Shown: one piece after another, positions 1 through 64,000 of the stretch
Position numbering within the stretch: position 1 is the stretch's first letter
Layout: each line of letters starts with the position of its first letter
Source: Shinella sp. PSBB067
GTDB taxonomy: Bacteria > Pseudomonadota > Alphaproteobacteria > Rhizobiales > Rhizobiaceae
Assembly (NCBI RefSeq): GCF_016839145.1
Contig: NZ_CP069303.1
Coordinates: forward strand, 1,488,001-1,552,000
Direction of reading: 5' to 3'
Length of the DNA stretch: 64,000 nucleotides
The notes under the pieces: model-generated
What the model was told of the DNA's origin: nothing
Databases searched by the model: none
What the model saw: only the letters and a program-made list of their open reading frames with translations
Position numbers and translations under genes: made by a program

Positions 1-431
1 GGCATTAGATTGCCTGGTACCGCGTTGACTCCTAGCGCGGCCTTCACCGCAGCAACGTCAGATAACGCCCAAGCTTCAAGCTCTTTCTCCGGAGATAACA
101 TTACTGCGACTCGGGGATCAAAGCCGCACATTTCTTTCGCCTTTTGTATGAGTTTCTCTCTGCGCTGCGCAACGTTTACAGCTTGCCCGCGCCCTCCAAG
201 GTCAGCATGCACAAAGATGATATGAAACTCGTTCTTTCGCGCACAAATCTGTTTAGCAACACTTTCAAAAGAGCGCTCGCCAATCCCAAACTCTACAGCA
301 GGAAACTCAGCGACGTCGCAGGGTCTTTTCCCGCATCCTCGAATAATATCATCAAGGACTCTAGGGATAAGAACATTAAAATATTGAGCGTCAGTTGCGC
401 CTTCATAAAACGCCGACCAAGAAAGATACAT
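1..431 (-). CDS. Small DUF4276/Toprim-like partner of the adjacent ATPase (3' end outside window)
   Basis: Reading the minus strand from an ATG at 431-429 gives 143 codons without a stop down to the window edge, so the C terminus is missing. The start overlaps the stop of the upstream ATPase by one base (TAATG), which indicates translational coupling. The N terminus contains YEGATD, an E-G-x-x-D pattern like the first acidic motif of Toprim-type nucleases, and a later stretch IIFVHADLGGRG carries a second acidic site after a predicted beta strand. This resembles the small DUF4276-type or OLD-partner proteins found next to AAA ATPases; that family call is from memory of motifs, not from a search. 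Codon use is AT-richer than the rest of the window, as in its partner. Function is not established; a nuclease effector is a reasonable inference. Confidence 0.6.
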   Translation of the reverse strand, partial: MYLSWSAFYEGATDAQYFNVLIPRVLDDIIRGCGKRPCDVAEFPAVEFGIGERSFESVAKQICARKNEFHIIFVHADLGGRGQAVNVAQRREKLIQKAKEMCGFDPRVAVMLSPEKELEAWALSDVAAVKAALGVNAVPGNLM

Positions 432-1774
432 TAAATCCCACCCGCCCTGTTTCGGAGAAGTTCTTCCACCTTCTCCGGATACAAGTGATGTTCATCATCG
501 AACAGATCCTTGGAGGGGGCTATTCGCCTCATCCTAGTGCGAATTTGGGAATCGTCACCCTCTGCGGGCACACTGCGGACCATGTCAGCAAACAGAACCT
601 CGTCCGGATGCAGTGAACGCATAACTGCGGGTGAATGGGTATTGAGAAGGACTTGGAAATAGTCACCGTCCTCATTTTGCACTTCTGTAGCCTCGCGTAA
701 GAGACTTATCAGGTCGGGAATTCTACCTTCATGCACGCCATTCTCCGGCTCCTCAAAGCAAAGAATGCCTTGACGGTTGGGATCATCAATTACGGCAAGG
801 AGCGCCAGCAGGCGGATGGTTCCGTCACTGATAACACGCGAACTGAAAGAGGTTCCATCACGCACTTCGACATCAAATGCATATTCTCGGTTCTTTGTGT
901 CATCCAAGACGCGAACATTTTTCACTTGGGGAATTAGCATTGCTAGATCAGCAGAGATATCTGCAATGGCTCCCGCAGGTCTATTCTCAGTCGCCGATAA
1001 ACGCTGAATTTCGGAAAGACTAGCAGCGAGGTTGGACGCGTTGCTCTTCAAACGTTTATCCTCGAAGCGATCATTTGCCTTGCGCGCCTCTGATGGATTG
1101 ATCTCAAGAAACTGCGGGCCGGCAATAAGTTTCTTGAGTGCATACAAATGCCGGAATTCGGAGGTTGCGATAGTTGAAAGTGCACTGCGTGAAGCTTCCG
1201 CCGCAGGTAGTTGCAACGGATTACCTCTCTTAGAAGTGCCACTCTCTGCGACACCATCTTGCCTAAGGGTGAAAACCCGTGACCTTCCTTGAGGGTCTTT
1301 CTCTGTTTCCAAGAATGGCGTTTTCCGGCCCGACCGACTAATTTTTGCTGGCGTCTGAAAAACTAGCTTGTCGTCTTCGGCCCGAATTACCCTACAATCT
1401 TCGTGGGTAACAAAAATGCCATAAGGCTCCTCCCTCATTTCTATAGTGATTTCATAACGTAGACGCTGAGCAGGTGTTTCGAAGGAAGCTCCGAAGTCGT
1501 CGACCCCGCGGTCAGGCAAAAGAACCTCAATCGCGAACGTCATCACGGTTTGGTTTCCGGACGGCGTTTGCCGAAAGAGCTCTTCTGGCTCCCCTCTAAG
1601 CTCTTGCATGGCTTGACGTACATCGACTTGCGCAAGCCTTGAAAGAAACTTTAACGCATCAAAAAGGTTTGATTTTCCGGTAGCGTTCGGACCAACAACA
1701 GCCACGAACGGCCTCAAGTCCGCCGAGAATTTGTGAAAAGTTTTGAAGCCATCTATTTCAATTCTGGTAATCAA
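431..1774 (-). CDS. AAA/ABC-type ATPase (AAA_15/AAA_21, RecF/OLD-like), candidate defence ATPase
   Basis: 447 residues beginning at a TTG codon (MITRIEIDGF). All ABC/SMC-head motifs are visible: Walker A GPNATGKS at residues 28-35, a signature-like ISDGTIRLLAL near 310, Walker B followed by catalytic Glu in ILCFEEPENGVH, and the H-loop LLNTHSP. The N-terminal IEIDGFKTF is typical of RecF/OLD-like ATPases. There is no long coiled coil, so it is not an SMC or RecN. It is followed by a one-base-overlapping small gene. Two-gene ATPase-plus-nuclease pairs of this shape occur in anti-phage systems such as PARIS, Septu, AbiL and OLD-type modules; which of these, if any, applies is not determined. 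The gene is visibly lower in G+C than everything to its right, suggesting recent acquisition. Confidence 0.8.
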   Translation of the reverse strand: MITRIEIDGFKTFHKFSADLRPFVAVVGPNATGKSNLFDALKFLSRLAQVDVRQAMQELRGEPEELFRQTPSGNQTVMTFAIEVLLPDRGVDDFGASFETPAQRLRYEITIEMREEPYGIFVTHEDCRVIRAEDDKLVFQTPAKISRSGRKTPFLETEKDPQGRSRVFTLRQDGVAESGTSKRGNPLQLPAAEASRSALSTIATSEFRHLYALKKLIAGPQFLEINPSEARKANDRFEDKRLKSNASNLAASLSEIQRLSATENRPAGAIADISADLAMLIPQVKNVRVLDDTKNREYAFDVEVRDGTSFSSRVISDGTIRLLALLAVIDDPNRQGILCFEEPENGVHEGRIPDLISLLREATEVQNEDGDYFQVLLNTHSPAVMRSLHPDEVLFADMVRSVPAEGDDSQIRTRMRRIAPSKDLFDDEHHLYPEKVEELLRNRAGGI

Positions 1775-1994
1775 GAAAAACCTGCCACGTCATCTGGCCG
1801 GCCCTTACGTTTATGCAAGGCCTTCTGCTCATTGAGCAAAGTTGCAAAAGTTCGCAATCTTGGCAAGTTCCACAGAAGTTCGACCCAGCTTTAAGTTGGT
1901 TTAACGTCCAAGGCTCCGGAACGCTTTCGCCTCCTGCTGAAACTGGACGACAATCCGAACGTGCCCGAGGGATGGGATACCGCGCTCGCGCCGC

Positions 1995-2525
1995 CTATCG
2001 GGCCAGGAGCGCGCAAAGGCCGTTGACCGTGTTGGCGTTGCGCAGCGTGCCGATGCCGAGCCTCTTCGTCGTCAGGTGCGCAAGCAGCTTCGTTTCGCTC
2101 GGTTTTGCGGCAAAATCGATCCAGAGGTCGCCGTGCGAAAGGGCAAGGCGGATGCCGGGTGTCGCGTGGCCTTCGAGCCTTGCCAGCGCTTTTTCGTCGA
2201 GCGGCACGCGCATGGCGCGCACCACGACGTCGGCGCCGTTGCCCTCCGGAAAAGGATTGCCGGCGGCAAGGCGCTTCCAGGCTTCGGCGGTGCGGGCGAT
2301 GATGTCGACGTGCTTGCCGAAGCTCGTGCGGAAGCCCGCTTCCAGCCGCGCCTCGATTTCGCCGAGCGGCGCGGCCTCGCCCTCGAAGACGAGGTTGCCG
2401 GTGGCGGCCAGCGTGCGGGCGTTGCGCAAGCCGAGGCCTTCGGCCATCGCCTTCAGGTCCGCCATCACCACCCGCTTTCCGGGCGAAAGCACGATGGAAT
2501 GCAGGAGGGCGACATATGTTTCCAC
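1995..2525 (-). CDS. DUF1697 family protein
   Basis: 176 residues beginning METYVALLHSIVL. The pattern of an N-terminal YVALL strand, a DLKAMAEGLGLRNARTLAATGNLVF segment and a C-terminal RNANTVNGL matches the DUF1697 family, whose members are about 175-180 residues long and have no settled function. The RNANTVN near the C terminus is the most conserved stretch. No signal peptide or membrane segment is visible, so it is probably cytoplasmic. It begins three bases after the yidD stop on the same strand, so the two are likely co-transcribed. High G+C and normal codon use for the window place the boundary of the AT-rich island between here and position 1775. Confidence 0.8.
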   Translation of the reverse strand: METYVALLHSIVLSPGKRVVMADLKAMAEGLGLRNARTLAATGNLVFEGEAAPLGEIEARLEAGFRTSFGKHVDIIARTAEAWKRLAAGNPFPEGNGADVVVRAMRVPLDEKALARLEGHATPGIRLALSHGDLWIDFAAKPSETKLLAHLTTKRLGIGTLRNANTVNGLCALLAR

Positions 2526-2528
2526 CGC

Positions 2529-2909
2529 TCAGCCGCGCTCCGCCTTCGAGACGCGCCACAACCGCCACGGCGCCCACCAGGCAAGGCGCGCTTCCAGCGC
2601 CTCGGGCACGGGATCGAAGCCATGCGTGCCGCCGGGACCGCAGCGGGCGACGCGGAAGAGCGTCATGAAGCCGCCGCGCCACAGGCCATGGCGGGCGACG
2701 GCCTCGTAGCCGTATTCCGAGCAGGTCGGCAGGTGGCGGCAGGAATTGCCGATGAAGCCGGAGAGCGTGAGCTGGTAGAGGCGGATGAAGCCCATGCCGA
2801 AGAGCCGCCCCGGCGTCCTGCGGAACGGACCGTTCCAGTTGCGGCCCTTGTGGCGCAGGCGTTCGGGGGTATGGTCGCAGTCCGGGGCGTTACACATGGG
2901 CTTTGCCAC
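2529..2909 (-). CDS. yidD: Membrane protein insertion efficiency factor YidD
   Basis: 126 residues with the YidD core: YQLTLSGFIGNSCRHLPTCSEYGYEAVARHG followed by RVARCGPGGTHGFDPVP, including the conserved Cys residues. YidD is a small peripheral inner-membrane protein that assists YidC-dependent insertion of membrane proteins. The family is usually 70-120 residues, so this copy has a short N-terminal extension (MAKPMCNAPDC). The start is uncertain: position 2909 is a GTG with no clear ribosome site, an in-frame ATG lies at 2897, and a RIME-like palindromic repeat sits directly upstream. It precedes DUF1697 and follows the NifU-like gene on the same strand, an order typical of rhizobia. Confidence 0.88.
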   Translation of the reverse strand: MAKPMCNAPDCDHTPERLRHKGRNWNGPFRRTPGRLFGMGFIRLYQLTLSGFIGNSCRHLPTCSEYGYEAVARHGLWRGGFMTLFRVARCGPGGTHGFDPVPEALEARLAWWAPWRLWRVSKAERG

Positions 2910-2922
2910 CCGAGGAGAGGAT

Positions 2923-3083
2923 GCCCCTCATCCGCCCGCCGGCACCTTCTCCCCGAAGGCGGGGAGAAGGGACTCGTGGCGACGTCCGGCGCTCCATCGA
3001 CCGTCCGGCTTGAGGGGAAAACGGTGCGGCATTTCCCTCCTCCCCGCTCGCGGGGAGAAGGTCGCGGCAGCGGGATGAGGGGC
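2923..3083. repeat. RIME-like rhizobial palindromic intergenic element
   Basis: The element begins GCCCCTCATCCGC and ends with the near inverted copy GCGGGATGAGGGGC. Inside are two hairpins with CTTCTCCCCG/CGGGGAGAAG-type arms. Related copies with the same termini are at 40713-40797 and 47105-47242. This matches the general form of Rhizobium intergenic mosaic elements. It separates the NifU-like gene from yidD and probably contributes hairpins to the transcript. Confidence 0.8.
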
Positions 3084-3101
3084 AGGCGGCAAGCACCGCC
3101 C

Positions 3102-3548
3102 TCACCCGGCCTTTTCCAACCGCTTCGCCTCGATCTGGCCGATGGCGTCGACCACGGCGTCGAAGGTCAGCATGGTGGAGGCGTGGCGGGCCTTGTAGTC
3201 CTTGACGGGCTTGAGGAAGCGCATCTCCTCGAAGCGGCCGGTCGGCCCCTCGCCGTCTGCCTTCAGCATGGCGAGCATGTCCTCGCGCGCCTTGCGGATT
3301 TCCGCCACCGTCGCGCCGATCACATGGCGCGCCATCACCGAGGAGGACGCCTGGCCGAGCGCGCAGGCCTTCACCTCGTGGGCGAAATCGCTGACGGTAT
3401 CGCCGTCGAGCTTGAGATACACCTTCACCCGCGAGCCGCAGAGCTTGGAATGGGCGCCGGCCTCGCCGTCCGCATCCGGCAGGGTGCCGATGCGCGGGAT
3501 GTTGCCGGCGAACTCCAGGATACGGCTGTTGTAAATATCGTCCATCAT
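3102..3548 (-). CDS. NifU/IscU-like Fe-S cluster scaffold protein
   Basis: 148 residues starting MMDDIYNSRILEFAGNIP. It has the IscU/SufU fold signature: SKLCGSRVKVYL gives the first Cys and KACALGQASSSVMARH the second. The third conserved Cys of canonical scaffolds, normally in a KCA-like motif after a basic helix, is replaced here by His (KARHASTML). IscU-type proteins assemble 2Fe-2S or 4Fe-4S clusters on these ligands; whether this one does so with Cys2-His is inference. It lies opposite folE, with a roughly 330-bp divergent spacer, and upstream of yidD. The main assembly machinery of this genome is the suf operon at 46.6-54.3 kb, so this is an accessory scaffold. Confidence 0.82.
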   Translation of the reverse strand: MMDDIYNSRILEFAGNIPRIGTLPDADGEAGAHSKLCGSRVKVYLKLDGDTVSDFAHEVKACALGQASSSVMARHVIGATVAEIRKAREDMLAMLKADGEGPTGRFEEMRFLKPVKDYKARHASTMLTFDAVVDAIGQIEAKRLEKAG

Positions 3549-3604
3549 GCTTCCGTTTTCCGCGTTTTTTGCGGAATCTTCAATGATCCGAGGAGATTAT
3601 TCCG

Positions 3605-3763
3605 ATGTCGTCGGTAAAAAAGCATCGCGTGTCGCCTCAGGCCTCTTTCGCAGGCCTCGGTCGATACTATATGATAACTCGTATTGGGGTGAGGGTTTTG
3701 CAAGATGCGGAGCACTCACCTGTTGTTTGGGAAACCGTGCCGGACGGTCGCTCGCACTGCTAA
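3605..3763 (+). CDS. Possible 52-residue small protein upstream of folE
   Basis: An ATG at 3605 follows a GAGGAG site at 3590-3595 with nine-base spacing. The frame runs 52 codons to a TAA at 3761-3763 and begins MSSVKKHRVSPQASFAGLGR. No family is recognised, there is no obvious signal or membrane segment, and codon use is mixed rather than clearly GC3-rich. The good ribosome site in the 333-bp spacer before folE is the main support. It may instead be leader RNA. Confidence 0.3.
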   Translation: MSSVKKHRVSPQASFAGLGRYYMITRIGVRVLQDAEHSPVVWETVPDGRSHC

Positions 3764-3805
3764 GCGATGACCCGAAAGCCCCGGAGCCCGCCAACGGAAC
3801 CCAAG

Positions 3806-3865
3806 CCTGCAGGGTTAGGCGAATGGCCAGTGGCGAGTCCGATACACACGTCAGGTAACCTGCAG
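3806..3865 (+). promoter_or_regulatory. Candidate structured leader just upstream of folE
   Basis: CCTGCAGGGTT (3806-3816) pairs with AACCTGCAG (3857-3865), leaving one bulged G and enclosing about 40 nt that contain the smaller GGC-rich pairings. The 3' arm ends 16 bases before the folE ATG, so formation could affect translation. Tetrahydrofolate riboswitches are known before some folE genes, but I could not match this to the THF-II consensus I remember, so no ligand is claimed. Confidence 0.3.
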
Positions 3866-3881
3866 AAAGGTCAATGGGTCC

Positions 3882-4493
3882 ATGGACGCCATAGTCACCA
3901 ATTTTCCGCGCATCGAGGATGACGCCGGCCGCCCGACGCAGAAAGAGGCGGAAGACGCCGTTCGTGTCCTGCTCCGCTGGGCCGGCGACGATCCGCAGCG
4001 CGAGGGCCTGCTGGATACGCCTGCGCGCGTCGCCAAGGCCTATCGCGAGCTCTTCTCCGGCTATGACCTTGCCGCCGAGGACGTGCTCGGCCGCACCTTC
4101 GAGGAAGTCGCCGGCTATGACGACATGGTGCTGGTGAAGGACATTCCGTTCTTCTCGCATTGCGAGCACCATATGGTGCCGATCATCGGCAAGGCGCATG
4201 TCGCCTACCTTCCGAACGGCCGGGTGCTCGGTCTTTCCAAGATTGCCCGCGTGGTGGAGATCTTCGGCCGCCGCCTGCAGACGCAGGAGACGATGACGGC
4301 GCAGATCGCCAGGTCCATCGACGAAACGCTGAACCCGCGGGGCGTCGCCGTGATGATCGAGGCCGAGCATATGTGCATGGCCATGCGCGGCATCCAGAAA
4401 CAGGGCTCGACAACGCTCACCACCACCTTTACCGGTGCCTTCAAGACCGAGCCGGCCGAACAGGTCCGGTTCATGACGATGATCCGGAGCTAG
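3882..4493 (+). CDS. folE: GTP cyclohydrolase I
   Basis: 203 residues, the normal length. It converts GTP to 7,8-dihydroneopterin triphosphate, the first step toward tetrahydrofolate, as a cytoplasmic decamer. Zinc ligands are visible as Cys94 and His97 in [10 protein letters not shown] and Cys165 in EHMCMAMRG. The [16 protein letters not shown] and RLQTQE motifs are canonical, and the C terminus contains the GSTTLTTT segment. It is immediately followed by hisI in the same direction. The upstream spacer may hold a structured leader. The identification is secure. Confidence 0.97.
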
Positions 4494-4529
4494 GCCGAAG
4501 GCCGGCTCCGCCCGACGGAGCCGACCGCC

Positions 4530-4982
4530 ATGCCGATCACCTTCCAAGCCCCCTCCACGGACAAGGCCGAGCTGGAGACAGGCCCGACCTTCACCCCCCG
4601 TTTCGACGACAGCGGCCTCGTGACCGCCGTCGTGACGGATGCGAAGGACGGCGAACTGCTGATGGTCGCCCACATGAATGCCGAATCGCTGGCGCTCACC
4701 ATCGAGACGGGCATCGCCCATTACTGGAGCCGCTCGCGCAATTCTCTCTGGAAGAAGGGCGAGACCTCCGGCAACCTGCAGACCGTCGTGGAACTGAGGA
4801 CCGACTGCGACCAGGACGCCGTCTGGCTCAAGGTCTCCGTCGCCGGCCACGACGCCACCTGCCACACCGGCCGCCGCTCGTGCTTCTACCGCACGGTCTC
4901 CAACGGCCCCGATGGAGCGGTGCTGACGATCACCGGCGGCGAGCCGCAATTCGACCCGGCGGCGGTCTACAGCAAAAATTAA
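4530..4982 (+). CDS. hisI: Phosphoribosyl-AMP cyclohydrolase
   Basis: 150 residues. HisI hydrolyses phosphoribosyl-AMP to ProFAR, the third step of histidine synthesis, in the cytoplasm. Family motifs are all present: [37 protein letters not shown] and [10 protein letters not shown]; the Asp/Cys residues of DCDQD and the two later Cys bind Mg and Zn. This is the monofunctional HisI form without a HisE domain. It follows folE by 36 bases and is probably co-transcribed with it; folE-hisI adjacency is common in rhizobia. Confidence 0.95.
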
Positions 4983-5337
4983 GCATCCGCGCATTTTGCG
5001 TCCCGTTCCGGCACGGATTTACCAATTGGCAACCTCTTCGGCCGCCTAATCGCTTCCATGGCGGCTTCTAGCCCCGCCATGCGGATCAGGATATGGAACC
5101 CCATCGCTCGCATGCGTCCCGAACGGTTTCCAGCGCCACCTGCGGCGGGGCGAAGATCCCGCGGGCGGGCACCCTGCTCCGGCTCAGACGCCGCGCACTT
5201 TCCGGAAGGATTTTCGTGCCGGAATTTCCCCACGTCACGGATTGCAACTATCCTGCGATCTATTGTGTTGCCGAGGGCGCAGGGTGGACGGAACCGTTTG
5301 CTTCACCGCGAATTCCTCTTGGGAACGGAGGTCCGGA
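4983..5337. other. 355-bp spacer between hisI and the patatin gene
   Basis: I see no convincing gene here on either strand. The segment ends in the ribosome site used by the next gene (GGAGG at 5327-5331). It presumably holds the promoter of the patatin gene, but no clear -35/-10 pair can be named. Confidence 0.5.
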
Positions 5338-6300
5338 ATGCTGAACTGGAGTTTCAATCGTAGTCTTGTAACGGCGGATGCATCGGATCCGGGCGGACCT
5401 TCCATGAACGACATGTCTCACATTCCCGCGCCGGCCCCGCCGCGCAAATCCAAGATCGCCCTTGCCCTCGGCGGCGGCGCTGCCCGCGGCTGGGCGCATA
5501 TCGGCGTGTTGAGGGCGCTGGACGAGGAAGGCATCGAGATCGGCATGATCGCCGGCACGTCGATCGGCGCGCTGGTCGGCGGCTGCTACCTCGCCGGCAA
5601 GCTGGACGAGCTGGAGGCCTTCGCCCGATCGCTCACCATGCGCCGCATCGCCGGCCTCCTCGATTTCACCATCCGCGGCTCCGGCCTTTTCGGCGGCATG
5701 CGGCTGACGCGCCGCATGCAGGAGCATCTGGAGAACCTGTCGATCGAGGATCTCGACCGCCCCTTCGTCGCGGTGGCGACGGAAGTCAACAGCGGCCACG
5801 AAGTATGGATCAACGGCGGCGCCCTGATCACGGCCCTGCGCGCCTCCTATGCGCTGCCGGGCATCTTCGAGCCGATCAAGTGCAACAACAGGACGCTGGT
5901 GGACGGCGCCCTGGTGAACCCGGTGCCGGTTTCCGTCTGCCGGGCGTACGAGGAGCCGCTGGTCGTCGCCGTCAACCTCAACTACGATCTTTATGGCCGC
6001 TCCGCCGTGATCAAGCACAGTGCCAGCCCGCAGAAGGTGACCGAACCGAAACAGGAGGACAGCGCCGCCCGCCTCGGATTGACGAGCGTCATGGTGCAGT
6101 CCTTCAACATCATCCAGGACCGCATTTCCCGCGCGCGCCTGGCCGGCGACCCGCCGGACCTGTCGCTGCATCCGAAGCTTGCGGATATCGGCCTCTCGGA
6201 ATTCCACCGCGCGGGCGAATCCATCGACCGCGGCTACCTCGAAGCCAAGGCGCGCATTTTCGAGATCAAGCGCATGCAGGAAGTTGTGATGGCGCGCTGA
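5338..6300 (+). CDS. Patatin-like phospholipase (RssA/NTE family)
   Basis: 320 residues from the ATG at 5338, which has GGAGG six bases upstream; a later in-frame ATG at 5404 (MNDMSHIPAPAPP) is the alternative start. The patatin domain begins at ALGGGAARGWAHIGVL (oxyanion loop). It continues through GTSIGAL, the nucleophile elbow with catalytic Ser, and LVDGALVNPVPV with the dyad Asp. These are bacterial RssA-type lipid acyl hydrolases acting on phospholipid esters; the physiological substrate is unknown. There is no transmembrane anchor, so it is cytoplasmic or membrane-associated. A GGGCGGA-type hairpin follows the stop codon. Confidence 0.9.
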   Translation: MLNWSFNRSLVTADASDPGGPSMNDMSHIPAPAPPRKSKIALALGGGAARGWAHIGVLRALDEEGIEIGMIAGTSIGALVGGCYLAGKLDELEAFARSLTMRRIAGLLDFTIRGSGLFGGMRLTRRMQEHLENLSIEDLDRPFVAVATEVNSGHEVWINGGALITALRASYALPGIFEPIKCNNRTLVDGALVNPVPVSVCRAYEEPLVVAVNLNYDLYGRSAVIKHSASPQKVTEPKQEDSAARLGLTSVMVQSFNIIQDRISRARLAGDPPDLSLHPKLADIGLSEFHRAGESIDRGYLEAKARIFEIKRMQEVVMAR

Positions 6301-6327
6301 ATGGCGCAGCGGCGAGAAACGACGGCG

Positions 6328-6460
6328 GGCGGAGCGATGAAGATCGTTCCGCCCGAAACCGTTGGAGCATTTCCAGCCGAAGCGGGATCGCTTCGGCATC
6401 GGATAATGCGATATAAACAAAAAACTGGAGCATTTCCGGTGAACCGGAGTTCACCGGAAA
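6328..6460. repeat. Cluster of three intergenic palindromes
   Basis: The spacer contains a GGGCGGA...TCCGCCC hairpin (6328-6355), then GCCGAAGCG/CGCTTCGGC (6376-6384 with 6389-6397), then a perfect 12-bp arm pair TTTCCGGTGAAC/GTTCACCGGAAA with a four-base loop (6433-6460). The word TGGAGCATTTCC occurs twice, before the second palindrome and at the third. It looks like a dispersed rhizobial palindromic element and could also terminate both convergent genes. Confidence 0.65.
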
Positions 6461-6476
6461 TTCTCTAGCGCCGGCG

Positions 6477-6905
6477 TCAGCTGGCGATATAGGCCTTAAT
6501 GGCCTCGGCCTCGTGCTGGATGGCGCGAATATGGGACTTCACCACGTCGCCGATGGAAACGATGCCGACGAGGCGTCCCTCCTTCTCCACGGGAATGTGG
6601 CGGGCGCGTAGCGAACTCATCATTTCCATGATCTCGTCGACGGTCTGACCTTCGTCGCAGCGATGGACATTGCCCCACATGATGGAGGAAATGGGCTTAT
6701 CCAGGCACTCGGCCCCGCTGCGGGCAATGGCGGCCACGATGTCGCGCTCGGTAAGGATGCCGGCGATGCGGTCGTTCCGGTCGACGATGACGATGGCGCC
6801 GATGTGGTTTTCATGAAGATAGACGGCAGCCTGCCTCACGGTGAGCTGCGGGCCGCCGGTCACGACGTTGCGGCCTTTCTCGTCCAGTATCGTCTTTACA
6901 TACAT
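6477..6905 (-). CDS. Tandem CBS-domain protein
   Basis: 142 residues made almost entirely of two CBS domains: the first around VRQAAVYLHENHIGAIVIVDRNDRIAGILTERDIV, the second around VDEIMEMMSSLRARHIPVEKEGRLVGIVSIGDVVK. Stand-alone CBS pairs bind adenosyl ligands such as AMP, ATP or NAD(H) and act as energy sensors on unknown partners. There is no catalytic or membrane domain. It is monocistronic: convergent with the patatin gene and separated from the rhomboid gene by about 180 bp. The exact ligand cannot be read from the sequence. Confidence 0.88.
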   Translation of the reverse strand: MYVKTILDEKGRNVVTGGPQLTVRQAAVYLHENHIGAIVIVDRNDRIAGILTERDIVAAIARSGAECLDKPISSIMWGNVHRCDEGQTVDEIMEMMSSLRARHIPVEKEGRLVGIVSIGDVVKSHIRAIQHEAEAIKAYIAS

Positions 6906-7088
6906 GCGTACCTCCCGTGTGCATCATGACGCTGAGAGGCGGGACACCCGCAGGGATGCCCTGCCAGTAACGTGGACGCATCCCTTCCTCCTTGCGGATG
7001 CGGCCCATTCCGGTGTGCATGTGCGAACCGGAACACGTTCATGGTGCGCCACGAAAGAGGCGATTGCAAGACCGCTAATGGACTATCG

Positions 7089-7829
7089 TTAATCCCGCCG
7101 GCTCTCGGCCGTAGCCACATCGAAGAGCGGGAAGAACAGGAAGCCGAACAGGAAGCCGCCGATATGCGCTTCCCAGGCGATCGCCCCGCCGGCGACCGTT
7201 CCGAAGATCTGCCCGAAGCCGATCAGGAAGTTGGTCAGGAACCAGATGCCGGAAAAGACGAGCACCGAGCGGTTGGAAAGCGCCTCGGCAATGGTGAGCC
7301 GCCGGTTGAGATGCGCGAACTGCCGGCTGATGCGCCCGCTCGGCGAGAAGACGAAACGCGCGGCCGCCCCCATGAGGCCCGAGACCACGCCCGAAGCACC
7401 GACGACGAGGATCATCGCCCCCCAGTGCAGCGCGGTGTGGAACGCCACCGCCGCGATGGCGGAAAGGCACCAGAAGAGGAAGAAGCGCGTGCGGCCGATG
7501 CGTCGCACGACGGGCGCGCCGAACGCGACCATCCAGAAGGCGTTGAAGATCAGATGCTCCCAGCCGCCGTGCAGCAGCGAATAGGTGACCGGGCTCCACA
7601 GCCAGCCGAGGTCCTGCTCCGAAAGGGGAATCGAATAGCGCCCCGGAATGAAGCCGAAGTGCAGCAGCACGAACTCGTCGGTCGAAGCCGACAGGAGATA
7701 GGTGCGCACGAGATGGATCAGCGTCAGCACGCCGAGCACGAAGACGAGGCTTGCCGGCAGGTTGAACGCCGGCTCCCGCCTGCGGTCGCCGAACTCGCCA
7801 CCATGCACTTCATCGCCGTCGTTACGCAT
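7089..7829 (-). CDS. Rhomboid family intramembrane serine protease
   Basis: 246 residues from the ATG at 7829 (MRNDGDEVHGGEF); the frame is open further upstream but that sequence is not rhomboid-like. Six or seven hydrophobic segments are visible. The catalytic Ser147 lies in VGASGVVSG and the catalytic His222 in WEAHIGGFLFGF, the two-residue dyad of active rhomboids. A HGGWEHLIFNAFWMVAFG segment provides the conserved L1/TM2 elements. These enzymes cleave transmembrane substrates within the inner membrane; the substrates here are unknown. The C-terminal DVATAESRRD tail is cytoplasmic. Confidence 0.92.
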   Translation of the reverse strand: MRNDGDEVHGGEFGDRRREPAFNLPASLVFVLGVLTLIHLVRTYLLSASTDEFVLLHFGFIPGRYSIPLSEQDLGWLWSPVTYSLLHGGWEHLIFNAFWMVAFGAPVVRRIGRTRFFLFWCLSAIAAVAFHTALHWGAMILVVGASGVVSGLMGAAARFVFSPSGRISRQFAHLNRRLTIAEALSNRSVLVFSGIWFLTNFLIGFGQIFGTVAGGAIAWEAHIGGFLFGFLFFPLFDVATAESRRD

Positions 7830-8111
7830 GACCAAACCACCATACTCAAAAATCGAATCGTGCTTATACAGAGAAAAGAAAGGCCGTGCAGCTTTCGCCG
7901 ACGGCCGGTGCCCCAATCCGCGGGGCCAAATCGATGTGCAGTAAACCATTCCCTCGTGGAGGGATGGCCGGATGTTCTACCAAGCGGGCGGCCTGCGCAA
8001 TCGAAACCAATCGTTAACCTTAATGCCGGGCTGGCATGAAACTCGCTACACCTTCCGGGAATGCCCGTTCGCCGCATCCAGCGTGCCGGAACGGGACAGA
8101 ATCGATTGGAT

Positions 8112-8762
8112 ATGCGCATGCAGACCAAGGCCGCGACGGCACTTTACGACTATTGGGCACGCCAGCGCGGCGAGCGCGCCGTGCCGCTGCGCAGCGCCAT
8201 CGAGCCCGCCGACATCGCGGCGATCCTGCCCGACGTGTTCATCCTCGAAGACGGCCGCCTGCACGCTCCGCGCTTCCGGCTGGCCGGCACGCGGCTTTGC
8301 GCGCAGTTCGCCCGGGAACTCAAGGGCTCGGATTTCGACGCGCTGTTTGCACCGGACCAGCGCGTCCGCGTCGCGCGGATCGCCGAGAACGTCATGGCGC
8401 AGGCCGCACCCGCCATCATGCATGTCCAGCTCGTCGACGGCACGCTGGAGACGACGGAGGCGGAAATCGCGCTGCTGCCGCTCGCCACCCGAGGCAGGAC
8501 GGCCGACCGCATCATCGGCACCTTCGCGCCCCTGCCCGGCCAGCGCCCGCCGCTATCCGCCTTCCGCTATGCCACGCTCGGCGCGCTCTCGGTCATCGAT
8601 CCCGAACGCCGCAGCGATCCCGCCGCCAACCGGCCGTCGATCCCCATGCCGACCTCTATCATGGCCATGCGCCCGGCCGGCCTCGGCCAGACGGTCAGCC
8701 GGGTCATGCACCTGCGCATCTTCGAGGGCGGCCGGCAGGCCGGCGAGCCGCAGGAACGCTAG
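8112..8762 (+). CDS. PAS_5-domain protein of unknown function
   Basis: 216 residues from the ATG at 8112 (an ATG at 8118 is equally possible). The sequence LYDYWARQRGERAVPLRSAIEPADIAAILPDVFILE followed by FRLAGTRLCAQFARELKGSDF is characteristic of the alphaproteobacterial PAS_5 (PF07310) family, in which a PAS-like fold makes up nearly the whole protein. There is no kinase or output domain. In rhizobia this gene usually precedes a PilZ gene, as here, suggesting a shared cell-surface or motility role; that is inference. The C-terminal 50 residues are Pro/Arg-rich and probably disordered. Confidence 0.8.
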   Translation: MRMQTKAATALYDYWARQRGERAVPLRSAIEPADIAAILPDVFILEDGRLHAPRFRLAGTRLCAQFARELKGSDFDALFAPDQRVRVARIAENVMAQAAPAIMHVQLVDGTLETTEAEIALLPLATRGRTADRIIGTFAPLPGQRPPLSAFRYATLGALSVIDPERRSDPAANRPSIPMPTSIMAMRPAGLGQTVSRVMHLRIFEGGRQAGEPQER

Positions 8763-8895
8763 CGAACACAACCGGCAACGCCCACAGGTTGTCGAAATCC
8801 CGCCCGTGGCGAGATTTTCCCGCACCGGCAAACCTTCTGTTAACCCAGAAAGGTTAAGTCTTGGAAAGAGATAGGATGATCAGGCACGCGCGCTC

Positions 8896-9507
8896 ATGTA
8901 CTCTTTCCAGCAAGCATCGCCCGCCGCCCGGAAGCCGCAGCCCGACCAGCGCGCCTTCCAGCGCGTATCGGTAAACCTGTCGGGCCGGCTGATGCTCGCA
9001 AGCCATGAAGAATTCGATTGTACCGTCCTCGACATGTCGCCGGGCGATGCGAGCTTCGTCTGCGCGGCGCGCCCCAAGATGGGCGAGCGCATCATCGCCT
9101 ATATCGACCATGTGGGCCGCATCGAGGGCACCGTCGCGCTTCTCAACGCGGACGGCTTCGCGATCCAGCTCAACGCAACGGACCGCAAGCGGGAAAAGCT
9201 CGCGGCCCAGCTCACCTGGATCGCCAACAAGCATGAGCTCGGCCTGCCGGAAGACCGCCGCCACGACCGCCTCACCCCACGCAACACCCGCACCGACCTG
9301 ACGCTGGACGACGGCCGGCGCTATCCCTGCCGCATCATCGACCTTTCGCTTTCCGGTGCGGCCGTCGACATCGACGTGCGCCCGGCGCTCGGAACCGCCG
9401 TCCAGCTCGGCCACATGAAGGGCCGCGTCGTGCGTCACTTCCAGGAAGGCGTTGCGATCGAGTTCTCCTCGGTCCAGTCGAAGGAAGCGCTGACCGTCTT
9501 CCTGTAG
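8896..9507 (+). CDS. Tandem PilZ-domain c-di-GMP-binding protein
   Basis: 203 residues with two PilZ domains. The first has QRAFQRVSV followed by VLDMSPGDASF; the second has RRHDRLTPR followed by IIDLSLSGAAVD. The second shows the complete c-di-GMP signature of an Arg-rich R-x-x-x-R motif plus D-x-S-x-x-G. The first has SPGD in place of SxxG, so it may be the degenerate partner. It has no enzyme or membrane domain, so it is probably an adaptor. It is followed by a strong terminator, and a diguanylate cyclase is encoded in the same window at 55.2 kb. Confidence 0.9.
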   Translation: MYSFQQASPAARKPQPDQRAFQRVSVNLSGRLMLASHEEFDCTVLDMSPGDASFVCAARPKMGERIIAYIDHVGRIEGTVALLNADGFAIQLNATDRKREKLAAQLTWIANKHELGLPEDRRHDRLTPRNTRTDLTLDDGRRYPCRIIDLSLSGAAVDIDVRPALGTAVQLGHMKGRVVRHFQEGVAIEFSSVQSKEALTVFL

Positions 9508-9539
9508 CGTTTCAGGACGATCCCGGACGATGCAGTCCC

Positions 9540-9566
9540 AAAAAGGCCCGGTCGGGCCTTTTTCTG
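9540..9566 (+). terminator. Rho-independent terminator of the PilZ gene
   Basis: AAAAGGCCCG and CGGGCCTTTTT form a stem with a three-base loop, followed by a T-run. It lies 32 bases after the PilZ stop. Confidence 0.9.
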
Positions 9567-9962
9567 TTTCAGGTCGGCACAAAAAGAATCCGAAAAAATT
9601 TCCGCGCCCGCGGGCGCTTCCCCGCGCCGGGCGGCCGCTTGCGCCGTCACGGCGTAACGCGGATGGCATCCGCTCCCCCGGCCCTCGGCCTGATGCACGC
9701 CCTCCAAACGAATCCTGCCGCGACCCGCAAATCCGAAAAAATTTTCAAAACCAATGGATTAGGTGAGAACATCCGGCAGGCGCGGCGGTGAAATTCGTTA
9801 GAATTTTAGTCAAATTCGTTTCGAATACACATAAAATGAAGATCAAGTTTTATTCTTGTTTTATACTTATGCGATCTTGATTTGAACTAAGTTATACTTC
9901 GGCTTTTCGCGCAAGATCAAAACATAGCTGTCATTGTGGCCTCATCAAACGGGGACGACACA
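9567..9962. other. 396-bp intergenic region with an AT-rich promoter zone
   Basis: The first half is GC-rich with no gene that I can support. Positions 9780-9935 are strikingly AT-rich for this genome, with TTTATTCTTG, TTATACTT and GTTATACTT words upstream of the transglutaminase-like gene. This most likely contains its promoter, perhaps with regulator sites. No factor can be assigned. Confidence 0.5.
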
Positions 9963-10562
9963 ATGACAAAAAACATCAAGACAGGGACGCTTGCATTCCT
10001 CTTCTCTCTCGCCGCGGCACAGGTCGCCATGGCGCTGCCGGCCAACATTCCGCTGGCGGGCGCCACCAACCAGCCCATCGGCCACTACGAGTTCTGCAAG
10101 CAGTACCGCGACGAATGCGGCCCCAACGGCAAGGACGAAGGCCCGCTCAAGCTGACGCAGGAAAACTGGAAGACGATCCTCAACGTCAACTACAACGCCA
10201 ATATCGAGTTCGTTCCGATGACGGACATGGAGATCTACGGCGTCGAGGAGAAGTGGACCTACCCGCAGGGTGCCGCCGATTGCGAGGACTATGTCCTGAT
10301 CAAGCGCAAGCGCCTGATCGAAGCCGGCATCTCGCCCTCGAACCTCCTGATCACGGTCGTGCTGCAGCCGAGCGGCGAAGGCCACGCCGTGCTGACCGTG
10401 CGCACCGACCGCGGCGACTTCGTGCTCGACAACATGCGCAACAAGGTCCTGCTCTGGTCGGAGACCGAATACCGCTTCCTGAAGCGCCAGTCCTCGGCCA
10501 ATGCCGGCAAGTGGGTCAAGCTGCAGGACGGCCGCGCCGAAGCGGTCGGCAGCGTCAAGTAG
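9963..10562 (+). CDS. Periplasmic transglutaminase-like cysteine peptidase (BTLCP)
   Basis: 199 residues from the ATG at 9963, with a signal peptide (MTKNIKTGTLAFLFSLAAAQ, cleavage near AMA-LP). The bacterial transglutaminase-like Cys peptidase triad is visible: Cys107 in GAADCEDYV, His141 in GEGHAVLTV and Asp156 in FVLDNM. The family (PF06035) includes LapG-type proteases that cut large adhesins when c-di-GMP falls, but many rhizobial members have no known target. No LapD homologue is present in this window. A strongly AT-rich promoter region precedes it. Confidence 0.88.
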   Translation: MTKNIKTGTLAFLFSLAAAQVAMALPANIPLAGATNQPIGHYEFCKQYRDECGPNGKDEGPLKLTQENWKTILNVNYNANIEFVPMTDMEIYGVEEKWTYPQGAADCEDYVLIKRKRLIEAGISPSNLLITVVLQPSGEGHAVLTVRTDRGDFVLDNMRNKVLLWSETEYRFLKRQSSANAGKWVKLQDGRAEAVGSVK

Positions 10563-10803
10563 CATCCCGCGCCCAGGCGCAAGACCAGATTGCCCGGCAG
10601 CGCCGGGCGAAAGAATGGGCCCGGTCAGTCCCCGATCCCCGTCCCGACCATGGCCCTGCGGCCGGCTCTCCTGTCCCGGAGCCGGCCGCATCCTTTTTCA
10701 GGACGCCATACAACCGGACAATCTCAACCGAAAATTAACCATGTTCGCAGACCCTCCGCCATGATGTGCCACGATGGACGGGCCGAGGAAACGCGAGGGG
10801 ACG

Positions 10804-11565
10804 ATGGCTGCGGCGACGACCGGCAACGGGGACCATGCCCCGCTTCTCTCCAACCGGCTGCTGACGCGCCTGACCGTCGGCGTCGCTTTCCTCGCCGGCC
10901 TGACGGTTGCCATCTCCATCGCGGGCCGCGCGCTCGGCGAGCGCATCGCGCTGGCCGGCCACACGGAGAATGCGGAACCCATCGACATCGTCATCGGCCA
11001 GGACCAGCTCCGCCTTCCCGCCAATGCGATCCGCTTCGAGGACCAGCGCCGCACGGGGCGCGCGGAACGCGTGGACCTCTACCTTACCTGGCCGGAAATG
11101 AGCGGCTATTCCAACGCCGAGCGCATCCGCTTCAACGATGCCACCCGGCCCGAGAACTTGATTTTCCTCAATCTTTCGCAAAGCACCATGTCGAGGGACA
11201 TGTCCGGCCGGCTGGGGCCGATCTACAGCCATCTCTTCGGCGACCGCCCCGAGCAGGGCCCCGCAGGGCTGACGCGGCAGTCCCTCAAGGAGAATTCAGG
11301 CTACGGCGGCGAGGTATTCTTCACGGGCACGCTTCCCGATGGCTCCGACTACGCGGTGCGCTGCATGATGCCCGCGGACTCCTCGCAATCGACAGGCGCC
11401 GACTGCCAGCGCGACATCCACATCGGCCGCGACCTTTCCGTGCTTTACCGTTTTTCGAGCAGACTTTTGCCGCAGTGGCAGGCCATGGAGGCGCGGGTGC
11501 GCGACTATCTCGGCGGCTCCCTCGCCGAAAACGGGCGCTCCTCCGCCGCCACCCGCAGCCGATAA
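10804..11565 (+). CDS. Membrane-anchored protein of unknown function conserved in Rhizobiaceae
   Basis: 253 residues from the ATG at 10804, which has a GAGG site; an ATG at 10774 would add ten residues. One hydrophobic segment (TVGVAFLAGLTVAISIAG) near residues 25-45 anchors a periplasmic domain of about 200 residues. The domain contains EPIDIVIGQDQLRLPANAIRF and a pair of Cys (RCMMPADSSQSTGADCQRDI) that could form a disulphide. I do not recognise a named family. It lies between a periplasmic protease and a cell-wall carboxypeptidase in the same direction, suggesting an envelope role by context only. Confidence 0.75.
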   Translation: MAAATTGNGDHAPLLSNRLLTRLTVGVAFLAGLTVAISIAGRALGERIALAGHTENAEPIDIVIGQDQLRLPANAIRFEDQRRTGRAERVDLYLTWPEMSGYSNAERIRFNDATRPENLIFLNLSQSTMSRDMSGRLGPIYSHLFGDRPEQGPAGLTRQSLKENSGYGGEVFFTGTLPDGSDYAVRCMMPADSSQSTGADCQRDIHIGRDLSVLYRFSSRLLPQWQAMEARVRDYLGGSLAENGRSSAATRSR

Positions 11566-11685
11566 AACACGGGCAATCTCAGAAACCAATGATTCATCAT
11601 AAACCGATTGGTAACGCTGTGTGGCTATCTTGCCCCAAACGGTCGTCGCGGCAGGTCGCAAGCGGACGGCATATGCAATTCGAGA

Positions 11686-13131
11686 ATGAAGAGTAACGTA
11701 GTGTCCCGTTCCGTATTCCTCGATTTCCTCCCCCGTCCCGGTCAGGCGATTGCCAATGCGGCGAAAGGTCTGGTGATGATCGGGATGATCGCCACGGTCG
11801 CCTGGGCGACGCCGGCGGCGGCAAATCCGAAATATTCCGGCATCGTCATCGATGCGAAGACCGGCAAGGTGCTCTACAGCGAAGACGCGGACGACTTGCG
11901 CTATCCCGCCTCGCTCACCAAGATGATGACGCTCTACCTCACCTTCGAGGCGCTGGAAGCCCGCAAGATCCGCCTCGATTCCCGCGTCCCCTTCTCGAAG
12001 AACGCCTCGAGCGAGCCGCCGACCAAGCTCGGCGTCGGCGTCGGCAACTCGATCACCGTCGAACAGGCGATCCTCGGCCTGATCACCCGCTCGGCCAACG
12101 ACGCCTCCACGGCACTGGCCGAACTGCTCGGCGGCTCGGAGGAACGGTTCACCCGCATCATGACGCAGAAGGCGCGCGCGCTCGGCATGACGCGCACCGT
12201 CTACCGCAATGCCAACGGCCTGCCCAACAGCGCGCAGGTGACCACCGCGCGCGACCAGGCCCGCCTCGGCATCGCGCTGCGCCAGCACTTCCCGCAGTAC
12301 TATTCCTATTTCTCGGTCCGCAGCTTCCGCCTCGGCAAGCAGGTCATCAACGGCCACAACCGCCTGCTCGGCGCGGTTCGCGGCGTCGACGGCATCAAGA
12401 CCGGCTATACCCGCGCCTCCGGCTATAATCTCGTGACCTCGGCCATGGCCGATGGCCGCAGCGTCGTCGGCGTCGTCATGGGCGGCCGCTCGGGCGCGGC
12501 CCGCGACCAGCAGATGCGCAAGCTCATCGCCACCTACATGCCGAAGGCCTCGCGCCGCGGCGGCGGCGACCTGATCGCCCAGACCAGCGACGCACCGACC
12601 CTGTCCGCCGAAGTCGCGAGCAGCGCGGCGACCGCCTCGGTCTCCGGTGGCTTCGACCTGCCGGAAAACGGCCCGGTTCCCTCCTACCGCTACAATGAGA
12701 GCCATCTCGAAACGGCCTATGCGACGCCGGCAAGCAGCTCGGAAGTCGTCGGCAAGCGAGCGCTCGCCGCCACGCTGAAGCTGCAGCGCGACGCCGCGGT
12801 TCCGCAGGAAGACCTGACGGAACAGGGCGACACGAGCGGCGCTGTCGACAAGCTGACCACCTCGGCCGTCGGGGAAACCACGCCTTCGGGCTGGGTTATC
12901 CAGATCGGCGCGACGCCGGACCGCGGCCAGGCGCAGAAGCTGCTGGCCAAGGCCCAGGACCAAGGCGGCAAGGCGCTCGCCAGCGCCAAGCCCTTCACCG
13001 TCGCGGTCAACAGCGGCAGCGAACAGCTCTTCCGCGCCCGCTTCGGCGGCTTCGACAACCAGGATCGCGCGGCAACCGCCTGCAAGGTGCTGAAGCGTAA
13101 GGGGTTTGCCTGCTGGGCCAGCCAGCAGTGA
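11686..13131 (+). CDS. D-alanyl-D-alanine carboxypeptidase (S11) with C-terminal SPOR domain
   Basis: 481 residues from the ATG at 11686, followed by a signal/anchor (LVMIGMIATVAWATPAAAN). All three penicillin-binding motifs are present: SLTK with nucleophile Ser76, SAN at 136-138 and KTG at 238-240. It trims the terminal D-Ala from peptidoglycan pentapeptides in the periplasm. After a linker of about 150 residues rich in Ala/Ser, the last 80 residues (GWVIQIGATPDRGQAQKLL to GFACWASQQ) form a SPOR domain, which binds denuded septal glycan and would target the enzyme to division sites. A DacC/PBP5-like role at the septum is inferred. Confidence 0.93.
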   Translation: MKSNVVSRSVFLDFLPRPGQAIANAAKGLVMIGMIATVAWATPAAANPKYSGIVIDAKTGKVLYSEDADDLRYPASLTKMMTLYLTFEALEARKIRLDSRVPFSKNASSEPPTKLGVGVGNSITVEQAILGLITRSANDASTALAELLGGSEERFTRIMTQKARALGMTRTVYRNANGLPNSAQVTTARDQARLGIALRQHFPQYYSYFSVRSFRLGKQVINGHNRLLGAVRGVDGIKTGYTRASGYNLVTSAMADGRSVVGVVMGGRSGAARDQQMRKLIATYMPKASRRGGGDLIAQTSDAPTLSAEVASSAATASVSGGFDLPENGPVPSYRYNESHLETAYATPASSSEVVGKRALAATLKLQRDAAVPQEDLTEQGDTSGAVDKLTTSAVGETTPSGWVIQIGATPDRGQAQKLLAKAQDQGGKALASAKPFTVAVNSGSEQLFRARFGGFDNQDRAATACKVLKRKGFACWASQQ

Positions 13132-13290
13132 TGCATCCGGACCGCGCCATGTAGGCGCGGCCTGTGGAATACCGCCTTGTACCCGCACAGCCACCGGTGA
13201 GGTATTGCGTACCGGCCGCTGCGGGGGAAGGCCCGGCAATCCCCACAAGGGTTTGCCATCCTCGATTGGGTAATGCGTACGAGGCAGATC

Positions 13291-13563
13291 ATGGCGATGA
13301 ACGAGAACCTGTTCGATGACCACCCCGCAGCGCGCGACGGGAAACGCAAGGCCCTGAAGGGCACGCTCCACCCGCTGCACGAAGCGGCGATGCGGATCGC
13401 GGACATCGGCCTCGGCCGTTCGCGCAACAGGACGAAGGATCTCGTCGGCATGCTGCTCGCCCACGGCGCCAGAGCCTGGCGCTCGGGCCAGCCGGCCGCC
13501 GGGATCCATCTCCATGTCGGCGTCAGCGAGCGGCGCCACCCGGTGCGCCTGCGCCTGCGCTGA
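13291..13563 (+). CDS. Small hypothetical protein, 90 residues
   Basis: The frame from the ATG at 13291 (MAMNENLFDDHPAARDGKRK) is strongly GC3-biased like neighbouring real genes, and no competing gene lies opposite. It contains HPLHEAAMRIADIGLGRSRNRTKDLVGMLLAHG and an Arg/His-rich C terminus. No family is recognised and there is no signal peptide or membrane helix. The ribosome site is weak (GAGGCAG). An in-frame ATG at 13273 is possible. Confidence 0.45.
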   Translation: MAMNENLFDDHPAARDGKRKALKGTLHPLHEAAMRIADIGLGRSRNRTKDLVGMLLAHGARAWRSGQPAAGIHLHVGVSERRHPVRLRLR

Positions 13564-13624
13564 ACCGTCCGGACCGGCGCCGCCGGTCCTTGCAAAGTCC
13601 CGCGACATCTGCTGTGCGTGAAGA

Positions 13625-14623
13625 ATGCCGGCAATACCCCTTCCCTTCGTCATCGCGCTCCTGCTCTGCGTCCTCCTCCTGCGGCTGGTCCTGTTGCGCG
13701 AGCCCGCCCTTCGGCCAGCCATCGGCTTCGTCGCCGCCTGCACCGTCGTCGCTGCCGTCGTCGGCGCACGGTGGACGTTCGACTGGCCTTTCGTACGATT
13801 CCTCCAGCCCGTCCTCGCATCCGGCCTGCCGCCGATCGCCTGGCTGTGTTTCACCGCGGGGCGCGGCAACCGCCGCTGGCTTCATCTGCTGCCGCCATTG
13901 CTCGTGCTGATCCTGTCGGCGCTCTGGCCGCTCTGGCACTCGCCCGTCGATCTCGTGCTCGCTCTGCTCTACTTCGGCTATGGCGCAGCGCTCCTGCGTC
14001 TGGCGATCGCCGGGCCGGACAGCTTCGTGACGACGCGACTGAGCGATGTGGCGGGCGCCCGCAAGGCCACCCTTGCGGCAGGCGCGCTCTTGATGACATC
14101 CGCCTTCGTGGACCTGCTCATCGCGGCGGATTTCGGCTTCTATCGGGGATCTCACGCCGGGGGCATCGTGACGGCCGGCAACCTCCTGGTCCTGCCGGTG
14201 CTTGCCTATGCCGTCGCGGTGATCGGCAGGAGCACGCCGGCGGACGATGCCGGCGAGACGGCAAAGCCGGAGGTCTCCGGCGAAGCCGATGCGCGTATCG
14301 TCGACACGGTCGACCGCCTCATGCAGGAGCGGCAGTTGTTTCGCGATCCCGACCTCACCCTGGACCGGATCGCGCGCCGGGCCGGCATCCCGGCCCGGCA
14401 GATTTCCGGCGCCGTCAACCGGCTGCAGGGACGGAACGTCTCGCAACTGGTCAACGGCTACCGCATCGACGCGGCAAAGCGCCTGCTGTCGGAAACCGGC
14501 ATGCCGGTCACGGCCGTCATGTTCGAATGTGGTTTCCAGACCAAGTCGAACTTCAACCGCGAATTCCTCCGCACGGCCGGCTGCAGTCCCAGCGACTTCC
14601 GCCGCGCCGCTATGGCAGGGTAG
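13625..14623 (+). CDS. AraC-family regulator with N-terminal membrane domain
   Basis: 332 residues. The first roughly 200 residues hold about six hydrophobic segments (FVIALLLCVLLLRLVLL, LLPPLLVLILSALW and so on). The last roughly 95 residues are an AraC/XylS DNA-binding domain with two helix-turn-helix units: LTLDRIARRAGIPARQISGAVN and MPVTAVMFECGFQTKSNFNREFLRTAGCSPSDFRR. Membrane-integrated AraC regulators of this architecture exist in proteobacteria, with mostly unknown signals. Its 3' end overlaps the convergent hydrolase gene by 14 bases, and that secreted hydrolase is a plausible functional partner. Confidence 0.88.
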   Translation: MPAIPLPFVIALLLCVLLLRLVLLREPALRPAIGFVAACTVVAAVVGARWTFDWPFVRFLQPVLASGLPPIAWLCFTAGRGNRRWLHLLPPLLVLILSALWPLWHSPVDLVLALLYFGYGAALLRLAIAGPDSFVTTRLSDVAGARKATLAAGALLMTSAFVDLLIAADFGFYRGSHAGGIVTAGNLLVLPVLAYAVAVIGRSTPADDAGETAKPEVSGEADARIVDTVDRLMQERQLFRDPDLTLDRIARRAGIPARQISGAVNRLQGRNVSQLVNGYRIDAAKRLLSETGMPVTAVMFECGFQTKSNFNREFLRTAGCSPSDFRRAAMAG

Positions 14624-15644
14624 CGCCGAGGAAGGTGGCGATGCGGTCGGCGACCTGCCTGTGGATCGCCGCCCGGCCGCGCGTGCCGCCATCCTTGCAG
14701 ACGACGCCATCCCCGGGCGACCGCGCCTCGATCATCGCGACCGCGCCGGCCTTGCAGAGCTGCATGAAGCTGAAATGCATCGCATCCGGCACGACCACAT
14801 AGTCGCGCATCGACATCGGCAGGCCCGCCGCGAGATAGCCCGACTCCGCCTCCGCCGGCAGGCCGCCGGCGTCAATTCCCGCGCCGAAGATCAGGACCGG
14901 GACGCGGACTGCGGCAAGGCTTTCGGTTGAGAAGCTGCGCGCAAGGCCGAGGTCGAGCGACACGGCGGCGCCGATGCGCGGATCGCCGAGGTCGCCTTCG
15001 AGCGCCGCCCTTGCATCGCCCGTGCCGTCCAGCCCCAACTCAAGGGACAGCGCGCAGGCCCGCGGACTGGTCTTCGCCTTGCAATCCGCCAGGAAACGCT
15101 CCGCATCGACCCGCGCGCCCGCAAGCGCCATCACCGTCCATCCGCCGAGCGAATGGCCGATGGCCGCGATCCGCTTCCCGTCGATGCGCGGCCCGAGGTC
15201 CTCGTCGGCAAGCACGGCGTCGATCAGGCGGCTGAGGTCGCGCGGGCGCTCCCACAGTCTTGCGGCTTCCGCCTTGCTCCGGTCGAAGGTCGTCGTGCCG
15301 GGATGGTCGGTCGCAGCGACGACATAGCCCTTCGCGGCCAGCTCGCCCGCAAGCCAGCTAAGATTGCGCCAGCTTCCGCCATAGCCGTGGGAAAGCACGA
15401 CCAGCGGATGCGGCCCGTCATCGGGCGATGCGTTGCGGATGGCCGGCACGCCGAGAAAGTCCGGGTTTTCGCCGACTGCCTCGGTCTTTCCATCGTCTTC
15501 GGTCGGATACCAGACGACGGCATTCAAGGCGCGTCCGTTCGCCGACTGGGCAACCTTGAGGTCGCGAACGCCGATCCGTTCGGCATTGGCAGGGATGGTG
15601 AAGGCGGCAAGCAGCACCGCGGCGCAGAAAAGCGACTTGAGCAT
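14610..15644 (-). CDS. Exported alpha/beta hydrolase (dienelactone/PAF-acetylhydrolase-like)
   Basis: 344 residues from the ATG at 15644, preceded by a GAGGT site. A signal peptide is clear (MLKSLFCAAVLLAAFTIPANA), so the product is periplasmic. The alpha/beta hydrolase core is visible: the oxyanion region HPLVVLSHGYGGSWRNLSWLA, the nucleophile elbow GHSLGGW and a C-terminal DAMHFSF containing the His. The family resembles PAF-acetylhydrolase-like or dienelactone-hydrolase-like enzymes; the ester substrate cannot be predicted. It is convergent with the AraC-type regulator and overlaps it by 14 bases. Confidence 0.85.
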   Translation of the reverse strand: MLKSLFCAAVLLAAFTIPANAERIGVRDLKVAQSANGRALNAVVWYPTEDDGKTEAVGENPDFLGVPAIRNASPDDGPHPLVVLSHGYGGSWRNLSWLAGELAAKGYVVAATDHPGTTTFDRSKAEAARLWERPRDLSRLIDAVLADEDLGPRIDGKRIAAIGHSLGGWTVMALAGARVDAERFLADCKAKTSPRACALSLELGLDGTGDARAALEGDLGDPRIGAAVSLDLGLARSFSTESLAAVRVPVLIFGAGIDAGGLPAEAESGYLAAGLPMSMRDYVVVPDAMHFSFMQLCKAGAVAMIEARSPGDGVVCKDGGTRGRAAIHRQVADRIATFLGATLP

Positions 15645-15736
15645 GGGGACCTCGTTGGTTGAACGAGGCCGGAATGCGCGGGACAGCGGGAGAAAGAGAC
15701 CTGAAACACGATTCAGGACGCCGGACGCGGCTTTTT

Positions 15737-16174
15737 TCAGAGCAGGCCGAGTTCGGCCAGTTCCCGGCGCAGTTCGAGCGGCAGTTCCGCGGTACCCTCG
15801 CCCATATTCTTGAGATCGCGCGGGGCGTCGTCTTCCGTGAGGTAGCGCCAGCCCTGGAAGGCGCGGCGGGGCTGGAACTCGGTCTCGACGACCTCCGGCC
15901 CGAGCACCAGCTCGCAGCGCGAAATGCCGTTGCCATCCGTGAAGGACTTGATGTCGAGCAATTTCTGGCGGGCCTGCACCTGCCCCTTGATGACCCAATA
16001 GAGCGAGCCGCCATCGAGCAGTTCGCGGTCACGCTTGGGGATCATGCGGGTGACGTGGCTGGAATGCGGCTCCATGCCCGCCGCCATCGCGATCAGCGAA
16101 CGTTCGGACACCCATTCGCGCAGGTCCTCGATCGAGTCCGCGCCGACACAGAGTTTGATGAGATGAAGGGCCAT
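15737..16174 (-). CDS. DUF1489 family protein
   Basis: 145 residues beginning MALHLIKLCVGADSIEDLREWV. The whole length, including HVTRMIPKRDRELLDGGSLYWVIKGQVQARQKLLDI and the FQGWRYL segment, matches the alphaproteobacterial DUF1489 family of normal size. Members are cytoplasmic and have no established activity. It is a single gene between the hydrolase and sdaA on the same strand, with spacers of 73 to 92 bases, so co-transcription is possible but not evident. Confidence 0.88.
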   Translation of the reverse strand: MALHLIKLCVGADSIEDLREWVSERSLIAMAAGMEPHSSHVTRMIPKRDRELLDGGSLYWVIKGQVQARQKLLDIKSFTDGNGISRCELVLGPEVVETEFQPRRAFQGWRYLTEDDAPRDLKNMGEGTAELPLELRRELAELGLL

Positions 16175-16247
16175 GCGTCTTTGAACGCCCTTGCGGCGGC
16201 CGGGTCAAGGGGCCGCCGCGTCGCACCCACAGGCAACGACGAGGGCT

Positions 16248-17648
16248 TCAGCACTCCACCACGTTGACGGCAAGGCCGCCGGTGGAGGTTTCCTTGTACT
16301 TCTCGTTCATGTCGACGCCGGTCTGGCGCATCGTCTCGATGCAGGCGTCGAGCGGCACGAAATGCTTGCCGTCGCCCTTGAGGGCGAGCGAGGCAGCCGT
16401 CACCGCCTTCACCGCGCCGAGCGCGTTGCGCTCGATGCAGGGCACCTGCACGAGGCCGGCGATCGGGTCGCAGGTCATGCCGAGATGGTGCTCCAGCGCG
16501 ATTTCCGCGGCATTCTCCACCTGTTCCGGAGAGCCGCCCATCACGGCGGCAAGGCCGGCGGCGGCCATGGCCGAGGCGGACCCCACCTCACCCTGACAGC
16601 CGACCTCGGCGCCGGAAATCGAGGCGTTGTGCTTGATGATGCCGCCGACGGCGGCGGCCGTCAGCAGGTAGTCGCGGATGCCGTCCTGGTCGGCATCCTC
16701 GTGGAAATGCAGGTAGTAGCGGATCGTGGCGGGCACGACGCCGGCAGCCCCGTTGGTCGGCGAGGTCACGACCCGGCCGCCCGCGGCATTCTCCTCGTTG
16801 ACCGCCATGGCGTAGACGGACAGCCAGTCGTTGGCGAGCAGCGGGTTCGCCTTGTTGGAGCGCCACTCCTCCTGCAGCTTGTCGTGGATCGAGCGGGCGC
16901 GGCGGCGCACCTTCAGGCCGCCCGGCATGATGCCTTCGTTCTTCAGGCCCCGGTCGATGCAGCTCTTCATCGCCTCCCAGATGCGGTCGAGGCCGGCATT
17001 CAGTTCCTCGCGCGACATGGAGGCTTCCTCGTTCGCGCGCTTCATCTGCGCGATCGTCATGTTGGCGCGCTCGGCCATGTCGAGCATCTGCCTGGCGGAG
17101 GAAAAGGGGAACGGCACTTTCTTGTCGCTGGAGCGCGCCTTGCTGGTGCGCATTTGCTCCAGCTCGGTATCCGTGACGACGAATCCGCCGCCGACGGAAT
17201 AGTAGATTCGCTTGAGAAGCAGCCGGTCGTCGCGGTCGTAGGCGCTGAAGGTCATGCCGTTGGCATGGCCGGGCAGCGGATTCTTCTTGTCGAAGATAAG
17301 ATCGGTCTTCGGCTGGAAGGCGTAGCCGGGATGGCCGGGCGGCGTGATGCGGCCGCTATGCTCGACCTCGGCGACGATCGCGTCCATCCGGTCGGGATCG
17401 ACCGAATCCGGCCGCTCGCCCATCAGGCCGAGGATGACGGCCCGGTCGGAGCCATGGCCGACGCCGGTATAGGCGAGCGAGCCGTGCAGGCTCATGCGGA
17501 TGGCGGTGACCCGGGCTCCGGCCGGCCGCGGCCAGTCGTCCGACAGGATCAGGTCCAGGAACCGGTTCGCCGCCGACATCGGCCCCATCGTATGGGAGCT
17601 CGACGGCCCGATACCGATCTTGAAGACATCAAAAACCGAAAGAAACAT
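16248..17648 (-). CDS. sdaA: L-serine ammonia-lyase (L-serine dehydratase), iron-sulfur dependent
   Basis: 466 residues from the ATG at 17648, with AGGAG upstream; [24 protein letters not shown] is the classic start of the single-chain enzyme. It deaminates L-serine to pyruvate and ammonia using an oxygen-sensitive 4Fe-4S cluster. Motifs include the N-terminal beta domain and the alpha-domain stretches [37 protein letters not shown] and [17 protein letters not shown], the latter two carrying cluster Cys. The C-terminal [10 protein letters not shown] ends in the conserved tail Cys. It links to the one-carbon and glycine genes elsewhere in the window. Confidence 0.95.
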
Positions 17649-17762
17649 TCCCGGACTTCTCCTTGCCGCGGCAGGCCGCGCTTTAATCCTTGAAGGTACG
17701 CTATCACGCATCGCGTCCAAGGCGATCTCCCGACATCGGATTTTACCAACGCGACATGCCCT

Positions 17763-17799
17763 GAAACAAAAACAGCGCGTCTCCGCGGAGCGCGCTGTT
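17763..17799 (-). terminator. Rho-independent terminator on the minus strand
   Basis: AACAGCGCG (17771-17779) pairs with CGCGCTGTT (17791-17799). Read on the minus strand, the stem is followed by a T-rich tract (complement of 17763-17772). It lies 27 bases beyond the stop of the 33-residue ORF and downstream of nothing else, so it supports a short minus-strand transcript. Confidence 0.85.
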
Positions 17800-17825
17800 A
17801 ATGTAGGGACGGCGGCCGGATATTT

Positions 17826-17927
17826 TCAGATGCCGCCGAAGAGATAGGCGATGATCAGAACCGCGCCAAAACCGAGAACTGCGCGGGCGGTGACGCCCCA
17901 GCAGGATTTCTGAACAGTGCTTTCCAT
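17826..17927 (-). CDS. 33-residue single-pass membrane peptide
   Basis: From an ATG at 17927-17925, preceded by a GGGGAAA purine-rich site, the minus strand encodes MESTVQKSCWGVTARAVLGF followed by GAVLIIAYLFGGI and a stop. A short polar N terminus is followed by one clear hydrophobic helix. A strong intrinsic terminator sits immediately downstream and the nearest upstream gene on this strand is far away, so it is probably a monocistronic small membrane protein. No family is recognised. It is the only feature I can support in the 560-bp gap between sdaA and the DUF599 gene. Confidence 0.55.
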   Translation of the reverse strand: MESTVQKSCWGVTARAVLGFGAVLIIAYLFGGI

Positions 17928-18211
17928 GATTTCCCCGATGGAACATGTCGCCGCAGCGGCCGTGATCGGCGCTGCATGGCGCCCTCTTTAATGAAGAATT
18001 CATGAAACCGCAATCGCGAAAAATGGCGAAACCAAGGCAGCGCGGTCATAGGTGCCCCGCGTCCAGCGCATGACATGTCGCAAAATCAGCCGGTTGCCAG
18101 AGTGCGACGCAAGAGCCATGGCGCCCTCTTTCCGCCCCAGCTATTAACGGAGCCTCGTGGCCGTATCGTCGCCGCTTGCAAAATGCCGGATTCGTGGCAA
18201 AACGCTCGATC

Positions 18212-18901
18212 ATGAACATCCCGGACATCGCCGCCCTCGCCGTCTTCGTCACCCTGTGGATCGGGTATTCCTGGATCACCGACCGGGCGAGGCTTTTCGA
18301 CCGTGTGAGCCTGACCCGGGCGATGAGCTCGCAGCGCGCGATCTGGATCCGTAACGCCATGCACCGGGACCTGCGCATGATCGACACGCAGATCATGGCC
18401 GGCCTCCAGAACGGCACGGCCTTCTTCGCCTCGACGTCCCTCCTGGCGCTCGGAAGCTGCTTTGCGCTGCTCGGTGCCACGGACAAGGTCTTCACCATCC
18501 TCAACGACCTGCCGGAGGTCTTCCGCGCAAGCCGCACCGGCTTCGAGATGAAGGTCGGCGGCCTCGCCATCATCTTCGGCTATGCCTTCTTCAAGTTCGG
18601 CTGGTCCTACCGCCTCTTCAACTACTGCACGATCCTGCTCGGCGCGATGCCGATGAGCGGCGACATCCACAAGGACCCGGCCGGCGCCGACCTTGCCGCC
18701 GACAAGGTGATCCGCATGAACATCCTGGCGGCCAAGCACTTCAACAAGGGGCTTCGCGCCATCTTCCTGTCGATCGGCTATCTCGGCTGGTTCGTCAGCC
18801 CCTACCTCTTCATCCTGACGACCATCGGCATCATCGTCGTGCTCGTCCGCCGGCAGTTCTATTCGGAAGCGCGCCTCGGCGTGCTCGAACGCCTCGACTG
18901 A
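18212..18901 (+). CDS. DUF599 family integral membrane protein
   Basis: 229 residues from the ATG at 18212 (MNIPDIAALAVFVTLWIGYSW). Four or more hydrophobic segments are present. The RNAMHRDLRMIDTQIMAGLQNGTAFFASTSLLALGSCFALLG stretch and the later MNILAAKHFNKGLRAIFLSIGYLGWF are the family hallmarks of DUF599. The role is unknown. It sits in the inner membrane by prediction. The gene is divergent from the 33-residue peptide gene. Confidence 0.87.
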   Translation: MNIPDIAALAVFVTLWIGYSWITDRARLFDRVSLTRAMSSQRAIWIRNAMHRDLRMIDTQIMAGLQNGTAFFASTSLLALGSCFALLGATDKVFTILNDLPEVFRASRTGFEMKVGGLAIIFGYAFFKFGWSYRLFNYCTILLGAMPMSGDIHKDPAGADLAADKVIRMNILAAKHFNKGLRAIFLSIGYLGWFVSPYLFILTTIGIIVVLVRRQFYSEARLGVLERLD

Positions 18902-18993
18902 TCCCTTCCAGAGGCCACCTTGCGGCCATCCGCCCGGCGCAAGCTTGGCGTGACACGATGCCATGGACCAAAGCAATGCGGCGAACCCGAACC

Positions 18994-20013
18994 ATGACGA
19001 CGACGGTGATTGACGGCAATGTGGCAGGAGACGGCGGCACGAGGCGCCGCCTGCCGCGCATTCCGCTGATCGACCAGGCCCGCGGCGTCGCGCTGATCGC
19101 CATGGCGATCTACCACTTCACCTGGGACCTCGGCTATTTCGGCTATATTGATCCGGAGACCGCGACCACCGGCGGCTGGCGTCTCTTCGCACGGGCGATC
19201 GCCGGCAGCTTCCTGTTCCTCGTCGGCTTCAGCCTCGTCCTCGGCCACCGCAACGGTTTTCACATGCGGCCGTTCCTCCTGCGCTTCGGCAAGATCGCGT
19301 TGGCGGCCGCGGCCATCACCATCACCACCTGGTTCGCCTTTCCGCAGACCTTCATCTTCTTCGGCATCCTGCATGCCATCGCCGCGGCAAGCCTGATCGG
19401 CCTTCTCTTCCTGCGCCTGCCGGTCGCCGTCACGCTGCTGGTGGCGGCGGCCGTCGTCACGGCGCCGTTCTATCTGCGTGCGCCGGTCTTCGACCACCCG
19501 GCGCTCTGGTGGGTGGGTCTTTCCCCGAACCCGCCGCGCTCGAACGACTATGTGCCGCTGCTGCCCTGGCTGGCGCCGGTTCTGCTCGGCATCGCCGCCG
19601 CCCGCCTCTTCGTGGCGAGCACGCTGCCGGAGCGGCTGGCGGGTTTCGGCACTGCGACGAAAGGCTGGTGGAAAAGCCTGCTGGAAAAGGCCGGCCGCCA
19701 CAGTCTCGCCATCTACCTTATCCACCAGCCGGTGCTGATCGCACTGGTCTACGGTTTCTCGCTGGTGGTTCCGCCACCTGCGGCGGATCCCGCGGCGGGC
19801 TACACGAAGAGCTGCATGCGCGCCTGTTCAAACGAGCGCGATGCCGGCTTCTGCCAGAGCTTCTGCGGCTGCACGCTGGAGAGGCTCGTGGGAGAGAACC
19901 TTTTCGCCGACCTGAACAGCGGCGCGATCGATGTCACGACGGACGAACGCATTGCAACGATCTCCTCGCAATGCACGGCGAATGCCGAAGCGGGGAGCGA
20001 CCTGAAGGAGTAG
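18994..20013 (+). CDS. DUF1624/HGSNAT-like membrane acyltransferase
   Basis: 339 residues from the ATG at 18994. RIPLIDQARGVALIAMAIYHFTWDLGYFGYI followed by multiple hydrophobic helices, FIFFGILHAIAAASLIG and GRHSLAIYLIHQPVLIAL, matches the DUF1624 (heparan-alpha-glucosaminide N-acetyltransferase-like) group of membrane acyltransferases. The conserved His of YHFTWDL is present. After the last helix there is an unusual Cys-rich tail of about 75 residues (CMRACSNERDAGFCQSFCGC) with several Cys pairs, presumably periplasmic. The acyl acceptor is unknown. It is followed by the methyltransferase-like gene after four bases, implying an operon. Confidence 0.85.
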   Translation: MTTTVIDGNVAGDGGTRRRLPRIPLIDQARGVALIAMAIYHFTWDLGYFGYIDPETATTGGWRLFARAIAGSFLFLVGFSLVLGHRNGFHMRPFLLRFGKIALAAAAITITTWFAFPQTFIFFGILHAIAAASLIGLLFLRLPVAVTLLVAAAVVTAPFYLRAPVFDHPALWWVGLSPNPPRSNDYVPLLPWLAPVLLGIAAARLFVASTLPERLAGFGTATKGWWKSLLEKAGRHSLAIYLIHQPVLIALVYGFSLVVPPPAADPAAGYTKSCMRACSNERDAGFCQSFCGCTLERLVGENLFADLNSGAIDVTTDERIATISSQCTANAEAGSDLKE

Positions 20014-20017
20014 GATC

Positions 20018-20491
20018 ATGAATGCCTATCGCATGAAGCCACTCGCCTTTCCCTGGCCGCCGCTGGTCTACGGCGCGGCCATAGCGGCGGCATTCCTGCT
20101 CCAGGCATATTTTCCGCTCGCGGTCGCGCCGACGAATATCTGGTATGCCCGGGCGGCGGGCGGCGTCCTGATCGCGTCGGCCATCGTTCTCGACGTCTGG
20201 GCGATGCGCACGCTCATCGATTGCCACACGACGATCCTGCCGAACCGCTGCTCGACCTACCTGGTGACGTCGGGCCCCTACCGCTACACGCGCAATCCCA
20301 TCTACCTCGGCTACACGCTGACGACCGCCGGCATCGGCCTTGCGATGCTCAATCCCTGGTGCATCCTGACGGCCATCGCCGCGGCCGCCGTCACGAGCAT
20401 CGTCGCGATCCGCCGCGAGGAGCTGCATCTGCTCTCGCGCTTCGGGATCGATTTCGAGCGCTACTGCTACGGAACCACGCGCTGGATATGA
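20018..20491 (+). CDS. Isoprenylcysteine carboxyl methyltransferase-like membrane protein
   Basis: 157 residues with four hydrophobic segments. The ICMT/PEMT signature is clear: GPYRYTRNPIYLGYTL followed by REELHLLSRFGIDFERYC, where the Arg/Asn/Pro and the acidic pair bind S-adenosylmethionine in the family. Bacterial members methylate unknown small molecules or lipids in the inner membrane. It starts four bases after the DUF1624 gene, so the acyltransferase and methyltransferase may act on the same envelope component. Confidence 0.87.
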   Translation: MNAYRMKPLAFPWPPLVYGAAIAAAFLLQAYFPLAVAPTNIWYARAAGGVLIASAIVLDVWAMRTLIDCHTTILPNRCSTYLVTSGPYRYTRNPIYLGYTLTTAGIGLAMLNPWCILTAIAAAAVTSIVAIRREELHLLSRFGIDFERYCYGTTRWI

Positions 20492-20510
20492 AAGCGTAAG
20501 AAGGACGGCG

Positions 20511-20897
20511 TCAGGTGCCGACGCCGATTTCGGCAAGGCGCGTGAGACAGGCTTCCTCGACATTGTCGAGTTCAGCAAGCGTCTCCTCGATGTCGCGCCG
20601 CTTCTGGCGCAGCTCCTCGCGCTTCTCGCTGACCTTCGTCATCAGCAGCTCGAGCTGGCCGACCTCTCCCGGCGGGTCCTTGTAGACGCGGATGATGTCG
20701 CGGATTTCGGCAATGGTGAAGCCGATGCGCCGGCCGCGCAGGATTTCCTGGATCAGGCGGCGGTCTGCGGGGCGGAACAGGCGGGTGCGGCCGCGGCGCT
20801 CCGGATTGATCAGGCCCTCGTCCTCGTAGAAGCGCAAGGTGCGGGTGGAAACCCCGAATTCGCGCGTCAGCTCGGTTATGGTATAAAACTTGTCCAC
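20511..20897 (-). CDS. MerR-family transcriptional regulator (LiuR-like)
   Basis: 128 residues: an N-terminal winged helix-turn-helix (YTITELTREFGVSTRTLRFYEDEGLINPERRGRTRLF) and a C-terminal dimerising coiled coil (LELLMTKVSEKREELRQKRRDIEETLAELDNVEEACL). There are no metal-binding Cys pairs. It most resembles the LiuR group that controls branched-chain amino acid and acyl-CoA catabolism in proteobacteria, though the target here is not shown. A 22-bp inverted repeat lies between its start and mgtE. It is convergent with the methyltransferase gene. Confidence 0.87.
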   Translation of the reverse strand: MDKFYTITELTREFGVSTRTLRFYEDEGLINPERRGRTRLFRPADRRLIQEILRGRRIGFTIAEIRDIIRVYKDPPGEVGQLELLMTKVSEKREELRQKRRDIEETLAELDNVEEACLTRLAEIGVGT

Positions 20898-20930
20898 GCC
20901 TGCTCCGATCTCGTCTACCGGCGCATTTTA

Positions 20931-20952
20931 TTGACTTTTACGTATAAGTCAA
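20931..20952. promoter_or_regulatory. Inverted repeat, probable MerR-type operator
   Basis: TTGACTT (20931-20937) and AAGTCAA (20946-20952) flank an eight-base TTACGTAT centre. It lies 34 bases upstream of the MerR-family start and just after the mgtE stop. MerR proteins bind such palindromes within the promoter spacer, so autoregulation is likely. Confidence 0.55.
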
Positions 20953-20959
20953 TTTTTCC

Positions 20960-22390
20960 CTAGCGAACCGCGAACCACCAGGTCGCGATGCCCAGAAATG
21001 CGAGGAAGCCGACGATGTCGGTGACGGCCGTCACGAAGACGGCCGAGGACACCGCCGGGTCGGCCCCCGCCCGGTCGAGGAAGAGCGGAATGGCGATGCC
21101 GGCAAGCGCCGCCGCCGTCATGTTGATCAGCATGGCGGTCGCGATCACGCCGCCGATATTGGGATCGTGAAACCAGATGCCGGCGACGAGGCCGATCATC
21201 AGGCCGAAGGCGACGCCGTGCATCAGGCCGACGCCGGCCTCGCGGCGCACGACGCGCCAGGCGTTGTGGATGTCGAGATTGCGGGTGGCGAGCGCCCGCA
21301 CCGTCACGGTCATGGTCTGGGAGCCCGCATTGCCGCCCATGCCGGCGACGATCGGCATCAGCACCGCAAGCGCCACGATCTCCTCGATCGTCGCCTCGAA
21401 CATCGAGATGACGGACGCCGCGAGGAATGCCGTCAGGAGGTTGACGAGCAGCCACGGCGCACGCGAGCGGACCGTCTCGAAGGTGGTGTCGGACAGCTCC
21501 TCGTCGCCGACGCCGCCGAGACGCATCAGGTCCTCCTCCGCCTCTTCCTGGATGACGTCGACCACGTCGTCGATGGTGAGCACGCCCACGAGCCGGCCGT
21601 TCTCGTCGACGACGGCGGCGGAGAGAAGGTCGTACTGCTCGAAGAGCTGCGCGGCCTCTTCCTGGTCCATCTCGGCCGGGATGGGATGGTTCGTCTCCCG
21701 CATGATGGCCTCGATCTTCGTGCCGCGCGCCATGCGCAGCAGGCGGTCGAGATCGATGGCGCCGAGCAGGCGGAAGGTCGGGTCGATGACGAAGATCTGC
21801 GAGAAGCTCTCCGGCAGGTCGGCGTCCTCGCGCAGGTAGTCGATCGTCTGGCCGACCGTCCAGAACGGCGGCACGGCGACGAACTCGGTCTGCATGCGCC
21901 GGCCGGCCGTGCTCTCGGGATAGTCGAGCGAGCGGCGCAGGCGGATCCGTTCTGTGAACGGCAGCTTGGCGAGGATCTCGTCCTGGTCCTCCTGGTCGAG
22001 GTCCTCCAGGATGTAGACGGCGTCGTCCGAATCCATCTCGCCGAGGGCGGCGGCGATCTGCTCGTTCGGCAGGTGCTCGACGATGTCGAGGCGGATCGCC
22101 TCGTCGACTTCCGTCAGCGCGGCAAGGTCGAAGTCCGCGCCGAGCAGCGAGACGAGCTGGCGGCGCTGCTCGGGCTGGATCGCCTCCAGGAGGTCACCCA
22201 TTTCCGATTCGTGCAGCCGCGCGACGTGCCGGCGCAGGTAAAGGAGGTCGCGGTCGGCGATGGCCGCGCCGACATGCATGAGGAAATCCGAGCGGACGGA
22301 CCCGTCCTCGGCATAGATGTCCTCGCCCTCGAAGGGACTGTGCTCCGCCTGCCCCTGATGGATACGGTCGTCGTCGCCGGTGTCTTCCAT
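20960..22390 (-). CDS. mgtE: Magnesium transporter MgtE
   Basis: 476 residues from the ATG at 22390, preceded by AGGAG. Architecture in order: an N domain of superhelical repeats (LHESEMGDLLEAIQPEQRRQLVSLL), two CBS domains (VDENGRLVGVLTIDDVVDVI) and a five-helix membrane domain with GMGGNAGSQTMTVTVRALA, the conserved pore segment. MgtE is a homodimeric Mg2+ channel gated by cytoplasmic Mg2+ binding to the N and CBS domains. No Mg riboswitch is recognised upstream. It is divergent from the deformylase-like gene. Confidence 0.95.
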   Translation of the reverse strand: MEDTGDDDRIHQGQAEHSPFEGEDIYAEDGSVRSDFLMHVGAAIADRDLLYLRRHVARLHESEMGDLLEAIQPEQRRQLVSLLGADFDLAALTEVDEAIRLDIVEHLPNEQIAAALGEMDSDDAVYILEDLDQEDQDEILAKLPFTERIRLRRSLDYPESTAGRRMQTEFVAVPPFWTVGQTIDYLREDADLPESFSQIFVIDPTFRLLGAIDLDRLLRMARGTKIEAIMRETNHPIPAEMDQEEAAQLFEQYDLLSAAVVDENGRLVGVLTIDDVVDVIQEEAEEDLMRLGGVGDEELSDTTFETVRSRAPWLLVNLLTAFLAASVISMFEATIEEIVALAVLMPIVAGMGGNAGSQTMTVTVRALATRNLDIHNAWRVVRREAGVGLMHGVAFGLMIGLVAGIWFHDPNIGGVIATAMLINMTAAALAGIAIPLFLDRAGADPAVSSAVFVTAVTDIVGFLAFLGIATWWFAVR

Positions 22391-22695
22391 CGGGCCGCTC
22401 CTTGTATCGGGATCGTCCGGCGCGGCGCGCCGGCCGAGCGGAAACGACAGGGATTGCTTGCAGGGTTCCTCGCAAAGCACCCGATTTGCAGGGCTTCGCC
22501 TTCCCTCCTGCTAAAGCAAAGCGCCCGGCCGGTCCATTACCGAAAGCGGCAAAAGCCCGCGGCGGATAAAAAAATCGCAAGCTGTTGCAAATTCATGAAA
22601 ATCGCAGGTTTTGCGAGGCTCGCCGCACGGCCGGCATTTTCCATATGCCGCAAAAAGGCTAGGAAAAACCGATCTGACCGACAGACGGAGCGACC
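22391..22695. other. 305-bp divergent spacer between mgtE and the deformylase-like gene
   Basis: It contains A-rich words (AAAAAAATCGCAA, GCAAAAAGGC) likely to belong to promoters for both genes. I see no ORF or RNA structure that I can support. Confidence 0.5.
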
Positions 22696-23190
22696 ATGGC
22701 AATCCTTCCCATCCTGCGCTACCCCGATCCGCGCCTTCGTTCGCCCTGCAAGCCGGTCGAGGCCTTCGACGGGCGTCTTGCGGCGCTGGCCGACGACCTT
22801 GCGGCGACGATGCGCGCCGCGCCGGGCATCGGCATCACCGCCGCCCATGTCGGCATTGCCGAACGGCTGACGGTGATCGAACTGGAGGGCGCGGCCTCTC
22901 AGCGCGTCTACGTCAATCCCGCAATCGAATGGGCCTCGCCGCAAACACAGCGCCATGCGGAAGGCAGCGTCTCCATGCCCGGGGTCACCGACGAGGTGGA
23001 GCGCCCGGCCCGCATCCGCATCACCTATCAGGACCTCGCCGGCGGCACGCATACGGAGGAAGCGGACGGCCTGCTCGCCGTCTGCCTGCAGCACGAAATC
23101 GACCAGCTCGACGGCATTTTCTGGATCGACCGGCTCTCGCGCCTGAAGCGCGAGCGCATCGTCAGGAAGTTCCGGAAGGCGGGGACATAA
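22696..23190 (+). CDS. Degenerate peptide deformylase-like protein
   Basis: 164 residues with the full peptide-deformylase fold pattern, but all three catalytic motifs are altered. Motif I is GIGITAAHVG with His51 in place of Gln. Motif II is EGSVSMPG with Ser91 replacing the metal-ligand Cys. Motif III is HEIDQ with Gln137 replacing the second ligand His. Normal deformylases use Cys plus the two His of HEIDH to hold Fe or Zn, so this protein probably cannot bind metal that way and is not the housekeeping enzyme. It may be a regulatory or structural paralogue. It is followed by a DUF2171 gene. Confidence 0.85.
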   Translation: MAILPILRYPDPRLRSPCKPVEAFDGRLAALADDLAATMRAAPGIGITAAHVGIAERLTVIELEGAASQRVYVNPAIEWASPQTQRHAEGSVSMPGVTDEVERPARIRITYQDLAGGTHTEEADGLLAVCLQHEIDQLDGIFWIDRLSRLKRERIVRKFRKAGT

Positions 23191-23252
23191 CGGAACCACG
23201 GGCAGCTTGCGGCGTTCAGGACCTATCCCAACCCGAGGAAAGGAGAAATCCC

Positions 23253-23486
23253 ATGGTCGCAGCAACGCAGATTCGCGAACATATGGAAGTGCGCGCCGCC
23301 GACGGCCGTCATATCGGCACGGTGGACCACATGGAGGGCGACAGCCGGATCAAGCTCACCAAGAACGATTCCGAAGACGGCCGCCACCACCTCATCCCGC
23401 TCGACTGGGTCGACCATGTCGATGCGCATGTGCACCTCAACAAGGATGCGGATGAAGTGCGCAAGGAATGGTCGTCCATGAACTGA
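23253..23486 (+). CDS. DUF2171 domain protein
   Basis: 77 residues from the ATG at 23253, with AAGGAG upstream. The sequence MVAATQIREHMEVRAADGRH, then IGTVDHMEGDSRIKLTKN and HHLIPLDWVDHVDAHVHLNK, matches the small beta-rich DUF2171 proteins. These resemble PRC-barrel-like modules and are often stress-associated; no activity is known. A clean terminator follows at 23511. Confidence 0.88.
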   Translation: MVAATQIREHMEVRAADGRHIGTVDHMEGDSRIKLTKNDSEDGRHHLIPLDWVDHVDAHVHLNKDADEVRKEWSSMN

Positions 23487-23510
23487 CGGCAGATCATTCA
23501 TCCACCGAGG

Positions 23511-23536
23511 AACCCGCCGCAAGGCGGGTTTCCTTT
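23511..23536 (+). terminator. Terminator after the DUF2171 gene
   Basis: AACCCGCC (23511-23518) pairs with GGCGGGTT (23523-23530) with a short GCAA loop, followed by TCCTTT. Confidence 0.8.
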
Positions 23537-23550
23537 GGCAATGCGCCGGA

Positions 23551-23754
23551 TCAGGCCCGCCCCGCCGCGGCTGCGAGCTTGGCCTCGCAACGGTGCGTCT
23601 TCATGGCATGGGAGAGATTGCGCCGTCCCCGCTCGTCCGCATCGGCTTTCGCGGCCTCCATGCTCCTGCACCATTCGGCGTCGAGAACATGATCCGGTAT
23701 CCGCGGCATGCAGGAGGCCAAGAGCAGCAGCGAGGAAAGAGCAAGAAGACGCAT
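23551..23754 (-). CDS. Small predicted lipoprotein
   Basis: 67 residues beginning MRLLALSSLLLLASCMPRIP. The lipobox LLASC places a lipidated Cys at residue 15, so the mature product has about 53 residues and would be anchored to a membrane. The mature part is charged (EAAKADADERGRRNLSHAMKTHRCEAKL) and contains two further Cys. No family is recognised. It lies downstream of the tRNA-Leu gene, beyond the tRNA's terminator. Confidence 0.65.
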   Translation of the reverse strand: MRLLALSSLLLLASCMPRIPDHVLDAEWCRSMEAAKADADERGRRNLSHAMKTHRCEAKLAAAAGRA

Positions 23755-23792
23755 TTCCGAAACCTCTCCGCATCCCGATTCGAAAGGACGCC

Positions 23793-23823
23793 AAAAACAA
23801 AAAACCCGGCTGAAAGCCGGGTT
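23793..23823 (-). terminator. Terminator of the tRNA-Leu transcript
   Basis: AACCCGGCT (23803-23811) pairs with AGCCGGGTT (23815-23823). On the minus strand the stem is followed by a T-rich tract, three bases after the tRNA end. Confidence 0.88.
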
Positions 23824-23825
23824 CT

Positions 23826-23910
23826 TGGTGCGGTCGAGAAGACTCGAACTTCCACGGGTTGCCCCACAGCGACCTCAACGCTGCGCGTCTACCAATTCCG
23901 CCACGACCGC
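23826..23910 (-). tRNA. tRNA-Leu (anticodon GAG)
   Basis: The minus strand reads GCGGUCG at the 5' acceptor arm and CGACCGC-A-CCA at the 3' end, with CCA encoded. The D-arm GGAAUUGGUAGACGC and the T-arm GUUCGAGUC are canonical. The anticodon stem CAGCG/CGCUG encloses UUGAGGU, giving anticodon GAG for CUC/CUU codons. A long variable arm (GUGGGGCAACCCGU) confirms a class II leucine tRNA. A terminator follows. Confidence 0.95.
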
Positions 23911-24106
23911 ATCGTGGTAGGCGTCGTCTTGCGGCGACGGGGGTGCATGTAGCAAAAGGATTTGGGGTGCACAAGGCCGCGCGGGAAGAAAAATGACGGA
24001 AAGCGAAACAATTTCAACAGCCCCTTCGAGAACTCCCGGAAACCCCTGAAATCCTTGCATGATCGCCCCTATATCTGGCACAACGAATGCAAAAAGGACG
24101 GTCACC

Positions 24107-24853
24107 ATGCAGCGGCAGGACATTTCCGCATCCCTTCTCGCAGTGCCCGGCTCGCCGCCGGTGCGCTGGCGCGTGGCGCCGGGGCTCGTTGCCTATGACC
24201 TGGCGGTCGAAACCATGGAAAGCGAGGCAGCGGCCATCGCCCGCGGCGACGCCGACGAGCTCGTCTGGCTCGTCGAGCATCCGCCGCTCTATACGGCCGG
24301 AACGAGCGCCGTTCCCGACGACCTCGTGTCGCCGGACCGCTTCCCGGTATTTTCCACCGGCCGCGGCGGCGAGTACACCTATCACGGGCCGGGACAGCGG
24401 GTCGTCTATGTCATGCTCGACCTGAAACGGCGCCGGCAGGACGTGCGCGCCTTCGTGGCCGCGCTGGAGGCCGTGGTGATCGACACGCTTGATTCCATGA
24501 ACATCCGCGGGGAGCGGCGCGAGGACCGCGTCGGCGTCTGGGTGCGCCGCCCGGAGCGCCCGCCGCTGCCGGACGGGGCGCCGGCCGAGGACAAGATCGC
24601 CGCCATCGGCATCCGCCTGCGCCGCTGGGTGAGCTTCCACGGCTTTTCGCTCAATGTCGAGCCGGACCTCGAGCATTTCTCGGGCATCGTGCCCTGCGGC
24701 ATCCGCGGCTACGGCGTGACGAGCCTCGTCGACCTCGGCCTGCCGGTGATGATGAGCGACGTGGATGTCCGCATCCGCTCCTCCTTCGAGCGCGTCTTCG
24801 GCCCCACCGTCTCCGACGTGGACTGTCAGCCGAAAAGCCTTTCGCAGGCATAG
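24107..24853 (+). CDS. lipB: Octanoyl-ACP:protein N-octanoyltransferase LipB
   Basis: 248 residues from the ATG at 24107. LipB transfers octanoate from acyl carrier protein to lipoyl domains such as GcvH and E2 subunits, in the cytoplasm. Diagnostic residues are the catalytic Cys197 in [16 protein letters not shown] and Lys163 in [14 protein letters not shown]; the [11 protein letters not shown] and [13 protein letters not shown] segments are also canonical. GcvH, a substrate, is encoded in this window. Its 3' end overlaps the convergent M50 protease gene by 28 bases. Confidence 0.95.
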
Positions 24854-26070
24854 ACGATCGCATGGCCGTGCAGCGCGATGGCGGCGTAGAGGCCGAAGCC
24901 GGCGAGCAGCCGCTGCGGTGCCGTCATCGGATCGAGCGCCCGGCGCGGCTTCACCCCGCCAGCGCCGATGAGGCTGAGCACCGTGAAGACCGCAAGGCCG
25001 GCGATGAGCAGCAGCACCGGCACGCCGATCCGCCAACCCACCCACAGAATGGCCAGCGTCACCAGGAAACTCGCCGCGAGAAGGGCGGTCCGGCTTGAAA
25101 AGACCTGCCGCAGCACCTGCCCGCCGTCGAACCGGTGCATCGGCAGGAGGTTCAAGAGGTTGAAGGCGCCGAGAATCAGCAGGAAGACAAGGATGACGGT
25201 GCCCGCGGCTTGCCCGCAGACATCGTGCAGCGCGATCAGCGGCGGCACGAGGAAGGCGGACATGCCCGCGCCCATCAAAGCGCAGACCGCCACCTCGAAT
25301 CGCGAATTGTACGGCCGCCCGCCGACGGCGACGCCGCCGAGCAGCGGCACGAAGATCATGCGCACCTTCTGGTGCCCGAAAGCCCGGTAAGCGGCCATGT
25401 GGCCGAATTCATGCAGCACGATGGCGAGCGTGAGCAGCGTCGACAGCAGGAGCCCGCGCGCGGTAAGGCCGAAGAACGGCCAGAGCAGCAGCGTAGAGAG
25501 CACCGCAAGGCCGGCCTGCGTCACCGGACGCTCCAGTATGCCTCGCACCTCGCCGCTGCCCGTCTCCAGCCATTGGTCCAGCGCCTTCATCTCCCGGCGG
25601 AGCTGGATGTAGCGGAAGAGGAGAAAGGCGATGCCGCGGTAGCGGTCGGTCTGCTCGACCGTCAGCGCGGTACCGCCCGGCACCGGGCGGAGGAACCGCC
25701 GCTCCACATAGTTCCGCCAGAAGGAGGCGTCGAGCGCGCTGTCCTCGACTACCCGCGTCTCGCAGGCAATGCCGTCCGCATCTGCCGCCTCGTGCACCGC
25801 CAAGGTACGCGTAATGGGATTGCCGCGCCGGTCGGGATGGGAAAAGGTCTGCCGGACGCGGCCCGGCGAAAGCGGCTCGCTGGCAAGGACAGAGGGATGC
25901 CAGTCGGCTTCCGCGCCGAGCGGACTGACGAGCGCGGCAATCCGGCCCGGCGGCGCAGGGAAGACGCGGGTCAGATGAAGGGTGCGGCGCCCGACGGGCG
26001 CGGCGATCAACAGCCAGATCAGGCCAAGATTGATCGCCAGCAGCAGGATCACCGAAAGCCACGTCGACAT
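24826..26070 (-). CDS. SRPBCC-M50 fusion: site-2-like membrane metalloprotease
   Basis: 414 residues. A hydrophobic N-terminal segment ([20 protein letters not shown]) is followed by about 140 residues ([25 protein letters not shown] to WLETGSG) with the look of an SRPBCC/START-like ligand-binding domain. Then comes a multi-helix M50 peptidase with HEFGH (His220, Glu221, His224) and [10 protein letters not shown], where Asp315 completes the zinc site. M50 enzymes cleave within membranes. The fused N-terminal domain is unusual and could sense a lipid or hydrophobic ligand. No PDZ domain is visible. It converges on lipB with a 28-base overlap. Confidence 0.82.
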
Positions 26071-26144
26071 GCACCCTCCCCGACCATCATGGCAGGCGAA
26101 TGCAACGTTAGCGGCAACGTCCTAACAAATGCTAAGACCCGGCC

Positions 26145-28097
<1,953 letters not shown>

Positions 28098-28173
28098 GCT
28101 TTCCTCCCCGCAGTCTGCTTGCGGAGTTGTAGACACAAGGCCGCATCGGTTCAACGGCAGGGCGCAGGACACT

Positions 28174-29124
28174 TTAGTCGAAGGCGATGTCAGCCTCGAC
28201 CCTGCGGTTCTTCTGCTCGCGCCAGATGATGAAGAGGCCCGAGCCGACGATGATCGCGATGCCGAGCCACTTGGAGGGCGTCGGGAAGTCGCCGAAGATC
28301 GCGTAGCCGAGCACGGTCGCCGAGATGATCTCGAAATACTGGAACGGCGCGAGGAGCGAGAGCGGCGCCAGGCGGAACGCCCGCACCACGAGGATATGCG
28401 CATAGCCCGACAGCGCGCCGAGGATCAAAAGCAGGACGAGGGTGAAGAGCGAGGGCGGCAGCGAGGTCGCGAAATCGGCTATTCCCGCCGCCCCTCCGAG
28501 GAACAGCGCCGCGCCCATGAAGAGCGTGCCGCCGAAGCCGGCGATCGTCTGCATGGTGAGCGGGGAATCGGCCTCGCCGATGGCGCGGTTCATGAAGAGG
28601 TAGATGGAATACAGGAAGGCGCAGGCGACCGGCAGCAGCGCCGTCCAGCCGAACAGGATGAAGCTCGGCTGGATGACGATGAGCGCGCCGCCGAAACCGA
28701 CCATGATGGCGAGCCACCGCCGCCAGCCGACGCGCTCGCCGAGGAAGACCGCGGACATGGCCGTGAGGATGAAGGGCTCGACGAAGTAGATCGCGAAGAC
28801 GTCCGCCAGCGGCATGTATTTCACGGCCGCGAAGAACAGGAGGCTCGCCGCGCCGTGGATCGCGCCGCGCAGCAGGTTGAGCCATGGCCGTTTCGGCCGC
28901 AGCGTCGCGCTGCCGGCCGCCGTGAAGATCAGCGGGATCGTGCAGACGATCTGGAAGAAGAAGCGGTAGAACGTCACCTGCCCCGGCGACATGCCGGCGA
29001 ACGTCGCCATGTACTTGGCGATCGCGTCCATGCCGGGAAGCATCAGCATGGCGGCGGCCATCAGGATCACGCCCTGCATCGTGTTGCCGCCCTGTCGATC
29101 GCTGGTTCCGGCCGTCGCGTTCAT
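28174..29124 (-). CDS. EamA/DMT family transporter
   Basis: 316 residues from the ATG at 29124, with GGGAG upstream. About ten hydrophobic helices arranged as two EamA repeats are visible, for example MQGVILMAAAMLMLPGMDAIAKYMATFAGM and LGIAIIVGSGLFIIW. It also carries the family pattern PLADVFAIYFVEPFILTAMSAVFLGERVGWRRWLAI. These drug/metabolite exporters sit in the inner membrane and handle diverse small solutes, so the substrate cannot be named. It lies upstream of pccA on the same strand with a 76-base spacer. Confidence 0.9.
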   Translation of the reverse strand: MNATAGTSDRQGGNTMQGVILMAAAMLMLPGMDAIAKYMATFAGMSPGQVTFYRFFFQIVCTIPLIFTAAGSATLRPKRPWLNLLRGAIHGAASLLFFAAVKYMPLADVFAIYFVEPFILTAMSAVFLGERVGWRRWLAIMVGFGGALIVIQPSFILFGWTALLPVACAFLYSIYLFMNRAIGEADSPLTMQTIAGFGGTLFMGAALFLGGAAGIADFATSLPPSLFTLVLLLILGALSGYAHILVVRAFRLAPLSLLAPFQYFEIISATVLGYAIFGDFPTPSKWLGIAIIVGSGLFIIWREQKNRRVEADIAFD

Positions 29125-29277
29125 GCGTGTCTCCCTCGCTCGCCCCTGCATACCGCTTTTCGGCCGGCAGGCAATGCCGGAAATCTGTCATTGCGCAGGC
29201 GGCGCGAAGCGGCGCAATTGAGGTAGAAGGCGGTGCCCCGCTGCCTGTAGACTGACCGAAAGGCAATGGAGGCCGCG

Positions 29278-29682
29278 ATGACCTTCCCCGGCGAGAACAA
29301 CACCATCCCCTTCCCTTCGGGCCGCGCCGACGGCGACACGCTCGGCGGCCGCATCTGGCGGGCGCGCGATGCGCTGGACCTGTCGCTCGAAGGCCTCGCC
29401 GCGCGGCTGGGCCTGCCCGAAGAAACGGTCGGCGGCTGGGAACGTGACCATGCCGAACCCGACACCAAGGCGCTCTTCATGCTGGCCGGCGTGCTCTCGG
29501 TCTCCCCCTCCTGGCTGATCGCCGGCATCGGCGCGGCCCCGGCTGACCCGGACGGCGAGGAGAACCCGCACCCGCTGCTGCGCCAGCTTCAGGCGGTCCA
29601 GCGACTTCACGACGAGACGGGCAAGGCGATCGCGGCGCTTGAGGCCGAGATCGCTCGTTTGATCAAAAAAGATCAGGGCTGA
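29278..29682 (+). CDS. XRE-type helix-turn-helix regulator
   Basis: 134 residues from the ATG at 29278, preceded by GGAGG. An N-terminal XRE helix-turn-helix (RIWRARDALDLSLEGLAARLGLPEETVGGWERDHAEPDTKALFMLAGVLSV) is followed by a linker. The C-terminal heptad-like helix (QLQAVQRLHDETGKAIAALEAEIARLIKK) probably dimerises. No cupin or other sensor domain is present. It lies directly upstream of adhC in the same direction and could regulate it, though nothing in the sequence proves that. Confidence 0.85.
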   Translation: MTFPGENNTIPFPSGRADGDTLGGRIWRARDALDLSLEGLAARLGLPEETVGGWERDHAEPDTKALFMLAGVLSVSPSWLIAGIGAAPADPDGEENPHPLLRQLQAVQRLHDETGKAIAALEAEIARLIKKDQG

Positions 29683-29766
29683 CATTTTTCCATTGGCCGC
29701 ACTTGAGACGCCGGACCGGCTCTGCAATGGTCGGCCCGAAACAGAATCCGCATAAGGGAGACGAAA

Positions 29767-30893
<1,127 letters not shown>

Positions 30894-30894
<1 letters not shown>

Positions 30895-31367
30895 TGACGG
30901 CAACCGCCTACGGCGTCGACGTGCGGAGGATGGAATCCTTCTCCGCCGTCGAGCTCTACGCATTGCTGAAACTGCGCGTCGACGTCTTCGTCGTCGAGCA
31001 GGCCTGCCCCTATCCGGAGCTGGACGGCAAGGACGCGGACGCCCTCCATCTTCGCCTGCTGGTCGATGGCGAAACCGCCGCCTATGCCCGCATTTGGCGG
31101 CCCGAAAACGCCGCGCCGCGCATCGGCCGCGTCCTCGTTTCGCCGGGTCATCGCGGCAGGAAGCTCGGCGAAGCCCTGATGCGGGAAGCGATCGGCGCGT
31201 GCGGAACCCGTTTTCCCGGCATGCCGATCGAGCTTTCCGCGCAGAGCTATCTGCTGCAATTCTACCGCTCCCTAGGCTTTTTCCCGACATCGGAGGAATA
31301 TGTCGAGGACGGCATCCCGCATATCGACATGCGCCGGGCCGGCGCAGGCGATGCGCAACACGCCTGA
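30894..31367 (+). CDS. GNAT N-acetyltransferase (ElaA-like)
   Basis: 157 residues. The start ATG overlaps the adhC stop by one base (TGATG), implying translational coupling. The acetyl-CoA-binding motif is IGRVLVSPGHRGRKLGEALMREAI and the C-terminal AQSYLLQFYRSLGF is typical. FSAVELYALLKLRVDVFVVEQACPYPELDGKD marks the ElaA subgroup. The substrate is unknown. Its coupling to formaldehyde oxidation genes is conserved-looking but unexplained. Confidence 0.9.
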
Positions 31368-31406
31368 CCGGCAGCGAAGCGCCGTGTCCAAGGAAAGAAC
31401 GACCGC

Positions 31407-31886
31407 ATGAGCGAGGACCTGCCCACCATCTATGTCGACGCGGATGCCTGCCCGGTGAAGCCTGAGATCCTCAAGGTGGCGGAGCGCCACGGCCTGGCGG
31501 TGACCTTCGTCGCCAATTCGGGCCTGCGGCCTTCGCGCGATCCGATGGTGCGGAACGTCATCGTCTCCGGCGCCTTCGATGCGGCGGACGACTGGATCGC
31601 GGAGAATGTGCAGCAAGGCGACATCGTCGTCACGGCGGACGTGCCGCTGGCAGGGCGCACGGTCGCCAAGGGCGCGCATGTCACCGGCCCGACCGGCCGG
31701 CTCTTTGACAAATCGAACATCGGCATGGCGAGTGCCATGCGCGACCTCGGCGCGCATCTACGCGAAACCGGGGAGAGCAAGGGCTACAACGCGGCCTTCT
31801 CGCCGCGCGACCGCTCGACGTTTCTCGAAACGCTCGACCGCCTGTGCCGCCGCGCGAAGAATGAACGGGCGGGATCGCCATCATGA
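31407..31886 (+). CDS. YaiI/YqxD (DUF188) family protein
   Basis: 159 residues with the family start TIYVDADACPVKPEILKVAERHGLAVTFVAN. The later WIAENVQQGDIVVTADVPLAGRTVAKGAHVTGPTGRLFDKSNIGMASAMRDL matches the rest. The acidic YVDADACP resembles a PIN/NYN-type metal site, so a nuclease-like role has been suggested for the fold, but no activity is established. The last bases overlap the next gene (start 31883). Confidence 0.92.
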   Translation: MSEDLPTIYVDADACPVKPEILKVAERHGLAVTFVANSGLRPSRDPMVRNVIVSGAFDAADDWIAENVQQGDIVVTADVPLAGRTVAKGAHVTGPTGRLFDKSNIGMASAMRDLGAHLRETGESKGYNAAFSPRDRSTFLETLDRLCRRAKNERAGSPS

Positions 31887-32533
31887 CGGCAAAACCCGGG
31901 CCCAAGGTCTATGGCCGGCACGTGCCCTTCTATGTCGGCATCGGCGCGGCGGCGCTCGGCCTTGCGGGCGCGCTCTGGCTGAAGCCGGACTTCGCCGTTG
32001 CCGTCGCGGCCATCGCCTTCTTCCTGTGCTACCTGCTGCTGACGGCCTGGCGCCTGCCGCACCTGACGGCGGCCTATCTCGAGCACTATGCCACGGATAC
32101 GGACGAGCCGGTCGCCATCATCTTCGCCGTCACCTTTGCCGCCGCCGCCGTGGCGACGGGGTCGCTCTTCGTCGTCCTGAACCGGCCGGCGGCGACCGGC
32201 CTGGAATTCGTTCTCGCCTTCGCCTCGGTCGCGCTCGGCTGGCTCACCATCCACACCATGGCGGCGCTTCACTACGCCCATATCTACTGGCGGCCGGGCG
32301 GCGCGAAGATGCGGAAGGACAGAGGCCTTGCTTTTCCCGGCGACACCCAGCCCGGCGTCTACGACTTCCTCTACTTCGCCTTCGTGATCGGCATGACGGC
32401 ACAGACCTCGGACGTCGCGATCACCTCGACGGCGATGCGCAGGGTCAACCTGCTGCATGCCGTCGTTTCCTTCTTCTTCAACACGGTGCTGGTCGCCGCC
32501 GCGGTCAACGCGGCCGTGGCGCTCGCCTCCTGA
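31883..32533 (+). CDS. DUF1345 family membrane protein
   Basis: 216 residues with five hydrophobic segments. The sequence SVALGWLTIHTMAALHYAHIYW and the later YDFLYFAFVIGMTAQTSDVAITSTAMRRVNLLHAVVSFFFNTVLVAAAVN are characteristic of DUF1345. It is an inner membrane protein of unknown function. It overlaps the upstream DUF188 gene by four bases (ATGA), consistent with one operon reaching fghA. Confidence 0.9.
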   Translation: MTAKPGPKVYGRHVPFYVGIGAAALGLAGALWLKPDFAVAVAAIAFFLCYLLLTAWRLPHLTAAYLEHYATDTDEPVAIIFAVTFAAAAVATGSLFVVLNRPAATGLEFVLAFASVALGWLTIHTMAALHYAHIYWRPGGAKMRKDRGLAFPGDTQPGVYDFLYFAFVIGMTAQTSDVAITSTAMRRVNLLHAVVSFFFNTVLVAAAVNAAVALAS

Positions 32534-32551
32534 AACCGATCGGAGTTTTCC

Positions 32552-33385
32552 ATGAAAGTGCTTTCCCAGAACACCGCCTTCGGCGGCATGCAGGGCGTCT
32601 TCGCTCATGATTCGGAAGCCTGCAAATGCGAGATGACCTTCGCCGTCTTCGTGCCGCCGCAGGCGATCCACGAGCCGCGCCCGGTGCTCTGGTATCTCTC
32701 CGGCCTCACCTGCACCCATGCCAACGTGATGGAAAAGGGCGAATACCGCCGCATGGCCGCCGAGCTCGGCCTCATCATCGTCTGCCCCGACACCAGCCCG
32801 CGCGGCAACGACGTGCCGGATGAGATCACCAACTGGCAGATGGGCAAGGGCGCGGGCTTCTATCTCGACGCCACCGAGGAGCCCTGGGCCGAGAACTTCC
32901 GGATGTACAGCTATGTGACGGAAGAGCTGCCGAACTTCCTCCGCCAGCATTTCCGCATGGACATGAGCCGCCAGGGCATCTTCGGCCACTCGATGGGCGG
33001 GCACGGCGCCATGACGATCGCGCTCAAGCATCCGGACCGCTTCAGGAGCTGCTCGGCCTTCGCGCCCATCGTCGAGCCCACCACCGCCGACTGGTCGGTC
33101 CCGGCCTTCGAGAAATATCTCGGCGCCGACAAGGCGAAATGGCGGGAATATGACGCCTGCGCGCTCGTCGCCGACGGCGCCCGCTTCCCGGAATTCCTGA
33201 TCGACCAGGGCAAGGCGGACGGTTTCCTCGAAAACGGCCTGCGTCCCTGGCTCTTCGAGGAGGCGGTCAAGGATACCGACATCGAGCTGACGCTGCGCAT
33301 GCACGAGCGCTACGACCATTCCTACTACTTCATCTCGACCTTCATGGACGATCACCTGAAGTGGCACGCCGAGCGGCTCGGCTGA
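32552..33385 (+). CDS. fghA: S-formylglutathione hydrolase
   Basis: 277 residues. It hydrolyses S-formylglutathione to formate and glutathione, completing formaldehyde detoxification begun by AdhC in the same cluster. The esterase-D fold is visible with nucleophile Ser147 in GHSMGGHGAM. The Asp lies in LIDQGKADGFL and the His in RYDHSYYFISTF. PRGNDVPDE and WYLSGLTCTHANVMEKG are family motifs. Length and all catalytic residues are normal. Confidence 0.96.
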   Translation: MKVLSQNTAFGGMQGVFAHDSEACKCEMTFAVFVPPQAIHEPRPVLWYLSGLTCTHANVMEKGEYRRMAAELGLIIVCPDTSPRGNDVPDEITNWQMGKGAGFYLDATEEPWAENFRMYSYVTEELPNFLRQHFRMDMSRQGIFGHSMGGHGAMTIALKHPDRFRSCSAFAPIVEPTTADWSVPAFEKYLGADKAKWREYDACALVADGARFPEFLIDQGKADGFLENGLRPWLFEEAVKDTDIELTLRMHERYDHSYYFISTFMDDHLKWHAERLG

Positions 33386-33465
33386 GACCGGATATGGCCG
33401 GGGTGCATGGCTGACATGCCACCCCTGCCCTTGCTCTTGCCTTGCCGATGCGCAATAGTTCGCGC

Positions 33466-33520
33466 CGGTAGACGGCTACCGCCGGAAGGCATCCGGTCAC
33501 GATCGCGGGGACGGCCTCGC
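33466..33520 (+). promoter_or_regulatory. Guanidine-II (mini-ykkC) riboswitch
   Basis: Two hairpins carry the diagnostic ACGR tetraloop. CGGTAG-ACGG-CTACCG (33466-33481) is a perfect six-base-pair stem. GCGGGG-ACGG-CCTCGC (33505-33520) has six pairs, one of them G-U. They are separated by about 23 nt and the second lies 12 bases before the GGAG site of sugE. This is exactly the known guanidine-II aptamer layout and the known target gene. Ligand-driven dimerisation of the loops would free the ribosome site. Confidence 0.88.
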
Positions 33521-33543
33521 TCCCTTGAAACGGAGTAGGTGCA

Positions 33544-33858
33544 ATGCCCTGGATCCTTCTTACCCTCGCAGGTCTCTTCGAAATCGGCTGGGCCATCGGC
33601 CTGAAATATACCGACGGCTTCACGCGGATCGTTCCCACCGCTTTGACCGCCGCTTCCATGCTCGTCAGCATCGTGCTGCTCGGCCTCGCCGTGAAGACGC
33701 TGCCCATGGGCACGGCCTATGCCATCTGGACCGGCATCGGCACGGTCGGCACGGTCATCCTCGGCATCGTCCTCTTCGCCGAGCCGGTCACGGCCATGCG
33801 CCTCGGCTGCATCGCCCTCATCGTCACCGGCATCCTCGGCCTGAAGTTCGTCGCCTAG
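33544..33858 (+). CDS. sugE: SMR-family guanidinium exporter (SugE/Gdx)
   Basis: 104 residues with four transmembrane helices. The conserved Glu13 (LAGLFEIGWAIGLKYTDGF) is the proton/substrate-coupling residue, and GTAYAIWTGIGTVGTVILG is the Gdx-type loop. Proteins of this subtype export guanidinium in exchange for protons rather than broad drugs. The guanidine-II riboswitch directly upstream supports the Gdx assignment. The stop overlaps the convergent DoxX gene by four bases. Confidence 0.93.
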   Translation: MPWILLTLAGLFEIGWAIGLKYTDGFTRIVPTALTAASMLVSIVLLGLAVKTLPMGTAYAIWTGIGTVGTVILGIVLFAEPVTAMRLGCIALIVTGILGLKFVA

Positions 33859-34241
33859 CCGCGACGGTTGTCGAGCGCGAAGGCGCCCGGTCCCGCGACC
33901 GTCAGGTAGAGGAAGACGAAGCAGAAGAGGATCGCGGCGTCGCCGTGATTGTTGACCGGGAAGAAGCTCTGCGGCGCATGGGCCATGAAATAGGCGACCG
34001 CCATGAAGCCGCAGAGCACGAAGGCCGCGGGCCGCGTGAAGGGCCCCACCAGGATCAGGATCCCGCCGACGACCTCCAGCGTGCCCGCCACGCCCATGAG
34101 GTTCATCAGGTCACCGAACGGCTGTTCGGCGGGCGGAAAATTGAAGAACTTCTGCGTGCCGTGCTCGATGAAGAGCAGCGCGGCCATGATGCGGAGCGCG
34201 GCCAGCGCCTGCGGCCGCCAGGCGGACAAACGGTCGAACAT
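33855..34241 (-). CDS. DoxX family membrane protein
   Basis: 128 residues from the ATG at 34241; a GTG at 34250 is in frame but the ribosome site fits the ATG. Four hydrophobic segments are visible, with FIEHGTQKFFNFPPAEQP, the characteristic DoxX early motif, and VGGILILVGPFTRPAAFVLCGFMAVAYFMAH. DoxX proteins are small inner membrane proteins linked in various organisms to redox or sulphur functions; no role can be assigned here. It precedes no obvious partner and sits 21 bases downstream of pccB on the same strand. Confidence 0.9.
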   Translation of the reverse strand: MFDRLSAWRPQALAALRIMAALLFIEHGTQKFFNFPPAEQPFGDLMNLMGVAGTLEVVGGILILVGPFTRPAAFVLCGFMAVAYFMAHAPQSFFPVNNHGDAAILFCFVFLYLTVAGPGAFALDNRRG

Positions 34242-34262
34242 GCCTTGCACTCCCCTTCCGGT

Positions 34263-35795
<1,533 letters not shown>

Positions 35796-35886
35796 GATCC
35801 CTCGGTTCCTCCCGTTTGTGACAACGGATTAGCATGCGGAACCGGGGGCTTGAAGGGGATCGCCCTACATAGATGGTCTTAGACGG

Positions 35887-36672
35887 TCAGCGCGGGAGAT
35901 CGGCAAGCACGGCGGCGGCGACGTCCATCTCCCCGCGCCGCAATTCGCGGCGGCGGAAGGCCTCCTCGTCGGTGCCCCATTGATCGATCTGCCAGTCCTC
36001 GTCGACATGGGCGAGCGACCAGGCCCGGTCGGCATCCACCACGCCTTCGGCCAGCGCCAGCGCCAGCAGCGCCGAGCCGGTCAGCGTCGTCACCGTATGC
36101 AGGCAGGCGAGCGCCAGCGGATCGCGCCAGGCGGACAGCGCATCCGAGAAGGCGGCGATGGCCTGTACGGGCTGTTCCTGGTGCATCACGCCTTCGACGA
36201 GGATGAAGCGCGCGCCCCTGGCGTCGGCCGCCCAGCGGATGATCGGGTCCCAGCCCTCGCGCTGCCGCTGGACGAGGCCATCAGGCGAATCCGCGCGGTA
36301 GCAGAGCATGTCCGTGCCGGCGAAGCGCACGATCTCCTCGAAGACGGCATCGAGATTGTCCGCCACGCCATCGACGGCCGTATTGACGAGGCGCGTTACC
36401 GGCATCTTCGCGGGGTCGATCTCCTCGCCCTGCCCGTCCCATTCGGCGCGCAGACGCTCGGCGATGGCGGGGGCCGGCACGGCGAGCAGCTTCTTGCCGG
36501 GCGTGCGCACGGGGCGGCCGTCGAGCAGGATGCGGTGGCCCTCCTCCGTGCTGTCGATCGAGACCGCCTTGTAGAACCGCTTCGGCAGCGGCCGCTTCAT
36601 CTGGATCTGCGCGCGGCGAACCGGATCGGGATCGCTCATCGCCTCGGAAAGGTCGCTCAGGATGTCACGCAT
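35887..36672 (-). CDS. ATP12 family F1-ATPase assembly chaperone
   Basis: 261 residues from the ATG at 36672 (MRDILSDLSEAMSDPDPVRR). It overlaps the upstream HAD gene by eight bases. The family pattern is KRFYKAVSIDSTEEGHRILLDGRPVRTPGKKLLAVPAPAIAERLRAEWDGQGEEIDPAKMPVTRLVNTAVDGV, followed by CLHTVTTLTGSALLALALAEGVVDADRAWSLAHVDEDWQIDQWGTDEEA. ATP12 binds the alpha subunit during F1 assembly in mitochondria and alphaproteobacteria. This is a typical alphaproteobacterial marker. Confidence 0.94.
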   Translation of the reverse strand: MRDILSDLSEAMSDPDPVRRAQIQMKRPLPKRFYKAVSIDSTEEGHRILLDGRPVRTPGKKLLAVPAPAIAERLRAEWDGQGEEIDPAKMPVTRLVNTAVDGVADNLDAVFEEIVRFAGTDMLCYRADSPDGLVQRQREGWDPIIRWAADARGARFILVEGVMHQEQPVQAIAAFSDALSAWRDPLALACLHTVTTLTGSALLALALAEGVVDADRAWSLAHVDEDWQIDQWGTDEEAFRRRELRRGEMDVAAAVLADLPR

Positions 36673-37330
36673 CGGAAATCTCCAGCCATTCGAGAAGGTC
36701 GGCGGGCGTGCGCAGGATGTGATCCGCGCCGGCCTCGACCAGCTCGGGCACGGAGGCATAGCCCCAGGAAACGCCGATCGCCCTGGCGCCGGCCGCCTTC
36801 GCCATCTGCATATCGTAGATCGCATCGCCGATGACAACCGTCCGGGCCGCATCGACGCCCGCCTCGCCGCAGCATTCCGTCACCATGGCAGGATGCGGCT
36901 TGGAGGGGCAATCGTCCGCCGTGCGCGAGACGAGGAATGTCCGGTCGAAGCCGTGCGTGGCACGGATGAGGTCGAGGCCGCGGCGGGATTTTCCCGTGAC
37001 GGCGCCAAGGATCAAGTCGTCCTCCCGCTCCAGCCGCGCCATCATGGCGCCGATGCCGGGAAAGAGCGGTTCCTGGAAGCCTGCCTCGGCCCGCACGCCG
37101 GTAAAGATGGCCTTGTAATGCGCGGTCATCGCCAGCGCCTCGTCATCGACATGCGGCTTGCCCTGCATGCGGGCGATCGCGATGTCGAGCGTGAGCCCGA
37201 TGATCGCCTTGGTCTCGGAGACGTCCGGCCGGGCACGGCCGAAATCGACGAAGGTGCGCGCCATCACCTCGTGGATCAGCTTCACGCTGTCGACCAGCGT
37301 GCCGTCGCAATCGAAGAGAACGAGCCGCAT
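36665..37330 (-). CDS. HAD-superfamily phosphatase (Gph-like)
   Basis: 221 residues. Motif I is LVLFDCDGTLVDS, motif II is GAVTGKSRRG, and motif III/IV are KPHPAMVTECC and VVIGDAIYDMQMAKAAG. An alpha-helical cap is present. This is a Gph/phosphoglycolate-phosphatase-like HAD hydrolase; the substrate is not defined. The start overlaps the rluC-type gene's stop by one base (TGATG) and its end overlaps ATP12 by eight, so all three form a tightly coupled operon. Confidence 0.9.
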   Translation of the reverse strand: MRLVLFDCDGTLVDSVKLIHEVMARTFVDFGRARPDVSETKAIIGLTLDIAIARMQGKPHVDDEALAMTAHYKAIFTGVRAEAGFQEPLFPGIGAMMARLEREDDLILGAVTGKSRRGLDLIRATHGFDRTFLVSRTADDCPSKPHPAMVTECCGEAGVDAARTVVIGDAIYDMQMAKAAGARAIGVSWGYASVPELVEAGADHILRTPADLLEWLEISDA

Positions 37331-38325
37331 CAGTGGTCTTCCCCGTCCGCCGCGCTCTGGTCGAAGCCGAAGAGGTTCCAGGTCTGCACCATGTGCGGCG
37401 GCAGCGGCGCGGTCACGCGCAGGCGCCCGCCGGAGGGATGCGGAATGTCGATGTGGCGGGCATGGAGGTGCAGGCGGTTCTGCACGCCGCCCGGGAAGTT
37501 CCAGTTGACGTCCGCGTCGAAATATTTGGGGTCGCCGAGGATCGGGTGGCCGATATGGGCCGCGTGGACGCGAAGCTGGTGGGTGCGGCCGGTATAGGGC
37601 TCCATCTCCAGCCAGGCGAAATTCTGCCCGGCCTGCTCGACGACGCGGTAGAAGGAGACGGCGTGATCCGCGCCGTCCTCGCCGTGCCTGGCGATCCGCA
37701 TGCGGTCGCCGTCCGGCGTCTGCTCCTTGACCAGCCAGGTGGAGATCTTGTCCTCCCGCTTCTTCGGCACGCCCTTGACCACGGACCAGTAGGTCTTCTT
37801 GGTGTCGCGCTCGCGGAAGGCGGCTGTCAGCTTCTGCGCCGCGCCGCGCGTGCGGGCGATGACGAGAACGCCGGACGTGTCGCGGTCGAGGCGGTGCACG
37901 AGGCGCGGCTTCTCGCCCTTCTGGCTGGTCCAGGCCTCCAGCATCTTGTCGATATGCCGCGTGACGCCCGAGCCGCCCTGCACGGCGATGCCGGCCGGCT
38001 TGTTGAGCACGAAGACCTTGTCGTCCTCATGCAGCAGCATGCGGGCAAGCAGTTCGCCATCGGGGGAATGCTTCAGGTCGCGGCCGGCGATCGGGCCGGA
38101 CTTCGGCGCCTTGGCATCGACCTCCATCGGCGGGATGCGGACGGTCTGGCCGGGCTGCACGCGCGTATCGCTCTTGGCGCGGCCGCCATCGACGCGCACC
38201 TGGCCGGAGCGCAGCAGCTTCTGGAGCTGGCCGAAGCCGAGGCCCGGATAGTGGACCTTGAACCACCGGTCGAGGCGCATGCCCGCCTCGTCGTTGTCCA
38301 CCTGCCTGTGTTCGATGCCTGCCAT
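37330..38325 (-). CDS. RluC/RluD-type 23S rRNA pseudouridine synthase
   Basis: 331 residues from the ATG at 38325 (MAGIEHRQVDNDEAGMRLDRWFK). An S4 RNA-binding domain (RLDRWFKVHYPGLGFGQLQKLLRSGQVRVDGGRAK) precedes the catalytic domain. The catalytic Asp147 is in RLVHRLDRDTSGVLVIA, and the conserved YTGRTHQLRVHAAHIGHPILGDPKY follows. Proteins of this family modify uridines of 23S rRNA; RluC is the closest named group, but the exact target uridines cannot be read. It heads the operon with HAD and ATP12. Confidence 0.92.
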   Translation of the reverse strand: MAGIEHRQVDNDEAGMRLDRWFKVHYPGLGFGQLQKLLRSGQVRVDGGRAKSDTRVQPGQTVRIPPMEVDAKAPKSGPIAGRDLKHSPDGELLARMLLHEDDKVFVLNKPAGIAVQGGSGVTRHIDKMLEAWTSQKGEKPRLVHRLDRDTSGVLVIARTRGAAQKLTAAFRERDTKKTYWSVVKGVPKKREDKISTWLVKEQTPDGDRMRIARHGEDGADHAVSFYRVVEQAGQNFAWLEMEPYTGRTHQLRVHAAHIGHPILGDPKYFDADVNWNFPGGVQNRLHLHARHIDIPHPSGGRLRVTAPLPPHMVQTWNLFGFDQSAADGEDH

Positions 38326-38381
38326 GTGCGCCTTCTTTCGTTGCGCCGCTCTTAGCGCAAGAACAGGCCAAGGGGAACCGT

Positions 38382-38618
38382 CTAGAAGGCGCGGAAGGTG
38401 AGCGTGGTCAGCGAGCGCACGATGCCGGGGATGGAGGCGACATGGTCGTTGATGAACTTGCCGATGTCCTCCTCGCTGTCGACATAGACCTTCAGGAGGA
38501 GATCGTATTCGCCGCTGGTGGAGTAGAGCTCCGAGATGAGTTCCGTAGCGTAAAGCGCGTCCGCAACCTCGTAAGTCTTGCCCGGAGCGCATTGCAATTG
38601 CACGAAAATCGGCTTCAT
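38382..38618 (-). CDS. Stand-alone Lrp/AsnC ligand-binding (RAM) domain protein
   Basis: 78 residues from the ATG at 38618, with GGAGG upstream. MKPIFVQLQCAPGKTYEVAD and the later SELYSTSGEYDLLLKVYVDSEEDIGKFINDHVASIPGIVRSLTTLTF match the RAM domain of Lrp/AsnC regulators. The helix-turn-helix is absent, so it cannot bind DNA alone. Such proteins form amino-acid-binding octamers and may modulate full-length Lrp partners. It is a single gene upstream of the rluC-type gene. Confidence 0.9.
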   Translation of the reverse strand: MKPIFVQLQCAPGKTYEVADALYATELISELYSTSGEYDLLLKVYVDSEEDIGKFINDHVASIPGIVRSLTTLTFRAF

Positions 38619-38868
38619 CGGTCCTCCCGCGCCATCGGCGGCATCTGATCGTCTCGGCACGGTTCCGGTCGCATGCGCGCCAGCCCCGGCCCGGCCGCCG
38701 ACTCCGGCGGCGTTCTCCATCCCTTATGACGGAATTTCGCCGGCAAAGGCAAGGCCGGCCGAACTCGCGACAGCCGTTAAGATTCGATGAAAATGCAACC
38801 GCTGATATTCATATCCGCGAAAGACGCGACTGCTAGATTCCCACGACCGAACAACGATTGAAAACACC

Positions 38869-39156
38869 ATGACCCAGATCGTTACAGTCTCGCCGGCCAC
38901 GGCCGCCCATGCATCGCAGGGCACGAAGCTGCAGACGCGCACCGGCACGCTGTTCGAGGAGCGCATCCATCGCTGGAGCGAGGATGCCAGGGTGCGGGGC
39001 GATGCACGCACGGTGGCCGTCCTCAACGTCATTCATCCCCCGGCCCTCGCGCTCGCCCTCCTGACGGCGCCGACCGGCACGCCGCAGGTGACGATGGCCG
39101 AAGCCCAGCGCGTCTACGACGAGAACGGCGAACCGCTGCCACCGGACGCCGTCTGA
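38869..39156 (+). CDS. Small hypothetical protein, 95 residues
   Basis: The frame begins MTQIVTVSPATAAHASQGTK and ends GEPLPPDAV. It has GC3-rich codon use and a strong terminator 33 bases beyond its stop, which supports expression. No family is recognised. The middle (RTVAVLNVIHPPALALALL) is moderately hydrophobic but too short for a confident membrane helix. The ribosome site is weak. Confidence 0.55.
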   Translation: MTQIVTVSPATAAHASQGTKLQTRTGTLFEERIHRWSEDARVRGDARTVAVLNVIHPPALALALLTAPTGTPQVTMAEAQRVYDENGEPLPPDAV

Positions 39157-39189
39157 CATCCCAGGCAAGACCACCGTCCTCCACCTTGC

Positions 39190-39212
39190 AGGCCCCGCTT
39201 CGGGGCCTTTTT
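39190..39212 (+). terminator. Rho-independent terminator before the glycine riboswitch
   Basis: AGGCCCCG (39190-39197) and CGGGGCCT (39201-39208) pair around a CTT loop, followed by a T-run to 39212. Confidence 0.9.
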
Positions 39213-39299
39213 CCTGTCCTCTTCGCCCTACGACAAAAATTTGCTCGTCAGCGACGCCGCCTCTTGCCAAAGCGCAGGCAAGGTCGTTATCTGGAACCG

Positions 39300-39553
39300 A
39301 CCTCGCTGGGAGAAACCGGCTGCCCCCTCGAAAGGGATGGCCGGTGCCGAAGGAGCAACCGCCCCGGAAACTCTCAGGCAAAAGGACCAGCAAGGTGCCG
39401 TCGGAACTCTGGAGAGAAGCGCGAGAGCGCTCGCCGAAGGGATAACAATCTCAGGCGAAGGGACAGAGGGGGCTCAGGAGAACGGCGCAGATGCGCCTGG
39501 ATTTATGAGCCGGCGCCCGATGCAACAGGGGCGCCCAAGGACTGGAGGGCGCC
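39300..39553 (+). promoter_or_regulatory. Tandem glycine riboswitch controlling gcvTHP
   Basis: Aptamer 1 (39300-39396) has a P1 stem ACCT..GCTGG pairing with CCAGC..AGGT and the hallmark words GGGAGAAACCGG, CCGAAGGAGCAA and AACTCTCAGGC. Aptamer 2 (about 39405-39471) has CTCTGGAGAGAAGCGC, GCCGAAGGGATAA, ATCTCAGGCGAAGGGACAGAG. An expression platform follows: GGCGCCC occurs at 39512-39518 and again at 39530-39536, and either can pair with GGGCGCC at 39547-39553. That 3' arm includes the ribosome site of gcvT. Glycine is the known ligand of this class. Confidence 0.93.
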
Positions 39554-39555
39554 TT

Positions 39556-40695
39556 TTGGACGGAACGTCTGAACTCAAGAAAACCCCGCTTCACGCGCTG
39601 AACCTGTCGCTCGGCGCCCGCATGGTGCCGTTCGCCGGCTACGAGATGCCGGTGCAGTACGCGGCCGGCGTGATGAAGGAACACCTGCACGCGCGCGCCG
39701 CCGCCGGCCTGTTCGACGTGTCCCACATGGGCCAGGTCACGTTACGCGCCCGCTCCGGCGTCAATGCCGACGCGGCCCGGGCGCTCGAAACGCTGGTGCC
39801 GGTCGATATCGTCGGCCTCGGCGAAGGCCGTCAGCGCTATGCGCTTTTCACCAATGACGAAGGCGGCATCCTCGACGACCTGATGATCGCCAATCGCGGC
39901 GACCACTTCTACGTGGTCGTCAACGCCGCCTGCAAGGATGCGGACTTCGCGCACATGCAGGCGAAGATCGGCGAGACCTGCGAGCTGACGCTGCACGACG
40001 ACCGCGCCCTCATCGCCCTGCAAGGCCCGCACGCCCAGGCCGTGCTCGCCGAACTGTGGGCGGACGTCTCCTCCATGCGCTTCATGGACGTGCGCGCCTG
40101 CGACCTGCACGACGCCGACTGCATCGTCTCGCGCTCGGGCTATACCGGCGAGGACGGCTTCGAGATCTCCATCCCGGCCGCGCTTGCCGAAACCGTCTGT
40201 CGCCGCCTGCTCGACCATCCGGACGTGCTGCCGATCGGCCTCGGCGCCCGCGATTCGCTGCGCCTCGAGGCCGGGCTCTGCCTCTACGGCAACGACATCG
40301 ACACCGGCACGACGCCGGTGGAGGCCGGGCTCGAATGGGCCATCCAGAAGGTTCGCCGCAAGGGCGGCGAGCGTGAAGGCGGCTTTCCCGGCGCTTCCGT
40401 CATTCTCGACCAGCTCGAAAACGGCGCCGAACGTCGCCGCGTCGGCCTGAAGCCCGAAGGCCGCGCGCCCGTGCGCGCCGGCGCGGTGCTGGCGACCGAT
40501 CCCGAAGGCGAGGACGTCGTCGGCACGGTCACTTCGGGCGGCTTCGGTCCCAATGTCGATGGCCCCGTCGCCATGGGCTACGTCACCAGGCCCTCCGCCG
40601 CCGTCGGCACCCAGCTCTATGCGGGCGTTCGCGGGAAATTCCTGCCCGTCACCGTATCGGCCATGCCCTTCGTCAAGAACACCTTCAAGCGCTGA
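39556..40695 (+). CDS. gcvT: Glycine cleavage T protein (aminomethyltransferase)
   Basis: 379 residues, most likely starting at the TTG at 39556 with GGAGGG 6 bases upstream; the reading frame before that is riboswitch. The N terminus becomes MDGTSELKKTPLHALNLSLGARMVPFAGYEMPVQYAAGVMKEH. GcvT transfers the methylene group from the aminomethyl-lipoyl arm of GcvH to tetrahydrofolate. Family motifs include FDVSHMGQV, the folate-binding YTGEDGFEISIP and LEAGLCLYGNDID. Translation would be controlled by the glycine riboswitch that overlaps its ribosome site. Confidence 0.95.
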   Translation: MDGTSELKKTPLHALNLSLGARMVPFAGYEMPVQYAAGVMKEHLHARAAAGLFDVSHMGQVTLRARSGVNADAARALETLVPVDIVGLGEGRQRYALFTNDEGGILDDLMIANRGDHFYVVVNAACKDADFAHMQAKIGETCELTLHDDRALIALQGPHAQAVLAELWADVSSMRFMDVRACDLHDADCIVSRSGYTGEDGFEISIPAALAETVCRRLLDHPDVLPIGLGARDSLRLEAGLCLYGNDIDTGTTPVEAGLEWAIQKVRRKGGEREGGFPGASVILDQLENGAERRRVGLKPEGRAPVRAGAVLATDPEGEDVVGTVTSGGFGPNVDGPVAMGYVTRPSAAVGTQLYAGVRGKFLPVTVSAMPFVKNTFKR

Positions 40696-40712
40696 TCCCA
40701 TGAACGCGCGTC

Positions 40713-40797
40713 GCCCCCTCATCCGCACACCACGGCACCGGCACCCGTCCCTTCTCCCTGCGGGGAGAAGGTGGCCCGAAGGGCCGGATGAGGGGGC
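40713..40797. repeat. RIME-like palindromic element inside the gcv operon
   Basis: CCCCCTCATCCG (40714-40725) and CGGATGAGGGGG (40785-40796) are exact inverted termini. They enclose CTTCTCCCTGCGGGGAGAAG and GGCCCGAAGGGCC hairpins. The element fills most of the gcvT-gcvH gap and is related to the copies at 2923 and 47105. Confidence 0.88.
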
Positions 40798-40830
40798 TCC
40801 CGCAAAACCCGACCAAAGAGAGGAACCAAC

Positions 40831-41193
40831 ATGCTGAAATTCACCGAAGAACACGAGTGGCTGAAGATCGAAGGCGGCGTTGCGACCGTCGGCATCACGA
40901 CGCATGCGGCCGAACAGCTCGGCGACCTCGTCTTCGTCGAACTACCGGAAGTCGGCGCGACCTTCGACAAGGGCGGCGATGCAGCCACCGTCGAGAGCGT
41001 CAAGGCCGCCTCCGACGTCTATTGTCCGCTCGACGGCGAGATCGTCGAGATCAACGAGGCCATCACGGCCGATCCCTCCCTCGTCAACAGCGACCCGCAG
41101 GGCGCCGGCTGGTTCTTCAAGCTGAAGCTCGCCAACCCCGCCGATGCGGATGCGCTGATGGACGAAGCCGCCTACAAGGAGCTTGTCGGCTGA
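40831..41193 (+). CDS. gcvH: Glycine cleavage H protein
   Basis: 120 residues. GcvH carries the lipoyl arm that shuttles the aminomethyl group between GcvP and GcvT. The lipoylated Lys lies in [30 protein letters not shown], as in all family members; LipB (24.1 kb) would supply the octanoyl group for it. The N terminus [42 protein letters not shown] is canonical. The stop overlaps the gcvP start by one base (TGATG). Confidence 0.97.
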
Positions 41194-44054
41194 TGTCTCT
41201 TCCCAAGGACTTTGCCTTCACCGATTACCAGCCCTACGACTTCGCCAACCGTCGCCATATCGGCCCTTCGCCGAAGGAGATGGAGGCGATGCTGGCCGTG
41301 ATCGGCTATGACAGCCTCGACGCGCTGATCGACGACACCGTGCCGAAATCGATCCGCCAGGGAAAGCCGCTCGAATGGGGCGCGCCGATGACCGAGCGCG
41401 AGGCGCTCGACAAGCTGCGCGAGACCGCCAACCGCAACCGCAAGCTCGTCTCGCTGATCGGCCAGGGCTACTACGGCACGATCACGCCGCCGGTCATCCA
41501 GCGCAACATCCTGGAAAACCCCGCCTGGTACACGGCCTATACGCCCTACCAGCCGGAAATCAGCCAGGGGCGCCTCGAAGCGCTGCTCAACTACCAGACC
41601 ATGGTGTGCGACCTCACCGGCCTCGACGTCGCCAACGCCTCGCTGCTCGACGAGGCGACCGCCGCCGCCGAGGCGATGGCCATGGCGCAGCGCGTGGCGA
41701 AGTCCAAGGCGACCGCCTTCTTCGTCGACGAGAACTGCCACCCGCAGACGATCGCGCTCCTCAAGACCCGCTCCGAGCCGCTCGGCTGGAGCATCATCGT
41801 CGGCGATCCCTTCACCGACCTCGATCCGGTCGACGTCTTCGGCGCGATCTTCCAGTATCCCGGCACCTACGGCCATGTGCGCGACTTCACCGGCCTCGTC
41901 GCCCGCCTGCACCAGACCGGCGCCATCGCCGTCATCGCCGCCGATCCGCTGGCGCTCGCGCTCCTCAAGTCGCCCGGCGACATGGACGCGGATATCGCCA
42001 TCGGCTGCACCCAGCGCTTCGGCGTGCCGGTCGGCTACGGCGGCCCGCACGCGGCCTACATGGCCGTCAAGGACGCCTACAAGCGCTCCATGCCCGGCCG
42101 CCTCGTCGGCGTCTCCATCGACGCGCGCGGCAACCGCGCCTATCGCCTGTCGCTCCAGACGCGCGAGCAGCACATCCGCCGCGAGAAGGCGACGTCGAAC
42201 ATCTGCACCGCGCAGGTTCTGCTCGCCGTCATGGCCTCGATGTATGCCGTCTTCCATGGGCCGCAGGGCCTGAAGGCGATCGCCCAGAGCGTTCATCAGA
42301 AGACCGTTCGCCTGGCCGAGGGCCTCGAAAAGCTCGGCTACACCGTCGAGCCGGACGTCTTCTTCGACACGATCACCGTCCATGTCGGCAAGCTGCAGGG
42401 CATCATCCTGAAGACGGCCGTCGCGGAGGAGGTCAATCTTCGCAAGATCGGCGACGACCGCATCGGCATCAGCCTCGACGAGCGCTCGCGCCCCGTCACG
42501 CTGGAAGCCGTCTGGCGCGCCTTCGGCGGCGATTTCGAGGTGGCCGAGTTCGAGCCGGGCTACCGCCTGCCGGAAGACCTGCTGCGCACCAGCGAGTACC
42601 TGACGCATCCGATCTTCCACATGAACCGCGCCGAAAGCGAGATGGTGCGCTACATCCGCCGGCTCTCCGACCGCGACCTCGCGCTCGACCGCGCGATGAT
42701 CCCGCTCGGCTCCTGCACGATGAAGCTCAATGCCACGGCGGAGATGCTGCCGATCACCTGGCCGGAATTTGCGGAGATCCATCCCTTCGTTCCCGTCGAC
42801 CAGGCGCAGGGCTACCGGCACCTCATCGAGGACCTGTCGCAGAAGCTCTGCGACATCACCGGCTACGACGCCGTCTCCATGCAGCCGAATTCCGGCGCGC
42901 AGGGCGAATATGCCGGCCTGCTGACGATCCGTGCCTATCACCTCGCCAATGGCGACACCCATCGCGACGTCTGCCTGATCCCGACCTCCGCGCACGGCAC
43001 CAACCCGGCCTCCGCCCAGATGGCCGGCATGAAGGTGGTCGTCGTGAAAGTGTCTGATAACGGCGACATCGACATGGAGGATTTCCGTTCCAAAGCAGAG
43101 CAGTATGCGGAAAACCTCTCGTGCTGCATGATCACCTACCCCTCAACGCACGGCGTCTTCGAGGAGAACGTGCGCGAGATCTGCGAGATCGTCCACAAGC
43201 ATGGAGGCCAGGTCTATATCGACGGCGCCAACATGAACGCCATGGTCGGCCTTGCCCGGCCGGGCGACATCGGCGGCGACGTTTCGCACCTCAACCTCCA
43301 CAAGACGTTCTGCATCCCGCATGGCGGCGGCGGTCCGGGCATGGGGCCGATCGGCGTCAAGGCGCATCTTGCGCCCTTCCTGCCGGCAAACCCGACGACC
43401 GGCGAGGCCGGCGCCGTCTCGGCAGCCCCCTTTGGCTCGGCCTCCATCCTGCCGATCTCCTGGAGCTACTGCCTGATGATGGGCGGCGAAGGGCTGACGC
43501 AGGCGACCAAGGTGGCGATCCTCAACGCCAACTACATCGCCGCCCGGCTCAAAGGCGCCTATGATGTGCTCTACAAGTCCGCAAAAGGCCGCGTGGCGCA
43601 TGAATGCATCATCGACACGCGCCCGCTCGCCGAAAGCGCCGGCGTCACCGTCGACGACGTCGCCAAGCGCCTGATCGACAGCGGGTTCCACGCCCCGACC
43701 ATGAGCTGGCCGGTGGCCGGCACGCTGATGATCGAGCCGACGGAATCGGAGACGAAGGCCGAGATCGACCGCTTCTGCGACGCCATGCTGGCGATCCGCG
43801 AGGAAGCGCGCGCCATCGAGGAAGGTCGCATGGACCGGGAGAACAACCCGCTCAAGAACGCCCCGCACACGGTGGAGGACCTCGTCGGCGAATGGGATCG
43901 CCCCTATTCGCGCGAACAGGCCTGCTTCCCGCCGGGCGCCTTCCGGGTCGACAAGTACTGGTCGCCTGTCAACCGCGTGGACAATGTCTACGGCGACCGC
44001 AATCTCGTCTGCTCCTGCCCGCCGCTGGAAGATTACGCGGAGGCGGCCGAGTAA
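41193..44054 (+). CDS. gcvP: Glycine dehydrogenase (decarboxylating), P protein
   Basis: 953 residues, a single-chain P protein with fused alpha and beta halves. It decarboxylates glycine using pyridoxal phosphate and passes the aminomethyl group to GcvH. The cofactor Lys lies in [26 protein letters not shown]. Other motifs are [42 protein letters not shown] near the N terminus and [26 protein letters not shown] at the domain boundary. It starts one base into the gcvH stop codon, so the three genes form one operon. Confidence 0.97.
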
Positions 44055-44090
44055 ATCCGGGCCGATCTCAGGTCCACCCACCTCTCCTTC

Positions 44091-44169
44091 GTCATGGTCG
44101 GGCTCGACCCGACCATCCATCCACCGGCACGCCGCGAATGTGGATCCTCGGGTCAAGCCCGGGGATGAC
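44091..44169. repeat. Doublet of inverted short palindromes (REPIN-like)
   Basis: Palindrome A is ATGGTCGGG-CTCGA-CCCGACCAT (44094-44116) preceded by GTC. Palindrome B is ATCCTCGGG-TCAAG-CCCGGGGAT (44144-44166) followed by GAC. Both have nine-base arms and five-base loops and face each other in inverted orientation. Palindrome B differs from the units at 51048 and 51447 by only a few bases. The doublet lies after gcvP and may also act as its terminator. Confidence 0.7.
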
Positions 44170-44253
44170 GGCGGAGAAGGAAGCGGGCGCCACATCGAAC
44201 GAACCCCGGCCGATGCCGTCGGCCGGGGTTTTCCATTGCGGGCAGGGACTGGA

Positions 44254-44661
44254 TCAGGGTGCGACGGCGACGTCCACCCAGAAGCGGGTGAAGCCCTCGG
44301 CGAACGCGCGATAGCCGCTCAGCGTCGAGGGCTTGACGGCATAGGCGTTGGCACCGTTCTCGTAAGCGCGGCTCACATCCGCGGTGTTCGACGACGATGA
44401 CAGCATGATGACGGGCGTCACCGCCGTGCGCGGCCGGCCGCGCAGGCGCTTGAGAAGTTCCATGCCGCTGATGCCGGGCATGTTGATGTCGAGCAGGATA
44501 TAGTCGAAGGCTTCCGCATCGAGCCGGTCGCTGGCGACCTCGGCATCGGCGGCATGGGTGATTTCGAGCGGGCTTCCGGCATCGCTGAAGGCGCGCATGA
44601 CGAACCGCACGTCCACCGGATCGTCGTCGACGACGATCAGCCTTCTAGCCGAACCTCCCAC
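44254..44661 (-). CDS. Single-domain response regulator (Rcp1-like)
   Basis: 135 residues consisting of a receiver domain only. Phospho-acceptor Asp58 is in YILLDINMPG, the acidic pocket is VVDDDP near residue 11, and Lys110 of AYAVKPSTL completes the site. There is no DNA-binding or enzyme output. The C-terminal ending, FTRFWVDVAV, matches regulators paired with phytochrome-like or PAS kinases. It overlaps the kinase gene by 17 bases, so the two are translated together. The downstream output is not in this window. Confidence 0.9.
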   Translation of the reverse strand: MGGSARRLIVVDDDPVDVRFVMRAFSDAGSPLEITHAADAEVASDRLDAEAFDYILLDINMPGISGMELLKRLRGRPRTAVTPVIMLSSSSNTADVSRAYENGANAYAVKPSTLSGYRAFAEGFTRFWVDVAVAP

Positions 44662-46498
44662 GCTCGTTCCCCCTTGATCTTATGGATTGCGGAAACGTCA
44701 CCACGAAGCGTGCGCCCGGACCATAGCTCGTGTCAAGCGCTATCGAGCCGTTGTGGCTCTCGACGATCCGGCGCGCCAGCGCAAGCCCGACGCCCGTGCC
44801 CTGGTAGACCGTCTCGTCCCGGTGAAGTCTCTGGAAAACCTCGAAGATCCGCCCGACATGCTGGGGGTCGATGCCGATCCCGTCGTCCTCGACGACGAAA
44901 TCGATCCCCGCCGGGCGCTGCCGGCAATAGACCCGCACGACAGGCGCTTTGCCGGGCCGGCGGTATTTCAGAGCGTTGCCGATGAGGTTCTGCGCAAGGC
45001 GCTTCAAAAGCTCCGGATCGCCCATGATCTCCGGCATCGGCTGGACGTCGATCGTGCCGCCGCTCTCCTCGACATGGCTTTCGAGCAGCGCCAGCGCATC
45101 CCTGACGACGCCGGACAGCGCCACGGGCTTCGGCACGGCGATGCGATAGGCGATCTGCGAGAACTCCAGCAAACTGTCGATGATGCGCCGCATGCGCGCC
45201 GCGCTCTTGCGCACATGGTCGGCGTAGTGCGGCAGCTCGTCGAACTCGCCGCGGTGCAGGTCCTCCGAGATCATTTCGGCGAACATGGACAGGTGGCGCA
45301 GCGGCGCCTTGAGATCATGCGAGACCGTGGCGGTGAACTGGTCGAGCGCCTCGTTCTTGCGGCGCAGCTCGCTGGTCTGCGCCTCCACCTGCCGCTGCTG
45401 GCGCTTGGTCTCGGTGATGTCGCGCCCGACGCTCACGACCTCGCTCACCCCGTCGTCGTCGAAGATCGCAACGGCCGTCCAGAGCATCCACATCTCCCGG
45501 CCATCCTTCCCGTCGATGCAGATCTCCATCGTGCGAACCGGCTCGTCACGCGTATAGCCGCCTATGTCGATCAGGGCGGCGGCCTGCTCCGGCGCGCAGG
45601 CGACATCCGGCAGGGAGCGGCCGATCAGCTCATCGGTGGTCGAGCCGACATGGGCGGCATATTTGTCGTTGGCGAAACGGATGGTCAGGCCGCGGTCGAA
45701 GCGCAGGATCATGTCCGGCAGGATCTGCAGCAGCGAGAGATAGTCGCGACGCTTCTCCTCGAGCGCGGCCTCCGTGCGCTTCAAGTCGGAGACGTCGACA
45801 CGCAGCGCAACGACGTCGCCGGTCTCGGCGATATGGCTTTCCGCGCGGATCCAGAGATCCTCGCCGAACGGGAAGACGGACCCATCGCTGTCGGGAGAGC
45901 GATGGTCGCGCAGGCGCTCGCGCACCAGCGCCTCGGCCTCCGCCGTCCCCTCCCTGATACCCGGGAACATGCCGGAGCGGATATTGCCGCGAACGATGCT
46001 TTCCAGCGTCGCACCGACACGCACATGCGCGCCGGCTTCCCCGCACCGCTCCTTGTAGGAGCGGTTGAACAGGACCAGGCGCTCCTCCGGGTCGAAGATC
46101 GCAAAGCCCTCGGTCATGGTGTCGAGCGCGGCGGCGATGCGCTGGCCGAGCAGGATCTGCTCGCCGTGGCTGCCGCCGCTGAGCAGGCTGCGCAGGAGCA
46201 GCGCATAATGTACGCCCGTCCCCTCGTCCGGCAGCGCGATCACATGCGCCGACGCTTCGAAGGACGAGCCGTTCTCGTGACGGAAGGAAAGGGCGTGCGT
46301 GTTCTCGCGCCCCTGCGATGCGTGGCGGGCGAGGTTCGCGCCGTCGATGACGGCCGCTGCGGCCGGAAGCCGGCCGTCGCGATTCCAGCCGAACGTGCGG
46401 GCAGCGGCCTCGTTATGGGAAACCACGCGCGCCTCGACATCGACGACGAGGACGGGAAACGGCAGGTTTTCGTAAAGTGCCGCGGCAAAGCCGGTCAT
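44645..46498 (-). CDS. PAS-domain sensor histidine kinase
   Basis: 617 residues from the ATG at 46498, with GGGAGG upstream. There is no transmembrane segment. Three PAS-like regions are visible at about 10-105, 118-240 and 255-370, then HisKA with phospho-acceptor His394 in ATVSHDLKAPLRHLSMF. The HATPase domain carries NLIGNALKYR, DDGIGIDP and GTGVGLALAR. The HDLKAPLRHL H-box resembles that of phytochrome-type kinases. No conserved flavin Cys or heme His is evident in the PAS modules, so the signal is unknown. The partner is the overlapping single-domain regulator. Confidence 0.92.
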   Translation of the reverse strand: MTGFAAALYENLPFPVLVVDVEARVVSHNEAAARTFGWNRDGRLPAAAAVIDGANLARHASQGRENTHALSFRHENGSSFEASAHVIALPDEGTGVHYALLLRSLLSGGSHGEQILLGQRIAAALDTMTEGFAIFDPEERLVLFNRSYKERCGEAGAHVRVGATLESIVRGNIRSGMFPGIREGTAEAEALVRERLRDHRSPDSDGSVFPFGEDLWIRAESHIAETGDVVALRVDVSDLKRTEAALEEKRRDYLSLLQILPDMILRFDRGLTIRFANDKYAAHVGSTTDELIGRSLPDVACAPEQAAALIDIGGYTRDEPVRTMEICIDGKDGREMWMLWTAVAIFDDDGVSEVVSVGRDITETKRQQRQVEAQTSELRRKNEALDQFTATVSHDLKAPLRHLSMFAEMISEDLHRGEFDELPHYADHVRKSAARMRRIIDSLLEFSQIAYRIAVPKPVALSGVVRDALALLESHVEESGGTIDVQPMPEIMGDPELLKRLAQNLIGNALKYRRPGKAPVVRVYCRQRPAGIDFVVEDDGIGIDPQHVGRIFEVFQRLHRDETVYQGTGVGLALARRIVESHNGSIALDTSYGPGARFVVTFPQSIRSRGNERGRFG

Positions 46499-46616
46499 TG
46501 CTCGCGCCCCCTCCCTGGCGATCACGCCGGCACGATATTCATGCCGCGCGCCGCAGACTAGGCAAAACCGCCCGCGAAGGAAAGGCACGGGAACCGCGGT
46601 TCCCGCTTCACTGGCG

Positions 46617-47006
46617 TCAGGCGCGGACGGTCGGCTGGCCGGCGGCGGCAAGCGCCGCGAGGTCGGCGGGCTTCAGCTCGACGGATTCGCCGCAGCCGCA
46701 GGCCGATGTCTGGTTCGGGTTGTGGAAGGTGAAGCCCGAGCGCAGCGTCGTCACCTCGAAATCCATCTGCGTGCCGAGAAGGTAGAGCACGGCTTCCGGC
46801 GCCACCCAGACGCGGGCGCCGTTCAGCTCGATCAGGTCGTCCCTGGCATTGGGCTCCGTCACGAGATCGATGGAATATTCCATGCCCGCGCAACCGCCCT
46901 TCTTGATGCCGACGCGGATGCCCCTGGCATCCTCGCCGGCATTGGCGACGATCGCCTTGACGCGGTTCGCCGCCGCATCGGTCAGTGTCATGACTGCAAA
47001 GGCCAT
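46617..47006 (-). CDS. sufA: A-type Fe-S carrier SufA
   Basis: 129 residues from the ATG at 47006, chosen because GGAG is nine bases upstream; the ATG at 47012 is too close to it. The three conserved Cys of A-type carriers are present: Cys39 in KKGGCAGMEYS and Cys103 and Cys105 in SACGCGESVEL. A-type proteins bind Fe-S clusters and pass them to apo-enzymes. It is the last gene of the suf operon, separated from sufT by a palindromic element. The C terminus has a short Ala-rich extension. Confidence 0.93.
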   Translation of the reverse strand: MAFAVMTLTDAAANRVKAIVANAGEDARGIRVGIKKGGCAGMEYSIDLVTEPNARDDLIELNGARVWVAPEAVLYLLGTQMDFEVTTLRSGFTFHNPNQTSACGCGESVELKPADLAALAAAGQPTVRA

Positions 47007-47104
47007 GGGCATTTTCTCCTTCGCCTGACGGGTTCAAGGCCCGACGGTTTCGAATCCGAATCTAGTGAGGGCGGGTCGACGGATCAAGTCGCCCAGCGGG
47101 AAAA

Positions 47105-47242
47105 GCCCCTCATCCGCCTGCCGTCACCTTCTCCCCGCAGGCGGGGAGAAGGAAGTATGCCGCACCGTTTACCAGCCTCTCCCGCGCTCCGTGGAGCACG
47201 TCCCCTCTCCCCGCTTGCGGGAAGAGGGTTAGGGTGAGGGGC
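47105..47242. repeat. RIME-like palindromic element between sufT and sufA
   Basis: It begins GCCCCTCATCCGCC and ends GGGTGAGGGGC, with an imperfect inverted terminus. Inside are CTTCTCCCCGCAGGCGGGGAGAAG and CCCCTCTCCCCGCTTGCGGG hairpins. It occupies the gap inside the suf operon and could change the relative expression of sufA. Confidence 0.82.
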
Positions 47243-47268
47243 AAGCGGCAAACGCCAGCCGCACCAAA

Positions 47269-47649
47269 TCAGTACCAGCCGACGGCGACCTGCGCCTCTT
47301 CCGACATGCGGTCCGGCGTCCACGGCGGGTCGAAGGTCATCCTGACCTCGACGCCGGACACGCCTTCGACGGCGCTCACGGCGTTTTCCACCCAGCCCGG
47401 CATCTCGCCGGCGACGGGGCAGCCCGGCGCGGTCAGCGTCATGTCGATCTTGACCATGCGGTCATCCTCGATGTCGATCTTGTAGATCAGGCCGAGTTCG
47501 AAGATGTCTGCGGGGATTTCCGGGTCGTAGACCGTCTTCAGCGCCGAGATGATGTCGTCGCTGAGACGCGCCAGCTCGTCTTCCGGGATCGCCGAATGAA
47601 CGATGCCGTCGCGGACGTCGATCTTGTCTTCCGTTGCATCGAGGGACAT
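47269..47649 (-). CDS. sufT: SUF-associated MIP18/DUF59 protein (SufT-like)
   Basis: 126 residues. The DUF59 signature is ALKTVYDPEIPADIFELGLIYKIDIEDDRMVKIDMTLTAPGCPVAGEMPGWVENAV, including the reactive Cys in APGCP, then FDPPWTPDRMSEEAQ. SufT-type proteins assist Fe-S maturation, especially of 4Fe-4S or lipoate-pathway enzymes. In rhizobia this gene is called sufX or sufT and sits between sufS and sufA, as here. The role as a maturation factor is from family knowledge. Confidence 0.92.
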   Translation of the reverse strand: MSLDATEDKIDVRDGIVHSAIPEDELARLSDDIISALKTVYDPEIPADIFELGLIYKIDIEDDRMVKIDMTLTAPGCPVAGEMPGWVENAVSAVEGVSGVEVRMTFDPPWTPDRMSEEAQVAVGWY

Positions 47650-47660
47650 GGGCCTACTCC

Positions 47661-48899
47661 TCAGGCAAAGAACTTGCGGGCGTGGTCGAGCGCGTCGGCC
47701 AGGGCATCGACCTCTGCACGCGTGTTATAGAGGCCGAACGATGCCCGGCATGTGGAGGTGACGCCGAAGCGTTTCAAGAGCGGCTGGGCGCAATGGGTGC
47801 CGGCGCGCACCGCCACCCCTGCCCGGTCGATGACCATCGACACGTCATGGGCATGGATGCCTTCCAGCTCGAAGGAGAAGATCGAGCCCTTGCCGGGCGC
47901 CGTGCCGAAGATGCGCAGAGAATTGATCGACGAAAGCCGTTCATGGGCATAGTCGCGCAGGTCCGCCTCATGGGCGGAGATCGCCGCGCGGCCGATCTTT
48001 TCCATATAGTCCAGTGCATAGCCGAGGCCGATCGCCTGAACGATTGGCGGCGTACCGGCCTCGAAGCGGTGCGGCGGGTCGTTGTAGGTGACGATATCCT
48101 CGGTGACATCGACGATCATCTCGCCGCCGCCCTGGAAGGGACGCATCTCGCGAAGGCGATCCATCTTGCCGTAGAGCACGCCGATGCCCGAGGGACCGTA
48201 GAGCTTGTGGCCGGTCATCACGTACCAGTCGCAATCGATGTCACGCACGTCGACCGGCATGTGCACCGCGCCCTGCGACCCGTCCACCAGCACCGGAATG
48301 CCGCGCGCGCGGGCGATGCGGCAAATCTCCTTGACCGGCACGATGGTGCCGAGCGCGTTCGACATATGCGTGATGGCGATGAGCCTGGTGCGCTCGGTCA
48401 GGCACTTCTCGAAGTCTTCGATATGGAACGCACCGGTCTCGTCGACGGGCGCCCAGACGAGCTTGGCCCCCTGCCGTTCGCGGATGAAATGCCACGGCAC
48501 GATGTTGGAATGGTGCTCCATGATCGAAAGGACAATCTCGTCGCCCTCGCCGATCTTTGGCATGCCGTAGCCGTAGGCGACCGTGTTGATCGCCTCGGTC
48601 GAGGACTTCGTGAAGACGATCTCGTCGACCGACGAGGCGTTCAGGAAGCGGCGCACCTTCTCGCGCGCCGCCTCATAGGCGTCCGTTGCGGCATTCGACA
48701 GGAAATGAAGGCCGCGGTGCACGTTTGCATATTCGTTGGAATAGGCATGCGAGACCGCGTCGATCACCACCTGCGGCTTCTGCGCAGAGGCGCCGTTGTC
48801 GAGATAGACCAGCGGCTTGCCATAGACCGTTTTCGACAGGATGGGGAAATCCTTGCGGATCGCCTCGACGTCGTAGGCCAGTGCGGGTGCGTGTTCCAT
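47661..48899 (-). CDS. sufS: Cysteine desulfurase SufS
   Basis: 412 residues of the SufS (group II) type. The pyridoxal-phosphate Lys is in YVMTGHKLYGPSGIGVLYG. The catalytic Cys is in RAGTHCAQPLLKRFGVTSTCRASFGLYNT, the short-loop arrangement typical of SufS. It removes sulphur from cysteine for the SufBCD scaffold. VYLDNGASAQKPQVVIDAV is the typical N terminus. A second desulfurase gene of the group I type heads the same operon. Confidence 0.96.
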   Translation of the reverse strand: MEHAPALAYDVEAIRKDFPILSKTVYGKPLVYLDNGASAQKPQVVIDAVSHAYSNEYANVHRGLHFLSNAATDAYEAAREKVRRFLNASSVDEIVFTKSSTEAINTVAYGYGMPKIGEGDEIVLSIMEHHSNIVPWHFIRERQGAKLVWAPVDETGAFHIEDFEKCLTERTRLIAITHMSNALGTIVPVKEICRIARARGIPVLVDGSQGAVHMPVDVRDIDCDWYVMTGHKLYGPSGIGVLYGKMDRLREMRPFQGGGEMIVDVTEDIVTYNDPPHRFEAGTPPIVQAIGLGYALDYMEKIGRAAISAHEADLRDYAHERLSSINSLRIFGTAPGKGSIFSFELEGIHAHDVSMVIDRAGVAVRAGTHCAQPLLKRFGVTSTCRASFGLYNTRAEVDALADALDHARKFFA

Positions 48900-48925
48900 C
48901 TCGGTTTCCTATCCCGCGCGCCCTG

Positions 48926-50197
48926 TCAGGCGTGCTTTTCCAGCCAGGCGGCGACGACGCCTTCCAGCGCTTCGACCAGCGGCTCGTCTTCCAGCTCCTC
49001 GACGATCTCGGCGACGAAGGCGTTGACCAGCATGCCGCGCGCCTTGTTTTCCGGGATGCCGCGCGCCATCAGGTAGAAGAGCTGCGTGTGGTCGATGTCG
49101 ATCACGGTGGCGCCGTGGCCGCACTGCACGTCGGCGAAGATCTCCAGCTCCGGCTTGGCGGAGAAATCGGCCTCGTCGGAGAGCAGCAGCGTGTTGCACG
49201 ACATCTTGGCATCGGTCTTCTGGGCATCAGGTGCAACGCGGATCTGGCCCTGGAAGACGCCGCGCGCGCGATCGAAGATCACGTTGCGGATGACTTCCGT
49301 CGACGTCGTGTTTGGAACGTCGTGGCCGACCGTGAAGGTCACGTCGTTGTGCGTTTCGCCGCCGATGAGGTTGATGCCGCGCAGCCTGAGGTCCGAGCCC
49401 TCGCCCGCCACCACGACATGGATTTCCTGCCGCACGAGCCTGCCGCCGGCATTGACCACGTAGAGGCGCAGTTTCGTATCGGTGCCGAGCGTGATGCGGA
49501 TCTGGCCGAGATGGGTGTCCGCGGCCCCCTGCGCCTGGAGGATGATCCAGGTGATGTCCGCCCCGTCGGCAAGCGCGATGTCGCTGACGGTCGTCACGAA
49601 GGCGGCGTTCTCGCCGGCCGCGATGTGGCGCTCGACGACCGTCGCCTTGGTATTGGCACCGAAGGTCGCCGTAAAGCGCGTATGCGTCTGGCCGGCATTC
49701 TGGATCGTCTGGATTTCGAGCGGGGCTTCCAGCGCCGTGCCCTCAGGCACGTCGAGCACGAAACCGTCGCGTACGAAGGCGCCGTTGATGCGGCCGATCG
49801 CGTCGTCGCCGTCGCGGGCAGCAAGGCCGGCCGCGGCGGTGCCGTCGGCAAGTGCGTCCTTGAAGGTGCTTACCGTCGCGCCGTCGGCGGTCGCGCGGGC
49901 ATCGGCGATGCCGTTGGCGACCGCAAGCACGGTGGAACCCTCGACGAGAGGGGCGACCCTGGCGACCGAGGCCGCCGGATCGAAGGCGGGCACGGCGCGC
50001 AGCAGCGCCTTGAGGTCCGTATAGTGCCAGGCTTCCACGCGGCGCGTCGGAAGGCCGGCATCCTTGAAGTCGCTGATCAGCGTGTCGCGGGCGGCCAGCA
50101 CCGCGCCGTCGCCCGGCAGCTCGCCGATGGCGTGGTCATAGGCTTCGCAAAGCGCGGTCTCGGCGACCGAAAGCGTCTTGCCTGTCTGCATGTTCAT
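48926..50197 (-). CDS. sufD: Fe-S assembly scaffold protein SufD
   Basis: 423 residues. The SufD right-handed beta-helix core appears as a long run of short strands; conserved segments are VVERHIAAGENAAFVTTVSDIALADGADITWIILQAQG and the C-terminal CQCGHGATVIDIDHTQLFYLMARGIPENKARGMLVNAFVAEIVEEL region, with HGATV as the hallmark. SufD binds SufB and SufC in the scaffold complex. N-terminal residues (MNMQTGKTLSVAETALCEAYDHAIGELPGD) are typical for alphaproteobacteria. It lies between sufC and sufS on the same strand. Confidence 0.94.
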   Translation of the reverse strand: MNMQTGKTLSVAETALCEAYDHAIGELPGDGAVLAARDTLISDFKDAGLPTRRVEAWHYTDLKALLRAVPAFDPAASVARVAPLVEGSTVLAVANGIADARATADGATVSTFKDALADGTAAAGLAARDGDDAIGRINGAFVRDGFVLDVPEGTALEAPLEIQTIQNAGQTHTRFTATFGANTKATVVERHIAAGENAAFVTTVSDIALADGADITWIILQAQGAADTHLGQIRITLGTDTKLRLYVVNAGGRLVRQEIHVVVAGEGSDLRLRGINLIGGETHNDVTFTVGHDVPNTTSTEVIRNVIFDRARGVFQGQIRVAPDAQKTDAKMSCNTLLLSDEADFSAKPELEIFADVQCGHGATVIDIDHTQLFYLMARGIPENKARGMLVNAFVAEIVEELEDEPLVEALEGVVAAWLEKHA

Positions 50198-50220
50198 GGG
50201 ATCACTCCTTCACCGTGCCG

Positions 50221-50976
50221 TCAGGCGGCAGCACCGATGATGTCGGCATAGCCGTTGGCTTCCAGCTCGTGCGCCAGCGTCTTGTCGCCGGACTTGATGA
50301 CCTGGCCCTTGTAGAGGACGTGGACCGTATCCGGCACGATATAGTCGAGCAGGCGCTGGTAGTGCGTGATGACGACGACCGCGCGGTCCGGCGAGCGCAG
50401 CGCGTTGACACCGTCGGCGACGATCTTCAGCGCGTCGATGTCGAGGCCCGAATCGGTCTCGTCGAGGATGCACAGCTTCGGCTCCAGCAGCGACATCTGC
50501 AGGATCTCGGCACGCTTCTTCTCGCCGCCGGAGAAGCCGACATTGAGCGGGCGGCGCAGCATTTCCGGCGCGATCTTGAGTTCGGCGGAAGCTTCCTTGA
50601 CGCGGCGCATGAAGTCCGGCGTCGTCAGCTCGGCCTCGCCGCGCGCCTTGCGCTGCTCGTTCATCGCGACCTTGAGGAACTGCATGGTGGCGACGCCCGG
50701 GATTTCGACCGGGTACTGGAAGGCGAGGAAGATGCCCTTGGCGGCGCGCTCGGCCGGGTCGAGCTCCAGGATGCTCTCGCCGTTATAGAGGATGTCGCCC
50801 TCGGTGACCTCGTAGTCCTCGCGGCCGGAGAGGATATAGGAGAGCGTCGACTTGCCGGAGCCGTTCGGCCCCATGATGGCGGCGACTTCGCCGGCCTTCA
50901 CGGTGAGGTTCAGGCCGCGGATGATCTCGGTGCCGTCTTCGGCGATGCGGGCGTGCAGGTTCTTGATTTCAAGCAT
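50221..50976 (-). CDS. sufC: Fe-S assembly ATPase SufC
   Basis: 251 residues of an ABC-type ATPase. Walker A is GPNGSGKST, the signature is SGGEKKRAEILQ and Walker B with catalytic Glu-like segment is LCILDETDSGLDID; these are the classical SufC forms. SufC hydrolyses ATP to drive cluster assembly on SufB-SufD and is cytosolic, without membrane partners. A GIY-YIG gene and inverted repeats lie between it and sufB, where most operons have direct adjacency. Confidence 0.97.
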   Translation of the reverse strand: MLEIKNLHARIAEDGTEIIRGLNLTVKAGEVAAIMGPNGSGKSTLSYILSGREDYEVTEGDILYNGESILELDPAERAAKGIFLAFQYPVEIPGVATMQFLKVAMNEQRKARGEAELTTPDFMRRVKEASAELKIAPEMLRRPLNVGFSGGEKKRAEILQMSLLEPKLCILDETDSGLDIDALKIVADGVNALRSPDRAVVVITHYQRLLDYIVPDTVHVLYKGQVIKSGDKTLAHELEANGYADIIGAAA

Positions 50977-51047
50977 TGCGTTGTTCCTGTTCCAAGAAGC
51001 GGGTTTGTGTACCGCTCAATCGGCCGTTCTTGCGCCGGCCTCTAATC

Positions 51048-51075
51048 CGTCATCCTCGGGCTTGTCCCGAGGATC
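51048..51075. repeat. Left 28-bp inverted repeat flanking the GIY-YIG gene
   Basis: CGTCATCCTCGGG-CTTGT-CCCGAGGATC is the exact reverse complement of 51447-51474. It is itself a palindrome with nine-base arms ATCCTCGGG/CCCGAGGAT. It lies eight bases beyond the stop of the GIY-YIG gene. Confidence 0.88.
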
Positions 51076-51082
51076 CAAGCCT

Positions 51083-51424
51083 TCAATTGTAATCCTCTAC
51101 CTGCCTTGAATTCGCATGAGGCCGGTAGGCATTCTCGATTTCATCAATGTGCTCATAAAGGTCCATCCAAGTTGGATTGAGCTCCTCGATAAGCTTGATT
51201 TTCCATTCTCGCAGGTAGCGCTTCAAAGACTTTTCCCGCTGTATCGCCAGAACGATGTTCGGATGGGTTTCGAGCCAAACAAGGTTTTTTGCCTTATACC
51301 GCTCCGTAAACCCCTTCTGAACTTCATTGCGGTGCTCCCATGCTCGCCCTTGCAAATCGCTGGTGGCGCCAGTGTAGATCACACCTCGCGGCTTGTCGGA
51401 CATCATATAGACGAAACCGCTCAT
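51083..51424 (-). CDS. GIY-YIG nuclease (URI-type, COG2827-like)
   Basis: 113 residues from the ATG at 51424 (MSGFVYMMSDKPRGVIYTGA). The GIY-like FVYMMSD and YIG-like IYTGATSDL motifs bracket the active-site region. The conserved Arg is in RAWEHRNEV, and the later EKSLKRYLREWKIKLIEELNPTWMDLY is the hallmark helix and tail of the stand-alone URI-type subfamily. This group is abundant in alphaproteobacteria, with no settled role. Here it sits within the suf operon between sufB and sufC and is enclosed by perfect 28-bp inverted repeats, so it looks like an inserted unit rather than a suf gene. Confidence 0.87.
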   Translation of the reverse strand: MSGFVYMMSDKPRGVIYTGATSDLQGRAWEHRNEVQKGFTERYKAKNLVWLETHPNIVLAIQREKSLKRYLREWKIKLIEELNPTWMDLYEHIDEIENAYRPHANSRQVEDYN

Positions 51425-51446
51425 ACCGATCCCCGGGACGACAGCA

Positions 51447-51474
51447 GATCCTCGGGACAAGCCCGAGGATGACG
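51447..51474. repeat. Right 28-bp inverted repeat flanking the GIY-YIG gene
   Basis: GATCCTCGGG-ACAAG-CCCGAGGATGACG is the exact reverse complement of 51048-51075. It lies between the sufB stop (51481) and the GIY-YIG start (51424). A shorter CCCCGGG palindrome at 51431-51437 sits next to it. Confidence 0.88.
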
Positions 51475-51480
51475 AAAAGA

Positions 51481-52950
51481 CTATCCCACGCTTCCTTCGA
51501 GCGAGATGCCGATCAGCTTCTGCGCCTCGACGGCGAATTCCATCGGCAGTTCCTGGATGACTTCCTTGACGAAGCCGTTGACGATCAGCGCGATCGCCGC
51601 TTCCGTCGGGATGCCGCGCTGCAGGCAGTAGAACAGCTGGTCTTCGGAAATCTTCGAGGTGGTCGCCTCGTGCTCGAACTGGGCGGTCGCGTTCTTCGCC
51701 TCGATATAGGGCACGGTATGCGCACCGCACTTGTCGCCGATCAGCAGCGAGTCGCACTGGGTGAAGTTGCGCGCGTTCTCCGCCTTGCGGTGGGCCGAGA
51801 CCTGGCCGCGATAGGTGTTGTTGGAGAAGCCGGCGGAAATGCCCTTGGAGACGATGCGGCTCGACGTGTTCTTGCCGAGATGGATCATCTTGGTGCCGCT
51901 GTCGATCTGCTGGTGGCCGTTGGAAACGGCGATCGAGTAGAACTCGCCGCGCGAACCGTCGCCGCGCAGGATGCAGGACGGATATTTCCAGGTGATGGCC
52001 GAGCCGGTCTCGACCTGCGTCCAGGAGATCTTCGAGTTCTTGCCGCGGCAATCGCCGCGCTTCGTCACGAAGTTGTAGATGCCGCCCTTGCCTTCCTTGT
52101 CGCCCGGATACCAGTTCTGGACGGTGGAATACTTGATCTCGGCATCGTCCAGCGCGACGAGCTCGACCACGGCGGCGTGAAGCTGGTTCTCGTCACGCTG
52201 CGGCGCGGTGCAGCCTTCGAGATAGGAGACATAGGCCCCCTCTTCCGCGATGATCAGCGTGCGCTCGAACTGGCCGGTGTTCTTCTCGTTGATGCGGAAA
52301 TAGGTCGACAGTTCCATCGGGCAACGAACGCCCTTCGGCACGAAGACGAAGGAACCGTCGGTGAAGACCGCGGTATTGAGCGTCGCATAGAAGTTGTCGG
52401 TCGCCGGCACCACGGTGCCGAGATACTTCTTCACGAGATCAGGATGCTCGCGGATGGCCTCGGAGATCGACATGAAGATCACGCCGGCCTTCTTCAGCTC
52501 TTCCTTGAAGGTCGTGACGACCGAGACCGAATCGAAGACGGCGTCGACGGCGATCTTGGATTTTTCGACGCCGGCGAGGATTTCCTGCTCGCGCAGCGGA
52601 ATGCCGAGCTTCTCGTAGGTCCGCAGCAGCTCCGGGTCGACCTCGTCGAGCGACTTCGGGCCGCTCTGGTTCTTCGGAGCTGCATAGTAATAAAGGTCGT
52701 TGAAGTCGATCTTGGGATAGTCGACGCGCGCCCAGGTGGGCTCTTCCATGGTCAGCCAGCGGCGATAGGCCTCAAGGCGCCATTCGAGCATCCATTCGGG
52801 CTCGCTCTTCTTGGCCGAGATGAAACGGATGATGTCCTCGGACAGGCCTTTCGGCGCCTTGTCCATCTCGATCTTCGTCTCGAAGCCGTATTTGTACTGG
52901 TCGACGTCGATCTGACGGACCTGATCGATCGTTTCCTGCACCGCAGGCAT
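51481..52950 (-). CDS. sufB: Fe-S assembly scaffold protein SufB
   Basis: 489 residues from the ATG at 52950, with GGAG upstream. SufB is the main scaffold that receives sulphur and iron with SufC and SufD. Conserved segments include [20 protein letters not shown] and [39 protein letters not shown]. Also present is [50 protein letters not shown]. The Cys in TQCDSLL corresponds to a cluster-assembly site in the family. Its stop is followed directly by the inverted repeat and the GIY-YIG gene. Confidence 0.97.
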
Positions 52951-53088
52951 ATCGTTCTCCAATCTTGCCGGAGACAAGGTCCGGCAGCTTGTTAACGTGT
53001 GGCGGGTCTACCGCCGGTTATGTAAGCGCCAAAGGCGGCTTTTCCCACCTTTTGGCAAGCAAAAACTCGCGTTTCCGCAAGATTCCGC

Positions 53089-54258
53089 TCAGGCCGCGTT
53101 CCCGGTCACGCGCCGCCGCGAGGCGATGCGCGAGAAAGCCGCCAGAAATCGATCCACATCCGCCTGCACCGAGCCCGGCCCGAGCGAAACGCGAAGCCCG
53201 CCGAGCGTGGCATCGAAGCCCATCGCCGTCAGCACATGGCTCTGCCCGACCTTGCCGGACGAGCAGGCCGAGCCCGCCGAGAGCGCGATGCCTTCGAGGT
53301 CGAAGGCGATCTGCCCCGTCTCGGACTTGAGCCCCGGAAGGCTGAAGAAGGAGGTGTTGGCGACGCGCTCGACCTCACCGCCATGGATGACGATGTCGTT
53401 CGTCACTGCGCGCATGCCCGCCTCCAGGGCGTCGCGCAGCGCGGCGATCCCCGCATTGCGCGCGGCCATGTCGGTCGCCGCAGCGCGGGCCGCCGCGGCA
53501 AAGCCGGCGAGCGCGGCGGGGTTTTCCGTGCCGGAACGATGCCCCTTCTCCTGCCCGCCGCCGCGGATGAGCGGTGCGGGCATCAGCACCTCGCCGCGCG
53601 AGACGAGCGCGCCCGCGCCCTTGGGGCCGCCGAGCTTGTGCGAGGAGATGACGAGGAAGTCCGCGTCCAGCGCCTCCATATCGACAGGCATGCGGCCGAC
53701 GGCCTGCACGGCATCCACGACGAGGAGCCCGCCATGGCGGCGCACGATCTCGGCAGCGGCCTTCACCGGCTGGACGATGCCTGTCTCGTTGTTGGCCAGC
53801 ATGATCGCGACCATGGGCAGGCCCGTGGCCTTGTCGTGGCCCTGGAGCAGCGCATCGAGCGCATCGAGGTCCACCACGCCGGCGCGTGTCACCGGAACGC
53901 TCGTCACCGCCTCGCGCTGAAAGCGCCCGCCCTCGCGGAGCGCCGGATGCTCGATCTCGGACACATAGAGATGCCCGATGGCAAGCGGCGTGCGGCCCAT
54001 GCGGTAATCGGGGGTCAGGACGAGGTTCGCGGCCTCGGTCGCGCCGCTGGTGAAAATGACATGCGCCGGCGCGGTATTGACGAGCGCGGCGACGTCGCGG
54101 CGCGCCGCTTCCACCAGCATGCGCAGCGCCCGGCCCTCGCCATGGACGGAAGACGGGTTGCCGACCATGTCGAGCGCGGCGACCACGGCCTCGCGCGCCG
54201 CCGGCAGAAGCGGCGCCGTGGCATTCCAGTCCAGATATGTGCGCGGCATCTTCGTCAT
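53089..54258 (-). CDS. sufS2: Cysteine desulfurase, IscS/NifS type (SufS2)
   Basis: 389 residues of the group I desulfurase type. The cofactor Lys is in LVISSHKLGGPKGAGALV and the long-loop catalytic Cys in ALSAGSACSSGKVGQSHVL. It begins MTKMPRTYLDWNATAPLLPAAREAV. It is the first gene of the suf operon, and rhizobial suf operons usually carry this extra desulfurase, named sufS2 in Agrobacterium. The upstream divergent spacer carries candidate iron-regulator sites. The ATG at 54249 is an alternative start. Confidence 0.93.
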   Translation of the reverse strand: MTKMPRTYLDWNATAPLLPAAREAVVAALDMVGNPSSVHGEGRALRMLVEAARRDVAALVNTAPAHVIFTSGATEAANLVLTPDYRMGRTPLAIGHLYVSEIEHPALREGGRFQREAVTSVPVTRAGVVDLDALDALLQGHDKATGLPMVAIMLANNETGIVQPVKAAAEIVRRHGGLLVVDAVQAVGRMPVDMEALDADFLVISSHKLGGPKGAGALVSRGEVLMPAPLIRGGGQEKGHRSGTENPAALAGFAAAARAAATDMAARNAGIAALRDALEAGMRAVTNDIVIHGGEVERVANTSFFSLPGLKSETGQIAFDLEGIALSAGSACSSGKVGQSHVLTAMGFDATLGGLRVSLGPGSVQADVDRFLAAFSRIASRRRVTGNAA

Positions 54259-54368
54259 TCGTTATCCGTGCGTGCCCGGCAAGTTCAAGGCGGCGTGCAT
54301 TTTTCTTGTAATTTCCGGCGGGCTTGCCTTATGACACCAGCTTCATAGCGCCCGATGCGCCCAAACAG

Positions 54369-54398
54369 TTTCGAACAGTTCTAAACTGGGTTCTAGAA
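54369..54398. promoter_or_regulatory. Phased TTCTAGAA-like boxes, candidate iron-responsive operator of suf
   Basis: Three related words lie in a row: TTTCGAA (54369-54375), TTCTAAA (54379-54385) and TTCTAGAA (54391-54398), with starts ten and twelve bases apart. They sit in the 211-bp divergent spacer between sufS2 and the hydrolase gene. Rhizobial suf operons are known to be controlled by the iron regulators RirA and Irr, whose sites contain related TTCTAAA/TTTAGAA words. Which protein binds here is inference. Confidence 0.5.
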
Positions 54399-54469
54399 AA
54401 GCTGAGTGCTTTCGTCAAGACTTGAGTTGACAAGAATCCATGTCCGAACGCGAACGTGCCGGAGTAAGA

Positions 54470-55147
54470 ATGCCCGAAATCATCTTCAACGGACCCGCCG
54501 GTCGCCTTGAGGGCCGTTACCAGCCGTCCAAGCAGAAGAACGCCCCGATCGCCATCGTGCTGCACCCGCATCCGCAGTTCGGCGGCACCATGAACAACCA
54601 GATCGTCTACCAGCTCTTCTACATGTTCCAGAAACGCGGTTTCACGACGCTGCGCTTCAACTTCCGCGGCATCGGCCGCAGCCAGGGCGAATTCGACCAC
54701 GGCGCGGGCGAGCTGTCAGACGCCGCCTCGGCGCTCGACTGGGTGCAGAGCCTGCATCCCGATTCCAAGAGCTGCTGGGTCGCCGGCTATTCCTTCGGCG
54801 CCTGGATCGGCATGCAGCTTCTGATGCGCCGCCCGGAGATCGAGGGCTTCATGTCGATCGCCCCGCAGCCGAACATCTACGACTTCTCGTTCCTCGCGCC
54901 CTGCCCGTCCTCCGGCCTCATCATCAACGGCGATGCCGACAAGGTCGCGCCGGAGAAGGACGTCAACGGGCTCGTCGAGAAGCTGAAGACGCAGAAGGGC
55001 ATCCTGATCACGCACAAGACCGTGACGGGCGCCAACCACTTCTTCAACGGCCAGACCGAGACGCTGATGGCCGAATGCGAGGATTACCTCGACCGCCGCC
55101 TTGCCGGCGAACTGACGCCGGAGCCGGCCGCCAAGCGCATCCGCTGA
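54470..55147 (+). CDS. Alpha/beta hydrolase
   Basis: 225 residues from the ATG at 54470 (MPEIIFNGPAGRLEGRYQPS), with GGAG five bases upstream. The core is LHPHPQFGGTMNNQIVYQLFYMFQKRGFTTLRFNFRGIGRSQGEFDHGAGELSDAASALDW, with nucleophile Ser in AGYSFGAWIGM. The acidic residue lies near LIINGDADKVAPEKDV and the His in TGANHFFNGQ. It is cytoplasmic, without a signal peptide. This conserved alphaproteobacterial hydrolase has no named substrate. It is divergent from the suf operon and ends at a strong terminator. Confidence 0.9.
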   Translation: MPEIIFNGPAGRLEGRYQPSKQKNAPIAIVLHPHPQFGGTMNNQIVYQLFYMFQKRGFTTLRFNFRGIGRSQGEFDHGAGELSDAASALDWVQSLHPDSKSCWVAGYSFGAWIGMQLLMRRPEIEGFMSIAPQPNIYDFSFLAPCPSSGLIINGDADKVAPEKDVNGLVEKLKTQKGILITHKTVTGANHFFNGQTETLMAECEDYLDRRLAGELTPEPAAKRIR

Positions 55148-55167
55148 CCGGCCGAAAGCCTGGACAA

Positions 55168-56385
55168 TCAAGCCCGGTGGCCCCGCCGCCGGGCTTTTTC
55201 ATTGCCGTGAGCCGCCCGCCTGACGACATCGAGAACGACGGCCGGCGGTTCGGCTTCGCGCACGCAGTCGCGACCGGCATTCTTTGCGGCATAGAGCGCG
55301 TCGTCGGCGCGGCGCATGGCCAGGCGCAACGGTTCCCTCTCCCCGATTTCCGCGACGCCGAAGCTCGCCGTGACGCGCGCGGACTGGGGCAGGCCGGGGA
55401 TGGGCGAAACGGCGCGGGTCGCACGGAGCGCATGGGCAAAGAGCAGCGCGGCCTCCCTGCCGGTGCCCGGCAGGAACAGCACGAATTCCTCCCCGCCGAT
55501 GCGCGCGGCAAGCGAACCCTTCGGCGCAGCCGCCCGCAAGGTCTCGCCGAAAGCCCGGATGGCAGCATCGCCGCCCTGGTGGCCATGGGTGTCGTTGACC
55601 GACTTGAAGTGATCGAGGTCGCACAGCACGATGCTGTGCGGCCCAGGCCCCGCCATCAACGCGTCGATACGGTTGTCGAAGCCCCGGCGATTGAGCAGGC
55701 CGGACAGCGGATCCACCTCGGCGTTGACCTTCTCGTCCGCGACGATTTCCAGTACGAGAACGCACAGCAGCATGAGGCCGACGGCAACGATCAGCACCGC
55801 GCTCATGCTCTGCGAAAGCAGGGCGAACTGGCTGTTGATATACCCGCTCGCCGTGGTGCCCGAACCGGCAAGAACGGCGGCGAAGGCCTTCACCACGAAA
55901 TGGGCGCTCGTCAGGGCCAGCAGCACGACCAGCGCGCGGTCGACGAAGGTCTTCACCCGCGCCCGCCAGGCGGCCCAGGCGCTCATGCCGAGCGCGACCG
56001 CAAAGGGCATCTGGTAGGGCAGCGCATGCAGCAGCGTGCCGCGCGGCAGGTCGTAGATCATGCAGTCGAGCAGCACGAAGGCGCAGAAGATCGCCGCCAG
56101 CAGCGCGCGGTTGGTCTTCAGGCCATAGAGATGGCCGATGCCGACGCGCAGCATGAACATGCCGCCCAGCACCGAGGCGAAGGCCAGGATGGCCCAGGGC
56201 ATCGGCGGCGGAACATAGGCGACGAGAAGCTCGAAGACCGTCGACAGCGAGGCGACGGCGAAGCAGCCGGCGAACCAGCGGGCGGCTGCACGGTTGCGGC
56301 TCCGGGCGGAGACCGCCAGGAAGAACATGCAGAAACACTGCGCGATGAGGAAGTTCACCGTCAGCAGGAAGCCCGCGCCACTCAT
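55168..56385 (-). CDS. Membrane-bound GGDEF diguanylate cyclase
   Basis: 405 residues from the ATG at 56385. Six to seven hydrophobic helices (MSGAGFLLTVNFLIAQCFCMFFLAV to MSAVLIVAVGLMLLCVLVLEIVAD) are followed by a GGDEF domain. It has DPLSGLLNRRGFDNRID, CDLDHFKSVNDTHGHQGGD and the active-site variant GGEEF, which is catalytically competent in this family. No EAL domain is present. It should make c-di-GMP at the inner membrane; the PilZ protein at 8.9 kb is a possible receiver. Its 3' end shares the terminator hairpin of the convergent hydrolase. Confidence 0.93.
   Translation of the reverse strand: MSGAGFLLTVNFLIAQCFCMFFLAVSARSRNRAAARWFAGCFAVASLSTVFELLVAYVPPPMPWAILAFASVLGGMFMLRVGIGHLYGLKTNRALLAAIFCAFVLLDCMIYDLPRGTLLHALPYQMPFAVALGMSAWAAWRARVKTFVDRALVVLLALTSAHFVVKAFAAVLAGSGTTASGYINSQFALLSQSMSAVLIVAVGLMLLCVLVLEIVADEKVNAEVDPLSGLLNRRGFDNRIDALMAGPGPHSIVLCDLDHFKSVNDTHGHQGGDAAIRAFGETLRAAAPKGSLAARIGGEEFVLFLPGTGREAALLFAHALRATRAVSPIPGLPQSARVTASFGVAEIGEREPLRLAMRRADDALYAAKNAGRDCVREAEPPAVVLDVVRRAAHGNEKARRRGHRA
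55171..55199 (+). terminator. Terminator of the alpha/beta hydrolase gene
   Basis: AGCCCGG (55171-55177) and CCGGGCT (55189-55195) pair, followed by a T-run. The hairpin overlaps the last codons of the convergent diguanylate cyclase gene. Confidence 0.85.
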
Positions 56386-56475
56386 TGGCCACCTTACGCA
56401 AGATACAACGGCCGGACCGTGCAAGCGCACGGGAACGACCGGCGGCGATCCTAGGCAGCGCCGGCGAAGAAAGCG

Positions 56476-57609
56476 TTAACCGGAGACGGCTGCTTTCCAC
56501 CATAGGCCGCCCGTGACGGGCGCCTTGACGCCGGTGGTTCCCGGAAAGGTGAGCGGCAGGCCGCGCAGGGCGCGCACGGCGAGATAGGCCCAGGCCTCGG
56601 CCTCCATGCTGTCGCCGTCGAGGCCCACCGCCTCAGCCGCGACGACCTCTGCGCCTTCCGCCTCCGCAAGCGCCGCAAGATCTTTCATGATCACCCGGTT
56701 GAGCCGGCCGCCGCCGCTCACGACATAGAGTTTCGGTCGCTCCGAGAGGTGACGCGCCGAGCGCAGCACGGCCGCGGCGGTGACATGCGCCAGCGTACGC
56801 GCGCCGTCCTCCAGGCTCGCATCCGTCCCCTCCGGCGGGCGGAAATCGTTGCGGTCGAGCGAGCGGCGCACGGGATCGGTAAAGAAGGCCTGGTCGAGGT
56901 AACGCCCGGCAAGCCCGGCATCGACCCTCCCCTCCGAGGCGATCATGCCGCCCTGGTCATAGGGAATGCCGGCATGGGCCTCGACCCACTGGTCGATCAG
57001 CGTATTGCCCGGGCCGCTGTCGAAGGCGACGATCTCGCCGCCGCTGCCGATGAAGGTGATGTTGGAGATGCCGCCGATATTGACGAAGACGACGGCCTTG
57101 CCGGACGCGGGGGAGAGGCCGGCGGCGAGCGCTGCGTGATAGGTCGGGATGAGCGGCGCGCCCTGCCCGCCGTGTACCATGTCGTTCGCCCGCATGTCGC
57201 AGACGACGTCGATGCCGGTTTCGCCGGCGAGAAACCTTCCATCGCCCAGTTGCACGGTCAGCGCCTCGTCCGGCCGGTGCAGCACCGTCTGGCCGTGGAA
57301 GCCGATCACATCGATCCCGGAAGGTTCGAGGCCGTTCTCCGCGAGGAAAGCGCGGACCGCCTCGCCGTGGCGCAGCGTCAGTTCCCGCTCGATCTGCGCA
57401 AGATCGCCGGGCCGCTCGCTGCGCTCGCCGATGGACCTGGCGGTCTCCAGCGCGCCTTGCAGCCGGCGGCGGAAGGCGGCATCGTAGGGCGATGCCATCG
57501 ACGGGCCGCGCTCGACGACCGCCTCGCCATCCGTGCGCAGCAGCGCCACGTCGATGCCGTCGAGGCTCGTGCCGCTCATCAGGCCAATCGCCGTCAACAT
57601 CCCCGCCAT
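56476..57609 (-). CDS. anmK: Anhydro-N-acetylmuramic acid kinase
   Basis: 377 residues, normal length, from the ATG at 57609 with GGAG seven bases upstream. AnmK phosphorylates 1,6-anhydroMurNAc from recycled peptidoglycan, producing MurNAc-6-phosphate. Motifs include the N-terminal [22 protein letters not shown], the substrate loop [29 protein letters not shown] and [22 protein letters not shown]. The C-terminal [32 protein letters not shown] is typical. It is cytoplasmic. It is divergent from tyrS. Confidence 0.96.
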
Positions 57610-57723
57610 GCCACAACTCCAGAATCACTTTTGAAGTGATTATGCGCGCAAACGATGCTAAACGCCCGGCGGTCCGCGGGAAAATCTTCCCGATCCAGCA
57701 TGATCCCACCAGAGAGACAGGCC

Positions 57724-58977
57724 ATGTCCGAATTCAAATCCGATTTCCTTCGCACGCTGAAAGAGCGCGGCTTCATCCACCAGATCTCCGATGAAACCGG
57801 CCTCGACGACCTCCTCGCCAAGGAAACCGTGACGGCCTATATCGGCTTCGACCCGACGGCGCCCAGTCTCCACGCCGGCGGGCTCATCCAGATCATGATG
57901 CTGCACTGGTTCCAGAAAACCGGCCACCAGCCGATCTCGCTGATGGGCGGCGGCACCGGCATGGTGGGCGACCCGTCCTTCAAGGACGAGGCGCGCCAGC
58001 TCCTGACGCCGGAAACGCTCGGCACCAACATTGCCGGCATCAAGAAGGTCTTCTCCAATTACCTGACCTACGGAGATGGCCCCAGGGACGCGCTGATGAT
58101 CAACAATGCCGACTGGCTGCTCGGCATCAACTACCTCGAATTCCTGCGCGATGTCGGCCGGCATTTCTCGGTCAACCGCATGCTCGCCTTCGACAGCGTC
58201 AAGACGCGGCTCGACCGGGAACACTCCCTGTCGTTCCTCGAATTCAACTACATGATTCTCCAGGCATACGACTTCGTCGAACTGTCGAAGCGCTACGGCT
58301 GCCGTCTCCAGATGGGCGGCTCGGACCAGTGGGGCAACATCATCAACGGCATCGACCTCGGCCACCGCATGGGCACGCCGCAGCTCTACGCCCTCACCTC
58401 GCCGCTGCTGACCACCGCCTCGGGCGCCAAGATGGGCAAGTCGCTCTCCGGCGCGGTGTGGCTGAACCCGGAAATGCTCTCGGCCTATGATTTCTGGCAG
58501 TACTGGCGCAACACCGAGGACGCCGACGTCTCGCGCTTCCTGAAGCTCTACACGACGCTGCCGATGGACGAGATCGCCCGCCTCTCCGCACTTGGCGGCG
58601 CCGAGATCAACGAGGTGAAGAAGATCCTCGCCACGGAAGTGACGGCGATGCTGCACGGCCGCGAGGCGGCTGAACAGGCCGCCGAAACCGCGCGCAAGAC
58701 CTTCGAGGAAGGCGCAATCGCGGAAAACCTGCCGTCGATCGACGTCGCTGCAGGCGAACTCGAAGCCGGCATCGGTCTCCTGACGCTCGTCGTCAAGGCC
58801 GGCCTTGCCGCCTCGAACGGCGAGGCACGCCGCCACGTCCAGGGCGGCGCGGTGCGCATCAACGATGTCGCCGTCTCGGACGAACGCCGCGCCATCGGCA
58901 CGTCCGACGTCTCCGCCGACGGCGTGATCAAGCTCTCGCTCGGCAAGAAGAAGCACATCCTCGTCCGCCCGGCCTGA
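57724..58977 (+). CDS. tyrS: Tyrosyl-tRNA synthetase
   Basis: 417 residues from the ATG at 57724. It charges tRNA-Tyr in the cytoplasm. The class I HIGH-like motif is [12 protein letters not shown] and the KMSKS-like loop is [15 protein letters not shown]. The tyrosine pocket segments [40 protein letters not shown] are canonical. A C-terminal S4 domain ([27 protein letters not shown]) binds the tRNA. A terminator follows. Confidence 0.97.
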
Positions 58978-59000
58978 GCGGCACGACCAATCCCGCGATC

Positions 59001-59026
59001 AAGGCCGCCTCCGGGCGGCCTTTTTC
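59001..59026 (+). terminator. Terminator between tyrS and the convergent AsmA-like gene
   Basis: AAGGCCGCC (59001-59009) pairs with GGCGGCCTT (59014-59022), followed by TTTTT. The flanking A and T tracts let it act in both directions; it abuts the stop of the convergent gene. Confidence 0.9.
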
Positions 59027-62000
59027 ATTGGAACTCGAAGATGTTGCGGAAGACGCCCGGCGCGATGATCGACAGCGGGTTGATGGTGAGGTTCGGCCGG
59101 TCGAAGGCGCCGGACAGCTTGAAGGTGATGCCGATCAGGCCCCGGTCGTTGCCGTTGCCGAGGATGATGCCGATGATCGGCAGTTCGGCGAACAGCCGGT
59201 TGAGGCCGTAGGCCGGCATGAACGTCCCGGTCATGTCTGTCTGGCCGTTGGCGTCGCGCACGGTGCCCTGGAAGGTCGCCCCGACCATCTCGCCGCGCAC
59301 CACGCCGTTTTCGAGGGCCAGCGCCCCGTTGCCGACGCGCACCTGGGCAAACCCGCGATAGAACTTGACGGCGCTCACGTCGATCTCGCGGCGGACGGCG
59401 TCGTTGAGGCTGCGGCCGCCGTCGCCGGCCGGCGTGGAGACCAGCGAGCGCAGCCGCTCCTCCCCGACCAGCGAGAAGTTGCGGATGTCGACTGAACCGA
59501 GCCAGCCGCCGTTCGCCCTCTGGCTGAGGCGGACATTCAGGAGGCCGCCGCGCATGTGGCGGTAGACGTCCGCGAAGCGCGCGATCGCGCCGGCATCGCC
59601 GCTCGTCAACTGGATGACGTCGACCGCGCCGTTGTTGGCAAGCTTCGCCACGACGGGCGCCCCGCCGCTCGTCACGGCGGAGAGATCCACGGACGATATG
59701 CGCTCCCCCGTGGCGGAATAGCGGAAGTTCACGCCCGAAAGGCTCTCGCCGTTGAAACCGACCGCCCGCGACAGGTTGGCCTCCACGCTCACATTCTGCT
59801 TTTCGCCGCCTCCACCCCCGCCGCCATTGCCGGTGGCGTTCTTCAGCCGCGCCAGCACCTGGCGCAGGTCCGCAGCCTCGCCGTCGGCCACCACCCGGTA
59901 GCCGGACTTGCCGCGGTCGACCTTCAGCCGGAACCGATCGTCCGCCGACAGGCGGACCGTGGAGAAGGTCGCCGAATCCAGCGCTGCGCCCCGGAACGCA
60001 AGGTCGCCCGAGACGCTGAACCCCTCGCCGGCGAATCGGAAATCGGAGATGCGCGTCGTCCCCTCGGATTTCTCGGCCGTCAGCGTCACCTTGGCGCCGA
60101 TGCCGGCCCCCTTCGTCCAGCCGAGCCACGGCACGGAAACGGCAGCCGCGCCAAGGTCGGCCTCGACCCGCTGCGGTCCGTCGCCCTCCTGCTCCAGGCG
60201 CACGGCGACCTCGCCCTCCAGCACGTCGTCGAGGCCCGGAAGAAGCTTGCGACGGTCCTTGTTGCCGAGCGTGCCGGAAAGCACGGTCTTGCGCGAAAGG
60301 CTCGCCGTCTTGCTCACCGGCTCGGTCAATTGAAGGTTGAGCGCCACCCCGTCGATGCTGGCCTTGGCGTCGAGGTCGGCGACCTGCGGGTCGATGGCCA
60401 GGAGGCCGCGCAGCCCGGTGACGGTGCGGCCGGCGACCGGCTTGCGCACGTCCACGTTATCGAGGGTCAATGCGGCGGTCCATTCGGGCGGCGGCGGATT
60501 GTGGGCGGCGATGACGCCGAAATGCGCCTTCACCTTGGCCTTCACGAGCCCGCTGAAATCCTCCGGCACGAAACCGGTGGCCGGCAGCGCGCGGATCGGC
60601 TTGTAGGTGACGAGTTCGGCGATGGCATCGGCATTGCCCGAAACGTCGATGTCCATGTCCGCCATCAGCGGCTTGGTGTAGTTGTCGGGCAGGATGAAGG
60701 TGCCGCCGGTCAGCGCCACGCCGCGGCCCGACGGGAAATAGGCCGTGCCGCCGGTGATCGCGATTTCCGTGCGCGGGCCGCGCAGGCGGAACGTTCCCGA
60801 TGTATCGCGCAGCGGCGGAATTTCCCCCGCGACATTCATCCGCGCGCCCTCGATGTCGAAATCGATCTTCAGCTCGTCAGCCGCCAGGTGCATGGGCACG
60901 CCCGGCTCGCGCGGGCGGCCCTCGGCAAGGTAGAATTCGATGCGGCCGTTGGTGATGGTGCCGCCGAAGATGTTCTTCATAACCCAGCTACGCGCCGTCT
61001 TGCCCATCCAGAACGGCCAGAACTGCTTGACCGCCGAGGACTGCAGCTCGCTGGCCAGCATGACGAAGCTGACCTCCGGTTCGCGATCGCCGAATTTCAT
61101 GGCGAGCGAGCCGGCGACATTGCCCTTCTCGCTCGACACCGCCATCTCCTCGAAGAGAAGCTTCCTGGCCGCCGGCAGGTAGTAGCCGCTGACCTTGGCG
61201 TCGAAGCGGATCGGCTCCTCGCTGGAGTCCACGGGCCGGCTGACGGCGTTGCTGAAGACGAGGTCGATGGCAAAGCCCTTGTCCGGCTTGTCGGACACGC
61301 GGTCGAGATCGATGAGCCCGCCCGTGAAGGGAAAGTGCGAAACGCCCACGCTGGCGTCCTTCGAGGCGAGCTCGATGGATCCCTTGTCGAAATTGTAGAC
61401 CGCCTGCATCGAGGACGGGCGCAGTTCGGCCGCTTCGCCGTCGCCATAGATCGCGCCGGGGGCGAACTTCACGTCGAGCGCGAGTTCCGGCTTCACGCCC
61501 TCGTCCTCCCGGCGTGCCCGGACGGCGACGTCCACCGTCGTGTCGAGGCCCGCATGCACCTCGCCCTCGGGCGTGTGGCTGAGGAAATGGTCGCCGAGCG
61601 CGATGTCGCGGATCGCCCCTTCGAGGGAATGCACCGAACCGCCGGCGGTCGCCGCCTTCAGGTCGATCTGGCCCTCCTTGCCGTCGAGCTCGAAGGTTCC
61701 CGCGATGGACATCGTACCCGCATCGTCGCGGGAGAACTTCAGGCTTGCGATCGACAGCACCAGGGGCCGGCCGGCCGGCCCCTCGAAGGTTGCCCCGAGA
61801 TCGGAGATGCTGACCGTCTGCATCCCGTTGACGTCGATCAGGCGATTGACGCCGTCGAGCCGCTCGAAGGTCGTCCGCAGATAGTCGGGCACGTCGGAAA
61901 TGCGCAGGCCCGCGAGATCGAGCGGCTTGCTCTTCGGCAGGAGCGCCGCGTTGAACGTCACCCCGTCCACGTCGAGCCGCGAGACGGCGATATGGCCGGT

Positions 62001-62426
62001 GGCGAGCGCCCAGGGATCGAGCACGATGCCGACGGCCTGGGTGCTGGCCAGCTCCTTGCCCGATTCGACCTCGATGATGCGCGCGTCCTCCGCCTTCAGC
62101 GCAAAGCCGCTGAAACCGGCAAGGCGCACGACCGTATGGTCGACGGAGGCCCGGTAGCGCGGCCCCAGCGCCTGGTTGAGCGCGGCGACGGCGCGGGCGT
62201 TCAGCGTGCTGTCGAACACCCCGGCCTCGACGAGGCCGACCGCCACGGCGCCGAGGAACAGCACAAGGGCGACGGCGGCAGCGGCGATGCGGCAGAGAAT
62301 GCCGGTGCGGCTCGCCGAGACCGCATGCAGGAGGATCGGGTCATGCGCCTGCGCGGACGGCAGTTCGTGCAGCGGAACGATGTCCTGCTTGCGGAACACG
62401 ACTTTCTCGCCGCGGATCTCTCCCAT
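59025..62426 (-). CDS. Very large AsmA-like/DUF3971 envelope protein (YhdP-like)
   Basis: 1133 residues. A short cytoplasmic N terminus is followed by one transmembrane helix (GILCRIAAAAVALVLFLGAVAVGLVEAGVF), leaving a long periplasmic region. The middle and C-terminal parts are beta-rich repeats, with DUF3971-type FWPFWMGKTARSWVMKNIFGGTITNGRIEFYL and a C-terminal AsmA-like segment ending TFKLSGAFDRPNLTINPLSIIAPGVFRNIFEF. YhdP/TamB/AsmA proteins form hydrophobic grooves that move phospholipids between membranes, so an outer-membrane lipid transport role is likely. A Gly-rich linker (GNGGGGGGGEKQN) is visible. Confidence 0.88.
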   Translation of the reverse strand: MGEIRGEKVVFRKQDIVPLHELPSAQAHDPILLHAVSASRTGILCRIAAAAVALVLFLGAVAVGLVEAGVFDSTLNARAVAALNQALGPRYRASVDHTVVRLAGFSGFALKAEDARIIEVESGKELASTQAVGIVLDPWALATGHIAVSRLDVDGVTFNAALLPKSKPLDLAGLRISDVPDYLRTTFERLDGVNRLIDVNGMQTVSISDLGATFEGPAGRPLVLSIASLKFSRDDAGTMSIAGTFELDGKEGQIDLKAATAGGSVHSLEGAIRDIALGDHFLSHTPEGEVHAGLDTTVDVAVRARREDEGVKPELALDVKFAPGAIYGDGEAAELRPSSMQAVYNFDKGSIELASKDASVGVSHFPFTGGLIDLDRVSDKPDKGFAIDLVFSNAVSRPVDSSEEPIRFDAKVSGYYLPAARKLLFEEMAVSSEKGNVAGSLAMKFGDREPEVSFVMLASELQSSAVKQFWPFWMGKTARSWVMKNIFGGTITNGRIEFYLAEGRPREPGVPMHLAADELKIDFDIEGARMNVAGEIPPLRDTSGTFRLRGPRTEIAITGGTAYFPSGRGVALTGGTFILPDNYTKPLMADMDIDVSGNADAIAELVTYKPIRALPATGFVPEDFSGLVKAKVKAHFGVIAAHNPPPPEWTAALTLDNVDVRKPVAGRTVTGLRGLLAIDPQVADLDAKASIDGVALNLQLTEPVSKTASLSRKTVLSGTLGNKDRRKLLPGLDDVLEGEVAVRLEQEGDGPQRVEADLGAAAVSVPWLGWTKGAGIGAKVTLTAEKSEGTTRISDFRFAGEGFSVSGDLAFRGAALDSATFSTVRLSADDRFRLKVDRGKSGYRVVADGEAADLRQVLARLKNATGNGGGGGGGEKQNVSVEANLSRAVGFNGESLSGVNFRYSATGERISSVDLSAVTSGGAPVVAKLANNGAVDVIQLTSGDAGAIARFADVYRHMRGGLLNVRLSQRANGGWLGSVDIRNFSLVGEERLRSLVSTPAGDGGRSLNDAVRREIDVSAVKFYRGFAQVRVGNGALALENGVVRGEMVGATFQGTVRDANGQTDMTGTFMPAYGLNRLFAELPIIGIILGNGNDRGLIGITFKLSGAFDRPNLTINPLSIIAPGVFRNIFEFQ

Positions 62427-62574
62427 CTCGCGTCTTTTTCCTCTGCCCCTTGCGCCGCGTTATCCCACGCAATTGCCGCGCATCGCCCGCTCGACGCTGG
62501 ACGATTCTGCCTGTCACTATATATCGGGAAGCCGTGTCCCTGACTCAAAAAGCCGGCCAAAGAAAGGAAATCCC

Positions 62575-63042
62575 ATGGCAGAACTGGTTCCTGGTGCCGA
62601 AGCGCCCGATTTCACCCTCCCGCGCGACGGAGGCGGCACCATTTCGCTCTCGCAGTTCCGCGGGCGGCCCGTCGTCCTCTTCTTCTATCCGAAGGACGAC
62701 ACGGAGGGCTGCACCATGGAAGCCAAGGATTTCACAGCCGCCAGACCCGATTTCGATGCAGCCGGCGTCGCGCTCATCGGCCTGTCGCCCGACCCGGTCA
62801 AGAAGCACGACAAGTTCGTCCAGAAGCATGATCTCGCCGTCCCGCTCGCCTCCGACGAGGCGCTCACGACGCTGGAAGCCTATGGCGTATGGAAGGAAAA
62901 GAGCATGTACGGCCGCACCTATATGGGCGTCGAGCGGACGACCGTGCTCGTCGACGCGGCGGGCAGGATTGCCGAAATCTGGCCGAAGGTGAAGGTCAAA
63001 GGCCATGTCGAGGCTGTTCTCGAAGCCGCGAAGAAGCTTTAG
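62575..63042 (+). CDS. bcp: Peroxiredoxin of the Bcp/PrxQ type
   Basis: 155 residues from the ATG at 62575, with AAAGGAAA upstream. It reduces peroxides using Cys46 in FFYPKDDTEGCTMEAKDF. The usual second Cys five residues on is replaced by Lys, so this is a one-Cys or atypical form needing an external thiol. Family landmarks AELVPGAEAPDFTLPRDGGGTISLSQFRGRPVV and YGVWKEKSMYGRTYMGVERTTVLVD are present. It precedes the broken DUF455 gene in the same direction. Confidence 0.94.
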   Translation: MAELVPGAEAPDFTLPRDGGGTISLSQFRGRPVVLFFYPKDDTEGCTMEAKDFTAARPDFDAAGVALIGLSPDPVKKHDKFVQKHDLAVPLASDEALTTLEAYGVWKEKSMYGRTYMGVERTTVLVDAAGRIAEIWPKVKVKGHVEAVLEAAKKL

Positions 63043-63064
63043 ATTTCAACAGCAAGGCATTGGA

Positions 63065-63891
63065 ATGACGGAACTTCCCCATATCGAAAGCCTGCGCGGC
63101 GGCACGACGGCGGCAATCGCCGCCGCCGACCTCGACCTGAAGACCGCGCTGGCGCAGGAGACGGCCCGGCGCTGGTTCGCCCGCACGCTTTCGATGCGCT
63201 CGCCCCGCGATCCGGCGCTGCCGGCCCGGCCCGGGCGACCGCAAAAGCCGGAGCTCATTCCGCCGAAACACATGGAAAAGCGCTCGCTGCATACGCAGAA
63301 GGGCCGCATCGCCTCCTCCACGCGCTCGCCCATATCGAGCTCAACGCCATCGACCTCGCGCTCGACATCGTCGCCCGCTTCACGACCGAGCGCGTACCGC
63401 ATTCCTTCTTCGACGGGTGGATGCAGGTGGCGTTCGAGGAAGCCAGGCACTTCCGCCTCATCCGCGATCGCCTGCGCGATCTCGGTGCGGAATACGGCGA
63501 CCTGCCGGCGCATGACGGGCTCTGGCAGGCCGCGCACGATACCCGCAACGACCTGACGGCCCGGCTTGCGGTCGTGCCGCTCATCCTCGAGGCACGCGGC
63601 CTCGACGTGACGCCGACGCTGCAGGCGAAGATGCGCGAGACGGGCGATCATGCGAGCGCCGACATCCTCGATATCATCTACAACGACGAGAAGGGCCATG
63701 TGGCGGTGGGCGCCAAGTGGTTCCGCTTCCTGTGCGCCCGCGAGAAGAAGGACCCGTCCGCAACCTTCAGGGAACTGGTGCGCACCAACTTCCGCTCGCC
63801 GCTGAAGCCGCCCTTCAACGACATCGCGCGCGCCGAAGCCGGGCTGACGCCGTCCTTCTACCGCTCGCTGGTTTCCGTGAGCCAGAGCTGA
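63065..63891 (+). pseudogene. DUF455 ferritin-like protein gene with a one-base frameshift
   Basis: The N-terminal part runs from the ATG at 63065 (MTELPHIESLRGGTTAAIAA) through PPKHMEKRSLHTQKGRIA in one frame. After GCC at 63311-63313 the normal family sequence LLHALAHIELNAIDLALDIVARF continues only in another frame, which then runs through FFDGWMQVAFEEARHFRLIRDRLRDLG to FYRSLVSVSQS. Restoring one C in the CC at 63312-63313 would repair the gene. The second half keeps the Glu/His metal ligands of DUF455 (AHIEL, FEEARHF, DEKGH). It may be a real inactivation or a sequencing error. Confidence 0.85.
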
Positions 63892-63989
63892 TATTCGGGC
63901 GGAAAACCCGCCCGCCGAAAGGCTTTGTTAACCCTAACAATGTGTAATTGCTCCCATACGAGACCACAGAATCGGTCGGGGAGTCTTAA

Positions 63990-64000
63990 GTGGCGGAGCG
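63990..64000 (+). CDS. First codons of a gene running out of the window
   Basis: GTG at 63990 follows a GGGGAG site at about 63978-63983 and reads V/M-A-E before the window ends. In rhizobia a murein peptidase (M23) often follows this region, but three codons cannot show that. Preceding bases (63896-63914) hold a CGGGCGG/CCGCCCG hairpin after the DUF455 gene. Confidence 0.35.

Follow-up and report, generated by a model that had tools for sequence, protein, structure and literature searches.

REPs bearing a CGTC tag are the closest described relatives of the repeats considered here. They are found mainly in Alphaproteobacteria, where they occur in all orders of the class (PMC3733652). In the available portion of the survey that defined them, the REPs of types CGTC-1 to CGTC-4 'apparently lack a dedicated transposase' and the association given for them in its Table 1 is '-' (Di Nocera et al. 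2013; PMC3733652). For the neisserial dRS3, nearly 700 copies are quoted in the meningococcus (PMC10745880). A second described system is the REPtron, in which a REP is combined with the gene of a TnpA-REP protein or RAYT. The RAYTs belong to the Y1_Tnp family.

In Shinella sp. PSBB067, a GIY-YIG nuclease gene lies between two inverted CGTC REPs at positions 51048-51474 of the window, i.e. the whole 64,000-nucleotide stretch of DNA that was analysed. This segment is probably a compact mobile unit composed of the two REPs and this one gene, with the nuclease as resident partner of the CGTC REPs. As to what is observed, the pairing is widespread in the class to which the window belongs and beyond it, the arms have been conserved jointly with the gene and the type of flank matches the type of nuclease. 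Units occupy different sites, a given site may have or lack one, and internally deleted copies still retain the REPs.

A nuclease gene between two CGTC REPs

The features of the locus are collected in Table 1. The two REPs bordering the unit are exact reverse complements over 28 bp and the identity ends there, not one base further. Each consists of CGTC, ATCCTCGGG, CTTGT, CCCGAGGAT and a final C, so that arms of 9 bases enclose a loop of 5 bases and the CGTC stays unpaired. The 113-codon nuclease gene is intact and is the sole gene between them; the gene-bearing unit is a REPIN layout with a gene in its middle. The initial annotation had described the ends as exact reverse complements forming hairpins with nine-base arms, the only enclosed gene as a URI-type GIY-YIG nuclease and the unit as separating sufB from sufC. 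All of this is borne out by direct comparison of the ends, by the pairing ATCCTCGGG-CTTGT-CCCGAGGAT, by the PF01541 match of the 113-residue protein and by the position of both suf genes outside the REPs.

Table 1. Features of the unit, its neighbours and a gene-free doublet in the window
Feature	Position	Strand	Remarks
REPIN, gene-free doublet	44091..44169		REP 44091-44117 (+) and REP 44143-44169 (-), tags outward
sufC	50221..50976	-	neighbour outside the REP pair
REP, CGTC-type	51048..51075	+	3' side of the nuclease gene, 7 bp from the stop codon, tag outward
GIY-YIG (URI-type) nuclease gene, 113 aa	51083..51424	-	PF01541 E 3.6e-11
REP, CGTC-type	51447..51474	-	5' side of the nuclease gene, 22 bp from the start codon, tag outward
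sufB	51481..52977	-	neighbour outside the REP pair

The protein has the GIY-YIG domain with the Y, Y, R, E and N expected of the superfamily: Y6, Y17, R27, E64 and N83, which we take to be the catalytic residues of the domain, lie in columns that are invariant in 22 relatives. The nearest solved structures by sequence are of the UPF0213 type (1zg2, E 1.3e-7; 1ywl, E 6e-4), and the AlphaFold model of the nuclease has a mean pLDDT of 60.6. A search of NCBIfam returned a single match, to a group I intron endonuclease, below the cut-off of that family. The genome holds one other GIY-YIG match, presumably uvrC.

The REP family of the Shinella genome

The 26-mer core of the REP occurs at 85 places in the 5.77-Mb genome (at most 3 mismatches) and the reversed control at 0, while adjacent REPs less than 130 bp apart form 22 pairs with 0.16 expected; a chance origin of the repeats is rejected on both counts. 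In 21 of the 22 close pairs a plus copy is followed by a minus copy, with the tags outward and a spacing of 52-60 bp. Both flanking units of the nuclease carry an unpaired CGTC at one end and, as described for CGTC-tagged REPs, an 8-9-bp stem that starts with AT and a loop of 4-5 nt, in a dispersed family of mostly head-to-head dimers (PMC3733652). Judged by its sequence, the window repeat is a member of the CGTC-tagged REPs, a known type. As to the CCA-like 3' tail of this type, one window unit is followed by CA and the other by TG; across nuclease clades, tails are mostly TCTG or TCTA in the clade of the 113-residue protein and TCCA in some others.

An undescribed repeat-dispersal pair had been proposed from the first inspection. 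The pairing with a GIY-YIG gene stands, and the repeat itself was already known as a CGTC-tagged REP in the published survey (PMC3733652). This very nuclease may not have spread all 85 copies, since the exact 26-mer core is present in just 4 of the 85, two of these being the flanks of the nuclease, and most other copies are variants.

The gene-free doublet had been assigned to the same family with the same inverted layout, correctly so: its CGTC tags face outward and its two arms differ from each other. It shares the layout of the 21 plus/minus pairs and is not counted among them because its left REP is too diverged. In that left REP, stem letters have changed on both sides (GGTCGGG...CCCGACC) and the hairpin is kept by compensating changes.

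The sufB-sufC junction in related genomes

Relatives of the nuclease gene were gathered from 80 named loci, 30 loci from 199 genomes of the family, 29 new ones from 240 class-wide genomes, 26 new ones from 299 phylum-wide genomes and 40 further stretches, mostly from multi-copy genomes. The gene was re-located in every locus with one profile, and duplicates and fragments were removed. The 205 loci, with 17 not full length and 16 duplicates dropped, gave 174 unique full-length genes, the window gene not included.

Of the 80 named loci, 67 have the gene at the sufB-sufC junction and are hence orthologous, so that the stronger evidence comes from loci elsewhere. Among these 67, an inverted REP stands 7-10 bp behind the stop codon in 36 and a REP 18-25 bp ahead of the start codon in 47, both spacings being found in 32. 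In the genus of the window, one genome out of 21 has the nuclease unit at this junction and the other 20 have no such gene there, which provides the empty site in close relatives that the initial annotation had proposed to look for. In a second genus (g30, apparently Rhizobium, since L113 has the same sequence around the gene as L033 from Rhizobium ecuadorense), 60 genomes were searched, 59 had sufC and 30 junctions were read: six hold an intact unit, two hold remnants (L344, and L343, which retains both REPs but has lost internal sequence) and 22 hold none. The gene is thus not fixed between sufB and sufC without repeats; where it is common there, repeats are present. A role in iron-sulphur metabolism is not favoured, given its presence at the suf site in 1/21 and 6/30 and the bracketed copies elsewhere.

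The junction (50977-51480 in the window; L173-L193 and L323-L352 in relatives) takes different small inserts in different genomes, among them a short ORF beginning MDPVNLTYYAVVCGG, a longer ORF with LFRPVGLEEL and other small ORFs. In some relatives it is bare, with a gap of 67-77 bp. Azospirillum (L388) and Brevundimonas (L110) likewise carry a GIY-YIG gene at this junction. In the window, the final 12 bases of sufB are AGCGTGGGATAG, unlike those of all 20 other genomes of the genus, which read TCGGTCGGCTGA in 18, TCGGTCGGTTGA in L190 and AGCGTTGGCTGA in L189; the odd 3' end looks as if it had been recombined in together with the nuclease unit.

Other sites, empty sites and deleted copies

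In another genus of the family, designated here g74, a unit some 510 bp long, whose inverted ends are imperfect, occupies several places in several species, and some genomes have more than one copy. Between non-orthologous sites, copies agree at 88-89% (L209 compared with L222 and L226). The most similar pair within one genome (L209 and L221) agrees at 493 of 510 positions (96.7%); the flanks of this pair are also partly alike, at 75.5% and 64.7%, and it may stem from a larger duplication. At one g74 site the unit is present in L304, L264 and L273, there is no GIY-YIG gene in L290, L263, L268 and L270, and L262 holds a palindrome with two outer ends and no gene. At a second site, three species carry gene-less doublets (L297, L298 and L299). 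In the L299 doublet, one end resembles the element for 70 bp (94%) and the other for 105 bp (82%), subterminal motif included; L297 and L298 share mainly the terminal REP with the element, at 57-66% in the 47 bp inside the REP. The strict REPIN pattern was found at three places in nine genomes of this genus, one being gene-less (L308, the same as L299).

Three side observations concern the same genus. In one nuclease unit (L217/L231), the right REP is interrupted by roughly 1 kb of foreign DNA, which seems to be an insertion sequence. On the outer side of the left REP, about 10 further bases (GCGACCTATC or a close variant) recur at the different sites L209, L221 and L222, so the unit may in fact end beyond the REP, or these bases may reflect a target preference. 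A second palindromic repeat (AATCTCCCCC...GGGGGAGAT...) is often found beside the nuclease unit or in its place (L228, L293, L305 and L306).

Comparable differences occur elsewhere. Eleven Sphingobium megaplasmid records, several of them near-identical, have a junction of fnrL and a response-regulator gene, and seven carry the unit in it. Among the other four, L395 and, in decayed form, L396 hold the palindrome with two outer ends, and L397 and L398 hold other sequence, in L398 with a different palindrome. In Sinorhizobium meliloti Ak57, a complete unit stands beside a copy in which both REPs survive but the gene is reduced to its end (L391); at the site of the Ak57 unit, Sinorhizobium sp. K101 has a two-ended palindrome and a decayed REP. 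Internally deleted copies that keep their REPs are represented by L343, L391 and L299. Under a strict rule, double-ended palindromes give 12 entries in the loci collected, i.e. 6 sites with both strands counted and L395 included, compared with 538 ordinary and 127 other hairpins. No clean target-site duplication was seen in any filled and unfilled pair compared, their flanks being too diverged. Related units at several sites, together with presence and absence at one site, are what is expected of a transposable element.

Flank type and nuclease type

Outside the suf junction, the loci L078, L084, L091 and L098 carry REPs, in L078 both in the same orientation; in L098 a variant REP with a CTAGGG stem is altered alike on both sides. 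Other clades of the nuclease bear other REPs. For 111 elements away from the suf site, protein identity and flank similarity were correlated with same-genome pairs omitted (Mantel r 0.49, reached in 0 of 2000 permutations), a correlation that is partly shared descent and is measured on 150-bp flanks containing more than the REP. Alike flanks rose from 4.7% through 13.3, 31.1 and 43.6% to 68.2% of different-genome pairs in the classes of 40-50, 50-60, 60-70, 70-80 and above 80% protein identity. For pairs within one genome the figures are 1/15, 3/34 and 1/12 in the three classes from 40 to 70% (5/61 together) and 5/7 above 80%. Over all classes, alike flanks go with the relatedness of the nucleases and not with the sharing of a genome. 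Counted against the mobile unit is that at 40-50% identity same-genome pairs (6.7%) and different-genome pairs (4.7%) do not differ. Where a genome holds several elements, the two arms of an element were each other's best match within that genome in 3/3 (G109), 3/5 (G131), 3/3 (G365), 6/10 (G321) and 2/4 cases (G289), and in 1/3 for G606, whose copies are all of one type.

The presence and absence of the gene can also be understood as homing. A free-standing homing endonuclease would target the REP and its gene would be copied by repair into empty REPs or REPINs; the nuclease would then invade existing REPs and not make them. The GIY-YIG fold is a classic one among homing endonucleases, and at sites where relatives carry the unit, gene-free loci in three taxa hold the two-outer-ended palindrome (L262; L395 with the decayed L396; L399). 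However, the arms of different nucleases in one genome differ and match each other within their own element, as would most simply follow from arms moving along with their gene, and some gene-free sites (L290, L397) show no CGTC REP by eye. The double-ended palindromes are moreover rare and equally explained as deletions between arms. The window gene itself is intergenic. Overall, homing is a serious though rather unlikely account: arms that go with the gene would favour transposition of the unit, while two-ended palindromes would allow homing.

Conservation and distribution of the nuclease gene

Selection was examined on 59 intact genes of 113 codons out of 65 named loci, mostly at suf sites. 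The median dN/dS is 0.08 (774 of 1711 pairs with measurable dS) and synonymous sites are close to saturation, with a median pS of 0.75. The REPs are far more similar than the sequence next to them: pairwise identity is 0.988 upstream and 0.987 downstream (42 of the 59 genes on each side, with a standard REP at 60 bp or less), compared with 0.35 for the 16 bp preceding the start codon and 0.42 for fourfold sites, a contrast that stays very large even though the REP figures are inflated by the choice of loci with a recognisable REP. The arms would thus be either selected together with the nuclease or continually homogenised.

Purifying selection would also be expected of a domesticated repair nuclease that resolves or protects REP hairpins, the adjacent REPs having a regulatory role as terminators or in mRNA stability. 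In Caulobacter, COG2827 genes were proposed as possible repair nucleases, one of them with an SOS box, in the text available (PMC1839093). The distribution of the gene does not fit well with such a housekeeping function. At the thresholds set, it is found in 96/199 genomes of the family, 81/240 class-wide and 82/299 phylum-wide; one genome has 11 matches, 10 of them strong, decayed copies also exist and the sites are many. Domestication is therefore improbable as the main explanation, and the mobile unit remains the preferred reading.

REPs around related nuclease genes

The flanks were sufficient for 171 of the 174 genes in a test for GTCA-tagged hairpins within 250 bp and for 173 in a motif-free test. 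A tagged hairpin is present on either side of 142/171 genes, on both sides of 99, upstream of 123 and downstream of 118; random placements with identical geometry in these loci, a control not matched for intergenic position, gave 94/1834 (5.1%) on either side, 3 (0.2%) on both, 49 upstream and 48 downstream. By set, an either-side hairpin is found for 69/72 named genes, 16/18 family genes and 26/29 class genes, the class set having one gene per genome; it is found for 17/21 genes of the phylum set and 14/31 of the multi-copy set. Relaxing the rule to GTC[AG] and loops of at most 60 raises the count to 149/171 genes versus 163/1902 random placements. In the motif-free test, a local alignment of the 200 bp upstream with the reverse complement of the 200 bp downstream, inverted arms scored at least 16 for 121/173 genes and for 0/163 flanks taken 700 bp further out. 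A flanking hairpin is absent in 29/171 genes under the strict rule and in 22/171 under the looser one, and the motif-free score is below 16 in 52/173. On visual inspection, many genes missed by the strict rule do have a palindrome at each end, of variant sequence or with a long loop; no clear REP pair was seen by eye at L139, L234 and L390, and L206 has a palindrome on one side only.

The same test on small ParE toxin genes from the same family of bacteria found a hairpin flank in 1/28 (Fisher p 1e-16 against 142/171), and on Y1 transposase genes in 2/9, with hairpins unlike CGTC REPs; loci at contig ends were left out (2/30 ParE, 3/12 Y1). Plain clustering of REPs near small genes is rejected on the ParE comparison. 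GIY-YIG genes are hence flanked by inverted repeats more often than others, relative to both random placements and ParE genes, as the initial annotation had anticipated; palindromes lacking any association with these genes were not what was found.

A related proposal is that REPs are moved by something else and gather round small dispensable genes, the nuclease being a bystander. REPs are indeed intergenic and often close to the ends of ORFs, according to the part of the survey at hand (PMC3733652), and the random placements above leave this position uncontrolled. Yet ParE genes, which are small and accessory too, scarcely have such flanks, the spacings recur with both kept in about half of the suf loci, near-invariant arms stand beside a saturated spacer and the flank type goes with the nuclease type. 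A bystander role is accordingly quite improbable.

REP number across genomes

In the 199 family genomes, the nuclease was scored present when the best E was 1e-18 or lower (87 genomes), nine weaker matches being scored absent. The window-type REP has a median of 9 copies in genomes with the nuclease, 56/87 having at least 5, and a median of 0 in genomes without it, 24/112 having at least 5. Among genera with both states, REPs are more numerous with the nuclease in 29 and fewer in 7, with 2 ties. After subtraction of up to 4 copies per gene, at least 5 REPs remain in 37/87 versus 24/112 genomes (p 0.002). Repeat number thus tracks nuclease presence, as had been suggested for examination, also within genera, and the contrast is weaker once flank copies are subtracted. 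Ten of the 34 REP-rich genomes (at least 20 copies) have no nuclease at the threshold used. The original claim of a REPIN-like family whose resident nuclease is a GIY-YIG enzyme and not a RAYT-type Y1 transposase is supported by the flanking and by REP number.

Mobilisation of CGTC REPs in trans by RAYT or Y1 transposases, with the GIY-YIG gene carried along, is very improbable and was rejected: TnpA-REP proteins do act on REPs, described in the available text as GTAG REPs (PMC8266576), but the Y1_Tnp profile (PF01797) has no match in the window's genome despite 93 copies of the window-type REP pattern, Y1_Tnp is present in 22/199 genomes with no relation to REP number (at least 5 REPs in 8/22 with it and 72/177 without, p 0.82), and no CGTC REP was seen at the nine Y1 genes examined.

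Occurrence beyond the class

A tblastn search of a plasmid collection gave 31 records with homologues, and in 9 of the 12 that were read the gene is bracketed by or embedded in such repeats. These are N. gonorrhoeae, with the gene within dRS3-type CGTCATTCCCGC..., Planktothrix, with the gene, read by eye, within TGTCATTCTGAG repeats, Novosphingobium, Azospirillum (again between sufB and sufC), Sphingobium, S. meliloti, Rhizobium CIAT894 and two Shinella. In A. caviae one REP lies upstream and another overlaps the 3' end of the gene, Photobacterium has one REP only, 173 bp away, and no clear REP pair was seen by eye in the record of R. tumorigenes. On the Planktothrix plasmid (L384), the homologue and its TGTCATTCTGAG repeats have an MmeI-type restriction enzyme on one side and the DISARM gene drmA on the other. 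Three records labelled as plasmids (NZ_CP119140, NZ_AP026896 and CP090106; 2.2, 4.9 and 3.7 Mb) are probably chromosomes, judging by size.

Proposed mechanism and comparison with known systems

In the mechanism that we propose for the mobile unit, the nuclease would recognise the REP hairpins of its unit and would act in trans on REPIN hairpins as well, cutting the extruded or single-stranded form at the hairpin or beside it. GIY-YIG enzymes cleave DNA by hydrolysis and are not known to remain joined to it, so that strand transfer would probably be left to host repair or recombination, which would complete it. REPINs would be non-autonomous, MITE-like derivatives of the nuclease unit. On balance, we lean towards a wider proposal, in which CGTC REPs (rhizobial, sphingomonad, neisserial dRS3 and perhaps TGTCATTCTGAG) are the hairpin ends of an unrecognised class of bacterial mobile elements with a GIY-YIG nuclease as sole enzyme. 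Each type of nuclease would have its cognate REP, REPINs would be the non-autonomous members, and movement would proceed by cutting and host repair with no transesterifying transposase.

How CGTC REPs spread was left open in the 2013 survey, to judge from its accessible portion (PMC3733652), and the resident GIY-YIG nuclease offers a concrete, testable partner. If the proposal is true, REP and REPIN populations arose with at least two unrelated enzymes. It would also give a role to the widespread small 'GIY-YIG nuclease family proteins', for which DNA repair was earlier suggested in the text at hand (PMC1839093). In addition, many natural nuclease-hairpin pairs become available for recognition studies. 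A search of the open full text in PMC, a scope that leaves out preprints and most subscription papers, gave no link of GIY-YIG genes to REPs among the matches listed.

The repeats themselves compare directly with the CGTC REPs, the neisserial dRS3 included, which have the same tag, the same 8-9-bp stem with AT first, the same 4-5-nt loop and the same head-to-head dimers (PMC3733652). The difference lies in the gene, as the available portion of the survey gives no associated transposase gene for them (PMC3733652). The nuclease is, by sequence alone, likened to the UPF0213-type GIY-YIG proteins, remote relatives that include the closest solved structures. To our knowledge, it shares with the free-standing GIY-YIG homing endonucleases of the I-TevI and Seg type the fold, the catalytic residues and the residence in a small mobile gene. 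In contrast with these, the window gene is in no intron or intein and is bracketed by palindromes dispersed over the genome. The REPtron comes closest in organization, since it also has a small nuclease gene between inverted tagged palindromes and a similar palindrome dispersed in the genome. In the window too, the gene is bordered by inverted palindromes that would be cognate, as the co-variation of flank and nuclease suggests. Its enzyme is however a Y1 HUH protein, whereas the unrelated GIY-YIG fold is found here and PF01797 is not matched in the genome; its tag is GTAG and the tag here is CGTC. No evidence of tnpAREP mobility is given in the part of the literature available (PMC8266576), whereas the gene-bearing unit described here looks mobile and can be multi-copy. 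The pair found in the window works like a REPtron without being one, and its enzyme is a member of the GIY-YIG superfamily.
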